The translations under genes were made by a program, and so were the position numbers. Below are positions 1-64,000 of a stretch of DNA of 64,000 bases, one piece after another. The notes beneath the pieces are model-generated. The model was not told the DNA's origin, did not search any database, and saw nothing but the letters and a program-made list of their open reading frames with translations. The DNA comes from Aminomonas paucivorans DSM 12260 (lineage in GTDB: Bacteria; Synergistota; Synergistia; Synergistales; Synergistaceae), in contig NZ_CM001022.1 of assembly GCF_000165795.1 (NCBI RefSeq), positions 992,001 to 1,056,000 on the forward strand, written 5' to 3'. Positions within the stretch are counted from its first letter, which is position 1. Each line of letters begins with the position of its first letter.

Positions 1-1
1 G

Positions 2-859
2 GACGTGGCCAAGGCGGTGAGCATCCTCATCACCAACCAGGGCAGCGCGGCGGCCTACCAGGGGCAGGGGCTGGTGAAGGTCCCGGGAGTGCCCAAGGTC
101 ATGATTCCCACCACCGCCGGGACCGGTTCGGAGGTTACCTCCACCGCCGTGCTCAGCCGCAAGGGCGACGGCTTCAAGGGGAGCATCAGCGACGACCGGC
201 TCCGTCCGGACTACAGCTTCCTGGACCCGGAGCTGACCTTCACCATGCCCCCGAAGGTCACCGCCTCCACGGGGATGGACGCCCTGGTGCACGCCCTGGA
301 AGGCTACACCGGCCGACAGGCCAGCCCCTTCAGCGATCTTTTCGCCCGGGAGGCTCTGACCCGCATCGGCAAGTGGCTGCGCATCGCCACCTGGAACGGC
401 AAGGACCTGGAGGCGCGCAGCGAGATGCTCCTGGCCTCCTTCTACGCCGGGGTCACCCTGGCCAACGCCGGGGTGGGGGCCTGCCACGCCCTGGCCTATC
501 CCCTGGGCGGCTCCTTCGGGGTGGGGCACGGCTGCTGCAACGCCCTGATGCTCCCCTACGTGGTGCGGTACAACGTCCCCGCCCGGAGCGACCGGTACGC
601 CCAGGCTGCGGCCTGGCTCGGCCTGGGCACCGAGGGATGGCCGGATCGGGAGGCCGCCCTGGCCTGCGCCGAGGGGCTGGAGGACCTGGTGGAGGATCTC
701 TCCCTGCCCCGGAAGCTCTCTGCCCTCAAGGCGGGCATCGAGGAGAAGCACTTCGACGCCCTGGCGGAGGTGGCCCTGGGGATGGCCGATTTCCTGGAGA
801 ACAACCCCAGGCCCCTGGACAAGAAGGCCTGCATCGTCCTGTACAAGGAGGCGTTCTGA
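2..859 (+). CDS. kdnB: Iron-containing alcohol dehydrogenase, probable Kdo 8-oxidase (5'-truncated by window edge)
   Basis: The reading frame is open to the left edge, so the N-terminal nucleotide-binding part (roughly the first 90-100 residues) is missing; the GTG at 5 is an internal Val of the family's 'DVAKA' segment. What remains is the C-terminal half of the group III (Fe) alcohol dehydrogenase fold: 'TTAGTGSEVT', then the metal-ligand histidines in 'HALEGYTG', 'CHALAYPLG' and 'GVGHG'. It is followed four bases later by a KdnA-like aminotransferase. In Shewanella, KdnB (same family) oxidises C8 of Kdo and KdnA then aminates it, giving 8-amino-3,8-dideoxy-Kdo for LPS. The family is seen directly; the Kdo substrate is inferred from the neighbour and the LPS operon. 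A generic alcohol dehydrogenase is the alternative. Confidence 0.72.
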   Translation, partial: DVAKAVSILITNQGSAAAYQGQGLVKVPGVPKVMIPTTAGTGSEVTSTAVLSRKGDGFKGSISDDRLRPDYSFLDPELTFTMPPKVTASTGMDALVHALEGYTGRQASPFSDLFAREALTRIGKWLRIATWNGKDLEARSEMLLASFYAGVTLANAGVGACHALAYPLGGSFGVGHGCCNALMLPYVVRYNVPARSDRYAQAAAWLGLGTEGWPDREAALACAEGLEDLVEDLSLPRKLSALKAGIEEKHFDALAEVALGMADFLENNPRPLDKKACIVLYKEAF

Positions 860-863
860 CGCC

Positions 864-2066
864 ATGCCGGGTTCCGAGCTGTTCGACCAGAGGGAGATCG
901 ACGCCGTCGCGGACGTGCTGCGTCGGCGGGTGGTGCACCGGTACTCCTACCAGGGGGTCCGGGAGGGCATCTACCGGGTGGAGGAGTTCGAACGGGCGGT
1001 GGCGGAGAAGTATGGGGCCCGGTACGCCCTTGCGGTCTCCAACGGCAGCGCCGCCCTCTACGTGGCCCTCAAGGCCATGGGCATCGGCCCGGGGGACGAG
1101 GTCGTCACCACCCCCTTCACCTTCATCGCCAGCGTGGAGGCCATCCTGGAGTGCGGCGCCGTGCCGGTGCTGGGGGAGATCGATGAGAGTCTGAACCTGG
1201 ACCCCTGCTCCGCGGCGGACTGCATCACCCACCGGACCAAGGCGGTCATGCCGGTGCACATGTTCGGCGGCGCGGCGGACATGGATGCCTTCAAAACCCT
1301 CTGCGACGAGGAGGGGGTCCATCTCTTCGAGGACTCCTGTCAGGCCATGGGGGCCACCTTCCGGGGCCGGGCCTGCGGCACCCTGGGGAAGTGGGGCACC
1401 TTCAGCCTGGACCCCAACAAGATCGTCACCGTGGGGGAGGGCGGCCTGATCCTCACGGACGACGAGGACCTCTGCCGGCGCATGGAGACCTACCACGACC
1501 ACGGACACCTGCACGACAAGGGCATCGACCGGGGGGCGGAGCGCAAGGCTTGCCTGGGCTTCAACTTCCGCATGAGCGAGATCCAGGGCGCCCTGGGGCT
1601 GGTGGGGTTGGACAAGCTGGACGGGGCCATCTCCCGCCTGCGGTCCACCCGGGACCGGGTTCTGGAGGCGGTGTCCGATACGGGGCTGGTCACCCGCAGG
1701 CTTCCCGACCCGACGGGGGACATTGCCACCCAGATCGTCTTCCTCCTCCCCGACGGGACCAAGGCCCGAGCCTTCCAGGCGGCCGCCAGGGAGGCGGGCT
1801 TCGGCTGCGGCATCCTGAGCGACAACACCTGGCACTACGCCCGGCACTGGGAGACCCTGCGGGAGGGAAGCACCTACAGCCGGGTGCGCTGCCCCTACGA
1901 CTGTCCCCACGCGGACGACGTCCCGGCCTACCGGCCCTCCGAGTGGCCCGTCACCCACTCCATCCTGGAGCGGGCGGCGATGTTCGGCCTGGACATCCTC
2001 ATGGACGACGCCAAGGTGGACCACCTGATCCGGGCGATCCGAGCCGGAGCCCAGGCGGCCCTCTAG
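864..2066 (+). CDS. kdnA: DegT/DnrJ/EryC1 aminotransferase, 8-amino-3,8-dideoxy-Kdo synthase
   Basis: 400 residues, the usual length of PLP-dependent sugar aminotransferases. The start 'MPGSELF' and the block 'YHDHGHLHDKGIDRGAE' resemble Shewanella KdnA as I recall it, more closely than generic DegT proteins. The PLP lysine is Lys186 in 'SLDPNKIVTVGEGG'; 'EDSCQAMGA' is the cofactor-binding aspartate region. The enzyme would transfer an amino group to the C8 aldehyde made by the upstream oxidase, yielding Kdo8N for the LPS inner core. A Shine-Dalgarno-like AAGGAGGCG sits inside the end of the preceding gene. The family is certain; the specific substrate rests on recalled similarity and on pairing with the Fe-dehydrogenase, HldE and heptosyltransferase. 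Confidence 0.82.
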   Translation: MPGSELFDQREIDAVADVLRRRVVHRYSYQGVREGIYRVEEFERAVAEKYGARYALAVSNGSAALYVALKAMGIGPGDEVVTTPFTFIASVEAILECGAVPVLGEIDESLNLDPCSAADCITHRTKAVMPVHMFGGAADMDAFKTLCDEEGVHLFEDSCQAMGATFRGRACGTLGKWGTFSLDPNKIVTVGEGGLILTDDEDLCRRMETYHDHGHLHDKGIDRGAERKACLGFNFRMSEIQGALGLVGLDKLDGAISRLRSTRDRVLEAVSDTGLVTRRLPDPTGDIATQIVFLLPDGTKARAFQAAAREAGFGCGILSDNTWHYARHWETLREGSTYSRVRCPYDCPHADDVPAYRPSEWPVTHSILERAAMFGLDILMDDAKVDHLIRAIRAGAQAAL

Positions 2067-2139
2067 GCGGAGTGCAGACCCGGGGAGGGCGCGGGTCGCC
2101 TCGCGTCCTCCCCCTTCCTTTGCCGAGGGGGTCCCGACC

Positions 2140-3435
2140 ATGTCTGCCCACCCCATCCGATCCATCCTCATCCTGAGCGACGGCATCCGGGGGCACCTGA
2201 CCCAGAGCCGAGGGGTGGCCCATTGGCTCGAAGGGCTTCTGGCCCCGGAGGTTTCCCGGGAAGGCCTGGTCCGGGAGCTGGAGGTCCCCTCCCTGGGGGG
2301 GATGGATTCCTGTCGGGCCAAATGGGGCCTTCGCTGCCTTCTCCAGGGGGGACGCCGCAAGGCCCGGGACTGGCTGGCCTCCGCCGGGGGTGACGGACTG
2401 GCCCGATCCACGAGCGCCTTTTTGCGGGAGCGGGGAGACGGAGGGATTCCCGCCCCGGGGGGCTCGGGCCTCCTGATCCTCTCCGCCGGAAGCCGGGCGG
2501 CCCCCTACAACCTGGCCCTGGGGGTCCTCTTCGGAGGATGCAGCGTCACCCTCATGACCCCCTCCCTCTTCGGGGTGGACCCCTTCGATTTCGCCATCGT
2601 TCCGGAACACGACCACCCTCCCCGGCGCCCCAACGTGCTGGCCACCGTGGGAGCCCCCAACGCCATCGTCCCGGAGGAGCTGTCCCGGGAGGGGGAGGCC
2701 CTCCTGGAGCGGTTTCCCCCGCAGGGGGAGCGCCGTTGGGCGGTGCTGCTGGGGGGGGACGACCGGAACTACCGCATCTCCTCCCGGTGGGTGATGAAGG
2801 AGATGGGCCTCCTGCTGCGCCGGGCGGAGGCCTATCGGGCGGACCTGTACGTCACCACCTCCCGCCGCACCAGTCCCGCCGCGGAGGCGGCGACGGAACG
2901 GCTTCTGAAGGGGCATCCCCTGGTGCGGATGCTCGTGGTGGCCTCCAAGACCCCGGAGAACCCCGTCCCGGGCATGTTGGGGGCCTGCGGGCGCACCTTC
3001 TGCACCGAGGACTCCGTCTCCATGGTCTCCGAAGCCGCCACGGCGGGACACCGGGTGACCCTGCTCCGGGTGGAGCGCACCGTGGGGTTCCGGTCCCACC
3101 TGTGCGCCTTTGCCCAGAAGGCCGCGCAGATGCGCCTCCTGAGCCCCGCCCGGGTCTTTGGACCCCCTCGGTTCGAGGGGCTCTTCGACGCCCTGAAACG
3201 GGAGGGACGTCTGGAGGAGTGGGAGCGGGTCAAGCGGGAACTTCCCCTGGCCTACGGGGCCAAGAACCGCACGGAGCGCATCCCCCTGGAGGATCCTCCC
3301 CCCCCCTCGGGGGAATTCAACGAGGCGAAGCGTGCGGCGGCCTGGCTGGTGGAGAGCCTGGCGGGGAGGGGCGAGTTTTCGGGACGGGGTGCCAGGCGGA
3401 GCCCGGCGCCGGAAGGAGAGGGGGTGCGCAGATGA
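2140..3435 (+). CDS. Mitochondrial-fission ELM1-like (DUF1022) family protein
   Basis: 431 residues. It begins with 'ILILSDGIRGHLTQSRGVA', like the SDG-x-GHxxQ segment of the ELM1/DUF1022 family, and carries the later family hallmarks 'GGDDRNY', 'TTSRRT' and 'VSMVSEAATAG'. These resemble the donor-binding half of GT-B glycosyltransferases. No signal peptide is visible. In bacteria such genes lie in LPS or capsule clusters, and here it lies between kdnA and hldE, overlapping the latter by ATGA. The family call is solid. The exact reaction is unknown; a glycosyltransferase or sugar-transfer role in LPS core assembly is inference. The start ATG is preceded by GAGGGGG about seven bases upstream. 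Confidence 0.75.
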   Translation: MSAHPIRSILILSDGIRGHLTQSRGVAHWLEGLLAPEVSREGLVRELEVPSLGGMDSCRAKWGLRCLLQGGRRKARDWLASAGGDGLARSTSAFLRERGDGGIPAPGGSGLLILSAGSRAAPYNLALGVLFGGCSVTLMTPSLFGVDPFDFAIVPEHDHPPRRPNVLATVGAPNAIVPEELSREGEALLERFPPQGERRWAVLLGGDDRNYRISSRWVMKEMGLLLRRAEAYRADLYVTTSRRTSPAAEAATERLLKGHPLVRMLVVASKTPENPVPGMLGACGRTFCTEDSVSMVSEAATAGHRVTLLRVERTVGFRSHLCAFAQKAAQMRLLSPARVFGPPRFEGLFDALKREGRLEEWERVKRELPLAYGAKNRTERIPLEDPPPPSGEFNEAKRAAAWLVESLAGRGEFSGRGARRSPAPEGEGVRR

Positions 3436-4907
3436 TCGGAGAACGCCTTTCTTCCAAGCTCCTGCGCCTCCTGGAGGCCCGGTCCGTGTCCTCCTCCCTG
3501 GCGGTGGTGGGAGACCTGGCCCTGGACCGATACCTCTGCGGCACCGTGGAGCGCATCTCCCGGGAGGCCCCCATCCCGGTGGTGGTCCAGCAAGGGGTGC
3601 ACGCCAACCCGGGTTGCGCGGGCAACGGGGCCATGAACCTGGCGGGTCTGGGCTGCGCCGTGGGGGTCGCCGGGGCGGTGGGGGAGGACGGGGAGGCTCG
3701 GGAACTGGCGGAACTCTTCCACCGGAAGGGAGTCCGCTCCTTCCTCCTGCCCGCCCGGAGCAGCACCGTCCTCAAGACCCGGGTGGTCTCGGGAAGGCAG
3801 CAGATGCTGCGGGTCGACCGGGGCACCCGGGAGAGCCTGAAGGAGGAGGACCGAAGGGCCCTGACCTCCTGGTGTCGCCGTTGCTGGGACGAGGGAACGG
3901 AGGGGCTCATCCTCTCGGACTACGGCTACGGGGTCTGCGACGAGGCCCTGTGCCGGGAGCTTCTGGGAAGCCTCCCCTCGGGCGTCCCCGGGGTGGTGGA
4001 CCCCCGAGGGTCGGACTGGTCCAAGTACCGGGGGGCCGCGCTGCTCACCCCCAACCTCCAGGAGCTTGCCGAGGCGGCCGGACGCCCCGTCCCCAACGAG
4101 GACCGGGCGGTGCTGGCGGCGGCGGAGGAGGCCCGGGGACGCTTCGGCCTGGGCTCCCTCCTGGTGACCCGTTCCGAGGCGGGGATGACCCTGGTGGGGG
4201 AGGAGGGGCACCTGCACGTGGAGGCGGACCGACGGGAGGTCTTCGACGTCTCCGGGGCGGGGGACACGGTGATCGCCACCGTGGCGGCCCTGCTGACCGC
4301 AGGGATCGCCCTGGAGGAGGCCGTCGGGGTGGCCAACCGGGCGGCGGGGCTGGTGGTGCAGAAGGCGGGTACCCGCCCCATCGGGATGGAGGAGCTTGCC
4401 GCTTCCTACCGAAGCGGCGAGGGAACTCGTCCCGCCAAGGAGGCGGGATGGGAGGAGGCTCGCCGCAGGGTGGAGGCCTGGAAGGCCGAGGGACTCACCG
4501 TGGCCGCCACCAACGGCTGTTTCGACGCCCTCCACGGGGGACACCTGTTCTCCCTGGGGGAGGCGAGGCGTCAGGGGGACCGGCTGGTGGTGGCGGTGAA
4601 CTCCGACGCCTCCGTCCGGGGGCTCAAGGGTCCCACCCGCCCCCTGTTTCCCCTGCGGGAGCGGGTTGCCCTGCTGTCCGCCCTGGAGATGGTGGACCTG
4701 GTGGTTCCCTTCGACGAGCCCAGCCCGGAAACCCTCTACCGGAGCCTGCGTCCCCACGTGCTGGTGAAGGGGGAGGAGTACCGGGACCGGCCCCTCCCCG
4801 AGGCCGCCTGGGCGGACCGGGTGGTCTTCCTGCCCCGCATCGAGGGCCTTTCCACCACCGCCCTGGAGGAACGGATCCGGGAAACCGGAAGGACTCCCGG
4901 AAGGTGA
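3432..4907 (+). CDS. hldE: Bifunctional D-beta-D-heptose 7-phosphate kinase / 1-phosphate adenylyltransferase
   Basis: 491 residues, the right size for HldE. The N-terminal ~320 residues are a PfkB/ribokinase-type kinase with 'NPGCAGNGAMNLAGLG' early and the anion-hole/catalytic 'FDVSGAGDTV' late. The C-terminal ~150 residues are a nucleotidyltransferase with 'TNGCFDALHGGH' (HxGH) and 'VKGEEYRDRPLPE'. Together they catalyse two of the steps from D-glycero-D-manno-heptose 7-phosphate towards ADP-heptose, the donor for the heptosyltransferase encoded next. The ATG at 3432 was chosen because it overlaps the upstream stop as ATGA and starts exactly at the kinase domain. The gene ends in a GTGA overlap with the next gene, indicating translational coupling. 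Confidence 0.93.
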   Translation: MIGERLSSKLLRLLEARSVSSSLAVVGDLALDRYLCGTVERISREAPIPVVVQQGVHANPGCAGNGAMNLAGLGCAVGVAGAVGEDGEARELAELFHRKGVRSFLLPARSSTVLKTRVVSGRQQMLRVDRGTRESLKEEDRRALTSWCRRCWDEGTEGLILSDYGYGVCDEALCRELLGSLPSGVPGVVDPRGSDWSKYRGAALLTPNLQELAEAAGRPVPNEDRAVLAAAEEARGRFGLGSLLVTRSEAGMTLVGEEGHLHVEADRREVFDVSGAGDTVIATVAALLTAGIALEEAVGVANRAAGLVVQKAGTRPIGMEELAASYRSGEGTRPAKEAGWEEARRRVEAWKAEGLTVAATNGCFDALHGGHLFSLGEARRQGDRLVVAVNSDASVRGLKGPTRPLFPLRERVALLSALEMVDLVVPFDEPSPETLYRSLRPHVLVKGEEYRDRPLPEAAWADRVVFLPRIEGLSTTALEERIRETGRTPGR

Positions 4908-5887
4908 AGTCCCCCACCGCGGGCTTCGAGAACCGCCCCCTCAGGGTCCTCTTCGTGCGCTACTCCTCCCTGGGGGACGTGGTGTTCTCCGTGGACATCG
5001 CCCGCTCCCTGGCGGAACGGTTCCCTCTGTGGGATCTCACCTGGCTGGTGGAGGCCCCCTACGCCCCCCTGGTGGCCGCCCAGTCCTTCGTCTCCCGGGT
5101 GATCCCCTGGAACCGAAGGGAGGGGCTGGGGGGCTTCCTGCGGCTGATCCGCCGGATCCGGAAGGAGAAGTTCGACCTTCTGGTGAACCTCCAGGGGGGA
5201 GACCGGGCGACCTTCCTGGCCCTGGCCTCGGGGGTCCCCCTGCGCTACGGGGACCACCGCTGGCTCCAGTGGGTCTTCCGGCAGAACCTCTACTGGGCCC
5301 TGGGGATCCTGCAGGTCTCCCTGTTCCCCCGAAGGGGGGCCTACCTGGAGGCTCCCTCCGTCCCCCTGCCGGAGGAGCTGGAGGAGACGGGACATCCCCG
5401 TATCGTGGTGGCCGTAGGGGCCAGCCATCCCCGCAAGCGCTGGCCCGAGCCCCGGCTTCGGGCCTACCTGGAGGCCCTTCGGGGGGAGGCGTCCCTCGTC
5501 CTGGTGGGGTCCGGCCCGGAGGAGAGGGGTGTGGGGGAGGCTTTGTCCCGGGCGGTGCCCGGGGTCCTGAACCTGGTGGACCGTCTCTCCCTGGAAGGAT
5601 TGGTGGGCACCCTGGCCCGGGCGGACCTGGCGGTGGCGGGGGACACGGGGCCCCTGCACCTGGCCCGCGCCCTGGGGCGTCCCGTCCTGGGGCTCTGGGG
5701 CCCCACCCGCCTCTCGGAACCCTACATGGCCACCCTGGACGGGGAGGTCTCCTGCCCCTGCCCCCGAAGGGGGTGCCTGGACTGGAGCTGTACTCTCCCC
5801 TGCATGGAGACCATCCCGGTGGAAGACGTCCTGGGGGAGACCCGACGGATCCTGGGGCTTCGGGACCTCGAAGCGCCGGGGCCATGA
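4904..5887 (+). CDS. ADP-heptose:LPS heptosyltransferase (GT9)
   Basis: 327 residues, starting with GTG in a GTGA overlap with hldE. It is a GT-B glycosyltransferase of family 9: 'RVLFVRYSSLGDVVFS' at the N-terminus is the acceptor-domain signature, and 'AGDTGPLHLARALGRPVLGLWGPT' at about residues 245-270 (split here as AGDTGPLHLARALG then RPVLGLWGPT) is the ADP-heptose-binding motif. The late cysteines ('CPCPRRGCLDWSC') are common in the WaaF/WaaC/WaaQ group. It transfers L,D- or D,D-heptose to the inner core, at the cytoplasmic face. Whether it is the first or second heptosyltransferase cannot be decided, so no symbol is given. Confidence 0.88.
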   Translation: MKSPTAGFENRPLRVLFVRYSSLGDVVFSVDIARSLAERFPLWDLTWLVEAPYAPLVAAQSFVSRVIPWNRREGLGGFLRLIRRIRKEKFDLLVNLQGGDRATFLALASGVPLRYGDHRWLQWVFRQNLYWALGILQVSLFPRRGAYLEAPSVPLPEELEETGHPRIVVAVGASHPRKRWPEPRLRAYLEALRGEASLVLVGSGPEERGVGEALSRAVPGVLNLVDRLSLEGLVGTLARADLAVAGDTGPLHLARALGRPVLGLWGPTRLSEPYMATLDGEVSCPCPRRGCLDWSCTLPCMETIPVEDVLGETRRILGLRDLEAPGP

Positions 5888-6960
5888 AGGGACGGACGGG
5901 CGTTCCCGCAGGTCCCTGGAAGGTGCTGCACCTTCTCCCGGAGCTGGAGGAGGGGGGGGTGGAGCGCCACGTCCTGCGCCTGGCCCGGGAGCAGCGGTGC
6001 CGGGGCCTGGACGCGGGGGTGGCCAGCGCGGGAGGCCGCCTGGAGGCGGAACTGACGGCCTCGGGGGTCCCTCACCTTCGTCTTCCTCTTCGGCAGAAGA
6101 ACCCCCTCACCGGGGCCCTCGCCGCCCTGCGCCTGGCCCGAATCTGCCGCGCCGAAGGCTGGAACCTCCTCCATGCCCATTCCCGGGTACCCGCCTGGAT
6201 CGCCTGGTGGACCTCCTCCCTCTGCGGGGTGCCCTGGGTGGTCACCTGCCACGCCCCCTACTCCCTCAACGCGGGACTGGCCCCCTACCGGCACGCCCGG
6301 GGAGCCCTCTGCGTCTCCGGGACGGTGGAGCGGGCTCTGTCCCCCCGGCTCCCGGTGCTGCGCCGAGTGGTCTGGACGGGGGTGGAGCCCTCCCGGGTGC
6401 CTCGTCCCTTCTCCCGCCGTCCCGGGCCGCTCCGCTGGCTCTTCGTGGGGCGCCTCACCCGGATCAAGGGGCCTGACCTGCTCCTGGAGGCCCTGTCCTC
6501 CCTCCCCCGGGAGGGGTGGACCCTGTCCCTGGCGGGGGACGGCCCCCTGCGGGGGGAACTGGAGGCCCTCGTCCGGGAACGGAACCTGGGGGACCGGGTG
6601 GCCTTTCTGGGCTACCGGGACGACGTGGCGGCCCTGACGGCGGAGGCGGACCTGATGCTGGTCCCTTCCCGGGACGAGGGCATGGGCCTGGCGGCGGCGG
6701 AGGCGGCGGTGGCGGGGTGCCCCCTGGTCCTCTCGGACCTGCCCGCCTTCCGGGAACTCTTCGTCCCCCACCCGGGCCTGTTCGTCCCTCCCGGACGCCC
6801 GGGGGATTGGGCCCAGGCTCTGCGGCAGGCGCTGGAGGGCCCGGAGAACCTCCGGACGCCGTCCCTCCTGCGGGACCTTTCCGTGGGGCGATGGCTGGAG
6901 GAGACCGATTCGTTCTACCGGGAAATCCGAGGAGGCCACGACCATGTCCTTGTGGGATAA
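5884..6960 (+). CDS. Glycosyltransferase family 4 (GT-B)
   Basis: 358 residues, with an ATGA overlap with the heptosyltransferase. The N-terminus 'LHLLPELEEGGVERHV' is the typical glycine-rich acceptor loop of GT4 enzymes. The C-terminal Rossmann domain has 'FVGRLTRIKGPDLLLEA' (phosphate-binding Lys), 'LAGDGPLRGELE' and the E-x7-E element in 'PSRDEGMGLAAAEAA'. It probably adds a hexose or heptose to the growing LPS core. Donor and acceptor cannot be read from sequence. It overlaps the following GT10 gene by 17 bases. Confidence 0.87.
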   Translation: MKGRTGVPAGPWKVLHLLPELEEGGVERHVLRLAREQRCRGLDAGVASAGGRLEAELTASGVPHLRLPLRQKNPLTGALAALRLARICRAEGWNLLHAHSRVPAWIAWWTSSLCGVPWVVTCHAPYSLNAGLAPYRHARGALCVSGTVERALSPRLPVLRRVVWTGVEPSRVPRPFSRRPGPLRWLFVGRLTRIKGPDLLLEALSSLPREGWTLSLAGDGPLRGELEALVRERNLGDRVAFLGYRDDVAALTAEADLMLVPSRDEGMGLAAAEAAVAGCPLVLSDLPAFRELFVPHPGLFVPPGRPGDWAQALRQALEGPENLRTPSLLRDLSVGRWLEETDSFYREIRGGHDHVLVG

Positions 6961-7855
6961 GCTGCGGAACCGCTTCGTCGGCTGCGGCCGGGACGGGGTG
7001 GTGCGCCACGTCAACTGGTGGGACAACCGACCCTCCTGGTTTTCCCGGTTTCTCAACCGCCGCCTGGGCCTGCCCCCGGAGGCGCGTTTCCGGTTCTACA
7101 GCGTCTTCGGCCCCAAGGAGCTGGTGTACCGCCCGGTTCGGGGAGCCAAGGTCTTCTTCAGCGGGGAGAACCTGCACCGCTTCTACCGGGAGTACGAGGA
7201 CTACTGCCTGGACGAGGTGGACCTGGCCCTGGGGTTCGACGACCTCCCGAACCCCCGCTACCTGCGCTTTCCCCTGTGGATCACCCGGATCTTTCCGCCC
7301 GAGGCGACGGAGGAGGCCATCGGGGAGGAAATCCGGCGCATGAACCGGCCCCGCCCGCCCCGGGAACGGCTCTTCGCCCTCATCGCGGGGCACGACAAGT
7401 GGAACACCCGCACGCCCCTCCACGATGCCCTGTCCGCCCGGTATCCCGTGGACTGCGCCGGGCGCTGGAGGCGCAACACCCGGGAGCTTCAGGCCCGCTT
7501 CGGGGACGACAAACGGCGGTTCCTGGAGCAGTACGCCTTCAACATCTGCCCGGAGAACACCGACACCCCCCTGTACGTGACGGAGAAGCCCTTCGAGGCG
7601 ATCCAGGCGGGGTGCACCCCCGTCTACTTCGGATCGGGCAACCGGCCGGAGCCGGAGGTCCTGAACCGGGAGGCCCTGGTCCTCTGGGACCCCGGGAGCC
7701 CCGGGGAGGCCCTGGAGACGATCCGTCGGGCCGTGGAGGACCCCGCCTTCGGGGAGGAGCTGCGTTCCCGCCCCTTTTTCCTGCCCAGGGCGGCGGAGGT
7801 GGTGGCGGAGAAGTTCGCCGCCCTGGAGGCCCTGCTCCGTCGGTGCGTCCCGTGA
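6944..7855 (+). CDS. GT10 (alpha-1,3/4-fucosyltransferase family) glycosyltransferase
   Basis: 303 residues. The C-terminal part has the GT10 hallmark: an acidic/Asn-rich stretch 'FNICPENTD' followed by 'YVTEKPFEAIQAGCTPVYFG'. In known family members this forms the GDP-fucose site. The N-terminal part ('VFFSGENL', 'LGFDDL') also follows GT10 order. Bacterial members occur in Helicobacter and Bacteroides LPS or glycoprotein clusters. Here it sits between a GT4 and a GT2 enzyme in an LPS operon, so it would decorate the outer core. The family is clear; fucose as donor is inference, since no GDP-fucose synthesis genes are in the window. Confidence 0.82.
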   Translation: MSLWDKLRNRFVGCGRDGVVRHVNWWDNRPSWFSRFLNRRLGLPPEARFRFYSVFGPKELVYRPVRGAKVFFSGENLHRFYREYEDYCLDEVDLALGFDDLPNPRYLRFPLWITRIFPPEATEEAIGEEIRRMNRPRPPRERLFALIAGHDKWNTRTPLHDALSARYPVDCAGRWRRNTRELQARFGDDKRRFLEQYAFNICPENTDTPLYVTEKPFEAIQAGCTPVYFGSGNRPEPEVLNREALVLWDPGSPGEALETIRRAVEDPAFGEELRSRPFFLPRAAEVVAEKFAALEALLRRCVP

Positions 7856-8775
7856 CCCGGCCCCTCCTTTCCCTGGTGGTCCCGGCCTTTCAGGCCCGTT
7901 CCACCCTAGGGGACTGTCTGGACTCCCTTCTGGCGGTGGAGGAGGGGACGGAGATCCTGGTGGTGGACGACGGTTCCGAGGACGACACGGCGGTCCTGGC
8001 GGAGGCCCGGCTGGCCTCCCGGCCGGGCAGCCGGGTGCTGCGCACCCCGAACCGGGGCCCCGGAGCGGCCCGCAACCTGGGGCTTCGGGAGGCCCGGGGC
8101 CGCCACGTCCTCTTCGTGGACAGCGACGACCTAGTGCTCCCCGAGGCTCTGCAGGGGGCGCTGCGCCTTCTGGATCGGGACGGGACGGACCTGCTGGGGG
8201 CGGACTACCTCCAGACCTTCGAGGGGACGGGGAGGACGGAACGGGTGTGTCGGGGGTTTCCCCTCGGCCTGAACGGGCCGGAAGGGGCGGAACGCATGAG
8301 GCGCTGTCTGCTCTTCCGGCATTTCAAGCCTCTGGTGTGGGCGCACATCTTCCGCCGCGACCGCTTGTTGGAGGAGGGGGTCTTCTTCCTGGAGGGGCGC
8401 TTCTTCGAGGACGAGGAGTGGATGCCCCGAGCCATCCTGGCCGCCCGAACCCTCCAGGCCTTTCCCGAACCCTGGTACCTCTACCGGCGTCGGGGAGGCT
8501 CCATCAGCGCCGCAACCAGCCTGCGGAAGGTGGAGGACAAGGTCTTCGTCGCTCGGGAGATGGGCCGCCGGGGGGACGGCGTCACCCCTCCCTGGAAGGA
8601 CTTCTTCCGGTACGCGGAGCAGCGGATCCTGAAATCCGCCCGTCGGGACCTGGCGACCCTGCCCCGGGAAGCGGAGGGACGGGAGGTCCTGGAGGGGGAG
8701 ATCGCCCGGGCCTGGAACCCGGGGCGCTACTGGTGGGGCAAGGCGGTCCAGGCCGTCCGGGCCCGGTTTATCTGA
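7852..8775 (+). CDS. Glycosyltransferase family 2 (GT-A)
   Basis: 307 residues, starting with GTG in a GTGA overlap with the GT10 gene. The N-terminal GT-A domain shows 'LSLVVPAFQ', 'ILVVDDGSEDDT', 'NRGPGAARNLGL' and the metal-binding 'LFVDSDD'. A later 'FFEDEEWM' is in the position of the catalytic base. The C-terminal ~80 residues are basic and amphipathic. It is the last gene of the + strand LPS operon; its stop overlaps by eight bases the stop of the convergent gene on the other strand. Confidence 0.88.
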   Translation: MTRPLLSLVVPAFQARSTLGDCLDSLLAVEEGTEILVVDDGSEDDTAVLAEARLASRPGSRVLRTPNRGPGAARNLGLREARGRHVLFVDSDDLVLPEALQGALRLLDRDGTDLLGADYLQTFEGTGRTERVCRGFPLGLNGPEGAERMRRCLLFRHFKPLVWAHIFRRDRLLEEGVFFLEGRFFEDEEWMPRAILAARTLQAFPEPWYLYRRRGGSISAATSLRKVEDKVFVAREMGRRGDGVTPPWKDFFRYAEQRILKSARRDLATLPREAEGREVLEGEIARAWNPGRYWWGKAVQAVRARFI

Positions 8776-14666: not shown

Positions 14667-16787
14667 CTAGCCCAAGGACAGAAGCTCCCGGTAGCGGGGG
14701 AAGGGCCAGTGCTCCCGGCCGGTGATCTGTTCCGCCCCGTCCAGGAGGTCTCGAAGGGCGGCCAGGGCGGGCAGTCCATCCGCAGTGATCCGTTCCGACT
14801 GAGTTTCCAGGTCTCCTTCCGCCTCCCGGATGAGCCCGTGGATCTCCTCCAGCCGCTCCAGGGCCAGGAGGATCTCCCCCTTGAGGCTTCCCAGACGCAG
14901 CAGGTGTCCCTGCAGGGGCTTGAGGTCCAGGGGAAGACCCGCCAGGGGGGCCAGGGCGGTCCCCTCCTCGGCGATCTGGCGGTTCAGGGCGGGGACAATG
15001 CCCTCCCAGGTCATGGCCTGGAGGATGCCCATCTCGATCTCCATGGACTTGACGTACTGTTCCAGGCGGGTCTCGTAGTAGGCTTCGATCTCCCGATCCG
15101 AGAGGATTCCCAGGTCCGCCAGGAGGGCACGGTTCTCCGGCACCAGGAAGAGGGAGAGAGCCTCCGGGGTGGTCAGGGCGATGGGCAGGTCCCGCCTCGC
15201 CGCCTCTTCGTACCACTCCGGGGCGTAGCAGTTCCCTTCGAAGCGGACCCCCCGGGTCTCCCGGACCGCCGCCTGGATGGCCTCCAGGGCGGCGTCCGCC
15301 GCGTCTGTCCCTCCTGCGGCCATGCGGGCCTCGATGCGGCTGGTCATCTGGTCCATCCCCCAGCACCACACCGCCGCCAGCACCGTGAGGGGGCCGGCGA
15401 TGGACTGGGAGGCCCCGGGGGCTCGGAACTCCAGCTTGTTCCCCGTGAAGGCGATGGGGGCGGTGCGGTTGCGGTCCGTGTTGTCAGCCTTGATGGAGGG
15501 AAGCCGGTTGAGGCCCAGGTCCAGAAGGGTGCGCCCGGGGATCACCTCCGGTGCCCCCTGCTCGATCTGCTCCAGGATGCGGGTGAGCAGATCTCCCAGG
15601 TAGACGCTCATGATCACGGGAGGGGCCTCGTTGCCCCCCAGCCGCCACATGTTCCCCGGACAGGCGATGGAGGCCCGGAGCAGTCCCCCGTAACGCTGCA
15701 GCCCCAAGAGGAAGGCGCAGAGGTAGGTGAGGAACTGCACGTTCCTCCTCTGGTTGCCCGACGGGCTCAGGAGGTTGCGCCCTTCGCTGTCCATGAGGGA
15801 GAAGTTCACGTGCTTGCCGCTGCCGTTAAGTCCCGCGAAGGGCTTCTCGTGGAGCAGCAGGCGCAGGCCGTGCCGGTGGGCGAGGCGGCGCATGGTGAGC
15901 ATCATGATCTGGTTCTGGTCGCAGGCCAGGTTGGCCTCGGCGTACTGGGGGGCGAACTCCAGCTGGCAGGGAGCCACTTCGTTGTGCCGGGTCTTCACCA
16001 CCACCCCCAGGCGGGCCAGTTCCTGCTCCGCCTCTTCCATGTAGGCCAGGGCCCGATGGTGGATGGAGCCGAAGTAGTGGTCCTCCATCTGCTGCCCCTT
16101 GGGGGGCGCCGCGCCCTGGAGGGTGTGGCCGCAGAAGAGGATGTCCGGCCGCTGCCTCGCCCGGTCCCCGTCCAGGAGGAAGAACTCCTGTTCCGCCCCC
16201 GCCATCATGCGGATCCACTTGACCCCCCGGTTGCCGAAGAGGCGGGCGATGCGCATGGCCCGGCTTTCCACCGCCCCCAGGGCCTTCAGGAGAGGGGTCT
16301 TCATGTCCAGGGGGGTACCGTCGTAGGCGATGAACACCGAGGGGATGCAGAGGGTGCCTCCCCGGTCGGAGGACACCACGAAGGCGGGGCTGGTGGGGTC
16401 CCAGGCGGTGTACCCCCGGGCCTCGAAGGTGGACCGTACCCCTCCGGAGGGGAACGAGGAGGCATCGGGTTCGCTCTGGATCAGTTCCCCGGCGGAGAAG
16501 GCCTCCAAGGGGAGCCCTTCGGGGTCCACGGTGAGGAAGGCCATGTGTTTTTCCGCGGTCATCTCCGTGCGGGGGTGGAACCAGTGGGTGTAGTGGGTGG
16601 CTCCCCGGGAGACCGCCCATTCCTTCATGGCCGCGGCGATGACCCCGGCGCTGGATTCCTCCAGTTTCTGGGTGCCTTCGATGACCCCCATGAGCTGGTC
16701 GAACACGTCCTTGGGCAGTCGCTCCCTCATGGAGCGGCGGTCGAACAGATCCACGGCGAACTGGGATGCGGGGCGTTCCGTCGGCAT
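14667..16787 (-). CDS. glnN: Glutamine synthetase type III (GSIII)
   Basis: 706 residues, far longer than GSI (~450) and matching the GSIII/GlnN family. It catalyses ATP-dependent amidation of glutamate. The N-terminal GSIII-specific part begins with 'FAVDLFDRRSMRERLP'. The catalytic core has 'GAEQEFFLLD' (metal Glu), 'HNEVAPCQLEFAP' (metal), 'LHEKPFAGLNGSGKHVNFS' (ATP/ammonia site), and 'ADNTDRNRTAPIAFTGNKLEFR' (glutamate and metal; given as two adjoining parts ADNTDRNRTAPIAF and TGNKLEFR). ATG 16787 is used because GAGGTGAGG precedes it; a GTG nine bases upstream lies inside that ribosome site. It has its own promoter and terminator. Confidence 0.95.
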   Translation of the reverse strand: MPTERPASQFAVDLFDRRSMRERLPKDVFDQLMGVIEGTQKLEESSAGVIAAAMKEWAVSRGATHYTHWFHPRTEMTAEKHMAFLTVDPEGLPLEAFSAGELIQSEPDASSFPSGGVRSTFEARGYTAWDPTSPAFVVSSDRGGTLCIPSVFIAYDGTPLDMKTPLLKALGAVESRAMRIARLFGNRGVKWIRMMAGAEQEFFLLDGDRARQRPDILFCGHTLQGAAPPKGQQMEDHYFGSIHHRALAYMEEAEQELARLGVVVKTRHNEVAPCQLEFAPQYAEANLACDQNQIMMLTMRRLAHRHGLRLLLHEKPFAGLNGSGKHVNFSLMDSEGRNLLSPSGNQRRNVQFLTYLCAFLLGLQRYGGLLRASIACPGNMWRLGGNEAPPVIMSVYLGDLLTRILEQIEQGAPEVIPGRTLLDLGLNRLPSIKADNTDRNRTAPIAFTGNKLEFRAPGASQSIAGPLTVLAAVWCWGMDQMTSRIEARMAAGGTDAADAALEAIQAAVRETRGVRFEGNCYAPEWYEEAARRDLPIALTTPEALSLFLVPENRALLADLGILSDREIEAYYETRLEQYVKSMEIEMGILQAMTWEGIVPALNRQIAEEGTALAPLAGLPLDLKPLQGHLLRLGSLKGEILLALERLEEIHGLIREAEGDLETQSERITADGLPALAALRDLLDGAEQITGREHWPFPRYRELLSLG

Positions 16788-16817
16788 GGGCCTCACCTCG
16801 TATGGTTGGGATGGCCC

Positions 16818-16846
16818 TTTGTAGCACAGGTGGCGACCTCATGCAA
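16818..16846 (-). promoter_or_regulatory. Promoter of the glutamine synthetase gene
   Basis: On the minus strand TTGCAT, a 17-base spacer and TACAAA end about 30 bases before the ATG. No clear NtrC, GlnR or glutamine-riboswitch signature was seen in the rest of 16788-16991. Confidence 0.55.
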
Positions 16847-16956
16847 GTTTTTTGTCGCAAACTGCTGTATGGAAACGGGATAAATGGCGTTTTGGGGTCG
16901 ATGGGCTCGTTGCTTGCAGGTGATTTGCCCCTATCGCGTGGAAGGGACCCGACAAA

Positions 16957-16985
16957 GGTGCCCCGTCCTAAGGGGACGGGGCACC
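16957..16985 (-). terminator. Hairpin at the end of the Rpn-like nuclease gene
   Basis: A 12-base-pair perfect stem (GGTGCCCCGTCC and complement) with a short loop begins six bases after the minus-strand stop and is followed on that strand by only TTTG. It is a weak terminator or stabilising hairpin. Confidence 0.55.
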
Positions 16986-16991
16986 GGGGGC

Positions 16992-17912
16992 TCAGGGGTT
17001 CGGGGGCGTTTCCAGAAGGGCTCGCACCGCTTCGGGGGAGAGGTCCATCAGGTCTCCGATCTCCTCCGGTGTATGCCCTCGGGAAGCCAAGCGACGGACG
17101 AGGAAGAGCTGGTGATCCAACCTTCCTTCTTGCCTTCCTTCTTGCTTGCCTTCTTGTCTGCCTCGACGCCGAGCGATCTTCTCGGCCACGCTGATCTGCT
17201 GCATGGGCTCCTCCTCCTTTGCTTCCATCTTCTCGACTTCCCTCCAGTATAGCTCCTGCTCCGACGAGTTGCGCAGGGGGAGGACCCCCTCCAGAAAGAG
17301 ACACAGGGCCCAGCGTTCCTCCTGGGGCCTTTTGCGGGAGCGCATCAGTCGAAGCAGATCCAGGGTGAACTGTCGCCGCTGGGCGTCGGTTCGCAGGTCC
17401 GGTCTTTTCTTTGCCGCCAAAACCGCCAAGGCAAAGGGGTTGGTGGAGGCCAAGAGGGCTCCCTCGTCTTCCCGGGCGAGAGGGCGAAGGTTGTATCGGT
17501 AGGCCAGCTCCGTGCCGTAGGCCTCCAGGACGAACCGGTCCGGGACCCGAGTCCCGTCGGGTTCCGTGAGGACCGCCAGGGCGGTGATGCGGCGATGGTA
17601 CCGATCCCAGATGCGGGCGGCGTAGGAGAACATGCGTTCCGGGAAGGGGATCTCTCCCGAGGCGGCCCGGCCCTGGATCTCCACGTGGAGCAACAGCCAC
17701 GAATCCTCCCCCTCCGGAAGGGGGACCTTCACCAGCGCGTCCACCACACCTCCGCGCCGGACTCCCCGGGAGACCGCCCGCAGCTCCTGTTCCAGGAACT
17801 CGAAGGGGCGGGTCCGGTCCCGGTGAGCCTCCAGGGAGGGGAGGAAGAACTCCAGGGCGTGGGGGAAAAGGGCCTGGATGGCGTTCTTCCAGGCCTGATC
17901 CTGCCGGGCCAT
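16992..17912 (-). CDS. Rpn-like PD-(D/E)XK nuclease / putative transposase family protein
   Basis: 306 residues. The N-terminal half has the layout of the Rpn/'transposase_31' nuclease family: 'VDALVKVPLP' (Asp), 'WLLLHVEIQG' (E-x-Q, the modified ExK motif), and 'RMFSYAARIWDRYH'. The C-terminal third is charged with a short repeat 'GRQEGKQEGRQEGR', the GKxEGxxEG-type linker often seen in this family. A small helical domain 'HTPEEIGDLMDLSPEAV' follows. Rpn proteins are DNases that promote RecA-independent recombination. They are not true transposases and no terminal repeats were found here. No partner gene is evident. Confidence 0.72.
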   Translation of the reverse strand: MARQDQAWKNAIQALFPHALEFFLPSLEAHRDRTRPFEFLEQELRAVSRGVRRGGVVDALVKVPLPEGEDSWLLLHVEIQGRAASGEIPFPERMFSYAARIWDRYHRRITALAVLTEPDGTRVPDRFVLEAYGTELAYRYNLRPLAREDEGALLASTNPFALAVLAAKKRPDLRTDAQRRQFTLDLLRLMRSRKRPQEERWALCLFLEGVLPLRNSSEQELYWREVEKMEAKEEEPMQQISVAEKIARRRGRQEGKQEGRQEGRLDHQLFLVRRLASRGHTPEEIGDLMDLSPEAVRALLETPPNP

Positions 17913-17919
17913 GGTTTAT

Positions 17920-18471
17920 CTAGGGCAGGGTGCTTCCCAGGATGGAGGCCCGCTTCAGCCAGTCCCCCTTCTCGATGTCCCCTCGGGCGTAGACCCCGTG
18001 GGCCAGGAGGGAGCCTCGGTCTTCCCACTTCATGTACTCCCGGGCCAGGCGGAAGGACGCCGTCAGGCCCTCGAAGACCTCCGGTTCGTCGTCCCCGGCG
18101 GTGGCCAGAAGCAGTGTCCCCTTGCCCCGCAGGTTTTTCGGGGAGTCCTTCCCCACGTAGGGGATGAGCCGGTCCCAGACGGGCTTGATCTGGGTGGACC
18201 AGGAGAAGAAGTAGAGAGGGGTGACGAAAACCAGCAGGTCCCCTCGTTCCAGGGTCCCGTATACCCGATCCATGTCGTCCCCCAGGATGCAGGGGGACCC
18301 CTTGGACCAACAGCGCCGACAGTCCGTACAGCCCTTCAGGGTCATCTCCGCCAGGGGCACCTTCTCGGCCTGGTAGCCCCGTTCGGCGGCTCCCTGGGCC
18401 AGAGCCTCCGCCAGGCGTTCGCTGTTTCCTCCCCTTCGGGGGCTTCCCAGCAGCAGCGTCAGGGTCTTCAT
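17920..18471 (-). CDS. Flavodoxin-like NAD(P)H-dependent FMN reductase / iron-sulfur flavoprotein family
   Basis: 183 residues. It starts 'MKTLTLLLGSPRRGGNSERLA', the FMN phosphate-binding loop (GSPR-x-GNS). Next comes 'CTDCRRCWSKGSPC' at ~50, a cysteine cluster as in iron-sulfur flavoproteins, and 'VFVTPLYFFSWSTQIKPVWDR', the flavin isoalloxazine region. ATG 18471 is preferred over an in-frame ATG nine bases upstream because it overlaps the preceding gene's stop as ATGA and has better ribosome-site spacing. Electron donor and physiological substrate are not predictable. It probably shares a transcript with the DapA-family lyase. Confidence 0.82.
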   Translation of the reverse strand: MKTLTLLLGSPRRGGNSERLAEALAQGAAERGYQAEKVPLAEMTLKGCTDCRRCWSKGSPCILGDDMDRVYGTLERGDLLVFVTPLYFFSWSTQIKPVWDRLIPYVGKDSPKNLRGKGTLLLATAGDDEPEVFEGLTASFRLAREYMKWEDRGSLLAHGVYARGDIEKGDWLKRASILGSTLP

Positions 18472-19367
18472 CGTCTCCATTCCTCCCATTCGTCCAGATG
18501 TGCCTTCCCGTCCACCTCCAGGATCCGCCTCACCGTTTCCGGGCTTGCCGGTCGCAGGGGGGGACGACAGGGTCCTCCGTAAAGCCCCTTGTGGTCCATG
18601 AGGGCCTTCAGGCCCGGTACGCCGTGCCTTCTCGTGATGGCATCGCTCACCTCCAGGAGCCTATGCTGGAGGTCCCGGGCCTCCTTCATCCGCCCTTCCC
18701 GGAAGGCACTCCGCAGGGCGTCGCAGGCCCCCGGGTAGAGGTTCGCCACCCCCAGGGTTCCCCCGTCGGCTCCCACCGCCAGGGCGGGGAGGAAGTAGTT
18801 CCCCGAGCCGCAGAACACCGCAAAGCCCTCGGGGCGACGGGCGCAGAGGACGGTGAGCTGGGTGATGTCCCCCCCCGTGTCCTTGATCCCCCGGATGCGG
18901 GGGTGCTCCGCCAGGGAGAGGATCAGATCCGTCCCCAGGTTGACCCCCGTATTGGCGGGCATGTTGTAGAGCACCACGGGCAGGGGGGCGTGGTCCGCCA
19001 CGTCCACGAAGTAGTCTCGAATGCCCTCCGGGTCTCCCTTGAAGTAGTGGGGGGGCAGCAGAAGCAGGGCGTCCGCTCCCGCATCGGCCAGGCGTCGCGC
19101 CAGCTCCAGGGTGCCCCGGGTGGTGGGCTGGGTGGCCCCCGCCACCAGGGGAAAGCGGCTCCCCGAGCGGTCCCGCACGGTTCGGACCAGAAGGGCCCGT
19201 TCCTCCGGTTCCAGGAAGGGTTGTTCCCCGTTGGAGCCGCAGACCACCAGCCCGTCCAAGGGGGAGCGGGTCCAGGCGTCCAGATTGGTGCGCAGGGAGG
19301 GGAGGTCCAGGGACCCGTCCGAAGTGAAGGGGGTGGGAATGGGGGCGTAGATGCCTTTCAATTCCAC
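18468..19367 (-). CDS. DapA/N-acetylneuraminate-lyase family aldolase
   Basis: 299 residues from GTG 19367, which has AGGTG six bases upstream; this gives the family start 'ELKGIYAPIPTPFTSDGSLD'. The TIM-barrel class I aldolase carries 'VVCGSNGEQPFL' (pyruvate carboxylate site, GSxGE), 'VLYNMPANTG' (catalytic Tyr) and 'IRGIKDTGGD' (Schiff-base Lys). The family includes dihydrodipicolinate synthase, N-acetylneuraminate lyase and several sugar-acid aldolases. The sequence does not discriminate, and no lysine- or sialate-pathway gene is adjacent, so no symbol is given. It is followed by a flavoprotein gene in ATGA overlap. Confidence 0.85.
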   Translation of the reverse strand: MELKGIYAPIPTPFTSDGSLDLPSLRTNLDAWTRSPLDGLVVCGSNGEQPFLEPEERALLVRTVRDRSGSRFPLVAGATQPTTRGTLELARRLADAGADALLLLPPHYFKGDPEGIRDYFVDVADHAPLPVVLYNMPANTGVNLGTDLILSLAEHPRIRGIKDTGGDITQLTVLCARRPEGFAVFCGSGNYFLPALAVGADGGTLGVANLYPGACDALRSAFREGRMKEARDLQHRLLEVSDAITRRHGVPGLKALMDHKGLYGGPCRPPLRPASPETVRRILEVDGKAHLDEWEEWRR

Positions 19368-19446
19368 GGGAAGCACCTGCCTTTCATGGTACAACTATAG
19401 CAGCAAGAGGGTATCATGACGTTCTTTCGGAGGAGGTGCGCGGGCC

Positions 19447-20373
19447 ATGGATCTTCGGGTGGGGATCTGCTCCTGGACGGACCGGACCCTCCTCGCCAGC
19501 GACTACTATCCCCGTTCCGCCCGGGACGGGGCATCCCGGCTGGCCCACCTGGCGGGGGAGTTCTCCGCCGTGGAGGTGGACAGCACCTTCTACGCCCTTC
19601 CCCGCCCGGAGAACGCCTACCTTTGGTCCGCCCGGACTCCCGCGGGGTTCCGGTTCGGCGTGAAGGCCTTCGGCCTGTTCACCTTCCACGGGGTGGACGC
19701 CCGAGCCCTGCCCGCCTGGGGCCGTCCTCCCGGGGCCGTGGGGCGGGTGCACCGGGAGGACCTGGAAGCCCCGGCGCGCCGGCGGCTCTACCAGGTCTTT
19801 CTGGAGACCCTGGAGCCTCTTCGGGCCACGGGCAAGCTGGGCTACCTGCTCTTCCAGTTCCCCCCGTCCTTTCGCCCCTGTCCCGCGAACCTGGCGTACC
19901 TGCGCCGGGTTCGGGAACACAGCGGTTCCCTGCCCCTGGCGGTGGAGGTGCGCCATCGGTCCTGGACCCAGGGAAGGGCCTACGAAGAGCTTCTGTCTGT
20001 CCTGAGGGGGGAGAACATGGCCTACGTGGGGGTGGACGAGCCGGACCTTCCCTGGACGGTGCCTCCCCTGTGGCCCGAAAGCGCCGACTGGGGGACGCTG
20101 GTGCGCTTCCACGGTCGCAACGTCCCGGCGTGGAAGGAACGGGGGGCTTCGGTGCAGCGCCGGTTCGACTACCTCTACCGGGACGAGGAACTGCGACCCT
20201 GGAGGGACGAGGCTCTGCGACAAGGGGGCAAGATCCCTCGGGTCTACCTCATGTTCAACAACTGCGTGGGGGATCAGGCGGTGCGGGGGGCACGTCGGAT
20301 GAAGGCCCTTCTGGGCCTGGGGGGAGACTCGCCCCGGCCGGAGCAGGGGACCTTGGGGCTGGACGGGGAATGA
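19447..20373 (+). CDS. DUF72 (YecE-like) family protein
   Basis: 308 residues with a strong GGAGGAGGT ribosome site. It has DUF72 TIM-barrel features: 'RVGICSWTD' at the start, 'FSAVEVDSTFYALPRPE', 'FGVKAFGLFT', 'LLFQFPPSF', 'LAVEVRHRSW', 'VGVDEP', 'VRFHGRN' and 'VYLMFNNCVGDQAV'. The family is widespread. The fold resembles metal-dependent sugar-phosphate or nuclease barrels, but the biochemical role is not settled. It has no obvious functional link with the queuosine genes that follow after a 75-base gap. Confidence 0.9.
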   Translation: MDLRVGICSWTDRTLLASDYYPRSARDGASRLAHLAGEFSAVEVDSTFYALPRPENAYLWSARTPAGFRFGVKAFGLFTFHGVDARALPAWGRPPGAVGRVHREDLEAPARRRLYQVFLETLEPLRATGKLGYLLFQFPPSFRPCPANLAYLRRVREHSGSLPLAVEVRHRSWTQGRAYEELLSVLRGENMAYVGVDEPDLPWTVPPLWPESADWGTLVRFHGRNVPAWKERGASVQRRFDYLYRDEELRPWRDEALRQGGKIPRVYLMFNNCVGDQAVRGARRMKALLGLGGDSPRPEQGTLGLDGE

Positions 20374-20448
20374 TAGAATCGGGGAAGCCCCCTTTTGCCG
20401 AGGAGGCGGGGATTGTGCAAAGCCCAGAACCTTGGAGGAGGACGGCCC

Positions 20449-20814
20449 ATGCGCCTTCGGCGGGATTTCACCTTTGATGCGGCCCATAACCTGGTGGCGT
20501 ACCACGGCAAGTGCGAACGCCTTCACGGACACACCTACCGTCTGGGGGTGACCCTGGAGGGGACGCCGGACGAAGAGGGGATGGTCCTCGACTTCGTGGA
20601 ACTGAAGCGGATCGTGCGGGAACAGGTCCTGGACCAGGTGGACCATGCCTACCTGAACGACCTGGTGCCCCAGCCCACGGCGGAGAACCTGGCGCGCTGG
20701 GCCTTCCAGCGTCTCGATGCTCCCCTGCACCGTCCCCACTGCCGCCTGACGTCGGTGGAGGTCTTCGAGACCGCCGACAGCTCCGTCACCTTCTACCGGG
20801 AGGACCTTTCATGA
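20449..20814 (+). CDS. queD: 6-carboxy-5,6,7,8-tetrahydropterin synthase
   Basis: 121 residues, the normal QueD length. Zinc ligands are the His of 'FDAAHNL' and both His of 'RLHGHTY'; the catalytic Cys is in 'HGKCERLHGH', and 'DFVELK' and 'VEVFETADSSVTFY' close the pterin site. QueD converts dihydroneopterin triphosphate to carboxytetrahydropterin, the first committed step towards queuosine. It overlaps FolE2 (which supplies the substrate) by ATGA, so the pair forms a queuosine-precursor operon. A TAGAAT box overlaps the end of the DUF72 gene and could drive it. Confidence 0.93.
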   Translation: MRLRRDFTFDAAHNLVAYHGKCERLHGHTYRLGVTLEGTPDEEGMVLDFVELKRIVREQVLDQVDHAYLNDLVPQPTAENLARWAFQRLDAPLHRPHCRLTSVEVFETADSSVTFYREDLS

Positions 20815-21602
20815 GAGACGTGCAGAACGAGCCGGATCTGCGGAACATCCCCCTGGACCGGGTGGGGGTCTCGGACCTTTCCTACCCCATCGAGGTGCGG
20901 GACCGGGACCACAAGGTCCAACGCACCGTGGCCCGCATCGCCATGGCGGTCTCCCTCCCCCGGGACTACCGGGGTACCCACATGAGCCGCTTCGTGGAGG
21001 TGCTGGAGTCCATGGGGGGGCAGGTGACGGTGCACCGGATGGACTCCCTGGTGGCCCTGCTTCAGGAGCGCCTGGCGGCGCAGAGCGCGGAGGTGGAGTT
21101 CCGGTTCCCCTACTTCATCCAGCGCCACGCCCCCCAAAGCGGCGCCGCGAGCCTGACCCGGTACGACGTGGTTTTCCGGGCCTCCCGGCAGGAGGACCGG
21201 TTCGACCTGGTGACCACCGTGCGGGCCCCGGTGCTGACCCTGTGCCCCTGCTCCCGGGAGATCTCCGAGGCGGGGGCCCACAACCAGCGGGCCCACGTGA
21301 CCCTTTCGGTGCGCATGGCGTCCATCGTGTGGATCGAGGAGCTTGCGGACCTGGCGGAGCGCTGTGCCTCCTGCCCCGTGTACAGCCTTCTGAAGAGGGA
21401 GGACGAAAAGCACGTCACGGAGCAGGCCTATCACAACCCCCGATTCGTGGAGGACGTGGCCCGGGAGGCGGCCCTCGCCCTGGACGGGGACCCTCGGATT
21501 CCCTGGTACCGCGTCACCGTGAAGAGCCACGAAAGCATCCACAACCACGATGCCTTCGCCAGCCTGGAGAGGGACCGTCGGTCCCCGGAGGTGGCCCCAT
21601 GA
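20811..21602 (+). CDS. folE2: GTP cyclohydrolase IB (FolE2)
   Basis: 263 residues. The type IB cyclohydrolase replaces FolE and tolerates zinc limitation. Visible family features are 'GVSDLSYPIEVRDR' near the N-terminus, the catalytic Cys in 'LTLCPCSREISEAGAHNQRAH' (given in two parts: LTLCPCSREIS then EAGAHNQRAH), and 'VKSHESIHNHDAFA' at the C-terminus. It makes 7,8-dihydroneopterin triphosphate from GTP for queuosine via QueD, and for folate. ATGA coupling to queD and to the methyltransferase downstream implies one transcript. Confidence 0.94.
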   Translation: MRDVQNEPDLRNIPLDRVGVSDLSYPIEVRDRDHKVQRTVARIAMAVSLPRDYRGTHMSRFVEVLESMGGQVTVHRMDSLVALLQERLAAQSAEVEFRFPYFIQRHAPQSGAASLTRYDVVFRASRQEDRFDLVTTVRAPVLTLCPCSREISEAGAHNQRAHVTLSVRMASIVWIEELADLAERCASCPVYSLLKREDEKHVTEQAYHNPRFVEDVAREAALALDGDPRIPWYRVTVKSHESIHNHDAFASLERDRRSPEVAP

Positions 21603-22795
21603 CCGGTACGGTGCGCCTTTCTCTGGCCCCGGAGGGGGTCCGACGCCTGACGGCCCGGCATCCCTGGGTCTACCGGGGGCACCTGGCCAAGGGAACCGGA
21701 GAGGCTCGCCCGGGGGACTGGGTGGCCCTGTGCGACCGGGGGCGTCCCCTGGCCTGGGGCTGGTTCGGGCCCGGGGCCATCGCCGTGCGGGTGCTGGCCT
21801 TCCAGGAAGTCCCGGACCCCCTGGAACTGGTGCGGCGTCGTCTGGACGAGGCCCTGGCCTGGAGACGTCGCTGGTGCCCCGACGAGGAGGCCTTCCGCTG
21901 GGTCCACGGGGAGGGAGACGGGCTGCCGGGGCTGATCGTGGACGTCTACGGGCGGCACGCCTCGGTGCAGATGCTGGTTTCGGGTTGGGCCATCCGGGCG
22001 AAGGTCCTGGTGGAGTGCCTGCTGGAGCGGCTGCCCCTGGAGGGGGTGGTGCTGCGCAACGACGGAAAGCATCTGGAGAAGGAGGGGCTTGTCCGGGAGG
22101 TGCGGCTTCTCGCCGGGACCCTTCCCGCCGACGGCACCGCGGAGGCTCGGATCGGCTCCCTGCGCCAGCGGGTGGACCTGATGGGAGGCCAGAAGACCGG
22201 GGCCTACCTGGACGTGCGCCACTGGGTCCGTCCCCTCCTGGAGCGTTTCGAGGGGGCGCGGGTCCTGGACGCCTTCAGCTACCAGGGGCACTTCGGCCTC
22301 CACGCCCTGGCGGCGGGGGCGGAACGGGTGGTGGCCCTGGAGCAGTCCGACGAGGCCGTGGCCCTGGCGGTCCGGGGCCGGGGGATCAACGCCCTGCCGG
22401 ATCGGATGGAGTGGATGCGGGGCAACGCCTTCGACTCCCTGCGGGAGCTGGAGCGGCGAGGGGACCGATTCGACGTCGCCGTGCTGGACCCGCCTCCCTT
22501 TTCCCCCTCCCGGGGGCAGCTGGAGGGGGCCCGTCGGGGGTACAAGGACCTGGCCCTTAGGGCCTTCCGGCTCCTGGAGCCCGGGGGGACCCTGCTCTTC
22601 GGGTCCTGCAGCCACGCCTTTTCCCGGGAGCTGCTCCTGTCCACCCTGGAGGACGCGGCCCGGGACGCCCGGGCCGTCTTCCGCGTGGCCGGATCCCTGG
22701 GGCAGCCGGCGGACCACCCCGCGGTGGGGCAGGTGCCCGAGTCGGACTATTTGAAGGGTTTCCTTTTGGGGGTAGACCATGAACGGAAGGCATGA
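21599..22795 (+). CDS. RlmI-type PUA/SAM-dependent rRNA methyltransferase
   Basis: 398 residues, with ATGA overlap with folE2. The N-terminal ~75 residues are a PUA-like RNA-binding domain ('RHPWVYRGHL', 'DWVALCDRGRPLAWGWF'). The middle EEHEE region has 'EGDGLPGLIVDVYG'. The C-terminal Rossmann domain has 'VLDAFSYQGHFGLHALAAGA' (SAM site), 'LDPPPFSPSR' (catalytic NPPY-like) and 'FGSCSHAF'. Family members (RlmI, YccW) make m5C in 23S rRNA. The target here is assumed from the family. Confidence 0.86.
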   Translation: MTGTVRLSLAPEGVRRLTARHPWVYRGHLAKGTGEARPGDWVALCDRGRPLAWGWFGPGAIAVRVLAFQEVPDPLELVRRRLDEALAWRRRWCPDEEAFRWVHGEGDGLPGLIVDVYGRHASVQMLVSGWAIRAKVLVECLLERLPLEGVVLRNDGKHLEKEGLVREVRLLAGTLPADGTAEARIGSLRQRVDLMGGQKTGAYLDVRHWVRPLLERFEGARVLDAFSYQGHFGLHALAAGAERVVALEQSDEAVALAVRGRGINALPDRMEWMRGNAFDSLRELERRGDRFDVAVLDPPPFSPSRGQLEGARRGYKDLALRAFRLLEPGGTLLFGSCSHAFSRELLLSTLEDAARDARAVFRVAGSLGQPADHPAVGQVPESDYLKGFLLGVDHERKA

Positions 22796-23465
22796 GGTAC
22801 CAGGCGGCATGGGGGCGGTTCTCTTCGATTTCGACATGACCCTGGTGGATTCCAGCCACGCCATCACCCACTGCATGAACGGTCTGGCGGAATCCCGGGG
22901 GCTTCGCCTCCTCACCCGGGAGGAAGTGCTCTCCACCATAGGCCTGCCCATCGAGGAGGCCTGGCGGGTGCTGTGGGGGCGTTACGACCCCGCCTGGACG
23001 GAGGAGTACCGTGCCCGCTTCCGGGGGGTGGAGCAGTCCCTGCTGCGGCCCTTCCCCGGGACCGTCTCCGTCCTGCGCTCCCTGCGGGAAAGGGACATCC
23101 GCACCGGGGTGGTGTCCAACCGGCGGTTCGCCCGGGTGGCGGTGGAGGCCACGGGTCTGGTGCCCCTGGCGGACGTGGTGGTGGGGCTGGAGGATGTGGA
23201 GCGTCCCAAGCCGGACCCCCAGTCGGTCCTGCTGGCCCTGGATCGCTTGGGGGTTCCCCCGGAGGCGGCGGCCTACGTGGGGGACACGGACATCGACATG
23301 GCCACGGCAAGGGCGGCGGGGACTCTCGGGGTGGGGATGACCACCGGGGCCTTCGATCGGGCGGGTCTTCTGGCGGCGGGGGCGTCGCTGGTGCTGGACG
23401 ATCTGAGGGAATTGGAGGGTGCCCTGGGGCTGGCCTCCCTGGAGGTTCCGAGGGTCGGATCATGA
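22779..23465 (+). CDS. HAD-superfamily phosphatase (phosphoglycolate-phosphatase-like)
   Basis: 228 residues. HAD motif I is 'LFDFDMTLVDS' (nucleophile Asp and DxD), motif II 'GVVSNRRF', motif III Lys in 'RPKPDPQSVL', and motif IV 'YVGDTDIDMATA'. An alpha-helical C1 cap lies between residues ~25 and 85, as in Gph, PpaX and beta-phosphoglucomutase. It overlaps the methyltransferase gene by 17 bases. ATG 22779 has GGGGG about six bases upstream; an internal ATG at 22809 would start directly before motif I and is possible. The substrate is unknown. Confidence 0.85.
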   Translation: MNGRHEVPGGMGAVLFDFDMTLVDSSHAITHCMNGLAESRGLRLLTREEVLSTIGLPIEEAWRVLWGRYDPAWTEEYRARFRGVEQSLLRPFPGTVSVLRSLRERDIRTGVVSNRRFARVAVEATGLVPLADVVVGLEDVERPKPDPQSVLLALDRLGVPPEAAAYVGDTDIDMATARAAGTLGVGMTTGAFDRAGLLAAGASLVLDDLRELEGALGLASLEVPRVGS

Positions 23466-26400
23466 CCCGTCCCGTCCCCGACCTGGGGGAGAACGCCCTG
23501 AAGGTTCTGGAAAAGCGCTACCTGCGCCGGGACGAAGCGGGCAACCTCGCGGAGACCCCGGAAGGGCTGTTTGTGCGGGTGGCGGAGGCGGTGGCGGCCC
23601 CGGAGGCCGCCCACGGAGGGGACCCGAAGGCTTGGGCGGAGGTCTTCTACGGCCTCATGGCCCGGGGGGATTTTCTGCCCAACAGCCCCACCCTGATGAA
23701 CGCCGGGACCCCCCTGGGGCAGCTTTCCGCCTGCTTCGTCCTCCCCGTGGGGGACAGCATGGAGGAGATCTTCGACGCTCTGAAGCACACCGCCCTGGTC
23801 CACAAGAGCGGGGGCGGCACGGGGTTCGACTTCTCCGACCTCCGTCCCGCGGGGGACCGGGTGCGCAGCACCTCCGGAGTGGCCTCGGGTCCCCTTTCCT
23901 TTCTGGAACTCTTCGACCGGACCACCGAGGTGATCAAGCAGGGAGGCATGCGCCGGGGGGCCAACATGGGAATCCTGGAGGCCTCCCACCCCGACGTGAT
24001 GGACTTCGTCCGCGCCAAGACCGAGCAGGGACGGCTGGGGAACTTCAACATCTCCGTGGGGGTGACGGACCGGTTCCTTCGGGCGGTTCGAGACGACGGT
24101 TCCTGGGACCTGGTGAACCCCCGGACGGGGGAGACGGTGCGGACCCTTCCGGCCCGGGAGCTGTGGCGCCTTCTGGTGGACAGCGCCTGGCGCACCGGAG
24201 ACCCGGGGCTGGTGTTCCTGGACCGGATCGAGGAGGACAACCCCACCCCCCACCTGGGAAGGCTCCGCTCCACGAACCCTTGCGTGACCGGGGATACCTG
24301 GGTCCTGACGGACCAGGGGCCTCGACAGGTGGGCCGGGTTGCGGGGCTCCCCCTGAACGTGGTGGTGGACGGGCGGGTCTGGAGGACGGAGGAAGAGGGT
24401 TTTTTCCCCACGGGGGTGCGCCCGGTGCTTCGTCTCGTCACCCGGGAAGGCTACAGCCTTCGCCTCACCGGGGATCATCCGGTCTGCCGGGTGGTTCGGT
24501 GCTCCCGATCCTCCCTGAAGACCCGTTGGACTCCTGCGGGGGACCTCAAGAGAGGGGATCGGGTCCTGGTGAACGACCATCGGTCTTTCCCGGGCTGGGC
24601 GGGGGAATATGGGGAGGGGGAGGGGTACCTCCTGGGACTGCTGGTGGGGGATGGGACCCTCAAAAAAGACAAGGCGGTCCTGTCCGTCTGGTCGAAGGAG
24701 GAGGATCCCCAGGCACAGGAAGGGATCCGGCAGATCATGCAAAGGGCTCGGGCTTGTGCCGTCCGACTGGGGGCCCGGCGGGATTTCCGGGGGTGGATGG
24801 CCGTGGAGGGACGGGGGGAGTATCGACTCTCCACCGCCGCGTTGAGGAGGGTCGCGGAGGATCTGGGGATGGGGCCGGGCAGGAAGGGCATCACCCCGGA
24901 GCTGGAATCTCGTACCTCCTCCTCCTTTGTCCAGGGTTTTCTGCGGGGCCTTTTCGACGCGGACGGGTCCGTTCAGGGAACCCTGGCCAAGGGGATTTCC
25001 CTGCGCCTGTCGCAGAGCGACCTGCCCCTCCTGGAGGGGGTGCAGAGGCTTCTGCTTCGCTTGGGTATCGGGAGCCGGATCTACCGCAACCGAAGAAGCG
25101 GGGGTTCCAAGGGTCTTCCCGACGGCAGGGGCGGGGTGCGGGAGTATACCACGAAGCCCCAGCACGAGCTGGTGGTCGTCAGGGAGAATCTGGACCTGTT
25201 CTGGCTTCGCGTGGGGTTCGGAGATTCCCGGAAGGCATCGGCCCTCCGGCGTCGGCTGGAGGGCCGAAGGCGCCTTCCCTACCGGGAGCGTTTTCTGGCT
25301 ACGGTGGAAGAACTGGTGCCGGAGGGGGACGCGGAGGTCTTCGACGTCCGAGTCCCGGGGTGTCATGCCTTCGACGCCAACGGTTTTCTGGTGCACAACT
25401 GCGGCGAACAGCCCCTGCTCCCCTACGAGAGCTGCAACCTGGGATCCATCAACCTGGTGCGCATGGCCGACGAGGCGGGGGAGCTGGACTGGGAGAAGCT
25501 GGACCGCACGGTGCGCCACGCGGTGCGCTTCCTGGACGACGTCATCGACGCCAACTGCTACCCCCTGCCGGAGATCGCCCAACGGACCCGGGCCAGCCGC
25601 AAGATCGGTCTGGGCATCATGGGGTGGGCGGACCTGCTGTTTCTGCGGCGGCTGCGCTACGGTTCCCCGGAGTCCCTGGTCCTGGCGGGGGAACTGATGG
25701 GGTTCATCCGCGCCGTGGGTCACGAGGCCAGCGAGGCCCTGGGGGAGGAGCGGGGGGCCTTCCCCGCCTGGGAGGGGAGCCTGCACCAGCGGCAGGGGCG
25801 GCGGCTGCGCAACGCCACCGTGACCACCCTGGCCCCCACGGGGACCATCTCCCTCCTGGCGGGGTGCTCCAGCGGCATCGAGCCGGCCTTCTCCCTGGCC
25901 CTGCGCCGCCGGGCCTTCGAGAGCGACACCCTGGTGCTGCTGAACCCCGTGTTCCAACGGGACCTGGCGATCCTGGGGGAACCGGGGAAGGACATCCTGG
26001 CCCGGGTGTTGGAGTCCGGGAGCCTGGAGGGGACGGATGTTCCCCTGTGGATGAAGCAGACCTACGTCACCGCTCACGAGGTGTCCCTGGAGGACCACGT
26101 GCGCACCCAGGCGGCCTTCCAGGCCCACACGGACAACGGCGTGAGCAAGACGGTGAACCTGCCCCACGAGGCGGGGGCGGATCAGGTGGAGAGGGCGTTT
26201 CTCCTGGCCCACGAGACGGGGTGCAAGGGGATCACGGTCTACCGGGACCGGTGCAAGGAGACGCAGGTGCTTTACCAGGGCACGGGGGAGGTCCCCTCTC
26301 CCGGGGTCCCGACGAAGCCGAAGCGGCGTCCCGCCGCCCTGACGGGGAGCACCGTGAAGGTGCGCACCAGTTTCGGGAACCTGTACCTGACCCTGAACCG

Positions 26401-26749
26401 CCTGGAGGGGAAACCCTTCGAGCTCTTCGCCACCCTGGGCAAGTCAGGCCGGGACACCCAGGCCCACACGGAGGCCCTGGGACGGCTGGTCTCCCTGGCC
26501 CTGCGGAGCGGGGTCCCGGTGCGGGACGTGGTGGGGCAGCTCAAGGGCATCGGGGGCAGCCAGCCGGTCTTCGAGGGGGACGGGATGGTCCTGAGCCTTC
26601 CCGACGCCATCGCTCAGGGGATCGAACGGGTTCTGGGGGAGACGGTGGAGGTTTCCTCCGGGGACATGTGTCCCTCCTGCGGGGCCCCGCTGGTCCATGC
26701 GGAGGGGTGTCTGCGCTGTGTCTCCTGCGATTACTCCAAGTGCCTGTAA
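23462..26749 (+). CDS. nrdJ: Class II (adenosylcobalamin-dependent) ribonucleotide reductase with an intein
   Basis: 1095-residue precursor; without the 373-residue intein the mature enzyme is about 722 residues. It reduces ribonucleotides via a cobalamin-generated thiyl radical. The N-extein has 'DFLPNSPTLMNAG', Cys91 in 'LSACFVLP' (substrate-reducing Cys), 'KSGGGTGFDFSDLRP' and 'GGMRRGANMG'. After the intein comes 'CGEQPLLPYESCNLGSINL', where the first Cys (precursor residue 647) of N-x-C-x-E is the radical site. Then come 'LAPTGTISLLAGCSSGIEP' and 'NLPHEA'. The C-terminus is a Cys cluster ('CPSCGAPL...CLRCVSCDYSKC') that likely recycles the active-site disulfide. ATG 23462 overlaps the upstream stop. 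Confidence 0.95.
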   Translation: MTRPVPDLGENALKVLEKRYLRRDEAGNLAETPEGLFVRVAEAVAAPEAAHGGDPKAWAEVFYGLMARGDFLPNSPTLMNAGTPLGQLSACFVLPVGDSMEEIFDALKHTALVHKSGGGTGFDFSDLRPAGDRVRSTSGVASGPLSFLELFDRTTEVIKQGGMRRGANMGILEASHPDVMDFVRAKTEQGRLGNFNISVGVTDRFLRAVRDDGSWDLVNPRTGETVRTLPARELWRLLVDSAWRTGDPGLVFLDRIEEDNPTPHLGRLRSTNPCVTGDTWVLTDQGPRQVGRVAGLPLNVVVDGRVWRTEEEGFFPTGVRPVLRLVTREGYSLRLTGDHPVCRVVRCSRSSLKTRWTPAGDLKRGDRVLVNDHRSFPGWAGEYGEGEGYLLGLLVGDGTLKKDKAVLSVWSKEEDPQAQEGIRQIMQRARACAVRLGARRDFRGWMAVEGRGEYRLSTAALRRVAEDLGMGPGRKGITPELESRTSSSFVQGFLRGLFDADGSVQGTLAKGISLRLSQSDLPLLEGVQRLLLRLGIGSRIYRNRRSGGSKGLPDGRGGVREYTTKPQHELVVVRENLDLFWLRVGFGDSRKASALRRRLEGRRRLPYRERFLATVEELVPEGDAEVFDVRVPGCHAFDANGFLVHNCGEQPLLPYESCNLGSINLVRMADEAGELDWEKLDRTVRHAVRFLDDVIDANCYPLPEIAQRTRASRKIGLGIMGWADLLFLRRLRYGSPESLVLAGELMGFIRAVGHEASEALGEERGAFPAWEGSLHQRQGRRLRNATVTTLAPTGTISLLAGCSSGIEPAFSLALRRRAFESDTLVLLNPVFQRDLAILGEPGKDILARVLESGSLEGTDVPLWMKQTYVTAHEVSLEDHVRTQAAFQAHTDNGVSKTVNLPHEAGADQVERAFLLAHETGCKGITVYRDRCKETQVLYQGTGEVPSPGVPTKPKRRPAALTGSTVKVRTSFGNLYLTLNRLEGKPFELFATLGKSGRDTQAHTEALGRLVSLALRSGVPVRDVVGQLKGIGGSQPVFEGDGMVLSLPDAIAQGIERVLGETVEVSSGDMCPSCGAPLVHAEGCLRCVSCDYSKCL
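24281..25399 (+). mobile_element. Intein with LAGLIDADG homing endonuclease domain inside NrdJ
   Basis: Precursor residues 274-646. Block A begins with Cys1 in 'CVTGDTWVLTDQGP'; block B is 'LTGDHPVCRVV' (TxxH-like Asp-His). The two dodecapeptide endonuclease motifs are 'YLLGLLVGDGTL' (~388-399) and 'FLRGLFDADGSV' (~493-504). Block F is 'AEVFDVRVPGCHAF' and block G 'NGFLVHN' followed by extein Cys+1. All nucleophiles for self-splicing (Cys1, terminal His-Asn, Cys+1) and both acidic endonuclease residues are present, so it looks active for both splicing and homing. The insertion is in the highly conserved N-P^C-G-E site. Confidence 0.93.
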
Positions 26750-26786
26750 GCCCGGGCCGCTTCCCCCGAGGAGAGAAGGTGGGAGG

Positions 26787-27728
26787 ATGACCCCTCGGCT
26801 TCGGCGTCGCCCCGGGAGCCTCTTCTCTGCGGGGCGGGCGGTGGTCTACGGGACGACGGTGCTTCTCATCGTGGCGGGCTGGATCTGGGCCTACGGGGCC
26901 TACATGCGCCACTACCGGGAGATGAACCCGGAGATCGCCTGGGTGGTCCCCTGGGTGCACCGGGACCTGGTGCCCCTCAAGGGGGTTCTCCTGTGGAACG
27001 AGACGGTGCTGGTAGCTCCGGGAACCGGCGTGGTGCGCTATCCTCTATCCGCGGGGCCCGTGAAGGTCGCCCGGGGCGCGGTGGTGGCCACGGTGAACGG
27101 GGTGGCGGTGCGGGCTCCCTCTCAGGGGATCTTCCTCGCCGCGGTGGACGGCAAGGAGGGACGCTGGCGCTACCCCCTCCTCTGGCCGGGGCAGGACGAA
27201 CTTCCCCCCGCGCCTCCGGTGCGCTGGTTTCGAGACGGCCAGACCCTGAAGGGGCGGGCTCCCCTGGGGAAGGTGGTGCTTCAACCCCAGGAGATCCGCC
27301 TGCTGGGATACCTGGACCTGGTGGGGACCATCCCCAAGGGACTGGAGGACCGTCGTCTGGCCATCCGAAGGGACCCCGACGACACGGGGTCGATGGGGGA
27401 GGTCCGGGTCTACGAAAACCTCGGGGCACGGTCGAAACTCTACCTGGGGCTGCCCTGGATCACCCCGGATCTGGTGCGGAGCCGGGGCATCGTCCTGCAG
27501 GTGGAGGCCGGGCAGATGGAAGGGGTGGCGGTGCCCGAGACGGCCCTCACCACCCGACAGGGCCGCCGGGGGGTCTTCTCGGTCCGGGGGGCCCAGGCGG
27601 TGTTCCAGAAGGTGGAGGGCAAACCCATCGGGGGCGGACGGTTTCTGGTGAACCAGGGGCTCTCCTTGGGGGATGCGGTGATCGTGGAGGGGGCCCACGC
27701 CCGGGAAGGAAGGGTTCAACTGTGGTGA
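26787..27728 (+). CDS. HlyD-family-like membrane-anchored protein
   Basis: 313 residues. A basic N-terminus (~1-18) is followed by one membrane helix (~20-40, 'VVYGTTVLLIVAGWIWAYGAY') and an extracytoplasmic region. 'VLLWNETVLVAPGTGVV' and 'VKVARGAVVATVNGVAVRAPSQGIF' read like the lipoyl/barrel-sandwich part of HlyD or AcrA adaptors, and the C-terminal 'VPETALTTRQGRRGVF...' is like the beta-barrel/membrane-proximal domain. The central coiled coil of true efflux adaptors is missing. Proteins of this kind often precede yggS and sepF. A role in envelope or division is inference. Ribosome site GAGAAGGTGGGAGG. Confidence 0.65.
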   Translation: MTPRLRRRPGSLFSAGRAVVYGTTVLLIVAGWIWAYGAYMRHYREMNPEIAWVVPWVHRDLVPLKGVLLWNETVLVAPGTGVVRYPLSAGPVKVARGAVVATVNGVAVRAPSQGIFLAAVDGKEGRWRYPLLWPGQDELPPAPPVRWFRDGQTLKGRAPLGKVVLQPQEIRLLGYLDLVGTIPKGLEDRRLAIRRDPDDTGSMGEVRVYENLGARSKLYLGLPWITPDLVRSRGIVLQVEAGQMEGVAVPETALTTRQGRRGVFSVRGAQAVFQKVEGKPIGGGRFLVNQGLSLGDAVIVEGAHAREGRVQLW

Positions 27729-28423
27729 CCTCGGTTCGGGAGAACGTGGAGAGGGTCCGGGAACGGATTGCCCGGGCGGCGCTGCGAGCGGGGCGAGATC
27801 CGTCGGAGATCCGCCTGGCGGCGGTGACGAAACGCCACCCCGCAGAGGCGGTGCTCCAGGCGGCGGCCTGCGGGGTGGACTGGATCGCCGAGAACCGGGT
27901 GCAGGAAGCCCAGGGGAAGCGGGAGAACTGCCCCGGCGTGACCGTCCCCTGGTGTCTGGTGGGGCATCTGCAGCGCAACAAGGTTCGCAAGGCCCTGGAG
28001 GTCTTCGATGCCATCCACACCGTGGACAGTCAGGAGCTGGCGGTGTCCATGGAGAGGGTCCTGGAGGAAGGGCAGCGCACGGGGGTCCCGGTGCTGCTGG
28101 AGGTGAACGTCTCCGGGGAGGCGGCCAAGTCCGGGGTGAGCCCGGAGGGTGCGGAGGCCTTGGCGGAGACGGTGGTCTCCCGGTGCTCCCGCCTCCGTCT
28201 GGAGGGGCTTCTGGCGGTGGGGCCTCTGGTGGACGATCCCGAGGCCATCCGGGGGGCCTTCCGCCTGTTGGGGCGGATCGCCGGAGATCTGCGGCGGCAG
28301 CTGGGGCTTCCCCTGGCGACCCTTTCCATGGGGATGAGCGACGATTTCGAGATCGCCGTGGAGGAGGGCAGCACCCTGGTTCGCCTGGGCACGGCCCTGT
28401 TCGGCCCGAGGCTTCCGGTTTAG
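27725..28423 (+). CDS. yggS: YggS/PROSC-family PLP homeostasis protein
   Basis: 232 residues starting with GTG 27725 in a GTGA overlap with the previous gene (a GTG three bases earlier is equally readable). It is a fold-type III PLP-binding single-domain barrel: Lys in 'RLAAVTKRHPAEAV' binds PLP, 'IAENRVQEAQGK' and 'CLVGHLQRNK' follow, 'LLEVNVSGEAAKSG', and 'LSMGMSDDFEIAVEEGSTLVRLGTALFG' (given in two parts: LSMGMSDDFEIA then VEEGSTLVRLGTALFG) closes the phosphate site. It buffers PLP and amino/keto-acid balance. Genes of this family commonly lie beside sepF and divIVA, as here. Confidence 0.94.
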   Translation: MTSVRENVERVRERIARAALRAGRDPSEIRLAAVTKRHPAEAVLQAAACGVDWIAENRVQEAQGKRENCPGVTVPWCLVGHLQRNKVRKALEVFDAIHTVDSQELAVSMERVLEEGQRTGVPVLLEVNVSGEAAKSGVSPEGAEALAETVVSRCSRLRLEGLLAVGPLVDDPEAIRGAFRLLGRIAGDLRRQLGLPLATLSMGMSDDFEIAVEEGSTLVRLGTALFGPRLPV

Positions 28424-28433
28424 GAGGGGCGAC

Positions 28434-28829
28434 GTGCTGCGCCGCATCGGGGTGCTTCTGGGGCTTTCGGAGGAACCGGAAGAGGCGGGGGGAGATCCCC
28501 AGACGGAGGACCGGGAGGAACGACGGGCCCGGCTGCTTCGGGAGGCCCCCGCCGTGGCCCGCATGGTGCTCTGCCGTCCCTCCCCGGATCGACAGATGCG
28601 GGAGGAGCTTGCCGGGGCGCTTCACCAGGGGCGCATGGTCCTGGTGGATCTCCGGTCCTTCGACCGGGAGTCCGGCCAGGGTCTTCTGGATTTTCTCTGC
28701 GGGGTGGCCTTTGCCCTGAGGGGCTCGGTGGTGCGCGCGGCTCCGGGGCTTTTCCTGGCCTCGCCTCGGCGGGGTTGGGTGGAGACCTGGATCCCTGAGG
28801 ACGGGAACGAGGAGGTCGGTGAAGAGTGA
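28434..28829 (+). CDS. sepF: Cell division protein SepF
   Basis: 131 residues from GTG 28434 with GGAGGGG upstream. A short hydrophobic amphipathic N-terminus ('MLRRIGVLLGLSE') can bind membrane. After a charged linker the SepF core has 'MVLVDLRSFDRESGQGLLDFLCGVAFALRG' (given here in parts: LVDLRSFDRESGQGLLDF and LCGVAFALRG), the FtsZ-binding/dimerisation alpha-beta fold, and 'LFLASPRR'. SepF links FtsZ to the membrane. It overlaps divIVA by GTGA, so the division genes are coupled. Confidence 0.9.
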   Translation: MLRRIGVLLGLSEEPEEAGGDPQTEDREERRARLLREAPAVARMVLCRPSPDRQMREELAGALHQGRMVLVDLRSFDRESGQGLLDFLCGVAFALRGSVVRAAPGLFLASPRRGWVETWIPEDGNEEVGEE

Positions 28830-29371
28830 GCGAGCTGCTGAGTCCGCTGGACGTGGTGAATCAGTCCTTCCGGAAGGGGTTTCGGGGTTACGAGCCCGGC
28901 GAGGTGGACGAGTTCCTCGATCAGGTGGCGGAGAGTCTCCAGGGGTACATCCAGAAGGCCAAGGACCTGGAGCGATCAGTGCAGGTGGCGGAGGACCAGC
29001 TCAAGGAGTATCGCGGGCTGAAGGAATCCCTGCAGGAGGCCCTGATCCTGGCTCAGCGCAGCGCGGAGGAGCGGGTCCGCTCCGCCACGGCCCAGGCCGA
29101 CGCGATCCTGGCGGAGGCTCAGGCCAAGTCGGAGCGCCTCCTGCAGGAGGCGGAGGGGCAGGTGGCGGAGATGCGCCGGGAGATGGGGCGTCTTCGTCAG
29201 GTACGCTCCCAGTACGTGGCGGAGTTCAAGGCCCTGCTCCTGAAGTTCGATTCCCTCCTGGGGCACCAGGCCCCCGCGCCCATCCCGGAGGAGGACGAGC
29301 CCCGGGAGATCTCCCGGGATCGCGCTCCCCAGGCGGTGGCGGCACTCACCGTTCCCGAGGAGGAGCCGTGA
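28826..29371 (+). CDS. divIVA: DivIVA-domain protein
   Basis: 181 residues from GTG 28826. The N-terminal lipid-binding domain is recognisable from 'LSPLDVVNQSFRKGFRGYEPGEVDEFLD' (LSPLDVVNQSFRKGF, then RGYEPGEVDEFLD): the F/Y-x-x-GYxxxEVDxFLD signature. Two coiled-coil segments follow (~40-85 and ~85-145), with many Gln/Glu heptads, and an acidic proline-rich tail. It probably senses curved membranes at poles or septa. DivIVA next to SepF is typical of Gram-positives and of diderms in the Firmicutes/Synergistota range. Confidence 0.9.
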   Translation: MSELLSPLDVVNQSFRKGFRGYEPGEVDEFLDQVAESLQGYIQKAKDLERSVQVAEDQLKEYRGLKESLQEALILAQRSAEERVRSATAQADAILAEAQAKSERLLQEAEGQVAEMRREMGRLRQVRSQYVAEFKALLLKFDSLLGHQAPAPIPEEDEPREISRDRAPQAVAALTVPEEEP

Positions 29372-31428
29372 GGGAACCCTTCGACCCGGAGCTTCCCGTC
29401 AGCCGCCTTCCCGGGGTGGGTCCTCGCCGGGAGGCGGGGTTGAGTCGTCTGGGCGTCCGTACCCTCCGGGACGCCCTGTTTCTTTTCCCTAGGCGGTACG
29501 AGGATCGACGTCGTCTCACTCCCCTGGAGGAGCTTCAGGAGGGCAGGCCCGCCCTTTTCCGGGGACGGGTGGGGGAACTTTCTTCCCAGCGCTCTCAGGG
29601 CAAGCACCGGGTCCGGGGCCTTCTCTCGGACCCCACGGGGTGTCTGCGGCTGCTCTGGTTCCACCGGCCGGGGGTGGCCGCCCAGCTTCCCCCGGGGACG
29701 GAGGCGGTCTTCTGGGGGCGGCCCGCCCGATTCGGGGACGCCCTGGTGTGCGTGAACCCGGAGTTCTGGACGGGATCGGTTCCCCAAGGGGAAGAGTGGG
29801 GCCGCATCGTGCCCGTCTACCCCGGCACGGAGGGACTCCCTCCCCGGTGGCTCCGTTCCTTCCTCCTTTCCCAGGTGGAACGCTGCGCCCCCCAGATCCC
29901 CGAGGAACTGCCCGAGTCCCTGATCCGCCGCCGGGGCCTCCTTCCCCTGAAGGAGGCGGTGCGGCAGCTCCACGCCCCGGACGACGAGGTCCGGTGGCGG
30001 GAGGCCCGTCGTCGCCTGGCCTACCAGGAACTTCTGGAACTTCAGGTCCCCTTTGCCTTGCGCCGTCGGGCCGCCGCCTCCCTGCCCCCCCCGGTACTGC
30101 GCTGCGAAAAGGGAGTTTCGGAACGGTTTTGGGCCGATTTGCCCTTCGACCCCACCCCGGGGCAACGGGAGGCCCTCCGGGCACTGGAGGCGGACCTGGG
30201 GGGGCGGCATCCCATGAACCGTCTCCTCCAGGGAGACGTGGGGTCCGGGAAGACTCTGGTGGCCCTGGGGGCCCTTCACCTGGTCCTTCGTGGGGGTGCC
30301 CAGGGAGCCTACCTAGCCCCCACGGAGATCCTGGCCCGACAGGTCTGGGAGGTGGCCCGGAGGCTCCCCGCCCTGGCCCCTTTTCCGGTGGACCTGGTCC
30401 TGGGGGGGCGCTCCCTCCGGGAGAGGGAGGAGCAGGCGGAGGCCCTGGAGCGTCCGGAACCTCGACTGGTAGTGGGGACCCACGCCCTCCTGGAGGATTC
30501 GGTGCGGTTCTCCCGCTTAGGCCTGGCGGTGATCGACGAGCAGCACCGTTTCGGGGTGGCCCAGAGAGCCGCCCTGGCGGCCAAGGGGCGGTCGCCCCAC
30601 CTCCTGGTCATGACCGCTACCCCCATTCCCCGGACCCTGAGCCTTGCCCTCTTCGGGGACCTTTCCTCCCTGGCCCTCCGGGACCTCCCCCCGGGGAGGT
30701 CCCCCGTGGTCACCCGGGTGCTGGGGCAGAAAGACCTGCGGCGGGTCCTGGCCTTCCTGCGGCAGGAGCTGGCCCGTGGGGGGCGGGCCTTCTGGGTCTG
30801 CCCCCTGGTGGAGGAGTCGGAGGGAACGGGCCTTCCCGGGGCGATGCAGCGCCGGGAAGCCCTGGCCCGGGCCCTTCCGGAGTCCTGTCCCGAGGTGGTG
30901 CACGGGCGGCTGGACGGGGCGGCCAAGGCGGCGGCACTGGAGCGTTTTCGCTCCGGGGAGTCCCGCCTGCTGGTGGGCACCACGGTGCTGGAGGTGGGGA
31001 TCGACGTGCCCGAGGCCACGGTGATGGTGGTGGAGCACGGAGAGCGTTTTGGCCTCTCCCAGCTGCACCAGCTTCGAGGTCGGGTAGGGCGGGGCAGCAG
31101 TCGGGGGGTCTGTCTCCTCCTTTCGGGCACAGAGGAGGAAGACTCCCTGCGACGGCTACGGATCCTGGAAAGGATCGGCGACGGGTTTCGGATCGCCGAG
31201 GCGGATTGTGCCCTCCGGGGGGGCGGAGAAATGGGAGGGGTGCGGCAACACGGAGACTCGGGCTTCAAAGTGGCGGACCTTCGGGTCGACGCCGCGCTGC
31301 TGGAGCAGGCGCGACAGGATGCCCAGGACTGGGTGGATGCGGAACCGGCCTTGGATTCCTGTCCCCTCTTCCGAAAACGTCTGGAGGAACGGTATCCCGA
31401 CGTGTTTCGTCTCCTTGCGGGGGCGTGA
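29368..31428 (+). CDS. recG: ATP-dependent DNA helicase RecG
   Basis: 686 residues, normal for RecG, with GTG start in GTGA overlap with divIVA. The N-terminal wedge/OB domain starts 'VSRLPGVGPRREAGLSRLGV'. Superfamily 2 helicase motifs are I 'LQGDVGSGKT', Ia 'APTEILARQ', II 'VIDEQHRFGV' (DExQ variant typical of RecG), III 'TATPIPRTL', IV-VI 'VGTTVLEVGIDVPEA' and 'QLRGRVGRG'. The C-terminal 'ADCALRGGGEMGGVRQHGDSG' is the RecG TRG-like element, with 'GGVRQHG' where 'GTRQSG' is usual. It unwinds branched DNA at stalled forks. Last gene of the 20.4-31.4 kb string. Confidence 0.95.
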   Translation: MREPFDPELPVSRLPGVGPRREAGLSRLGVRTLRDALFLFPRRYEDRRRLTPLEELQEGRPALFRGRVGELSSQRSQGKHRVRGLLSDPTGCLRLLWFHRPGVAAQLPPGTEAVFWGRPARFGDALVCVNPEFWTGSVPQGEEWGRIVPVYPGTEGLPPRWLRSFLLSQVERCAPQIPEELPESLIRRRGLLPLKEAVRQLHAPDDEVRWREARRRLAYQELLELQVPFALRRRAAASLPPPVLRCEKGVSERFWADLPFDPTPGQREALRALEADLGGRHPMNRLLQGDVGSGKTLVALGALHLVLRGGAQGAYLAPTEILARQVWEVARRLPALAPFPVDLVLGGRSLREREEQAEALERPEPRLVVGTHALLEDSVRFSRLGLAVIDEQHRFGVAQRAALAAKGRSPHLLVMTATPIPRTLSLALFGDLSSLALRDLPPGRSPVVTRVLGQKDLRRVLAFLRQELARGGRAFWVCPLVEESEGTGLPGAMQRREALARALPESCPEVVHGRLDGAAKAAALERFRSGESRLLVGTTVLEVGIDVPEATVMVVEHGERFGLSQLHQLRGRVGRGSSRGVCLLLSGTEEEDSLRRLRILERIGDGFRIAEADCALRGGGEMGGVRQHGDSGFKVADLRVDAALLEQARQDAQDWVDAEPALDSCPLFRKRLEERYPDVFRLLAGA

Positions 31429-31443
31429 GGTTCTCCGCTGCCC

Positions 31444-31473
31444 TTGAGGGAGCGGTTCACGATCCTGTAAAAT
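31444..31473 (+). promoter_or_regulatory. Promoter of the RNase Y / YmdB operon
   Basis: TTGAGG, an 18-base spacer and TAAAAT, giving a leader of about 80 bases. It overlaps the region just after the recG stop. Confidence 0.5.
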
Positions 31474-31480
31474 GGGCGTG

Positions 31481-31497
31481 TCGGACCGTCGGTCCGA
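31481..31497 (+). repeat. Short inverted repeat at the predicted RNase Y transcription start
   Basis: TCGGACC, three bases, GGTCCGA: seven perfect pairs starting about eight bases after the -10 box. It could be a repressor site or a 5'-terminal hairpin that protects the rny mRNA; no T-run follows. Confidence 0.5.
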
Positions 31498-31561
31498 CGA
31501 CTCCAAAGGATGAAATGCGGGTAATCCGCACCTTGACAAGGGAATAGGGGGGAACAACGAA

Positions 31562-33091
31562 ATGTCTTTTGTGATGTTGGTGGCGGGCGTCGCCCTGGGG
31601 GCGCTCGCTGGGTTTCTGGTTCTCCGACATAGGGAGACCAAGCGTCAAGAGGGAGCCGTGAGCGATGCGGAACGGGTCCTCAAGGAGGCGGCGGCGTCCG
31701 CGGAACGCTCCAAGAGGGAGATGCTCACGGAGGCCAAGGAAGAGATCCTGCGGCTTCGCCAGGAAGTGGAGAAGGAAACGAAGGAGCGACGCAACGAACT
31801 CCAGCGGGCGGAGCGCCGTCTGGAGCAGAAGGAGGAGAACCTGGACCGCAAGCTGGAGGCCCTGGGCCAGAAGGAGGACGAGCTTCGGGCCCGTCACGAC
31901 GAGGCTCAGGAAAAGCTGGCGGAACTGGGGCGCAAGGAGCAGGCCCTGGTGGTGCGTCTGGAGGAGATCGCCCAGATGACCCGGGAAGAGGCCAAGGGCT
32001 TTCTGTTGGCTCAGGTGGAAGAGGAAGCGAACCACCTCATCGGTCTGCGGCTCAAGGAATTGGAGGAAAAGGCCCGTCGCGAAGGGGACCGCAAGGCCCG
32101 GGAGATCGTGGCCACGGCCATCCAGCGTTGCGGGGTGGAGCACACCGCCGAGGTGGCGGTGAGCGTGGTGAACCTGCCCACCGACGAGATGAAGGGCCGG
32201 ATTATCGGCCGGGAGGGGCGGAACATCCGCACCTTCGAGACCCTCACGGGGGTGGACCTCATCGTGGACGACACCCCGGAGGCGGTCACCATCAGCAGCT
32301 TTGACCCGGTGCGCCGCGAGGTGGCCAGGCTTTCCCTGGAACGGCTGGTGACGGACGGACGCATCCACCCGGCGCGGATCGAGGAGATCATCGAGAAGGC
32401 GCAGCGGGACGTGGAGGAGCAGATCCTCGAAGCAGGGGAGAACGCCCTCCTTGAAACGGGCATCAAGACCATGAGCCCCGAACTGGTGAAGGTCATCGGG
32501 CAGCTGCGGTTCCGCTCCAGCTACGGGCAGAACGCCCTGAACCACAGCCTGGAGGTGGCCCACCTGGCGGGGATCATGGCTTCGGAGTTGGGTCTCGAAG
32601 AGTCCATGGCGAAACGGGCCGGACTGCTCCACGACATCGGTAAGGCGGTGGACCATCAGGTGGAGGGTCCCCACGCCCGCATCGGGGCGGACCTGGCGAA
32701 ACGCTACGGGGAGAACCCGGACATCGTGAACGCCATCGCGGCGCACCACGAGGACGAGGAGCCCACCACCATCTACGCCGTCCTGGTGGCGGCGGCGGAT
32801 GCGGTGAGCGCCGCCCGTCCCGGGGCCAGGCGGGAGAGCCTGGAGGCCTACGTGAAGCGTCTGGAGAAGCTGGAGTCCCTGGCCAAGGAGTTCGGCGGGG
32901 TCAGCAAGGCCTTCGCCATCCAGGCGGGTCGGGAGATCCGCGTGGCCGTGGCGCCCCAGGTGGCGGACGACGGGGCCATGCAGAAGCTGGCCTACGACAT
33001 CGCCCGAAAGATCGAACAGGAAATGAAGTATCCCGGTCAGATCAAGGTCACCCTCATCCGGGAGACCCGGGCCGTGGACTACGCGAAGTAG
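31562..33091 (+). CDS. rny: Ribonuclease Y
   Basis: 509 residues. An N-terminal membrane helix (~3-20) is followed by a long coiled coil (~30-175) rich in Glu/Lys/Arg. Next is a KH domain with '[16 protein letters not shown]', then an HD domain with '[11 protein letters not shown]' and '[15 protein letters not shown]' (HD metal ligands) and '[10 protein letters not shown]'. It is the membrane-bound endoribonuclease that initiates mRNA decay in bacteria lacking RNase E. YmdB, a regulator associated with RNase Y in Bacillus, follows seven bases later. Confidence 0.96.
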
Positions 33092-33098
33092 GGCGGTC

Positions 33099-33875
33099 AT
33101 GCGCGTTCTCTTCGTGGGAGACGTCATGGGGCGCCCCGGCCGAAAGCTGCTGGCCTCCATGATGGGACGGATCCGCTCCCAATGGGGTCCTCTGGATTTC
33201 GTGGTGGCCAACGGGGAGAACGCGGCGGCGGGGTTCGGCCTCACCGCGCCGGTGGCGGAGGAGCTCTTCCGCTGCGGGGTGGACGTGGTCACCGGGGGAA
33301 ACCACACCTTCGACAAGAAGGAGGCGCTGCCCCTGCTGGATCGGGACCCGCGTCTTTTGCGTCCCGCCAACTACCCTCCGGGGGTTCCGGGGCGGGGCCT
33401 GGGGGTCTACGAGAAAAACGGGCGTCGCCTGGGGGTTCTGAACCTCCAGGGGAGGGCCTTTCAGACCCCCATCGACTGTCCCTTCCGCACCGCCGACGAA
33501 CGGCTGGGGGGGATCGACGCGCCCTGCATCCTGGTGGACGTCCATGCGGAGGCCACCTCGGAAAAGCGGGCCTTGGCTCTGTACCTGGATGGGCGGGTCT
33601 CTGCGGTGCTGGGAACCCACACCCACGTGCAGACCGCGGACGAAGAGGTGCTTCCCGGGGGCACGGCCTACCTGAACGACGTGGGCATGACGGGAGGGCA
33701 CGGAGGGGTCATCGGCATGACCTACGCTTCCGTGATCCCCAAGCTGCTCACGGGAGTGCCGAACAAGTTCGAGGTCTGCGAGGACGATCTGCGGCTTTGC
33801 GCCGTGGTGCTAGAACTGGACGACGAGACGGGGCGGGCGCTCTCCATCGAGCGCCTGAACCTGCGACCGGAGTAA
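33099..33875 (+). CDS. ymdB: YmdB-family metallophosphoesterase
   Basis: 258 residues, as in the YmdB/TIGR00282 family. Metal ligands appear in 'LFVGDVMGRPG' (Asp), 'VVANGENAAAGFG' (Glu/Asn), 'VTGGNHTFDKKEAL' (Asn-His), 'ILVDVHAEATSEK' (His) and 'VLGTHTHVQTAD' (His-x-His). The family hydrolyses 2',3'-cyclic nucleotides in vitro and affects biofilm and motility decisions. It sits with rny in one transcription unit ending in a strong terminator. Confidence 0.93.
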   Translation: MRVLFVGDVMGRPGRKLLASMMGRIRSQWGPLDFVVANGENAAAGFGLTAPVAEELFRCGVDVVTGGNHTFDKKEALPLLDRDPRLLRPANYPPGVPGRGLGVYEKNGRRLGVLNLQGRAFQTPIDCPFRTADERLGGIDAPCILVDVHAEATSEKRALALYLDGRVSAVLGTHTHVQTADEEVLPGGTAYLNDVGMTGGHGGVIGMTYASVIPKLLTGVPNKFEVCEDDLRLCAVVLELDDETGRALSIERLNLRPE

Positions 33876-33898
33876 CGCCCCCCGAAACGTGACAAGAC

Positions 33899-33943
33899 GA
33901 GAGGAGCCCGGGGTCCATCCCCGAGCTCCTCTCCTTTTTTTTC
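33899..33943 (+). terminator. Rho-independent terminator after ymdB
   Basis: GAGAGGAGC-CCGGGG pairs with CCCCG-GCTCCTCTC around a five-base loop, then eight T residues. It also separates the operon from the convergent hypE. Confidence 0.93.
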
Positions 33944-33961
33944 TGCGGGTTCGACGGGGGG

Positions 33962-34948
33962 TCAGCAGATTCGGGGCAGAAGCTCCCCTGTGGGCATGTC
34001 CAGGAGGCGCACCCCCCCGATGGGGGTATGCAACCCCACCCATCCCGGGTGCTCCGTCTCCACCGTTCCCACCCGGGCGGCTCGGGCACCCAGAGGGTGG
34101 CGGCGCAGCAGCTCCAGCGCCCGATCCGCCTCTTCCGGGGCAACCCCGATCAGGGCGGTCCCCTCGCAGGCCAGGGCCAAGGGGTCGAAGCCCAGAAGGT
34201 CCGCCACGGAGAGCACTCCCGGGTCTGCTGGCAGGGAGTTCTCTTCCACCAGGAGGCCCGTCCCGGTTCCCTCCGCCCACTCGCAGAGCACCGCCGCCAC
34301 CCCGCCCCTGGTGCAGTCCCTCATGCAGCGAAGCCCCGAAAGCCCGTTCAGGGGTTCCAGGAGGGGCCAGAGGAGGGCGCAGTCGCTCTGAAGCCCCGGG
34401 ACGTCCATCTCGTACCGGCAGGCCGCGATGGTGGCGCCGTGCAACCCCGGGGGGCCCGTGAGGATCAGGGCGTCCCCCGGTCGGAGGTTTCCCATCCCCA
34501 GGGGCGCTTCGGGACGGACCGTCCTCCCCAGGGCGGTGGTCACCAGGAAGAGCCCGTCCGCCTGTCCCCGGGGGACCACTTTGGTGTCCCCCGCCACCAG
34601 GGCGAGCCCCCCGAGGGCACAGGTTCGGGCGGCGCTACCCATGTGCCGGACCAGCACTTCCTCCGGTAGTCCCTCCTCGGCGATCACCGAGAGGGTGAGG
34701 AACTCCGGGCGCACCCCCCGCACCGCCAGGTCGTTGGCGCTGCCGCAAACGCAGAGCTTGCCCAGGTCGCCCCCGGGAAACGTCAGGGGGGAGACGGTGA
34801 AGCCGTCGGTGGTGACCCCCCATCCCCCGGGGAGGAGGGCGCAGTCCTCCCATTCCGGGGTCCCGTCGCCGAAGGGAGCCAGGAGGCGCCGAACCAGCTC
34901 TTGGGTTTCCCGTCCCCCGCTGCCCTGTCCCAGATTCAGACGTTCCAC
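33962..34948 (-). CDS. hypE: Hydrogenase maturation protein HypE
   Basis: 328 residues from GTG 34948, which lies inside the end of hypD. It has the AIR-synthase/PurM-like fold: 'VERLNLGQGSGGRETQELV' at the start, 'TTDGFTVSP', 'LCVCGSANDLAVRG', 'AGDTKVV' and 'CTRGGVAAVLCEWA'. It ends in '...LLPRIC': the C-terminal Cys that carries the thiocarbamate which is dehydrated to the thiocyanate cyanide donor. HypE makes the CN ligand of [NiFe]-hydrogenase. A longer in-frame upstream extension is antisense noise from hypD. Confidence 0.95.
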   Translation of the reverse strand: MERLNLGQGSGGRETQELVRRLLAPFGDGTPEWEDCALLPGGWGVTTDGFTVSPLTFPGGDLGKLCVCGSANDLAVRGVRPEFLTLSVIAEEGLPEEVLVRHMGSAARTCALGGLALVAGDTKVVPRGQADGLFLVTTALGRTVRPEAPLGMGNLRPGDALILTGPPGLHGATIAACRYEMDVPGLQSDCALLWPLLEPLNGLSGLRCMRDCTRGGVAAVLCEWAEGTGTGLLVEENSLPADPGVLSVADLLGFDPLALACEGTALIGVAPEEADRALELLRRHPLGARAARVGTVETEHPGWVGLHTPIGGVRLLDMPTGELLPRIC

Positions 34949-36042
34949 GTCGTGACCTCCTTCCCGCCGTATCGGTACGCGGCGGCGCAGCTTCCCTCCG
35001 AGCTCACCATGCAGGGGCCCTGGGGGGTTCGGGGAGTGCAGGTCCCCCCGAAGAGGGGGCACCCCCTCGGGGCCAGCCTCCCGGCGAGGACGTCGCCGCA
35101 CCGGCACCCGTTCGGGGGGGCAGGGGCGGGGAGGGGCAGTTCCAAGGATTCCCGGGCGTCGAAACGCCGGAAGGGGTCCCGGAGGGCGAGGCCGGATCGA
35201 GGCAGTACCCCCAGCCCCCGCCAGGAGGCGTCGCAGGGCCGGAAGACCCGCTCCAGGAGGGCGCGGGCCCGAGGGTTGCCCCCCGGGCGAACCCCCCTCG
35301 GGTAGGCGGAGGTGACCTCCGGATGTCCCTTTCGGGCCTGTCGGGCCAAGTCCACCAGGGCCAGCAGCAGGTCCTCCGCCTCGAAACCTGCGGCGCAGCA
35401 GGCCAGGCCGTGGGCTTGAGGAAGGAAGCGGAAGGGTTCCACCCCCAGGACCGAGCAGACGTGACCGGGCAGCAGGAAGCCGTCCAGGGCGATGTCCGGG
35501 GCCGCTGCCAGGGCTTCCAGGGCGGGAGGGACGGTCTTGTGGAGGTTCAGCACCAGGAAATTCGGCACGTCCTCCCCCCGGGCCTCCTCCAGGACCGCTG
35601 CAGTGCCTGGGGCGGTGGTCTCGAACCCCACCGCTAGGAAGACCACCCGTCGCTGGGGCAGATGCCGGGCCAGGTCAAGGGCCTCCGACGCTCCCGTCAC
35701 CACCCGAACGTCCGCTCCCCCGGCTCTGGCCTGGGCCAGGGAGCCCACGGATCCGGGCACCCGCACCAGGTCTCCGAAGGTGGCCAGGGTGACTTCGGGC
35801 CTGGAAGCCAGGGCGATGGCCTGATCCAGGTCCTCCTGGGGGGTGACGCACACGGGACAGCCGGGGCCGGAAACCAGCTCCAGCTTCCAAGGCAGGAGGG
35901 CTCGGAGGCCCGTCCTGTACAGGGCCATGGTGTGGGTGCCGCAGACCTCCATGAACCGCAGAGGAGTCTCCCCCACCAGGTTCTCCAGGGCGGCGCGCAG
36001 CAGCGCGCCCCGTTCCCGGAGGGAGGGTTCAGCGTCCCGCAA
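34936..36042 (-). CDS. hypD: Hydrogenase maturation protein HypD
   Basis: 368 residues starting at TTG 36042, seven bases after a GAGGTG ribosome site; the usual HypD N-terminus ('LRDAE...') begins there. Diagnostic motifs are 'RFMEVCGTHTMAL' (Cys that holds the Fe(CN)2CO unit), 'SGPGCPVCVTP', 'VGFETTAPG' and 'LPGHVCSVLG'. The C-terminal Cys-rich [4Fe-4S] region includes 'CRCGDVLAG' and later Cys up to 'EGSCAAAY'. HypD with HypC assembles the iron ligand set. It overlaps both hypC and hypE. Confidence 0.95.
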   Translation of the reverse strand: MRDAEPSLRERGALLRAALENLVGETPLRFMEVCGTHTMALYRTGLRALLPWKLELVSGPGCPVCVTPQEDLDQAIALASRPEVTLATFGDLVRVPGSVGSLAQARAGGADVRVVTGASEALDLARHLPQRRVVFLAVGFETTAPGTAAVLEEARGEDVPNFLVLNLHKTVPPALEALAAAPDIALDGFLLPGHVCSVLGVEPFRFLPQAHGLACCAAGFEAEDLLLALVDLARQARKGHPEVTSAYPRGVRPGGNPRARALLERVFRPCDASWRGLGVLPRSGLALRDPFRRFDARESLELPLPAPAPPNGCRCGDVLAGRLAPRGCPLFGGTCTPRTPQGPCMVSSEGSCAAAYRYGGKEVTTWNV

Positions 36043-36256
36043 GGCGGTGCACCTCTTCCCAGAGGGAAGCCAGCTCCTCCTGGTCCTCCTGGTGGACCCG
36101 CTCGATGGCGAAGCCACCGTGGACCAGCACCACGTCTCCCACCCGAGGCTCCGAAAGCAGGTCCGTACGGATCGTCACCTGGGCGGTTCCCGCCGTGGCT
36201 CGGGCCCGATGGTCCGGCAACAGCTCCGTCAGTTCATGGGGTACCGCAAGGCACAT
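36029..36256 (-). CDS. hypC: Hydrogenase maturation chaperone HypC
   Basis: 75 residues. It starts 'MCLAVPHEL', with the essential Cys2 of HypC, then 'VGDVVLVHGGFAIERVHQEDQEEL', the OB-like barrel and C-terminal helix (VGDVVLVHGGFAIERV is the family signature). HypC carries the Fe-ligand unit from HypD to the hydrogenase large subunit. AAGGAAAGGA lies upstream. It is the first gene of hypCDE; hypA, hypB, hypF and hydrogenase structural genes are not in the window. Confidence 0.93.
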   Translation of the reverse strand: MCLAVPHELTELLPDHRARATAGTAQVTIRTDLLSEPRVGDVVLVHGGFAIERVHQEDQEELASLWEEVHRLAGR

Positions 36257-36325
36257 GGGGGTCGTTCCTTTCCTTATGCCGGGGATGAAGGCAGGCTCCG
36301 GGGCATGTCCCCCCGGGCGTTCCCC

Positions 36326-36353
36326 ATTGTACCGGGGAGGGGCAGGGAGGCAA
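36326..36353 (-). promoter_or_regulatory. Promoter of hypCDE
   Basis: On the minus strand TTGCCT, a 16-base spacer and TACAAT, about 70 bases before the hypC start. Confidence 0.55.
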
Positions 36354-36374
36354 GCGGCCCCGAGACGGTTTCCC

Positions 36375-36405
36375 TTGACAGGAGGCGGCATGACAATGGT
36401 ATGAT
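36375..36405 (+). promoter_or_regulatory. Promoter candidate of the SNF-family transporter
   Basis: A consensus TTGACA and TATGAT separated by 19 bases, slightly longer than optimal. It is divergent from the hypCDE promoter only 20 bases away. Confidence 0.5.
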
Positions 36406-36633
36406 TCCGGTAATTTTTCGCTTTTGGTGGTTTTGTGTGTGCTTTCGCCGGGGAAAAGGAAACCTCGGCGCGGGTGAGGAAGGGAGGTGGTCGTGCCCCC
36501 ATGGGCCTGGGTATTGAATGCGAGGTAACCTTGCGGCAGTGGGCATTGCGGGAAATCGGGCGGTTCATGGGGACACCGGCGGGATGCTGCCGGGATGCTC
36601 CCCGAGGTGATGGGAAAAAGGAGTGAACCCAGG
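36406..36633 (+). other. Long leader of the SNF-family transporter
   Basis: The gap 36257-36633 holds the two divergent promoters and about 220 bases of leader. Short frames with ATGs occur but none has a ribosome site or coding character that I trust. G-rich and C-rich blocks (GGGAGGTGG near 36481, GCCCCCATGGGCC near 36495) could pair. No known riboswitch consensus was recognised. Confidence 0.35.
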
Positions 36634-37980
36634 GTGAGCGAGAACGGCGCGGATCGGGAACAGTGGGGTAGCAGGTTCGGATTCATCATGGCCGCGGCGG
36701 GTTCCGCCATCGGCCTGGGCAATATCTGGCGTTTTCCCTACCTGGCTGGCATGAACGGCGGGGGTGCCTTTGTCGTCATCTATCTTCTTTTGGTTCTTTC
36801 CATCGGAGTGGCGGTGATGTTGGCGGAGATGGCCATCGGACGGTCCGCAGGACTCAATGCGGTGGGGGCCTTCAAAAAACTCAAGGGAGGCGCCTGGCCC
36901 CTGGTGGGTTGGATGGGGGTCATCGCGGGCTTTCTGATCCTCTCCTTCTACGGAGTGGTGGCGGGTTGGACCATCGCCTACATGATCAAGTCCTTCACCC
37001 CCGGATTCCTGGAGGCCGCAGCCGCAGGCAAGGCGGGGGACCTCTTTGGAGCCTTCGTCTCCAATCCTGGGCAGGTGGTGGCCTACCAGGCCCTTTTCAT
37101 GTTTGCGACCATCTGGATTGTCTACCGGGGCATCGGAGGGGGCATCGAGAAGTACTGCAAGCTCATGATGCCTGCCCTCTTCATCATCCTGCTGATCCTT
37201 ATCGCCCGGGCGGTGACCCTGGACGGGGCCGGTAAGGGACTGGAGTTCTACCTGAAGCCGGACTTTTCCAAGGTCACGGGGGGTACCGTCCTGGCAGCCC
37301 TGGGGCAGGGTTTCTTTTCCCTCTCCCTGGGCATGGGCTGCATGATCACCTACGGCAGTTACCTGAGCAAGAAAGAAGTGCTGCCCTCCGCAGCCATCAC
37401 CGTGGTGAGCCTGGACACCTCCGCGGCCTTCCTGTCCGGACTGGCCATCTTCCCGGCGGTGTTTGCCTTCGGCATGGAGCCCGCCTCAGGGCCGGGGCTC
37501 ACCTTCATCACCTTGCCCTCGGTGTTCGCCAAGATGCCCATGGGTGCTGTGTTCTCCTTCCTGTTCTTCCTGCTCCTGTTCTTCGCCGCCATCACCTCCT
37601 CCATCTCCCTGCTGGAGGTCTGTGTGGCCTACTTCAAAGACGAGCTGGGCTGGAGCCGCGCCAAGGCCTCCTGGGTCCTGGGTCTGGTGATCTTCGTCCT
37701 GGGGGTGCCCTCGGCCCTTTCCCTGGGGGGGCATTTCCCCAAGATCGCCGGGAAGGACTTCCTGGACGCGGTGGACTTTTTCTCCTCCAACGTGCTCCTT
37801 CCCCTGGGGGGGATCTTCATCTCCCTCTTTGCGGGTTGGGTCTGGTTGGACAGTGCCCGTAAGGAGGTCACCAACCAGGGGTCTCATTCCTTTGCTCTGG
37901 AGGTCGCTTGGATCTGGGTGTGCCGGGTGGTGGCTCCCCTTGCCATCGCCTGGATCTTCGTCAAGGGGCTGAAGTGGTAG
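36634..37980 (+). CDS. Sodium:neurotransmitter symporter (SNF/NSS) family amino-acid transporter
   Basis: 448 residues from GTG 36634, preceded by GGAGTG; an ATG at 36610 would add eight residues with a poor ribosome site. TM1 has the LeuT-type unwound segment 'AGSAIGLGNIWRFPYLAGMNGGG', which binds Na+ and the substrate amino/carboxyl groups (here AGSAIGLGNIWRFPY, then LAGMNGGG). About eleven membrane helices are visible, TM6 'QGFFSLSLGMGCMITYGSYL' being the other substrate helix. Bacterial members take up tryptophan, tyrosine, leucine and similar. This suits an amino-acid-fermenting organism. The exact substrate is unknown. Confidence 0.93.
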   Translation: MSENGADREQWGSRFGFIMAAAGSAIGLGNIWRFPYLAGMNGGGAFVVIYLLLVLSIGVAVMLAEMAIGRSAGLNAVGAFKKLKGGAWPLVGWMGVIAGFLILSFYGVVAGWTIAYMIKSFTPGFLEAAAAGKAGDLFGAFVSNPGQVVAYQALFMFATIWIVYRGIGGGIEKYCKLMMPALFIILLILIARAVTLDGAGKGLEFYLKPDFSKVTGGTVLAALGQGFFSLSLGMGCMITYGSYLSKKEVLPSAAITVVSLDTSAAFLSGLAIFPAVFAFGMEPASGPGLTFITLPSVFAKMPMGAVFSFLFFLLLFFAAITSSISLLEVCVAYFKDELGWSRAKASWVLGLVIFVLGVPSALSLGGHFPKIAGKDFLDAVDFFSSNVLLPLGGIFISLFAGWVWLDSARKEVTNQGSHSFALEVAWIWVCRVVAPLAIAWIFVKGLKW

Positions 37981-37998
37981 ACCCCATTCCCGACAGGC

Positions 37999-38035
37999 GG
38001 CGGGGGGTCGGCGCAAGCCGGCCCCCCGCCTTTTT
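37999..38035 (+). terminator. Rho-independent terminator after the SNF transporter
   Basis: GGCGGGGGG-CGGC pairs with GCCG-CCCCCCGCC around GCAA, followed by five T residues. Confidence 0.92.
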
Positions 38036-38108
38036 GTGGGGATGGCGGAAGGAAGCCTGGAAGGCGCTGTGGTAAGATGTTCCCAGTTTTTTCGAGAGGA
38101 GGAACGCC

Positions 38109-38876
38109 ATGCGTTCTGCAAAGGTTTCACTCCGTTGGGGGCGTCCCGTGGCGCTGGCCCTGTTGGGGATTCTTCTGGCGGCGGGGGTCGCCGCGGCCCT
38201 GGACGTGTCCCCCATTCTGGCGCGCTGGTCCCGAACCCAGGCCTTCAAGAACGATCTGGACGGCAAGCTGGACGTGACGGCCACCTACTTCGCCGGGGAG
38301 TACGTGGAGGCCCAGGTACAGGCGGAGGCGGAAAAGAACCTCTGGACGGGGAGCGAGCTGGAGACCTACAAGTACACCTTCCTCAAAGGCCTTCGCCTGG
38401 ACGAGATGATCGCCGTCCGCCTGGAGTTCGACAACCGCGGCCCTTCCATGCACATGGCCCCCTTCGACGAGCAGGTGGTGCTGTGGATCGGCGGGAAGAG
38501 CTACAAACCCGTGGAGTACGATCCCCGGTTCAACTTCAAGCTCCAGGGCAAGCGGGACGGGATGCTCTTCTTCAAGCGCTACGACGACAAGACGGGCAAG
38601 TCCCTCCTGACGGGGGTCAAGAGCGTCCGCCTGCAGATCAACGGGGGCGTGAGCCCCATCACGGACAACAAGAAGATCGACTTCGTCTGGGATGTGGCCA
38701 ACGACCATCCCGAGAAGCTCTATAAAGGCAAGGCGGCGGAACGCCTGGAGCTGGACCGTCTCATCAAGCGCATGGAAAAGCTGACCCAGCAGAGGAAGGA
38801 CCTGGAGGGGCAGTTGGCGGCCACCCTGTCGGAGCTGGAGACGATCCGCAAGAGGATGGACGAGCTGTCGAAGTAG
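38109..38876 (+). CDS. Exported protein with C-terminal coiled coil, unknown function
   Basis: 255 residues with a GAGGAGG ribosome site. Residues 1-30 form a signal peptide ('VALALLGILLAAGVAAA'). Residues ~35-205 are a predicted beta-rich domain ('VRLEFDNRGPSMHMAPFDEQVVLWI', of which MHMAPFDEQ is the most distinctive part; 'MLFFKRYDDKTGKSLL'). Residues ~205-255 are a Lys/Glu/Leu coiled coil ('RLIKRMEKLTQQRKDLEGQL'). No Cys is seen, so it is not a lipoprotein. I do not recognise the family. It is monocistronic between two hairpins. Confidence 0.8.
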   Translation: MRSAKVSLRWGRPVALALLGILLAAGVAAALDVSPILARWSRTQAFKNDLDGKLDVTATYFAGEYVEAQVQAEAEKNLWTGSELETYKYTFLKGLRLDEMIAVRLEFDNRGPSMHMAPFDEQVVLWIGGKSYKPVEYDPRFNFKLQGKRDGMLFFKRYDDKTGKSLLTGVKSVRLQINGGVSPITDNKKIDFVWDVANDHPEKLYKGKAAERLELDRLIKRMEKLTQQRKDLEGQLAATLSELETIRKRMDELSK

Positions 38877-38882
38877 GCAACG

Positions 38883-38917
38883 AGCGCGGGATCTCGGTGG
38901 TCCGAGTCCCGCGCTTG
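38883..38917 (+). terminator. Hairpin between the exported coiled-coil protein and pfkA
   Basis: AGCGCGGGA-CTCGG pairs with CCGAG-TCCCGCGCT (one bulge). No T-run follows, so termination may be partial and pfkA may be reached by read-through. Confidence 0.55.
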
Positions 38918-38946
38918 TCACGGTCCGGTTTGGGGGGAGGGCGCCC

Positions 38947-39906
38947 ATGAAGCGCATTGCCGTGTTGACCAGCGGGGGGGATTCCCCGGGGATGAACGCC
39001 GCTATCCGGGCGGTGACCCGGTCCGCCATCTACCGGGGCCTGGACGTGATCGGATTCCGCAGGGGGTACGAGGGTCTGCTGGACGGGGACGGCGTCCCCC
39101 TGACCAAGAGTTCCGTGGGGGGGATCATCCACCGGGGGGGCACCATGCTCCGCACCGCCAGAAGCGATCGTTTCCGGCGCCCCGAGGGGATCAACGAGGC
39201 CATTTCGCGCCTTCGGGAATACGACATCGACGGCCTCGTGGTGGTGGGGGGGGACGGTTCCTTCCGGGGGGCCTGGGCCCTCCACGAGCAGGGGTTCCCC
39301 GTGGCGGGGATTCCCGGCACCATCGACAACGACATTGCCGGGACGGACTCCACCATCGGCTTCGACACGGCCTGCAACACCGCCCTCCAGTCGGTGGAGA
39401 AGCTTCGGGACACCGCCTCCAGCCATGATCGCCTGTTCATCGTGGAGGTCATGGGGCGATCCGCCGGGTTTCTGGCCCTGGAGGTGGCGGTGGCCTCCGG
39501 GGCGGAGTGCGTCCTGGTGCCGGAGGTGCCCTTCCACCTGGAGCACCTCTGCGAAAAACTCCACTACGCCAAACAGCGGGGGAAGACCCATTCCATGATC
39601 ATCCTGGCGGAGGGGGTCATGTCCGCCAACCAGTTGGCCTCCCGGCTCAAGGACACGGGGGGCTACGAGGCCCGCATCACCGTCCTGGGGCATGTGCAGC
39701 GAGGGGGGAGCCCCTCGTCCTTCGACGCCGTGTTGGCCTCCCGCATGGGGGCTTCGGCGGTGGAGATGCTTCTGGAGGGGCAGCGGGGCTTCATGGTGGG
39801 GTACGTGAACCAGCAGCTCACCTCCTGTCCCCTGCCCACGGCCTGGGAGTCCAAGAAGCCCCTGAACCACGAGATGATGGCCCTGGTCGAGGCCCTGAGC
39901 ATCTGA
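38947..39906 (+). CDS. pfkA: 6-phosphofructokinase
   Basis: 319 residues, the classical bacterial PFK length. 'IAVLTSGGDSPGMNAAIRAV' is the ATP loop. 'VVVGGDGSFRGA' carries Gly rather than Asp after GGD, favouring ATP over pyrophosphate. 'GIPGTIDNDIAGTD' has the catalytic Asp, 'EVMGRSAGFLAL' binds fructose 6-phosphate, and 'VLGHVQRGGSPSSFD' closes the site. It commits glucose carbon to glycolysis. A DUF4392 gene starts four bases after its stop. Confidence 0.95.
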   Translation: MKRIAVLTSGGDSPGMNAAIRAVTRSAIYRGLDVIGFRRGYEGLLDGDGVPLTKSSVGGIIHRGGTMLRTARSDRFRRPEGINEAISRLREYDIDGLVVVGGDGSFRGAWALHEQGFPVAGIPGTIDNDIAGTDSTIGFDTACNTALQSVEKLRDTASSHDRLFIVEVMGRSAGFLALEVAVASGAECVLVPEVPFHLEHLCEKLHYAKQRGKTHSMIILAEGVMSANQLASRLKDTGGYEARITVLGHVQRGGSPSSFDAVLASRMGASAVEMLLEGQRGFMVGYVNQQLTSCPLPTAWESKKPLNHEMMALVEALSI

Positions 39907-39910
39907 CCCC

Positions 39911-40792
39911 ATGGCTCGCCTTCCCGATGCGCTGCCCGAAGCCCTGGCGACCCTGACGGCCTCCGATCGTCCGGGCCGCAGCGCCTCCCTGCTCCATGAT
40001 CCTCGCTGCTGGGAGGAGGCGCTGGAGGTCCTGTCCCGCCCTTCCCTCTGGATCGTCACGGGGTTCTTCGTGCCCGAGGCCCAGGCCGCGGAGACCGACG
40101 GTCCTCCCGGGGCCTGCGTCCTTGCCCGCGCCCTGTCGCGTCTGGGAACCTCTGTCCGGGTGTTCTCCGACGACGCCTGTCTGGGGGTCCTTCGGGAGAC
40201 CGGGGCGGTCCTGGGGCTTCCCCCGGATCGGTTCCGGGGCTTTCCCTTCGACGTCCCCGAGGAGGACCTGCGGGCGTTCCTGAGAAGGGAGGCTCCGGGT
40301 GGGCTGGTCTACCTGGAGAGATTGGGGCGCACTCCTGAGGGGGTCTGCCGGAACATGAGGGGGCAGGACGTCTCCCCCTGGGTGGCTCCCCTGGACCTGT
40401 GGGCTCTGGATGCGCCGTCTCGGGGGATTCCCGTGGCGGCGGTGGGGGACGGGGGCAACGAGGCGGGCATGGGCCCTCTGCGGGAGAGGTTGGGCTCTCT
40501 GGTGGGAGATTTCGCTTCGGCTCTTTCCTGCATCCCTTCGGACGTGCCGATTCCCGTGGATGTCTCCAACTGGGGAGGCTACGCTCTGACGGCAGCCCTG
40601 GAAGCCTCTTCGGGAGCGGATCTGCTGCACACCCCGGAGGAGGAGCGGGAGATGCTTCACGCCATGAAAAGAGCCGGGGGGGTGGACGGAACGACCCGCA
40701 CCCCGGCCCTCTCCGTGGATGGGTTCGGGATGGACGATCAGGTGGCTCTGGTGCGGGAGCTGCGGGCTCTGACCCGAGGGCCGAGGGGCTAG
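39911..40792 (+). CDS. DUF4392 / D-glutamate cyclase-like protein
   Basis: 293 residues. Recognised by 'LWIVTGFFVPEAQAAETDGPPGACVLARAL' (the diagnostic portion is ETDGPPGA), 'AVGDGGNEAGMGPLRERL' and 'VSNWGGYALTAAL', which follow the DUF4392 order. The mammalian homologue DGLUCY turns D-glutamate into 5-oxo-D-proline; the bacterial role is not established. An organism with D-Glu in peptidoglycan could use it for salvage. Its stop codon overlaps the stop of the convergent ECF gene by four bases. Confidence 0.8.
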   Translation: MARLPDALPEALATLTASDRPGRSASLLHDPRCWEEALEVLSRPSLWIVTGFFVPEAQAAETDGPPGACVLARALSRLGTSVRVFSDDACLGVLRETGAVLGLPPDRFRGFPFDVPEEDLRAFLRREAPGGLVYLERLGRTPEGVCRNMRGQDVSPWVAPLDLWALDAPSRGIPVAAVGDGGNEAGMGPLRERLGSLVGDFASALSCIPSDVPIPVDVSNWGGYALTAALEASSGADLLHTPEEEREMLHAMKRAGGVDGTTRTPALSVDGFGMDDQVALVRELRALTRGPRG

Positions 40793-41277
40793 CGCGACTT
40801 TCGGAGGTGTTTTTCCAGAAAGGGGACCAGGATCCAGGCGAGGGCGGCGCCGATGCCCGTCTGGATCAGGTCCGTGAGGGCTTCCAGGGGAGCCGCCGCT
40901 GGACCGTAGAGGGTCGCCGCCGCGGACGTGTAGCCTCCCATCATGACCAGAGCTCCCGCCGCCAGGGCGATCCAGCGGGGCGCCCGGCGGGCCAGGAAGC
41001 CCACCACGAATCCCTCCAGGCCCTTGATGACCAGCGAGAAGGGGGCCCATTGGGGGTAGCCGAGGAGGATGTCTCCCAGGGCCGCGCCCAGGCTTCCGGC
41101 GACCGCGCCGTACCGGGGGCCGAAGAGGAGCGCCACGGTGTAGAGGATCCCCTCCCCCAGGTTGAAGTAGAGCCGGAACCCGGGGACCGGAATGGACAGC
41201 ATGGTCGCCCCCGTGACGAGGGCGGCGAAGAGGGCGCCGAGAGCGAGGGCGCGGGGGGAGGTCTTCAGTGGGTTCAT
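40789..41277 (-). CDS. ECF transporter S component (substrate-binding membrane subunit)
   Basis: 162 residues from ATG 41277 with an AAGGAGGA ribosome site. Five to six membrane helices are visible. 'FNLGEGILYTVALLFGPRYGAVAGSLGAALGDILLGYPQWAP' has the S-component pattern (N-x-G-E-x-I, then small-residue helices, then GDxLxGYPxWAP; e.g. FNLGEGILYTVALLFGPRYG). The family (COG4720-like/ECF vitamin and tRNA-precursor transporters) captures a vitamin and docks on a shared EcfAAT module encoded elsewhere. The substrate is unassigned. A structured RNA-like leader precedes it. Confidence 0.82.
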   Translation of the reverse strand: MNPLKTSPRALALGALFAALVTGATMLSIPVPGFRLYFNLGEGILYTVALLFGPRYGAVAGSLGAALGDILLGYPQWAPFSLVIKGLEGFVVGFLARRAPRWIALAAGALVMMGGYTSAAATLYGPAAAPLEALTDLIQTGIGAALAWILVPFLEKHLRKSR

Positions 41278-41293
41278 GGCGATTCCTCCTTGC

Positions 41294-41419
41294 GAAGTCC
41301 CCCTCGGGGGGAGGGACTTCGGTTTGTACGGATTGTGCCCCATCCCCGGGAACCCAGCTAGGTCCAGATCGTCCCGCATGGTACGGGGAACTGGTCCCAT
41401 GGGCGGTTCGTTCCCGGGG
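41294..41419 (-). promoter_or_regulatory. Structured leader of the ECF S-component gene, possible riboswitch
   Basis: On the minus strand a ten-base-pair perfect closing stem (CCCCGGGAAC / GTTCCCGGGG, 41410-41419 with 41344-41353) encloses a smaller stem-loop (CCAG...CTGG plus CCCG/CGGG, 41364-41394). A second strong hairpin (GAAGTCCC / GGGACTTC, 41294-41320) ends right beside the ribosome site. Multi-branched aptamer plus a proximal hairpin is the layout of a riboswitch. I could not match it to the TPP, THF, preQ1 or cobalamin consensus. Alternatively the palindromes are protein sites in the divergent spacer. Confidence 0.45.
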
Positions 41420-41449
41420 CTTGCGTCTTCGAGGGGGGGCGGGTTTATA

Positions 41450-41884
41450 ATGGCCCGGGTCAAGAGGGCTCCACTGTTGCTTCTCGTCGGTCTTGTGGCT
41501 CTTCTGGTCCTGCTTGCGGGGTGGAGCCTGCGATCCCGCGCCGCAAGCGATCCCTTTCGCTTGGAACAAGCCGTCGTCTGCCTGGAGCTGGACGACGATC
41601 TCAAGCCCCTTCGCGTATCCGACCGCTTTCCCCGTGGTACCCGGCAGGTTTGCCTGTGGTTTCGCTATGCCTCCGCCCGGGAGGGGGACGGCCTTTCGGT
41701 GAGGTGGTTCCACGAAGGAGGGCTCATCCAGCGGGAAACCATGCGCCTTGCCCCGGGAAGGGGGACCAAGGCGTTCTATCTGCTTCGGGAGGACGGTTCC
41801 CCGCTCCCCCAAGGGACCTATCAGGTCCGCCTGGAGGGAAACGGGAGAAGCCTTTCCGTATTGATGTTTCGAATCCTTCCCTGA
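41450..41884 (+). CDS. Small membrane-anchored or exported protein, unknown
   Basis: 144 residues from ATG 41450. The N-terminal helix (~5-28, 'LLLLVGLVALLVLLAGW') after basic residues is a signal anchor. The rest is one beta-sandwich-like domain with 'VSDRFPRGTRQVCLWFRYA' and 'ETMRLAPGRGTKAFYLLREDGSPLPQGTYQVRLEG' (key part PLPQGTYQVRLEG), a pattern seen in uncharacterised extracytoplasmic domains. It ends one base before the ATG of the transaldolase-like gene. A TATAAT hexamer overlaps the start codon and may be coincidence. Confidence 0.65.
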   Translation: MARVKRAPLLLLVGLVALLVLLAGWSLRSRAASDPFRLEQAVVCLELDDDLKPLRVSDRFPRGTRQVCLWFRYASAREGDGLSVRWFHEGGLIQRETMRLAPGRGTKAFYLLREDGSPLPQGTYQVRLEGNGRSLSVLMFRILP

Positions 41885-42583
41885 ATGGGCAACACGAATT
41901 CGAGAGGACCCGAGGAGGCGAGGACGCTGCGGTTTTTCCTGGACACGGCGAACCTGGAGGAAATCCGCGCTGGCTTGCGGATGGGAGTGGTTTCCGGGGT
42001 GACCACCAACCCCACCCTGGTGGCCCGGGAGGGCGTGGCGGATTTCCACGGCCACGTGCGGACCATCGCGGAATTGGTGGAGGGACCGGTGAGCGCGGAG
42101 GTCCTGGCCCTGGACCTGGAGGGCATGGTGGAAGAGGCTCGGCCCCTGGCGGCGCTTCATCCCCAGGTGGTGGTGAAGGTTCCCCTGACCTGCGAGGGAC
42201 TGGGAGCGGTTCGGGTGCTGAGCCGCGAGGGCATCCGCACCAACGTCACCCTGGTCTTCTCCCCCCAGCAGGCCCTTCTGGCGGCCGCGGCGGGAGCCAC
42301 CTACGTGAGCCCCTTCGTGGGGCGTCTGGACGACGTGGGGGAGGACGGCTCGGGGCTGGTGCGGGACATCGCCTCGACCTTTCGGGTTCAGAGCATCGGG
42401 ACCCAGATCATCGCCGCCAGCGTGCGCCATCCCCGGCACGTGGCGGAGGCGGCCGCGGCGGGAGCCCACATCGCCACGCTGCCCTACAAGGTGTTGAAGC
42501 AGCTGTCGGTCCATCCCCTGACGGAAGCGGGAATCCGGCGATTTCTCGAGGATTGGGAGGCTACCGCAAGACACCATGGTTGA
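41885..42583 (+). CDS. Transaldolase / fructose-6-phosphate aldolase-like (TalC-MipB type)
   Basis: 232 residues. A compact TIM barrel: '[13 protein letters not shown]' (Asp), '[13 protein letters not shown]', '[15 protein letters not shown]' (Schiff-base Lys), '[29 protein letters not shown]' (key SPFVGRLDD) and '[14 protein letters not shown]'-like end ('[14 protein letters not shown]'). The only ATG gives a 14-residue extension before the usual start; a CTG at 41927 directly follows GAGGAGGCGAGG and could be the true start. It works in the non-oxidative pentose phosphate route or as an aldolase. It overlaps rho by eight bases. Confidence 0.88.
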
Positions 42584-43952
42584 TCACGAAGCCCTCTCCC
42601 CTCCGGAAACCCTACCCGTCGAGAACCTGTCCGTCCCGCCTGCGGAGGCCGAAGGCCAGGACCTTTCCCCGGAAACCCCAGATCGCAAGCAATCCCACCG
42701 TCAGAAGATCTCCTTCTCCCACCTCGCCGGGATGAGCGTGGCGGAGCTGCGCAAGCTGGCGAAGGAGCTGGGGGTCGCGGGGATCTCCTCGCGGCGCAAA
42801 GACGACCTGGTGGTGGAGGTCCTCAAGGCCCAGGCGGAAAAGCAGGGCTACCGCTTCGGCGGGGGGACCCTGGAGTGCCTCGTGGAAGGGTACGGTTTCC
42901 TCCGTCCTGCAGGGCTTCTGCCCAGCAACCACGACATCTACGTGTCCGCCTCCCAGATCCGGCGCTTCGGCCTGCGCAACGGCGACGTGGTGTGGGGGGT
43001 CATCCGTCCTCCCAAGGATCAGGAGCACTTCGAGGCGCTCCTTCGGGTGGAGACGGTGAACTTCTCCGACCCCGAGGAGGCCCGGCGTCGCCCCAACTTC
43101 GAGGCCCTCACCCCGGTCTTCCCGGACGAAAAGCTCCACCTGGAGACCACCTCCAAGGAGATCGCCACCCGCCTGGTGGACCTCTTCGCCCCCATCGGGA
43201 AGGGGCAGCGGGCTCTCATCGTCTCCCCCCCCAAGGCGGGGAAGACCACCCTCCTCAAGCGCATCGCCAACGCCGTGACCACCAATCACCCCGAGACCAT
43301 CCTGCTGGTGCTGCTCATCGACGAGCGCCCCGAGGAGGTCACGGACATGATGCGGTCCGTGGACGGGGAGATCATCGCCTCCACCTTCGACCGCCCCGCG
43401 GAGGAACACATGCGGGTGGCCGCCCTGGCCCTGGAGAAGGCCAAGCGGCTGGTGGAGGTGGGCAAGGACGTGGTGCTGCTCCTGGACTCCATCACCCGAC
43501 TGGCCCGGGCCTCGAACCTGGTGGTCCCCCCTTCGGGACGCACCCTTTCCGGAGGCATGGACCCGGCGGCCCTGTACTTCCCCAAGCGGTTCTTCGGCGC
43601 CGCCCGGAACATCGAAGAGGGGGGGAGCCTCACAGTCATCGGCACCTCCCTGGTGGAGACGGGCAGCCGCATGGACGACGTGATCTACGAGGAGTTCAAG
43701 GGCACGGGAAACATGGAGATCCACCTCTCCCGGAAGATCTCGGAGCAGCGGATTTTCCCCGCCGTGGACATCACCCGGTCGGGGACCCGGCGGGAGGACC
43801 TGCTCATGCCGGAGGAGGAGCTCCAGCGGCTCTGGCTGCTGCGCCGCCGCATCGCAAACATGGATGAGGGCGAAGTGCTGAACCTCATCCTGGACAAGCT
43901 GCGGAACACCGCCACCAACAAGGACTTCCTGGGGACCATCAAGATCGCGTAA
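42576..43952 (+). CDS. rho: Transcription termination factor Rho
   Basis: 458 residues. There is an acidic N-terminal extension (~1-48), a Rho N-terminal domain ('[15 protein letters not shown]'), a cold-shock-like RNA-binding domain ('[15 protein letters not shown]', '[20 protein letters not shown]'), then the ATPase with Walker A '[14 protein letters not shown]', Walker B '[14 protein letters not shown]' and the R loop '[22 protein letters not shown]' ([15 protein letters not shown] is its first part). It is a hexameric RNA helicase that ends untranslated transcripts. Confidence 0.97.
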
Positions 43953-43985
43953 CCCGATCCGGGAAGGGAAAAGGGAGGACGAGTC

Positions 43986-46954
<2,969 letters not shown>

Positions 46955-46968
46955 GAGGAGGATTCCCC

Positions 46969-47964
46969 ATGAGGAAGACCCGAGGATTCCTGACGGTGGC
47001 GGTTTGCCTGGTTCTTGCGGCGACGGTGGCCTGGGCGGACGAGATTGCTCCCGCCCCCGGGGCGTTTCAGAACCTGGAGCGGGTGGAGACGGTGCTCTAC
47101 GGGGGGCCTCAGCCCGGCGGTCTGTTGGAGCGTCTGGCCCGGGCGGAGAAGGACCTTTTCGGACGGGAACTCCCCGGGAGCCTCACGGAGCGGCAGACCG
47201 CCCTTCTCCAGTTCCTGGAGAAGGGGACGGCGGGGCAGCCCGGTTTCCTCTTCAAGCTGGGGGTGGCGGAGTGGGCGGTGGCCCAGCAGGTGTACCCCAC
47301 CAAGTTCGCCGCGGCCCGGCTTGAGGGGTTGGAGCAGCTCCTGGAAGGGCACACCCAGACGGGCCCCCTGGCCATGCGCCTGGAGCGGCTGGTGACCAAG
47401 CTGCTTCCCTCGGGCATCCAGGGAACCGGCGTGTCCGTCCCCGCGGCGACCCTGGTGAAGGTGCGCCTCCTGCAGCCCCTGGCCGCCCGGTTCTGCAAGA
47501 CCGGCGACAAGGTGGGGTTGGAGCTGGTGGACGACCTGCGGGTGCAGGGAACCCTGGTCGCCCCCCGGGGGAGCCGGGTGGCGGCCCACGTGCAGAGCGT
47601 GGAGGGCCCTAGGAGCTTCGGGCGTCCCTCGGAGGTGAAGGTGACCTTCGAGTATCTGGAGACCCTGGGGATGGAGCAGATCCCCGTGCTGGTGGGGGAG
47701 GCGGCCAAGAACGCCACGAAGCTGGACAAGAGCCTGGTGGGAGCCGCCGGCGCCAGCGCCCTGGGCATGGTGCTTCTGGGCCCTGTGGGGCTGGCGGGAG
47801 GGTTCCTCGTGCGGGGAGACGACAAGACGGTCCCGGCGGGGACCCAGTTCTACCTGGAGACGGGGCAGGCCGTGAGCGTTCTGGCCTATACGGTGCCCGC
47901 CACCCTGGGAGGCGGCGCGGCGCCCACGCCCGCGGTCACGTCCACGGGAGCGATCAACCCATGA
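46969..47964 (+). CDS. Exported protein, unknown function
   Basis: 331 residues. The signal peptide ends 'ATVAWA' (~residue 24). Residues ~35-145 carry repeated '(F/L)GxxxxGxLxxRLxxxE' units ('VLYGGPQPGGLLERLARAEKDLFG'; 'LLEGHTQTGPLAMRLERL'), suggesting helical repeats. Residues ~160-290 are beta-rich with 'AATLVKVRLLQPL', 'GTLVAPRGSRVAAHVQSVEG' and a glycine-rich hydrophobic hairpin ('GASALGMVLLGPVGLAGGFLV'). I do not recognise the family. It shares an ATGA overlap with the next exported protein, in the run-up to lptC and lptD. Confidence 0.75.
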   Translation: MRKTRGFLTVAVCLVLAATVAWADEIAPAPGAFQNLERVETVLYGGPQPGGLLERLARAEKDLFGRELPGSLTERQTALLQFLEKGTAGQPGFLFKLGVAEWAVAQQVYPTKFAAARLEGLEQLLEGHTQTGPLAMRLERLVTKLLPSGIQGTGVSVPAATLVKVRLLQPLAARFCKTGDKVGLELVDDLRVQGTLVAPRGSRVAAHVQSVEGPRSFGRPSEVKVTFEYLETLGMEQIPVLVGEAAKNATKLDKSLVGAAGASALGMVLLGPVGLAGGFLVRGDDKTVPAGTQFYLETGQAVSVLAYTVPATLGGGAAPTPAVTSTGAINP

Positions 47965-48389
47965 GTCGGTTCTGGCGCAAGGGTGCCCTTTCCCTGGCCC
48001 TCCTGGCCTCTCTGGCCTGTCCCGCCTGGGCGGTGGACCTGGGGGACCTGATCGGTGTGGTGGGAGGCGGATTCCTGGTCTCCGCCGTGGCGGGGCCCCT
48101 CAACGACTTCATCAACACGGTCACCTTCAACAAGGGGGCGGGGAACCAGTCCGCCACCAAGGTGGTCCCCATCGTCTCCCTGGGGGACGGAACCCATATC
48201 GGGGCCGCTCAGGTCTCCGGTCCCAAGCAGGCGGTGGATCGGACCAAGGCGGTGGCCCAGCTGGAGACAAGCTTCCAGGATCGCCTCCGGGTGAAGGTCC
48301 TGATCCCCATCGACTCAGAGAACCCCATCCAGCGGTTCCGGAGGGTGCAGGGAGTGGGGGTTTCCGCGGTCATCGACCTGCGCCTGTAG
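47961..48389 (+). CDS. Small exported protein, unknown function
   Basis: 142 residues, ATGA-coupled to the previous gene. Signal peptide 'KGALSLALLASLACPAWA' (~1-24; its Cys has no lipobox). A hydrophobic Gly-rich stretch follows ('LGDLIGVVGGGFLVSAVAG'), then 'VVPIVSLGDGTHIGAAQVSGP' (key SLGDGTHIGAAQVSGP) and a C-terminal beta region 'GVGVSAVIDLRL'. The pattern suggests a periplasmic or outer-membrane-associated protein. The family is not recognised. Confidence 0.72.
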   Translation: MSRFWRKGALSLALLASLACPAWAVDLGDLIGVVGGGFLVSAVAGPLNDFINTVTFNKGAGNQSATKVVPIVSLGDGTHIGAAQVSGPKQAVDRTKAVAQLETSFQDRLRVKVLIPIDSENPIQRFRRVQGVGVSAVIDLRL

Positions 48390-48404
48390 GGAGTGAGGAG
48401 AACG

Positions 48405-49562
48405 GTGCGCCGAATCTCCGGGACGTTCCTTCTTTCCTTGGCGCTTCTCGGCGCACTGGTCCTTCCTGCCTTCGGGGAACCCCGTAGCCTGCAAAGTCAG
48501 GTGGGGGGGGTGTTGGACCGCTGGACCGCTTTCCGCTGGGGACAGGACAACCTGGTCTGGGTGGTTCACTATCCCGAGGCCCTGGCTGCCCCCTGGGTGA
48601 AGCTGGAGGCGCAGCGGCGGGGACTGGGGCCGGAGGAGACGGAGTCCTACCGGAAATCCTTCCGTCAGGAGCTTCAGTTCGATCGGTCCGTGGCGTTTCT
48701 CCTGAACGTGCAGGCCTTCGGAAGGACCCCCCTGAGCCTGGCACCCCTTTCCAAGAACGTCTTCCTGGTGGACGGCCGGGGGAAATCCATCCCTCCGGTG
48801 CGCTATGAAAAACGCCTGGACCAGCCCCTGAGCGGGCTGGTCCAGGGGTTCGTGTTTTTTCCCAAGGGAGTGAAACCTCCGTTTCGACTGGTGGTCAAGG
48901 GGCTGATCCCGGGGGAGGCCACGGCGTTTGCCTTTCCCGCCTTCGGAGAAGCGGACACGGCTCCCCGCGTCGCACCCACCCCTTCCCCGCGCCGTCTCGG
49001 AGCGGGGAAGATCTCCGCTCCCCAGGGGGTGGATCTGGTGGTGCCCCCGAAGAAGCCCGAGGCTCCCCAGGTGACCCGGACGGAGATCCCCCGGCCGACG
49101 CGCCCTGCGGTCCCCACGAAGGCTCCGGAGGCGACGCGACCGCCCAAGAGGGCCGTGTCTCCCCCGGTCTCGACGTCCCCTCCTCCCCGAACGGTGCCGT
49201 CTCCACCTCCCGCAGCTTCCGGGGAAGTGCGACCGTCCCTTTCCCCCTCTTCCCCGAAGTCCGGTCCCGCCTCGCGGGAGGAGGTGCTGCGGCGGTTTCT
49301 GGAGCTGTGGCAGAAAGGCGACTGGGACGGCCTGTACGCCGTGACCGGCAAGGAGACCAAGGGACGCTTCAGCGCCTCGGAGTTCGCGGAACGGACGAAG
49401 AACCACCCCTTCCGCTGGGCCCTCAAGGAGGGGTACAAACTCTCCTGGTCGGGGAACACCGCCAAGGTCTCCGTGGCCCCGAAGTTCCTGGTGGTCCGGA
49501 TGCTTCGGGAGGAGCAGTTCCGTCTGGTGGAGGAGGAGGGCGGATACCGTGTGGTCTGGTAG
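48405..49562 (+). CDS. Exported protein with Pro-rich linker and C-terminal lumazine-binding-like domain
   Basis: 385 residues from GTG 48405, four bases after GTGAGGAG; the GTG at 48393 lies in that ribosome site. Signal peptide (~1-24, 'SLALLGALVLPAFG'). Residues ~30-185 form a beta-rich domain. Residues ~190-285 are a Pro/Ser/Thr/Lys linker including 'PTKAPEATRPPKRA', which resembles the stalk of the rhodanese-like protein at 9.8 kb. Residues ~290-385 ('FLELWQKGDWDGLYAVTG', 'YKLSWSGNTAKVSVAPKFLVV') look like a small NTF2/DUF4878-type fold. The function is unknown. It overlaps lptC by 14 bases. Confidence 0.72.
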   Translation: MRRISGTFLLSLALLGALVLPAFGEPRSLQSQVGGVLDRWTAFRWGQDNLVWVVHYPEALAAPWVKLEAQRRGLGPEETESYRKSFRQELQFDRSVAFLLNVQAFGRTPLSLAPLSKNVFLVDGRGKSIPPVRYEKRLDQPLSGLVQGFVFFPKGVKPPFRLVVKGLIPGEATAFAFPAFGEADTAPRVAPTPSPRRLGAGKISAPQGVDLVVPPKKPEAPQVTRTEIPRPTRPAVPTKAPEATRPPKRAVSPPVSTSPPPRTVPSPPPAASGEVRPSLSPSSPKSGPASREEVLRRFLELWQKGDWDGLYAVTGKETKGRFSASEFAERTKNHPFRWALKEGYKLSWSGNTAKVSVAPKFLVVRMLREEQFRLVEEEGGYRVVW

Positions 49563-50088
49563 GCACATCGCCCTGTTTCTGGGCCTGGGGGGAGGACTCC
49601 TGATCGGAGGGTTTCTGTGGCGGGATCTTCATCTTCCCCAGCAGGCGGGGGTCCCCTCCGGCCTGCCGGACGTTCGGGTGGAGCAGTTTGACCTGCGCCG
49701 TCAGGTGGGGGGACAGGACTGGACCATCCGGGCTTCCCGGGCGGAACGTTCCGAGGGGGTCGCCCAGGCGGCGTCCATGGATCTGGAAATTCAGGGCCCC
49801 GGGGACCGGGTCACCCGAGTGCGGGCCCAAAAGGGGCTTTTTGAGGAGGCAAAGGAGGACATGACCCTTTGGCAGGTGGAGGGAAGCCTTCGCGAGAAGG
49901 GGAAGACCCTGAGCTGGAAGGCTGCGGAGGCCCGCTATGACGGAAAAAGTCGGGAGTGGCGTTTTCCGGGAGGGGTCACCTTCCGGAGGGATTCCCTGTT
50001 TCTTGTGGCGGGAACGGGGCGATTGCTCCCCAAGGGGGACATTCGACTGGACGATGGGGTGAAGGCCCGTTGGGCGGTGCGGCCATGA
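49549..50088 (+). CDS. lptC: LPS export protein LptC
   Basis: 179 residues, normal LptC size. One N-terminal membrane helix (~5-24, 'IALFLGLGGGLLIGGFLW') and a periplasmic OstA-like jellyroll domain: 'VEQFDLRRQVGGQDWTIRASRAE', 'AASMDLEIQGPGDRVTRVRAQKG' (key ASMDLEIQG) and 'LSWKAAEARYDGKSREWRFPGGVTFRRD' (typical AxxAxxxxxxxxxxFxGxVxxxxD). It takes LPS from LptBFG and hands it to LptA/LptD. The GTG start overlaps the exported protein upstream, and ATGA couples it to lptD. Confidence 0.8.
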   Translation: MWSGRHIALFLGLGGGLLIGGFLWRDLHLPQQAGVPSGLPDVRVEQFDLRRQVGGQDWTIRASRAERSEGVAQAASMDLEIQGPGDRVTRVRAQKGLFEEAKEDMTLWQVEGSLREKGKTLSWKAAEARYDGKSREWRFPGGVTFRRDSLFLVAGTGRLLPKGDIRLDDGVKARWAVRP

Positions 50089-51785
50089 AACGCCTATCCC
50101 GGAAGGGGTTGTTTCCCCTTGTCCTGGGTTTGCTGCTGTGCTGGGCAGGAGCGGCGGCGGGGGAAGGACAGGAGCCGGAGAAGGTCCGCCTGAACGCCGA
50201 CCGGGTGGAGTTCGACGAAGCTTCGGGCAGCGCTTCCGCCTCGGGAAACGTGAAGTTGACCCACAAGGACTTCCGCCTCTTCTCCCCCTATCTGGAGTAT
50301 GACACGGAGGGGCAGAAGGTCCGGGCCACGGCGGACCCGGGGGGCGAGGTGACCCTCCTGGCGGGGGGCAAACGCCTGGCGGGCAAACGGCTGGATTACG
50401 ACCTGGTCACCCGTCAGGGAACCCTTCAAGGCCCCAGCGGCCAAGTGGACAAGCTGTACCTGCGGGGAAAGACCATCGAGTTTGCCCCGGCGGAGCGGGC
50501 CCGCCTGGAAGGGTGGGGGGCGAAGCGGACCTCCCAGGGGGCGGAGGAGGACATGGCCGCCCGTTGGTCCCAGGTCTCCGTGACCACCTGCGACAGGGCC
50601 CATCCCCACTACCGCCTCCAGGCCCGGGAAGTGGTGGTGATCCCGGGGGATCGGGTGGTGGTGAAGAGCCCCAAGGTCTATCTGGGGGAACACCTCCTGT
50701 TCACCTATCCCTTCGACTACGTCATCCGGGACAAGAAGAGCGGGCAGAAGGACGGGACAACCTTCTTTCCTCTGGTGCAGTACGACGGGGACAAGGGCTT
50801 GGGCCTGGGGCTTCGCGGGCCCCTCTCCTGGGAAACAGGGGAGCTGGATCTGGGGCTCCTCGGCTGGACGAACCAGGACCCGGAGGGCTGGGCGTACCTG
50901 ACCCAGCAGGTCGCCTCGGGGATCAACCTGTTCGGCCGGGTGGACCGACTCTACGACAAGGACGCAAAGGAGCTTCTCTGGCGGCCCCAGTGGGGTCTGG
51001 AGACGACCGCGTCGGACTGGTACACGCGGCTTCGCTGGTCCGAGAGGGAGCTGGTGACCCAGGAGCGTCGCACTGGGGTGACCCAGCGCTTTTCCGTCTG
51101 GCGCAGCCCGGAACTGGAGATCCGTAGTCCCTGGAAGCGCGATCCCGCTTCGGGGGCCTATTGGCGGGCTCGGGCGAGCTACGGGGACTACCAGGACGCC
51201 ACGGGGGGCTCCGGCAGCCCCTGGGTGACCCGACGCGGGGCGTCCCTGGAACTCTACGGTGAGGCGCCCCGCTGGGGGATCTTGAGCCCCTTCGCCCACG
51301 TCCTGCACTGGTACTACGACTACCCGGACACGGACACCTTCCAGAGGGTCACCGACGCGGAGCTGGGCTTCCGGTGGAAGTTGGGGGACGTGAAGCTCCA
51401 GACCACCTACGTGAGACGGTGGGTGGACGGGGCGTCTCCCATGGGCTGGGATGCCTGGGAGAGTCGGGAGGACCTGTACCAGGAGGTCTCCTTCCTGGTG
51501 GCCAAGGCGTCTCCCGACGACCTGTGGAGCCTGACCGTCCGGGGAGGGTACGACCTCCTGTCCAGCGAGCTGGGAGAGATGGTCTACAAGCTCTCCTACG
51601 ACCGGCACTGCCTGGTCTGGGAACTGGTGGCCCGCGACGACATGCGGGGAAACGACGACTGGTTCGGGCTTCGCCTGATCGTGAAGGCCTACCCCCATGC
51701 GGTGGCTGCCTTCGGGACCAGCGAGCTGTTCGAACCGGGAGCCAGGCCGGAGGATCTTCCGGACGGAGCGAAAGAAGGGAAATGA
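50085..51785 (+). CDS. lptD: LPS-assembly outer-membrane protein LptD
   Basis: 566 residues, shorter than the ~780 of enterobacterial LptD. Signal peptide (~1-26). The OstA/LptA-like N-terminal domain (~30-130) has 'VRLNADRVEFDEASGSASASG' (key NADRVEFDEASGSASASGNV) and 'LDYDLVTRQGTLQGPSG'. It is followed by 'VTTCDRAHPHYRLQAREVVVIPGDRVV', where the single conserved Cys pair of LptD is reduced to one clear Cys. A beta-barrel ('GYDLLSSELGEMVYKLSYDRHCLVWELVARDD') occupies the rest. It inserts LPS into the outer leaflet. ATGA-coupled to ddl. Confidence 0.82.
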   Translation: MKRLSRKGLFPLVLGLLLCWAGAAAGEGQEPEKVRLNADRVEFDEASGSASASGNVKLTHKDFRLFSPYLEYDTEGQKVRATADPGGEVTLLAGGKRLAGKRLDYDLVTRQGTLQGPSGQVDKLYLRGKTIEFAPAERARLEGWGAKRTSQGAEEDMAARWSQVSVTTCDRAHPHYRLQAREVVVIPGDRVVVKSPKVYLGEHLLFTYPFDYVIRDKKSGQKDGTTFFPLVQYDGDKGLGLGLRGPLSWETGELDLGLLGWTNQDPEGWAYLTQQVASGINLFGRVDRLYDKDAKELLWRPQWGLETTASDWYTRLRWSERELVTQERRTGVTQRFSVWRSPELEIRSPWKRDPASGAYWRARASYGDYQDATGGSGSPWVTRRGASLELYGEAPRWGILSPFAHVLHWYYDYPDTDTFQRVTDAELGFRWKLGDVKLQTTYVRRWVDGASPMGWDAWESREDLYQEVSFLVAKASPDDLWSLTVRGGYDLLSSELGEMVYKLSYDRHCLVWELVARDDMRGNDDWFGLRLIVKAYPHAVAAFGTSELFEPGARPEDLPDGAKEGK

Positions 51786-52735
51786 AGACGATGAAGGTCT
51801 TGGTGGCTTGCGGGGGGGACAGTCCGGAAAGGGCGGTGTCCCTGCGTTCCGGAAAGGCCGTGGCGGAAGCGTTGGCCGTGGCGGGGCACCAGGTCTTCCT
51901 GGAGGACCTTCCCACCTGTCTGGGGGTGGTGGAAGCCGCCCGGGATCGGGGGGCTGACCTGGTCTTCGTGGCCCTCCACGGAGGCTGGGGAGAAGACGGA
52001 CGGCTTCAGGCGGTCCTGGAGGCTCATGGGATTCCCTACACCGGTTCGGGCCCCGAATCGTGCATGGCCGCCATGGACAAGGAGCTGACCCGGGCGGTGT
52101 TCCTCGACCGGGGATTGCCCGTTCCCCCGGGAAAGGTCTACGAGCGGGAGGACGCGGCCCTGCCGGACCTGGAATCCCTGATGGCCCGGGAGGGGGGGCA
52201 TCTGGCCCTCAAGCCCTGCTGCTGCGGCAGCACCGTGGGGGTGAGCCTGGTGCACCGGCCGGAGGACCTCCGGGAGGCTCGAGATCTGGCCCTGAAATAT
52301 GACGACCGCCTGGTGGCGGAGCGGTTCATCCCGGGACGAGAACTCACCGTGGCGGTCTTCGAGGAGGGGGGACGCCCCCGGGCCCTCCCGGCCATCGAGA
52401 TCCGCCCCCACGAGGGGTTCTACGACTACCGGAACAAGTACACCAGCGGCGCCACGGAATACCTCTGCCCGGCCCCCCTGGAGGAGGCGCTGGCGGCTCG
52501 GGTGGGTTCGTTGGCGGAGGCAGCCCATCGGGCCCTGGGGTGCCGGGTCTACAGCCGGGTGGATTTCCGCCTCTCCGAGGAGGGGGAGCCGTTCCTGCTG
52601 GAGGTGAACACCGCCCCGGGGATGACCGGCACCAGCCTGGTCCCCAAGGCGGGAGCCGCGGTGGGCTGGAGCTTCCCTCAGGTCACGGACCGGATCGTCC
52701 GGGCCTCCTTGGAGGTCTGCCGGGGAAGGCGTTAG
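51782..52735 (+). CDS. ddl: D-alanine-D-alanine ligase
   Basis: 317 residues, ATP-grasp fold. 'VLVACGGDSPERAVSLRSG' (N-terminal GGxSxERxVSLxSG), 'DLVFVALHGGWGEDGRLQAVLE', 'PCCCGSTVGVSLV' (ATP-grasp loop), 'EFYDYRNKYT'-like 'EGFYDYRNKYTSGATEYLCPA' (key GFYDYRNKY) and 'LLEVNTAPGMTGTSLVPKA' with the metal/D-Ala ligands. It makes the D-Ala-D-Ala dipeptide of peptidoglycan. Last gene of the envelope string, coupled to lptD by ATGA. Confidence 0.95.
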   Translation: MKTMKVLVACGGDSPERAVSLRSGKAVAEALAVAGHQVFLEDLPTCLGVVEAARDRGADLVFVALHGGWGEDGRLQAVLEAHGIPYTGSGPESCMAAMDKELTRAVFLDRGLPVPPGKVYEREDAALPDLESLMAREGGHLALKPCCCGSTVGVSLVHRPEDLREARDLALKYDDRLVAERFIPGRELTVAVFEEGGRPRALPAIEIRPHEGFYDYRNKYTSGATEYLCPAPLEEALAARVGSLAEAAHRALGCRVYSRVDFRLSEEGEPFLLEVNTAPGMTGTSLVPKAGAAVGWSFPQVTDRIVRASLEVCRGRR

Positions 52736-52759
52736 GGCCTCCCTGCGGGAGAGGGCAGT

Positions 52760-52808
52760 GAAGACGAGGGGAGGGGCCCGGAGTGGCCGCCTCCCCTCGT
52801 GCGTCTTC
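52760..52808 (+). terminator. Extended hairpin after ddl
   Basis: GAAGAC-GAGGGGAGG pairs with CCTCCCCTC-(gtgc)-GTCTTC. There is no T-run on either strand. It lies between convergent genes, so it may act as a bidirectional transcription block or 3'-end stabiliser. Confidence 0.55.
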
Positions 52809-52841
52809 GGGGCGCTCTGCCCCCAGCCTGCTTCCTTCCGG

Positions 52842-54116
52842 TCAGATCAGGTAGCGCAGGTAGACGTAGACCGTGGAGACCAGGAGCGTGGCGGCGGTGA
52901 CGGGGATCCCCACCTTGAGGAAGTAGCCGAAACGCAGGGAGATGCCTCCCTTTTCCGCCAGTCCCGCCATGACCAGGTTGGCCGAAGCCCCCACCAGGGT
53001 GCCGTTGCCGCCGAAGCAGGCCCCCAGAGCCAGGGACCACCAGAGGGGCGTGGGGTCCATGCCGGACAGGTGCGCCACGTCCCGGACCAGGGGGATCACC
53101 GCCGCCGTGTAGGGCACGTTGTCCACCACCGCGGAGAGGATGCCGGACCCCCACACCAGCAACAGGGCCAGCAGCTTGGGGCTGTCCCCCACCTGGTGCA
53201 CCATGAGGGTGGCCGCCGCCTCGATGAGCCCCAGATGTTCCAGAGTTCCCACCAGCATGAACAGGGCGGAGAAGAAGAGCAGGGTCACCCAGTCCACCTC
53301 CGCCACCATCTCCTCCACGTTCACCGGGCAAAGGACCAGGGCCAGGGTGGCTCCCGCCAGGGCGATGGTGGCCGCCTCCAGGTGCAGCACCCGGTGGAGC
53401 AGGAAGGCCCCCAGAACCAGCCCCAGGATCGCCAGCACCCGGGGGGTCAGCACCGGGTCCACCCTCTGGCGGCTGTCCCGAAACCGCTGCAGGGCGGCGG
53501 CGGTGCTCTCGTCGGGCTCCAGGTCCTTGCGGTAGAAGAGGTACAAAAGCCCGAAGGTCACCCCCAGGGCCAACAGCACCGCCGGGCCGAGGTTCAGGAG
53601 GAAGGCGTTGAAGGACAGCCCTGCCGCGGATCCGATCAGGATGTTGGGGGGGTCTCCGATGAGGGTCGCCGTGCCGCCGAGGTTGGAGGCGAAGGTCAGG
53701 GAGATGCAGAAGGGGATGGGGTCCAGGTCCAGGCTCTCGCAGACCGCCAGGGCCACCGGACCGATGAGGAGGATGGTGGTGACGTTGTCCAGGAGGGCGG
53801 AGATGAGCGCCGTAAGCACCGAGAGGAGCACCAGAAGCCGCCAGGGTTTCCCTCCGCTCATCCGGATGGTGCGGATCGCGGCCAGCTCAATGAGGCCGGT
53901 CTTCTTGACCACCCCCACCAGGATCATCATCCCCAGGAGCAGGCCGATGGTGTTGAAATCGATGAAGGAGAAGGCCTTGCTCTGCTCCACTAGCTGGAGA
54001 AGCAGCACCCCCGAAAGCCCCGCCAGGGCGGCGGTGAGGCGATGAAGGCGCTCCGATATGATGAGGGCGTAGGTGGCGACGAAGACTCCCAGGGCAATCC
54101 ACTGCGTTGTATCCAT
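52842..54116 (-). CDS. ArsB/NhaD-type ion transporter family membrane protein
   Basis: 424 residues, about eleven or twelve membrane helices. The family (IT superfamily: ArsB, NhaD, CitM, P protein) is shown by 'IDFNTIGLLLGMMILVGVVKKTGL' (key FNTIGLLLGMMILVGV), 'LLDNVTTILLIGPVALAV', 'SNLGGTATLIGDPPNILIGSAAG' (key GGTATLIGDPPNI) and the symmetric second-half 'VVDNVPYTAAVIPLV' and 'GGNGTLVGASANLVMAGLAE'. The two DNV/DNVP re-entrant loops bind the ion. The substrate could be Na+/H+, arsenite or dicarboxylate; no ars genes are nearby. ATG 54116 has a GAGGTG ribosome site. Confidence 0.9.
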   Translation of the reverse strand: MDTTQWIALGVFVATYALIISERLHRLTAALAGLSGVLLLQLVEQSKAFSFIDFNTIGLLLGMMILVGVVKKTGLIELAAIRTIRMSGGKPWRLLVLLSVLTALISALLDNVTTILLIGPVALAVCESLDLDPIPFCISLTFASNLGGTATLIGDPPNILIGSAAGLSFNAFLLNLGPAVLLALGVTFGLLYLFYRKDLEPDESTAAALQRFRDSRQRVDPVLTPRVLAILGLVLGAFLLHRVLHLEAATIALAGATLALVLCPVNVEEMVAEVDWVTLLFFSALFMLVGTLEHLGLIEAAATLMVHQVGDSPKLLALLLVWGSGILSAVVDNVPYTAAVIPLVRDVAHLSGMDPTPLWWSLALGACFGGNGTLVGASANLVMAGLAEKGGISLRFGYFLKVGIPVTAATLLVSTVYVYLRYLI

Positions 54117-54153
54117 AAGTATTCACCTCGATGACGATAAAAAGCCAGCCAGC

Positions 54154-54186
54154 AAAAGAGCGGCCGTGGGGTCCCCCCGGCCGCTC
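54154..54186 (-). terminator. Rho-independent terminator of greA
   Basis: On the minus strand GAGCGGCC, a 13-base loop and GGCCGCTC are followed by TTTT. It lies between greA and the ArsB-type gene. Confidence 0.75.
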
Positions 54187-54213
54187 GTGCCTTCCCGAAA
54201 GGTGCCGGGCCGT

Positions 54214-54708
54214 CTACGCGATGCGGATCTCCAGGACCTTGAGGTGCCGGACTCCTTTGGGAACCCGAACCATGACCTCTTCTCCCACCGTCTTCCCCAG
54301 GATGGCCTTCCCCACGGGGCTCTGGGAGGAAATGCGGTTCGTCTTGGGGTCCGCCTCTTCCGAACCCACCAGGGTGTAGGTGTATTGGGTCTGGGCGTCC
54401 AGATCCCGGAGGCTCACGGTGGTGCCCAGGCTCACGGAGCTGGTGTCCAGATCCCCCACTTCCACGATCCGCGTCTTGCTGAGCTGGTACTCCAGCCAGA
54501 GGATCCGGCTCTCCAGCTTTTCCTGCTCCTCTTTGGCGGCGTGGTACTCCGCGTTCTCGCTCAGATCGCCGAAGGCCCGTGCCTCCTCCAGTTTGGCAGC
54601 GATCTCCGATCTGCCGTCGCCCCGGAGGGAGATGAGTTCCTGCTTGAGCTTTTCGTAGCCCTCCCGAGTCATCATGACCTGTTCTTCCGCTGAACGTTGT
54701 ACAGCCAT
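54214..54708 (-). CDS. greA: Transcription elongation factor GreA
   Basis: 164 residues from ATG 54708 (GGAAGGCGG upstream). The N-terminal coiled-coil finger has 'MMTREGYEKLKQELISL' and 'ARAFGDLSENAEYHAAKEEQ', with the acidic tip (D, E of GDLSENAEY) that reaches into the RNA polymerase channel. The C-terminal FKBP-like domain has 'GTTVSLRDLD' and 'RISSQSPVGKAILGKTVGEEVMVRVP' (key SPVGKAILGKTVGEEV). It rescues backtracked RNA polymerase by transcript cleavage. It has its own promoter and terminator. Confidence 0.96.
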   Translation of the reverse strand: MAVQRSAEEQVMMTREGYEKLKQELISLRGDGRSEIAAKLEEARAFGDLSENAEYHAAKEEQEKLESRILWLEYQLSKTRIVEVGDLDTSSVSLGTTVSLRDLDAQTQYTYTLVGSEEADPKTNRISSQSPVGKAILGKTVGEEVMVRVPKGVRHLKVLEIRIA

Positions 54709-54772
54709 GTTTCGACCGCCTTCCGCAGAAAATGGGAACCCTTTCATCGAAGCCACCCTGAACCGTTGCGGT

Positions 54773-54801
54773 ATTCTACCAGACCGATTCCCGAAGGGCA
54801 A
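54773..54801 (-). promoter_or_regulatory. Promoter of greA
   Basis: On the minus strand TTGCCC, a 17-base spacer and TAGAAT, giving a leader of about 55 bases. Confidence 0.65.
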
Positions 54802-54963
54802 ATGAACGGCCGGGAATCCACCGTGCCCTGGACCTCAGGAAGGATACTCCCTCCAGAAAATCCTGCAAGGGGGAGGTCTGTTTCTCGGTCCCCGATTTGC
54901 CCCGTTCCTTTCCCGTCGGGTCACCTGTTCCTTCTTACAAGCGGATATGCGTTCCGGCTCTTT

Positions 54964-55006
54964 CCCCCGTGCCGAGCCACCTTGCGGTGACGCAGGGGGC
55001 GTTTTT
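54964..55006 (+). terminator. Terminator-like hairpin in the greA-proC spacer
   Basis: CCCCC-TGC and CCACC pair with GGTG and GCA-GGGGG (one bulged G) and are followed by CG and five T residues on the plus strand. No gene lies upstream on that strand back to the greA start, so it implies a short plus-strand transcript from about 54810 on, or insulation of the downstream promoter. The stretch 54802-54963 shows no coding frame I trust. Confidence 0.55.
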
Positions 55007-55033
55007 GACAGATGTCCTTCCGGGGAGTAACAT
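55005..55033 (+). promoter_or_regulatory. Near-consensus sigma70 promoter
   Basis: TTGACA, exactly 17 bases, TAACAT. The best promoter match I found in the window; it reads into the non-coding stretch before proC. Confidence 0.75.
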
Positions 55034-55039
55034 GCACCC

Positions 55040-55227
55040 CAACTTTTCGAAGTCAGGGGGAACCCACATGGCGCAGCACCTCCGTCGCCTTCCCAGCCCG
55101 TGCCTCCCTCGACCTCAGGCGATCTTCGCCCGGGGGTGGTCGGTGCTGTCCTGACGTCCGAGAGGGAACGGGTTCGCTTTGCGGGACGCTACGGGGGCCG
55201 CCGACGGAAGTCGGCGGCCTTTTTTTG
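55040..55227 (+). ncRNA. Candidate non-coding RNA or proC attenuator leader
   Basis: From the promoter at 55005-55033 to a perfect terminator (GGCCGCCGAC-ggaa-GTCGGCGGCC plus eight T, 55196-55227) there are about 188 bases with no credible coding frame. The interior folds on itself: GTCAGG (55052-55057) with CCTGAC (55150-55155), then CAGCACC (55074-55080) with GGTGCTG (55142-55148), leaving a 15-base one-sided bulge, and an inner hairpin around 55118-55130. A long irregular helix with a central bubble recalls 6S RNA, but the closing stem is short, so the identity is open. proC starts 18 bases after the T-run, so an attenuator for proC is the alternative. Confidence 0.5.
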
Positions 55228-55244
55228 TGAGAGGGGGAAGGAAA

Positions 55245-56093
55245 ATGAAGGGAAGGAATGAGCTGAAGGTGGCGGTCCTGGGAGCGGGGACCATCGGGGG
55301 AGCCGTGGCGGAGGCCCTGGCGCCCCACGGGCCGGTGGTGGCCACCCGGAAGCGGGCGGAGCCCAACCCTCGGCTGGAGGCAGCGGGGGTGCGCCTCCTG
55401 GGGGACAATGGGGAGGCAGCGGGGTGGGCGGATCTGGTGGTCCTGGCGGTGAAGCCCCGGCAGGTGGTGCCGGTGCTCCTGGAGGTGGGGCATGCCTGCG
55501 CGGGCAAGCCCGTGGTCTCCTTCGCCGCGGCCATCTCCCTGGAGATCCTCCAACGATCTGCCCCGCAGGCCCGGTTCTTCCGTGCCATGACCAACACTGC
55601 CGCCCGGATCGGCCAAGCCTTCACGGTCTTCGCCCCGGGACGGGGGATGGAGGAGGGGGACCTTCGGGCGGCGGAAGGTCTCTTTGCCCGCCTGGGGGAC
55701 TGGCAGCAGGTGGAGGAGACCCACCTGGACGTGCTCACCGCCATGGCAGGCAGCGGCCCCGCCTACATCTACACGGTGCTGGAAGCCCTCATCCTGGGAG
55801 CCCTGCGCGTGGGGCTGCCCCGGGACCTGGCCCTCCAGGCGGCGGCCCACACGGCCATCGGGGCGGCGCACCTGCTCCTGGAGTCGGGGGAGCACCCCGC
55901 GGAGCTGCGGGATCAGGTGACCACCCCGGGAGGGGTCACCATCGAGGGGATCTACGAGCTGGAGGAGGGGCGGGTCCGGACGGCTTTCATGAAGGCCGTC
56001 TGCGCGGCCTCCGCCAAGGCCACGGAGCTGGCGGAGGCCGCGTGCCTTCAGGCGGAGGAGTGTCGGGTCCGGTCCCTCCAGCGGGTGGGGTAG
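55245..56093 (+). CDS. proC: Pyrroline-5-carboxylate reductase
   Basis: 282 residues. N-terminal Rossmann domain with 'VAVLGAGTIGGAVAEAL' and 'VVLAVKPRQVVPVL'. The C-terminal helical dimerisation domain has 'MAGSGPAYIYTVLEALILGALRVGLPRD' (key GSGPAYIYTVLEAL) and 'ELRDQVTTPGGVTIEGI' (substrate loop). It reduces pyrroline-5-carboxylate to proline with NAD(P)H. GAGGGGGAAGG precedes the ATG. It is the first gene after the terminator at 55196-55227. Confidence 0.95.
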   Translation: MKGRNELKVAVLGAGTIGGAVAEALAPHGPVVATRKRAEPNPRLEAAGVRLLGDNGEAAGWADLVVLAVKPRQVVPVLLEVGHACAGKPVVSFAAAISLEILQRSAPQARFFRAMTNTAARIGQAFTVFAPGRGMEEGDLRAAEGLFARLGDWQQVEETHLDVLTAMAGSGPAYIYTVLEALILGALRVGLPRDLALQAAAHTAIGAAHLLLESGEHPAELRDQVTTPGGVTIEGIYELEEGRVRTAFMKAVCAASAKATELAEAACLQAEECRVRSLQRVG

Positions 56094-56169
56094 GCCGTTG
56101 TCTCGGGAGGGGTTCCGGGGGACAATGGTTCCGTTCCCCAAGGGGAACGTGTACGAAGGAGGTGGCCGG

Positions 56170-56892
56170 ATGCAGAACCGGACCGTGGTGGCTGCGGGCG
56201 TGCTGGGGGCTCTGTTGGCCCTGGGAGTGGTGGCGGGGAGCTTCCTCATGGGAGGGGCCCTGGTGCGGTTCAAGATGGCGGACCGCAACGTGGTGGTCCG
56301 GGGATTTGCGGAGCGCAACGTGGAGGCGGATCTGGCCATCTGGCCCATCGTCTTCCAGAACACCGCCAACGACCTGACGGAACTCCAGCGCCTGGTGGAC
56401 CTGCACGACGCGCAGATTCGCGGGTTCCTCAAGGCCCAGGGGTTCGAGGACGGGGAGATCTCCTCCATGCCCCCCCAGATCACCGACCGCAAGACCCAGC
56501 CGGGCATGGATCCGGGGGTCAAGCTGGACGAACGCTACATGGCCCAGACGGCCATCACCCTTCGCTCCTCCAAGATGGGGGAGGTCAAGGTGGCCATGCG
56601 GAAGTCCGGCGAGCTGGTGCGCAAGGGGATCGTTCTGGCCCAGGACTACTCCCTGGTGCCGGAGTTCCTGTTCACCAAGCTGGACGAGATCAAACCGGAG
56701 ATGGTGGCGGAGGCCACCCGGAGCGCCCGGGCGGCGGCGGAGCAGTTCGCCAAGGATTCGGGAAGCCGGGTGGGGGGCATCCAGCGGGCGGAGCAGGGAT
56801 ACTTCAGCATCGAGGACCGGGACAAGGGGTCGCCGGACCACAAGAAGGTGCGCGTGGTGACCACCATTTCCTATTCTCTGGAGAATCATTGA
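56170..56892 (+). CDS. SIMPL-domain (DUF541/YggE-like) exported protein
   Basis: 240 residues from ATG 56170, which follows GAAGGAGGTGG. The N-terminal helix (~4-30, 'VAAGVLGALLALGVVAGSFLMGG') is a signal anchor. The SIMPL domain follows: 'VVVRGFAERNVEADLAIWPIVFQ' (key VRGFAERNVEADLA; 'G(F/A)AE' start of the family), 'QGFEDGEISSMPPQITDR' and the C-terminal 'RVVTTISYSLEN'. Proteins of this group form barrel-like periplasmic oligomers; their function is unsettled (stress, envelope). No partner is obvious. Confidence 0.82.
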   Translation: MQNRTVVAAGVLGALLALGVVAGSFLMGGALVRFKMADRNVVVRGFAERNVEADLAIWPIVFQNTANDLTELQRLVDLHDAQIRGFLKAQGFEDGEISSMPPQITDRKTQPGMDPGVKLDERYMAQTAITLRSSKMGEVKVAMRKSGELVRKGIVLAQDYSLVPEFLFTKLDEIKPEMVAEATRSARAAAEQFAKDSGSRVGGIQRAEQGYFSIEDRDKGSPDHKKVRVVTTISYSLENH

Positions 56893-56957
56893 CCGAAGGG
56901 GCTCGGGCGACCGGGCCCCTTCGCGTCGTCTGCAAAGCGGCGGAGGAGGTGCAAATC

Positions 56958-57680
56958 ATGGCAGGAGAAGCGGAAAGGGCGCAGGATCGCAGACGTCCCC
57001 TCCTTCGCACCGCGGAGGAGCTCTTCGCGGCCCAAGGCTACGGCGAGGGATGGTTCCGGGGCGTCCGGGAAAGGGGTGGGATCTCCGAGGAGGCGTTCCG
57101 CCGGGAGTTCCCCTCCCCGGAGGACCTGATGGAGACGCTGGCGGAGGCCATGCTGGAGGAGGCTCTGGAGGCCCAGTCCGGCGTTCTGGAGGACCCCTCC
57201 CTGGATGCCGTGGAGAAGCTGCGGAGGCTCTTTCGGGGATTGGCGGCCTGGAAGCTGCGCCGCCGGGCGTTCTTTCGCAACCTGGCTCTGGCGGCGTACC
57301 GGGAGGAGAACCTCCTGCTGCAACAGCGGCTGATGGGGGTCATGGGAAAACGGATGGTTCCCCTGACGGGGGAACTGTTCCGCCAGGGAGCCCGGGAAGG
57401 GGTCTTCTCCCTTTCCGACCCCGAGGAGGCGGCGGAACAGATCCTGTGGATGCTGCGCGGCCTGGGCCCCCGGGTCGCGACGGTCCTGGAGTCTCCTTCC
57501 CTCGCCGGGGCGGAGGAGGTGGTCCGCAAGTTCTCCGCGATCTCCCGTTCCATGGAGCGGATCCTGGGGGTTCCGGAGGGGGCCCTGGGCTTGGGCGCCC
57601 TCTTCCGGGAGACCCTGCACGCCTGGTTCGAGACCCTGACGGGACCGGAGGCTGGACGGGCCGATCCGGGGGCGCTATAA
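56958..57680 (+). CDS. TetR-family transcriptional regulator
   Basis: 240 residues; ATG 56958 has a perfect GGAGGAGGTG. N-terminal helix-turn-helix: 'LLRTAEELFAAQGYGEGWFRGVRERGGISEEAFRREFPSPEDLMETL' follows the TetR layout (helix 1 'AAEELFAAQGY'-like, recognition helix 'SEEAFRREFPS'). The C-terminal ligand-binding domain is helical ('LLLQQRLMGVMGKRM', 'AEQILWMLRGLG'). It probably represses its own or a nearby transporter/detoxification gene. It directly precedes the riboswitch-controlled yjdF. Confidence 0.85.
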   Translation: MAGEAERAQDRRRPLLRTAEELFAAQGYGEGWFRGVRERGGISEEAFRREFPSPEDLMETLAEAMLEEALEAQSGVLEDPSLDAVEKLRRLFRGLAAWKLRRRAFFRNLALAAYREENLLLQQRLMGVMGKRMVPLTGELFRQGAREGVFSLSDPEEAAEQILWMLRGLGPRVATVLESPSLAGAEEVVRKFSAISRSMERILGVPEGALGLGALFRETLHAWFETLTGPEAGRADPGAL

Positions 57681-57697
57681 CCGGGGCACAGAATGAC

Positions 57698-57713
57698 GGA
57701 GGGGAAGCCCTCC
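57698..57713 (+). terminator. Small hairpin after the TetR gene
   Basis: GGAGGG, a four-base loop, CCCTCC. It may end the TetR transcript weakly or be the first stem of the following structured RNA; no T-run follows. Confidence 0.35.
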
Positions 57714-57719
57714 GGAATC

Positions 57720-57816
57720 GGTAAGGACGAAAAAACACGGCCCCGTAGGTAGTCGGGGCGTGCCGGAAACCCGGCACCCGTAACCTGCCTCCCCCGGGAG
57801 GTTGTCCGTCGTCCCT
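57720..57816 (+). promoter_or_regulatory. Probable yjdF riboswitch
   Basis: The region folds into a closed multi-branch structure: closing stem GGACGA/TCGTCC (57725-57730 with 57809-57814), then three hairpins, CCCCG/CGGGG (57741-57758), GTGCCGG/CCGGCAC (57760-57777) and CCTCCC/GGGAGG (57788-57801). It sits 30 bases before yjdF. The yjdF motif RNA is a known riboswitch class found upstream of yjdF genes and responds to azaaromatic compounds. I infer identity from position plus structure; I have not compared the nucleotide consensus. Confidence 0.65.
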
Positions 57817-57847
57817 CTGTTGGGGTTTTGTCCGAGGAGGGATGGGG

Positions 57848-58252
57848 ATGGTGCGGGTGACGGTCTTCCATGACGGCCGGTTCTGGGTGCTCCTGGGGGA
57901 ACGGGAGGAAGCGGGGTTTCTGCGGGCGGTGCGGCGACTCTGCGCCGAAGAGCCCGGAGAGCCGGAGGTGCGCGGCTTCGCGACCTGGGCGATCCGGGAG
58001 GGACTGGACTCCTGCCCTCCCGTGGAGGCGCCGGAGCGTCCCCTGGTTGGGGGTTTCAAGCGACGCCTTCGGGAGGCCCGGGCGGAGCGCTCCACCCGGG
58101 GAGGGCGATCCCAGGCGGCCCTGCAGGCCCAGAGAGAGCTGGGCCTCCTCCACCGTCGGAAAGAGCGTTCCCGGGGGGCGGAGGAGGAGCGGCAGCGGCG
58201 CTTCCGGGACCGACGCCGCAGGAGCAAGCGGCGGCATGACGGAAAGGCGTGA
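57848..58252 (+). CDS. yjdF: YjdF family protein (DUF2992)
   Basis: 134 residues from ATG 57848, seven bases after GAGGAGG (an ATG six bases earlier abuts that site). The N-terminal half has the family pattern 'VRVTVFHDGRFWVLLGEREEAG' (key VTVFHDGRFWV), 'RRLCAEEPGEPEVRGFA'. The C-terminal half is a very basic helical tail rich in Arg, Glu and Lys ('RRKERSRGAEEERQRRFRDR'). The Bacillus homologue is controlled by the yjdF riboswitch; its biochemical role is unknown but linked to resistance to or use of azaaromatics. It is flanked by a TetR regulator. Confidence 0.88.
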   Translation: MVRVTVFHDGRFWVLLGEREEAGFLRAVRRLCAEEPGEPEVRGFATWAIREGLDSCPPVEAPERPLVGGFKRRLREARAERSTRGGRSQAALQAQRELGLLHRRKERSRGAEEERQRRFRDRRRRSKRRHDGKA

Positions 58253-58286
58253 CGAGGCGGGGCCTGAGGGCTCCGCCTCCCTCTTT

Positions 58287-59369
58287 TCAGGGGCCCTCCA
58301 GCAGGGCCAGGGTCTCCACGTGGTCCGTCCGGGGAAAGAAATCGTAGGGGGTGAGGGAAACCACCTCGTAGCCTCCCGCCTCCAGAAGCTCCAGGTCCCG
58401 TCGGAGGGTGCGGGCGGCACAGGAGAGGTAGGCGAGCCGTCCTGCGGGACAATCCGTCAGCATCGCCGCTACCTCTGTCTCCAGGCCCGTGCGGGGCGGG
58501 TTCAGGTAGGCCCGGCGCATCCCCTGGGGAAAGGAAGCGAGCCACCCCCGGATCTGGGGCGCTCTCTGCCCGCAGGTCCCCTGAAGCAGGATGCACCCGG
58601 GAGCGTTTCGGGCCGCCCGATCCAGGGCGCTTCCGGAGATCTCCACCCCCAGGGCCTCCGAGCCCCGAGCCCGCCAGCGAGCCAGGCTGGCCCCGTCGCC
58701 GCAGTAGAGATCCCCCGTCCCGTCTCCGGGGCCCGGGGCCAGGTGGGCTTCCGCCTGGTCCAGGGAGAGGGCGTACAGCTCCGGCAGGGCCTGCTGGAAG
58801 GAGGCGGGGCCGTACAGGAGCCCCAGGGGGTTGCGGGACTCCGGGATCCCCCACAGAAGGCACCACGCTCCCCGTCCGAAGATCCGGCGTCCCGCCGTGG
58901 GGTGGTGGTGGAGCCAGAGGCCCTCCACCCCCGCCGCCTCCAGACCCGAAAAGTCCAGGGCCGGCGGCTCCAGGGGGTGGGACGCCTTCACCACCAGGGT
59001 CGCCTGGGCCCCCGTGAGGGTGACGAAGGCCAGGGGAAAGGCGGGGGGAGGGGGCAGGGGGCGGAACAGGTTCAGGGCCGCCCGCACCCGGGGGGCGTGG
59101 AGGGGACAGTCCTCCAGGGGGACCAGCTCGTCCCGGAGGAGCATGCCGAAGCGCCATCCCTTTCCGTCCCATCGGGTGGCCAGGCGCACCCGCTCCCGGT
59201 AGCCCAGGCGGCGCTGGGGGTCGGGGGAGCGAAGGGGGGCGATCCGGTCCTCCCAGGGGGCGAGGGCGGTGCGGATCCACCCCTCCTTCTGGGCGGAGCT
59301 GGCCTCCTCCGTCAGGCCGCGGTGGGCGCACCCCCGGCAGCGGGGAGGGCATCCCGGGGGGAGGTTCAT
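58287..59369 (-). CDS. TrmA/RlmCD-type SAM-dependent RNA m5U methyltransferase-like protein
   Basis: 360 residues. The N-terminal cysteines 'GCPPRCRGCAHRG' resemble the [4Fe-4S] cluster of RlmD/RlmC. The methyltransferase domain has 'GTGDLYCGDGASLARWRA' (SAM site), 'YLNPPRTGLETEV' and the catalytic Cys in 'LAYLSCAARTLRRDLELL' (SCxxxTLxRDL), with 'FPRTDHVETLALLE' at the end. All are family signatures. Which RNA and position it methylates is unknown. It lacks the N-terminal TRAM domain. Its ATG overlaps the stop of the TRIC gene. Confidence 0.87.
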   Translation of the reverse strand: MNLPPGCPPRCRGCAHRGLTEEASSAQKEGWIRTALAPWEDRIAPLRSPDPQRRLGYRERVRLATRWDGKGWRFGMLLRDELVPLEDCPLHAPRVRAALNLFRPLPPPPAFPLAFVTLTGAQATLVVKASHPLEPPALDFSGLEAAGVEGLWLHHHPTAGRRIFGRGAWCLLWGIPESRNPLGLLYGPASFQQALPELYALSLDQAEAHLAPGPGDGTGDLYCGDGASLARWRARGSEALGVEISGSALDRAARNAPGCILLQGTCGQRAPQIRGWLASFPQGMRRAYLNPPRTGLETEVAAMLTDCPAGRLAYLSCAARTLRRDLELLEAGGYEVVSLTPYDFFPRTDHVETLALLEGP

Positions 59370-59974
59370 CCCTTCCGGGCCACGGGCAGGTGGATCCCCC
59401 GGAGGACGCAGAAGAGGCGCAGGGAGACCACCAGGGCGAAGCAGGCATACAGGGCCGCCTCCACCCCCATGCGGCGGTTCAGAGGAAGGAGCAGCAGCGC
59501 CCCGGCGATGGAGGCCAGGGCGTAGATCTCCCGGCGGAACACCAGGGGCGGTTCCCCTGCCAGGACGTCCCGTAGGATGCCCCCGCCCACGCCCGTAAGC
59601 AGGCCGAAGGCCACCACCATGAAAGGTTCCCCGAAACCTCGCTGGATGGCCAACAGGCCTCCCCCGGCGGTGAAGGCTCCCAGCCCCACCGCGTCCAGCA
59701 CCTGGATCAGGCGCTCCAGACGTTGCACCGGGCGGGGGCTCAGGAACACCGCCGCGGCGGTGACCAGGGCCAGGAGGGAGTACCGGGGGAAGCGCAGGGC
59801 CAGGGGGGGCAGGTTGCCCATGAGGCCGTCCCGGAGGATGCCTCCCCCCACGGCGGTGATCAGGGCCAGCATGAGGACCCCGAAGAAGTCGAAGCGCTTG
59901 CGGATCCCCATGAGGGCTCCGGAGGCGGCGAAGGCCCCCGTCCCCAGGATCTCGAACAGGTTCCAGAGGGTCAT
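59366..59974 (-). CDS. TRIC (UPF0126/YadS-like) family membrane protein
   Basis: 202 residues with about seven membrane helices and the internal duplication of the family. The first half is 'LGTGAFAASGALMGIRKRFDFFGVLMLALITAVGGGILRD' and the second half 'AVGLGAFTAGGGLLAIQRG...GLLTGVGGGILRD' (repeat core 'A(V/G)GGGILRDxLxG'). Bacterial TRIC proteins form homotrimeric cation channels, and some are annotated as glycine transporters. ATG 59974 is the last Met before the first helix. Upstream of it 59975-60151 holds no gene. Confidence 0.9.
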   Translation of the reverse strand: MTLWNLFEILGTGAFAASGALMGIRKRFDFFGVLMLALITAVGGGILRDGLMGNLPPLALRFPRYSLLALVTAAAVFLSPRPVQRLERLIQVLDAVGLGAFTAGGGLLAIQRGFGEPFMVVAFGLLTGVGGGILRDVLAGEPPLVFRREIYALASIAGALLLLPLNRRMGVEAALYACFALVVSLRLFCVLRGIHLPVARKG

Positions 59975-60151
59975 GTCCACGGATCGGGTTCTCCCTTCTG
60001 CCTTGGAGCGTCCGCCCTCAGGCGTCACCGGTTCCCATCCTAGGCCAGAGGGTTCGACCCTGCAACCGCCTCCTTCCTGGAGTATCCTGGAAGGAGAGGG
60101 TCTCCCGGGAGGAGGTCCCATCTTCTGCAAGGGGATTCGGAGGTCGAAGCC

Positions 60152-61414
60152 ATGACGGAGCGCATTGCCGCCCTGCGGGGCTGGTTCGAGGGGGCCGAAG
60201 GGCCCGTGTTCAAGGAATTGGCAGTGGACCCGGAGGGACGGGTGACCGGGGAGGCGGAAGGACCCTCCTGCGGGGAGACGGGGGAGTACGGTCCCGACTT
60301 CCTCATCCTCCCCGGGGACGTGAACGCCCACAGCCACCCGGAACAGTCGGTGTACGCGGATCTGGTGGACCCTTCCTGGGACCTGGCCACCTGGTGTCGC
60401 CACACCATCTATCGGCACAGCGTGGAGATGACCCCGGAGCTGGTCTACCTGGGGTGCTGCCGGGCCTTCGGGCGCATGCTCCTGGCGGGGGTCACGGCCG
60501 TGGCGGTGTCCTTCTACTGCCACAACCGACGGGGCAACGATCTGGACCGGGAGGTGATCCGGGCGGCCCGGGCGACGGGGATCCGCCTCTTCTTCGGTCG
60601 GATGCACTACGACTGGGTGGCCCAGGACGCCTACCCCGCCAAGAAGGCCTCCCAGGAGTCCTACTTCGAGACTCCGGAGGCCTACGAACGGGCCCTGGAG
60701 GAACTGATCCGGGAGGTGCAGGACGACCCCCTCGTGGCCGTGGCTCCGGCGCTGCACAGTTTTCACGCCAACACCCTGGAGGGCATCGTCCGGGGGATCC
60801 GGCGGGGAGCCCTCCTGGGGCTGCCGGTGCAGTTCCACCTTTCCGAAGACCGGGGGGACGTGGACCTCTGCCTCCGTCTCTACGGCCGCCGCCCCGTGGA
60901 GGTGCTGGACGACCTGGTCCGCCGGGGAGAGGTTCCGGGACTGGATCACCTGCTGGTCTCCGACGGCATCTGGGTGGAGGACCTCGAGAAGGACCGGATG
61001 GCGGAGCACCGGCTGTCCCTGGTGGCCAACCCCCGGATGAACCGCCGGGTGGGGGCGGGGCGGGCGGACCTGAAGGGGTACCTGGACCGGAAGATCCCCC
61101 TGTTCCTGGGCACCGACGGGGAGGCCAGCAACGACGACCTGAGCGTGGCTCACGAACGGTGCTTCGCCCGGGAAGCCTACCCGGAGGTCCCCGTCGCCTC
61201 CCTGGGGCGGCGGGCCTTTCCTTTCCCCGGAACCCCCGTGGGACTTGCGGAGCCGGGCTTCGGGGCGGACTTCCAGGTGCTGCGGGACGGGGCGGTGGAG
61301 GACGTGTACGTGGCGGGGCGTCGGGTGGTGCACCGGGGACGCCTCCTGTCTCTGGACCTGCAGCGGGACGTGGAGGCCCCCCTCCGGGAGCGGACCGCCT
61401 CCTGGAGGGATTAG
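60152..61414 (+). CDS. Amidohydrolase-superfamily protein (TrzA/AtzA-like deaminase)
   Basis: 420 residues. Metal-dependent barrel: 'FLILPGDVNAHSHPEQSVYADL' has the first HxH (NAHSH), 'APALHSFHANT' and 'QFHLSEDRGD' the middle His, and 'IPLFLGTDGEASNDDLSVAHE' the last Asp (GTDG). The composite barrel ends with 'DVYVAGRRVVHRGRLL', the typical C-terminal strand of cytosine/guanine-deaminase-like enzymes. It may act on a nucleoside, pterin or formimino/imino compound. The substrate cannot be predicted. Confidence 0.87.
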   Translation: MTERIAALRGWFEGAEGPVFKELAVDPEGRVTGEAEGPSCGETGEYGPDFLILPGDVNAHSHPEQSVYADLVDPSWDLATWCRHTIYRHSVEMTPELVYLGCCRAFGRMLLAGVTAVAVSFYCHNRRGNDLDREVIRAARATGIRLFFGRMHYDWVAQDAYPAKKASQESYFETPEAYERALEELIREVQDDPLVAVAPALHSFHANTLEGIVRGIRRGALLGLPVQFHLSEDRGDVDLCLRLYGRRPVEVLDDLVRRGEVPGLDHLLVSDGIWVEDLEKDRMAEHRLSLVANPRMNRRVGAGRADLKGYLDRKIPLFLGTDGEASNDDLSVAHERCFAREAYPEVPVASLGRRAFPFPGTPVGLAEPGFGADFQVLRDGAVEDVYVAGRRVVHRGRLLSLDLQRDVEAPLRERTASWRD

Positions 61415-61420
61415 GAAAAG

Positions 61421-61450
61421 CCGTGGCCCGGGGGCACCCCCCGGCCACGG
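61421..61450. terminator. Bidirectional hairpin between convergent genes
   Basis: CCGTGGCC-CGGGGG pairs with CCCCCCGGCCACGG, a stem of about 13 pairs with a short loop. The sequence has no strong T-run on either strand. It separates the amidohydrolase from the aminotransferase. Confidence 0.6.
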
Positions 61451-61467
61451 TTCCCCTCCCGGGTGGA

Positions 61468-62730
61468 TCAGCCTCGGGAGGCGATCTCCCGCACCGCCGC
61501 CAGGAGCCGTTCCACCTCTTCCTCCGTGTTGTACAGGGAGAGCCCGACCCGGGTGACCCCTCCCCGCTCCAGAAGCCCCATCACCTCGCAGGGGCGGATC
61601 CCGTAGAAGTGCCCGTCCCAGGCGCAGATCGCCCGTTCGTCCAGGGCCCGGCACACCTCCGCCGGGTCTTTCCCCTCCACGGTGAAGGAGACGGTGGGAG
61701 CCCGTCGGGGGCTCGAGAAGGGCAACCCTATGGGGGTCACCCCGGGAATCCTCCCCAGCTCCTCCCAGAGGTGCGCCGCCAGGACGTGCTCGAAGGAGGC
61801 GACCTCCTCCATGGCCGTGACGACCCTCTCCCGGGGGGACTCTCCCCGTCCCAGGGAGGCCAGGTAGTCCACCGCCGCCCCCGCCCCCACGATGGCCGCG
61901 GGGTTCAGGGTGCCCGTCTCGATGCGGTGGGGCGCTCGAGGGTCCTGGGTGCGCAGTCGGTCCGTGGGGAGCTGGTCCAGCAGGTCCTCCCGGGCGTAGA
62001 GCACCCCCACGTGGGGGCCGTAGAACTTGTAGGCGGAGCAGAGGAGAAAGTCCACCCCCAGGGCCGTCACGTCCAGGGGGAAGTGGGGGGCGTAGTGCAC
62101 CGCGTCCACGGAGAGCCAGGCCCCCACCTCGTAGGTCCACTTGCGGAGGGTCGGGATGTCGTTCACCGTGCCGATGAAGTTGGAGGAGTACCCCGCCGCC
62201 ACCAGCCGGGTGTGCTCCCCGATCTTTTCCCGGGCGTCCTCCATGTCCAGGGCGCCGGTGGGGAGGAGGCGGATTTCCCGCACCGTCACCCCCAGTTCCC
62301 GAAGCCCCAGCCAGGGCCCCCGGTTGGCCTCGTGGTCCAGCTGGGTGACCAGCACCTCGTCCCCCGGACGCAGGGCGCGTCCCACCGCCCGGGCCAGGGC
62401 GAAGTTGAGGCTGGTCATGTTGTGGCCGAAGGAGATGCACCGGGACGAGGAAGCCCCCAGGAAGAGGGCCAGCCTCGCTCGGGCTTCTTCCTGCGCCTCG
62501 TCGGACTCCAGGGTGGTGACGAAATACCCGTGGGTGTTGGCGTTGCAGGTCCGGTAATAGTGCATCATGGCGTCCAGCACCCTCTGGGGCACCTGGGTGC
62601 CCCCCGGGCCATCGAAGTAGGCCAGGGGCAGGCCGTGGTGGGTGCGGCTCAGGGACGGAAAGTCCCGGCGGCAGGCGGCGAACCGCTCCGTCGGGGTGGG
62701 GGCGCCTGATTGCGGGGTGCGGGTTTCCAT
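61468..62730 (-). CDS. Class V aminotransferase / cysteine-desulfurase-like (TIGR01976 type)
   Basis: 420 residues from ATG 62730 with GAGGAGGAGA upstream. 'AYFDGPGGTQVPQRVLDAM' and 'NANTHGYFVTTLESDEA' are characteristic of the cysteine-desulfurase-related group. 'FGHNMTSLNFALARA' is the phosphate loop, 'LSVDAVHYAPHFPLDV' has the PLP Asp and His, and 'LLCSAYKFYGPHVGVLYAR' the PLP Lys. 'RIETGTLNPAAIVGA' matches the family. The usual C-terminal desulfurase Cys loop is not obvious, so amino-acid or sulfur substrate is open. It is followed closely by nothing on its strand. Confidence 0.85.
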   Translation of the reverse strand: METRTPQSGAPTPTERFAACRRDFPSLSRTHHGLPLAYFDGPGGTQVPQRVLDAMMHYYRTCNANTHGYFVTTLESDEAQEEARARLALFLGASSSRCISFGHNMTSLNFALARAVGRALRPGDEVLVTQLDHEANRGPWLGLRELGVTVREIRLLPTGALDMEDAREKIGEHTRLVAAGYSSNFIGTVNDIPTLRKWTYEVGAWLSVDAVHYAPHFPLDVTALGVDFLLCSAYKFYGPHVGVLYAREDLLDQLPTDRLRTQDPRAPHRIETGTLNPAAIVGAGAAVDYLASLGRGESPRERVVTAMEEVASFEHVLAAHLWEELGRIPGVTPIGLPFSSPRRAPTVSFTVEGKDPAEVCRALDERAICAWDGHFYGIRPCEVMGLLERGGVTRVGLSLYNTEEEVERLLAAVREIASRG

Positions 62731-62767
62731 GGCATCTCCTCCTCGTGATGGGTGGGGTGCGTCGGGA

Positions 62768-63628
62768 TCAGGGATTCCCCGATTCCAGGCGCCCATAGGT
62801 CCGCAGGATCAGGTCGTTCCGCTCGTTGCGCAGCAGGGGGGTCTCCTCCCGGACCCGGGCCAGTCCCTCCAGGTCCAGGTCCACCACCCCCAGGTCCGGG
62901 TCTCCCTCCCTCAGGGAGAGGAGCAGGTCTCCCCGAGGTCCGAAGGCGAAGGAGCCTCCGTCGCCGTGGAAGGCTCCCTCGGGGCCGGAACCGCAGCAGC
63001 AGAGGACGTAGCAGGTCTGGGCGAGAGCCTGAGCCCCCGCCAGGAGGCGCCAGCGGGCCAGGTTCGCCCCGATCTCCTCCCGGGAAGGGGCGCTGGGGGC
63101 GCTGGGGACCAGCAGGGCCTGGGCGCCCATCTGGGTGCAGAGGATCCCGTTGACGGGATGCCAGAGGTCCTCGCACACCAAGAGCCCTGCGGCCCCCCAA
63201 CGGGGACGCAGCACCGTGAGGTCCTCCCCGGGGGTGAAGGTCCGGTCCTCCCGGTAGTGGCCGTAGTTGCAGAGATTCACCTTTCGGTGTACCCCCAGGG
63301 TGCGACCCCGCTCCACGTACTCCGCGGCGATGAAGGTTCTCCCGCCCTCGAAGAGGGGGTAGCTCACCACCCCGTCCATGTCCAAGGTTTCCAGAGCCTT
63401 TCGGAGGCTCTCCAGGGAAGTGCGAAGGTCCCGGTCCAGGGCGGACCGGGCGGAAGCGTCGAGAGAGACGTCCCCGATGCGGTAGCCCGTGAGGCTCATT
63501 TCCGGAAAGACCGCGAGGCGGGCGCCCCGCCTTCGGGCCTCCTCCAATCCCTGGACGTGGCGGAGAAGGTTCCCCCCCAGATCCAGAAGGGTCGGGGAGA
63601 TCTGGACCAACGCAGCGGTGAGGGACAT
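62768..63628 (-). CDS. Nitrilase-superfamily amidohydrolase (NAD-synthetase amidase-domain-like)
   Basis: 286 residues from ATG 63628 with GGAGGC upstream. The catalytic triad is Glu in 'LAVFPEMSLTGYRIGD', Lys in 'VHRKVNLCNYGHY' and Cys in 'LLVCEDLWHPVNG'. The context 'PEMSLTGY...' and 'HRKVNL' is like the glutaminase domain of NAD+ synthetase NadE, but no synthetase domain follows. It is probably a stand-alone amidase for a small amide. The gene lies upstream of the class V aminotransferase on the same strand with 37 bases between. Confidence 0.87.
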   Translation of the reverse strand: MSLTAALVQISPTLLDLGGNLLRHVQGLEEARRRGARLAVFPEMSLTGYRIGDVSLDASARSALDRDLRTSLESLRKALETLDMDGVVSYPLFEGGRTFIAAEYVERGRTLGVHRKVNLCNYGHYREDRTFTPGEDLTVLRPRWGAAGLLVCEDLWHPVNGILCTQMGAQALLVPSAPSAPSREEIGANLARWRLLAGAQALAQTCYVLCCCGSGPEGAFHGDGGSFAFGPRGDLLLSLREGDPDLGVVDLDLEGLARVREETPLLRNERNDLILRTYGRLESGNP

Positions 63629-63652
63629 GGCGAGCCTCCTTCCTGGTCTTCC

Positions 63653-63672
63653 ATTGTACCGCAGGTTTGCGG
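63653..63672 (-). promoter_or_regulatory. -10 box and small palindrome before the nitrilase gene
   Basis: On the minus strand CCGCA-aacc-TGCGG is followed directly by TACAAT, about 25 bases before the start. No clear -35 was found at 16-18 bases, so an activator or repressor may bind the palindrome. Confidence 0.4.
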
Positions 63673-63833
63673 GACGGAAGCCCGGACGTTCATGGACCGG
63701 GCGAACCTGCCTTCCCATCGTATCCGGGGAGGGGTGGGCGAAGGGGGGTGCTCCCGGAGGAGGAGTGTGCTAAAGTGATCAAGGGGAGAATGAATCCGAA
63801 AGAAACGAGGCCGAACGGGAAGGAGGAACCATC

Positions 63834-64000
63834 ATGTTGGACCTGCAGAAGCGCTTCAAGCTGGGAACCATCAAGCGTCTGGTCCACCAGGTGGGGGTGG
63901 AGGACACGGTGGGGAACAAGTCCGTGGCCCTGGACGAGTTCCTTTCCACCTCCGCGTGCCTGGAGACCATGGTGCGGCTGGCGGTGGAGATGGTGGACCC
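63834..64000 (+). CDS. Thioesterase-like protein (3'-truncated by window edge)
   Basis: 55 residues visible from ATG 63834, with GGAAGGAGGAACC upstream; the frame runs off the right edge. 'VGNKSVALDEFLSTSACLETMVRLAVEMVDP' (key STSACLETMVRLAVEM) recalls the start of hotdog-fold thioesterases of the fluoroacetyl-CoA thioesterase/acyl-CoA hydrolase group, where a Thr/Ser-x-x-x-(x)-E on the long helix is catalytic. The truncation prevents a firm call. A TAAAGT hexamer at 63771-63776 could be its -10 box. Confidence 0.4.
   Translation, partial: MLDLQKRFKLGTIKRLVHQVGVEDTVGNKSVALDEFLSTSACLETMVRLAVEMVD

Follow-up and report, generated by a model that had tools for sequence, protein, structure and literature searches.

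A yjdF riboswitch next to a TetR-like gene in Aminomonas paucivorans, with a predicted start-site switch based on helix P1

Introduction

A yjdF gene of Aminomonas paucivorans is preceded by a structured RNA, which in turn follows a gene for a TetR-like regulator. This locus, part of a 64,000-nucleotide stretch of the genome (the window, to which all positions refer), raises the question of whether the RNA is an azaaromatic (yjdF) riboswitch, how it could act on yjdF, and whether the regulator shares in the control. For this riboswitch class (RF01764) Weinberg 2010 is reportedly also a source, and Krochmal 2024 is said to present its crystal structure.

Li et al. 2016 reported 1060 yjdF RNAs, mostly from Firmicutes and also from Actinobacteria, Fusobacteria, Spirochaetes and Synergistetes, and described PadR genes that take the place of the riboswitch before yjdF where it is absent (PMC4793209). 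The ligand-pocket nucleotides of the class have been defined by crystal structure (PMC10987639), and in its off state 9-11 nt of helix P4 pair with the ribosome-binding site (RBS) (PMC4793209; PMC9142559).

Results and Discussion

The riboswitch aptamer

A covariance-model scan of the leader with Rfam confirmed the proposal of the preliminary description that a yjdF riboswitch precedes the gene. RF01764 was matched end to end (model positions 1-101, E = 2.8e-11 for the window) and well above its gathering score, while no other Rfam family reached its cut-off in the 64-kb window. In a scan of the whole genome, taken as one contig of 2,630,170 bases, this was the sole match; the published genome measures 2,630,120 bp with 67.6% G+C (PMC3035310), and the G+C content of the window is 68.1%. 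The features of the leader and gene are as follows.

57719-57825, plus strand: yjdF/azaaromatic aptamer RF01764 (67.5 bits, gathering cut-off 45)
57725-57730/57809-57814, plus strand: P1, closing helix of the aptamer
57740-57745/57754-57759, plus strand: P2, aptamer helix
57760-57766/57771-57777, plus strand: P3, aptamer helix
57788-57792/57797-57801, plus strand: P4, aptamer helix
57834-57850, plus strand: Shine-Dalgarno GAGGAGGG with candidate AUGs at 57842 and 57848, read from the sequence
57842-58252, plus strand: yjdF (DUF2992), PF11208 at 101.1 bits (cut-off 23.8)

The RNA had been described as a closed structure of three hairpins lying 30 bases before yjdF. Three hairpins on a closed stem are indeed present, more exactly four helices with P1 as the closing one and P2-P4 within, and the RNA does lie 5' of the gene; its distance to the start codon is 16-22 nt rather than 30. 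The pocket nucleotides are kept (AACAC in J1/2, GGUAGU in L2, GUA in J3/4 and CC in J4/1), the single change being A94 to C, and the same C was read by eye in 4 of 94 members. The motif CAGUAAC was read outright in 80 of the 94, several of the other patterns stemming from a second downstream match. The RNA is a genuine member of the known azaaromatic (yjdF) riboswitch class, and its class membership and folds predict ligand binding and translational activation at this locus.

The yjdF gene and its product

The presence of yjdF downstream was borne out by the match to PF11208 (DUF2992) over the full length. The protein has 136 aa if translation starts at 57842 and 134 aa if it starts at 57848, the latter being the likelier start because of its Shine-Dalgarno spacing. 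Like the family, it covers positions 1-132 of 132 and carries a basic C-terminal helix, but it is divergent, the best relatives found being about 39% identical (in the Synergistota genome G032). The plasmid search found no close YjdF relative, and the scan of genome contigs gave one distant relative from Amycolatopsis. No PDB relative was found by sequence, and nothing significant came from the fold search (best E 0.33). The model of the protein (57842-58252) consists of three strands plus a helix, followed by a long basic helix; its weak PDB matches (E > 0.3, not significant) were often double-stranded-RNA-binding domains.

Host range

The host, suspected beforehand to be Synergistota-like, does belong to the Synergistota. 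Its riboswitch had been taken as an extension of the class to this phylum, which is not new, since Li et al. 2016 already list Synergistetes (PMC4793209); with the host range known, that claim adds little. RF01764 was carried by 5 of 188 Synergistota genomes and by 83 of the 250 genomes of one actinobacterial class. In two further Synergistota genomes (G045 and G053) a gene near yjdF, PadR-like by sequence reading, stands instead of the riboswitch.

Sequestration of the start site

The folding of the leader points to a switch that differs from the published one in the helix strand that closes the start site. The central feature is a single hairpin.

57804-57849, plus strand: predicted off-state hairpin (-25.5 kcal/mol, z = -3.26)

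In this hairpin J4/1, the P1 3' strand (57804-57818) and the linker pair with the Shine-Dalgarno and the AUG (57831-57849), the predicted P1-3':Shine-Dalgarno pairing itself joining 57809-57818 to 57836-57845. It is mutually exclusive with P1, and only 1 of 200 shuffles was as good. In the minimum free energy fold P4 persists, and the Shine-Dalgarno and AUG, with an unpaired probability of about 0, have the P1 3' strand and J4/1 as their partners. The strength of the window's own duplex of P1 3' strand and linker with the RBS does not exceed that given by shuffled versions of these C-rich sequences (p = 0.64), and for this reason the off-state claim for the window rests on the z-score of the whole hairpin and on the relatives. 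By prediction the off state lies about 10-11 kcal/mol below the P1-formed state, and switching would therefore depend on strong stabilisation by the ligand or on co-transcriptional folding; given how hard switching at equilibrium would be, the latter may be relevant. When P1 was forced to form, some pairing of the start site persisted.

A sequence of events can be proposed from the class and the predicted folds. Transcription would probably start at about 57688, from the candidate promoter that overlaps the end of tetR. As long as no ligand is bound, the cytosines of J4/1 and the P1 3' strand are predicted to pair with the Shine-Dalgarno and AUG and so to block ribosomes. A planar aromatic ligand, bound in a pocket of J1/2, L2, J3/4 and J4/1, would stabilise P1 and the aptamer core, withdraw the P1 3' strand and free the start site. 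The outcome would be a translational ON switch for yjdF, whose product is thought, in this riboswitch class, to protect against the ligand. The adjoining TetR gene, which shares with yjdF an insertion at a variable site of the chromosome, is assigned no role in this control of yjdF. On the models we consider it fairly likely that yjdF translation is governed in this way, by an azaaromatic riboswitch whose P1 3' strand sequesters the start site in the absence of ligand.

Recurrence in relatives

The pairing of the P1 3' strand with the start site recurs in three other Synergistota (G158, G112 and G032). The off-state hairpin has z = -3.38 in G158 and z = -4.06 in G112; in G032 the P1 pairing is present with a z of -1.18, which is not significant. 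G032 and G158 have 9-11 contiguous pairs between the P1 3' strand/linker and the RBS and only 3-4 Watson-Crick pairs between P4 and the RBS, and as they are nearly devoid of the latter complementarity, P1 pairing is the one apparent means of shutting the start site in them. G081 carries the canonical P4:RBS pairing instead, of 10 bp.

A helix over the AUG is formed by the P1 3' strand (UCYGCRUGG) in 31 distinct actinobacterial leaders; its pairs from -1 to +5 are all conserved, and compensatory changes occur at +5 (C-G in 13, U-A in 17), -3, -2 and +6. The duplex of the P1 3' strand/linker with the RBS beats composition in 15 of 29 (Fisher 7e-12), counts that come from related sequences and hence from events that are not independent. 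Mostly these leaders also retain a 7-bp CCUCCUU/AAGGAGG pairing of P4, so that P4:RBS and P1:AUG pairings are both possible there. Across the class the P1 5' strand is rich in purines and Shine-Dalgarno-like, a resemblance by which competition for the P1 3' strand would come easily. We give about an even chance to the broader proposal that many non-Firmicutes yjdF riboswitches have an expression platform in which the Shine-Dalgarno and start codon are bound by the P1 3' strand and set free when ligand stabilises P1, a platform that replaces P4:RBS pairing (G032, G158 and the window) or reinforces it (the surveyed actinobacterial class). No description of such a platform was found in the main texts on the class; an earlier sighting in their supplementary alignments is possible.

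If true, a P1-based switch would account for the coupling between promiscuous binding of ligands and translation in diderm and in actinobacterial hosts, would weaken the universality of P4:RBS pairing in the class, and would require reporter constructs to retain the linker and first codons.

Two actinobacterial leaders (L159 and L207) have a long additional hairpin after P1 and before the Shine-Dalgarno; the helix of P1 3' strand and Shine-Dalgarno in L159 spans 14 bp (-44.5 kcal/mol, z = -4.9).

Gene order and the TetR-like neighbour

The riboswitch and yjdF lie in the order proC, SIMPL-domain gene, tetR-like gene, riboswitch, yjdF and terminator-like hairpin, followed by a gene resembling those of 23S rRNA uracil methyltransferases and one matching Pfam Gly_transporter on the other strand. 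The elements that bear on transcription are listed below.

56958-57680, plus strand: TetR-family regulator gene (near-cut-off Pfam matches, homologs, fold)
57653-57681, plus strand: candidate sigma-70-type promoter TGGACG-17 nt-TATAAC (consensus match only)
57697-57714, plus strand: perfect 7-bp dyad CGGAGGG-GAAG-CCCTCCG, candidate leader hairpin or operator
58254-58279, plus strand: intrinsic-terminator-like hairpin, 3' of yjdF

Comparison of the flanks with related genomes indicated that tetR, riboswitch and yjdF form one insertion. In a sister genome of the same family (G004), which lacks it, 42 bp separate the SIMPL gene from the methyltransferase gene. Two other sister genomes (G012 and G077, loci L221 and L222) carry between these genes an unrelated pair on the other strand, a TetR gene with a SAM-methyltransferase gene. 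With a different gene pair in two sister genomes and none in a third, the spot is a variable integration spot.

That the gene upstream encodes a TetR regulator was upheld by homology and predicted fold, which make it clear that the protein is of this family. Both Pfam matches fall slightly short of their cut-offs (TetR_N 22.4 bits vs 24, TetR_C_39 25.6 vs 27), and the closest Synergistota TetR proteins are only 27-31% identical. The AlphaFold2 model (pLDDT 86.8) has the all-helical TetR fold, with 52 PDB matches at E <= 0.001, those listed being TetR-type regulators. The gene ends 38 bp before the aptamer.

The candidate promoter overlaps the end of tetR, 37 nt 5' of the aptamer, and is one of only two plus-strand sites of the TGGACG-17-TATAAC type in 64 kb. 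Such a site 3' of tetR favours independent transcription of yjdF. A strong 13-nt inverted repeat without a T run (56894-56923) directly follows the SIMPL gene and ends only 34 nt 5' of tetR, leaving hardly any space in which tetR could have its own promoter.

Alternative explanations

Three other readings of the locus were weighed against sequestration by the P1 3' strand. In the mechanism published for the class, as in Bacillus subtilis (PMC4793209; PMC9142559), it would be the P4 5' strand (CCUGCCUCCCCC) that pairs with the Shine-Dalgarno without ligand, and P1 would have no special part. Its duplex with the RBS is as strong as that of P1 (-16.7 against -16.1 kcal/mol), and a perfect 10-bp complement exists in G081, of the same phylum. 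However, in the window P4 and the RBS share only 5 contiguous nt, short of the usual 9-11, where the P1 3' strand offers 10; the P4:RBS pairing is no better than shuffles (p = 0.70), the minimum free energy fold retains P4 with the Shine-Dalgarno paired to the P1 3' strand, and G032 and G158 have the few P4:RBS pairs given above. We regard this reading as unlikely, though it is the strongest of the three. Far less credible is an RNA that has decayed or arose by chance and regulates nothing, to which the one pocket position off consensus (A94 to C) and the intact riboswitch before a broken yjdF in G081 could be brought; the score of 67.5 bits, the conservation of all remaining pocket letters and a full-length yjdF directly 3' make it highly improbable.

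The third reading is the two-layer response put forward in the preliminary description, by which TetR would repress yjdF transcription until released by an aromatic compound and the riboswitch would form a second, translational check. It would fit the position of tetR, on the same strand and just upstream in the one insertion that is missing from G004, the 18-bp dyad directly 3' of the candidate promoter, and the fold matches to aromatic-binding TetR proteins, e.g. RolR with resorcinol. By analogy, the PadR genes that stand in for the riboswitch before yjdF elsewhere, also in G045 and G053, could speak for it too: in the arrangement of Li et al. 2016, as here, a transcription regulator gene lies directly 5' of yjdF, but PadR replaces the riboswitch, whereas in the window a TetR-like gene and the riboswitch occur together, in a pairing that is not conserved. 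Among 94 riboswitch loci, only 5 have a TetR gene within 1.5 kb upstream, and just one, that in the window, has it as the immediate neighbour, so that synteny of tetR and riboswitch as a conserved unit was rejected; L079 and L090 have a methyltransferase gene between the upstream TetR gene and the riboswitch. The unrelated TetR pair at the same site in G012 and G077 implies that TetR genes land there anyway. yjdF has a promoter-like site of its own, and the search for a TetR operator gave only one clear dyad near it (57697-57714), which occurs at background frequency genome-wide (169 matches with up to 2 mismatches vs 186 for the reversed control); no dyad is common to the upstream regions of tetR and yjdF. 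Two-layer control is unsupported, and we hold it to be quite improbable.

Sequestration by the P1 3' strand is thus the preferred reading. The element in the window shares with RF01764 the covariance-model score, four-helix fold, pocket nucleotides, position before yjdF and predicted translational ON logic; it differs in its P4:RBS complementarity (5 nt vs 9-11), in the predicted capture of the start site by the P1 3' strand, in the C at A94 and in its high G+C. It adds one more clear and ordinary member to a known class, in a phylum already on record; its expression platform is probably a variant one, plausible and testable, and the TetR gene beside it is adjacent but unlinked.

Riboswitch copies without an intact yjdF

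In G081 the riboswitch (L025, G081:C1:2877014-2877423) is intact and scores 74.1 bits; the PF11208 match downstream is split in two, its second part contains a TGA, and the gene is apparently broken. Some actinobacterial copies (L178, L199-L202 and L204-L206) gave no downstream yjdF frame that carries the expected motif, and these are possibly remnants. The Shine-Dalgarno has been lost in L178 and L206, and in L199-L205 the AUG region is kept, after which the sequences diverge.
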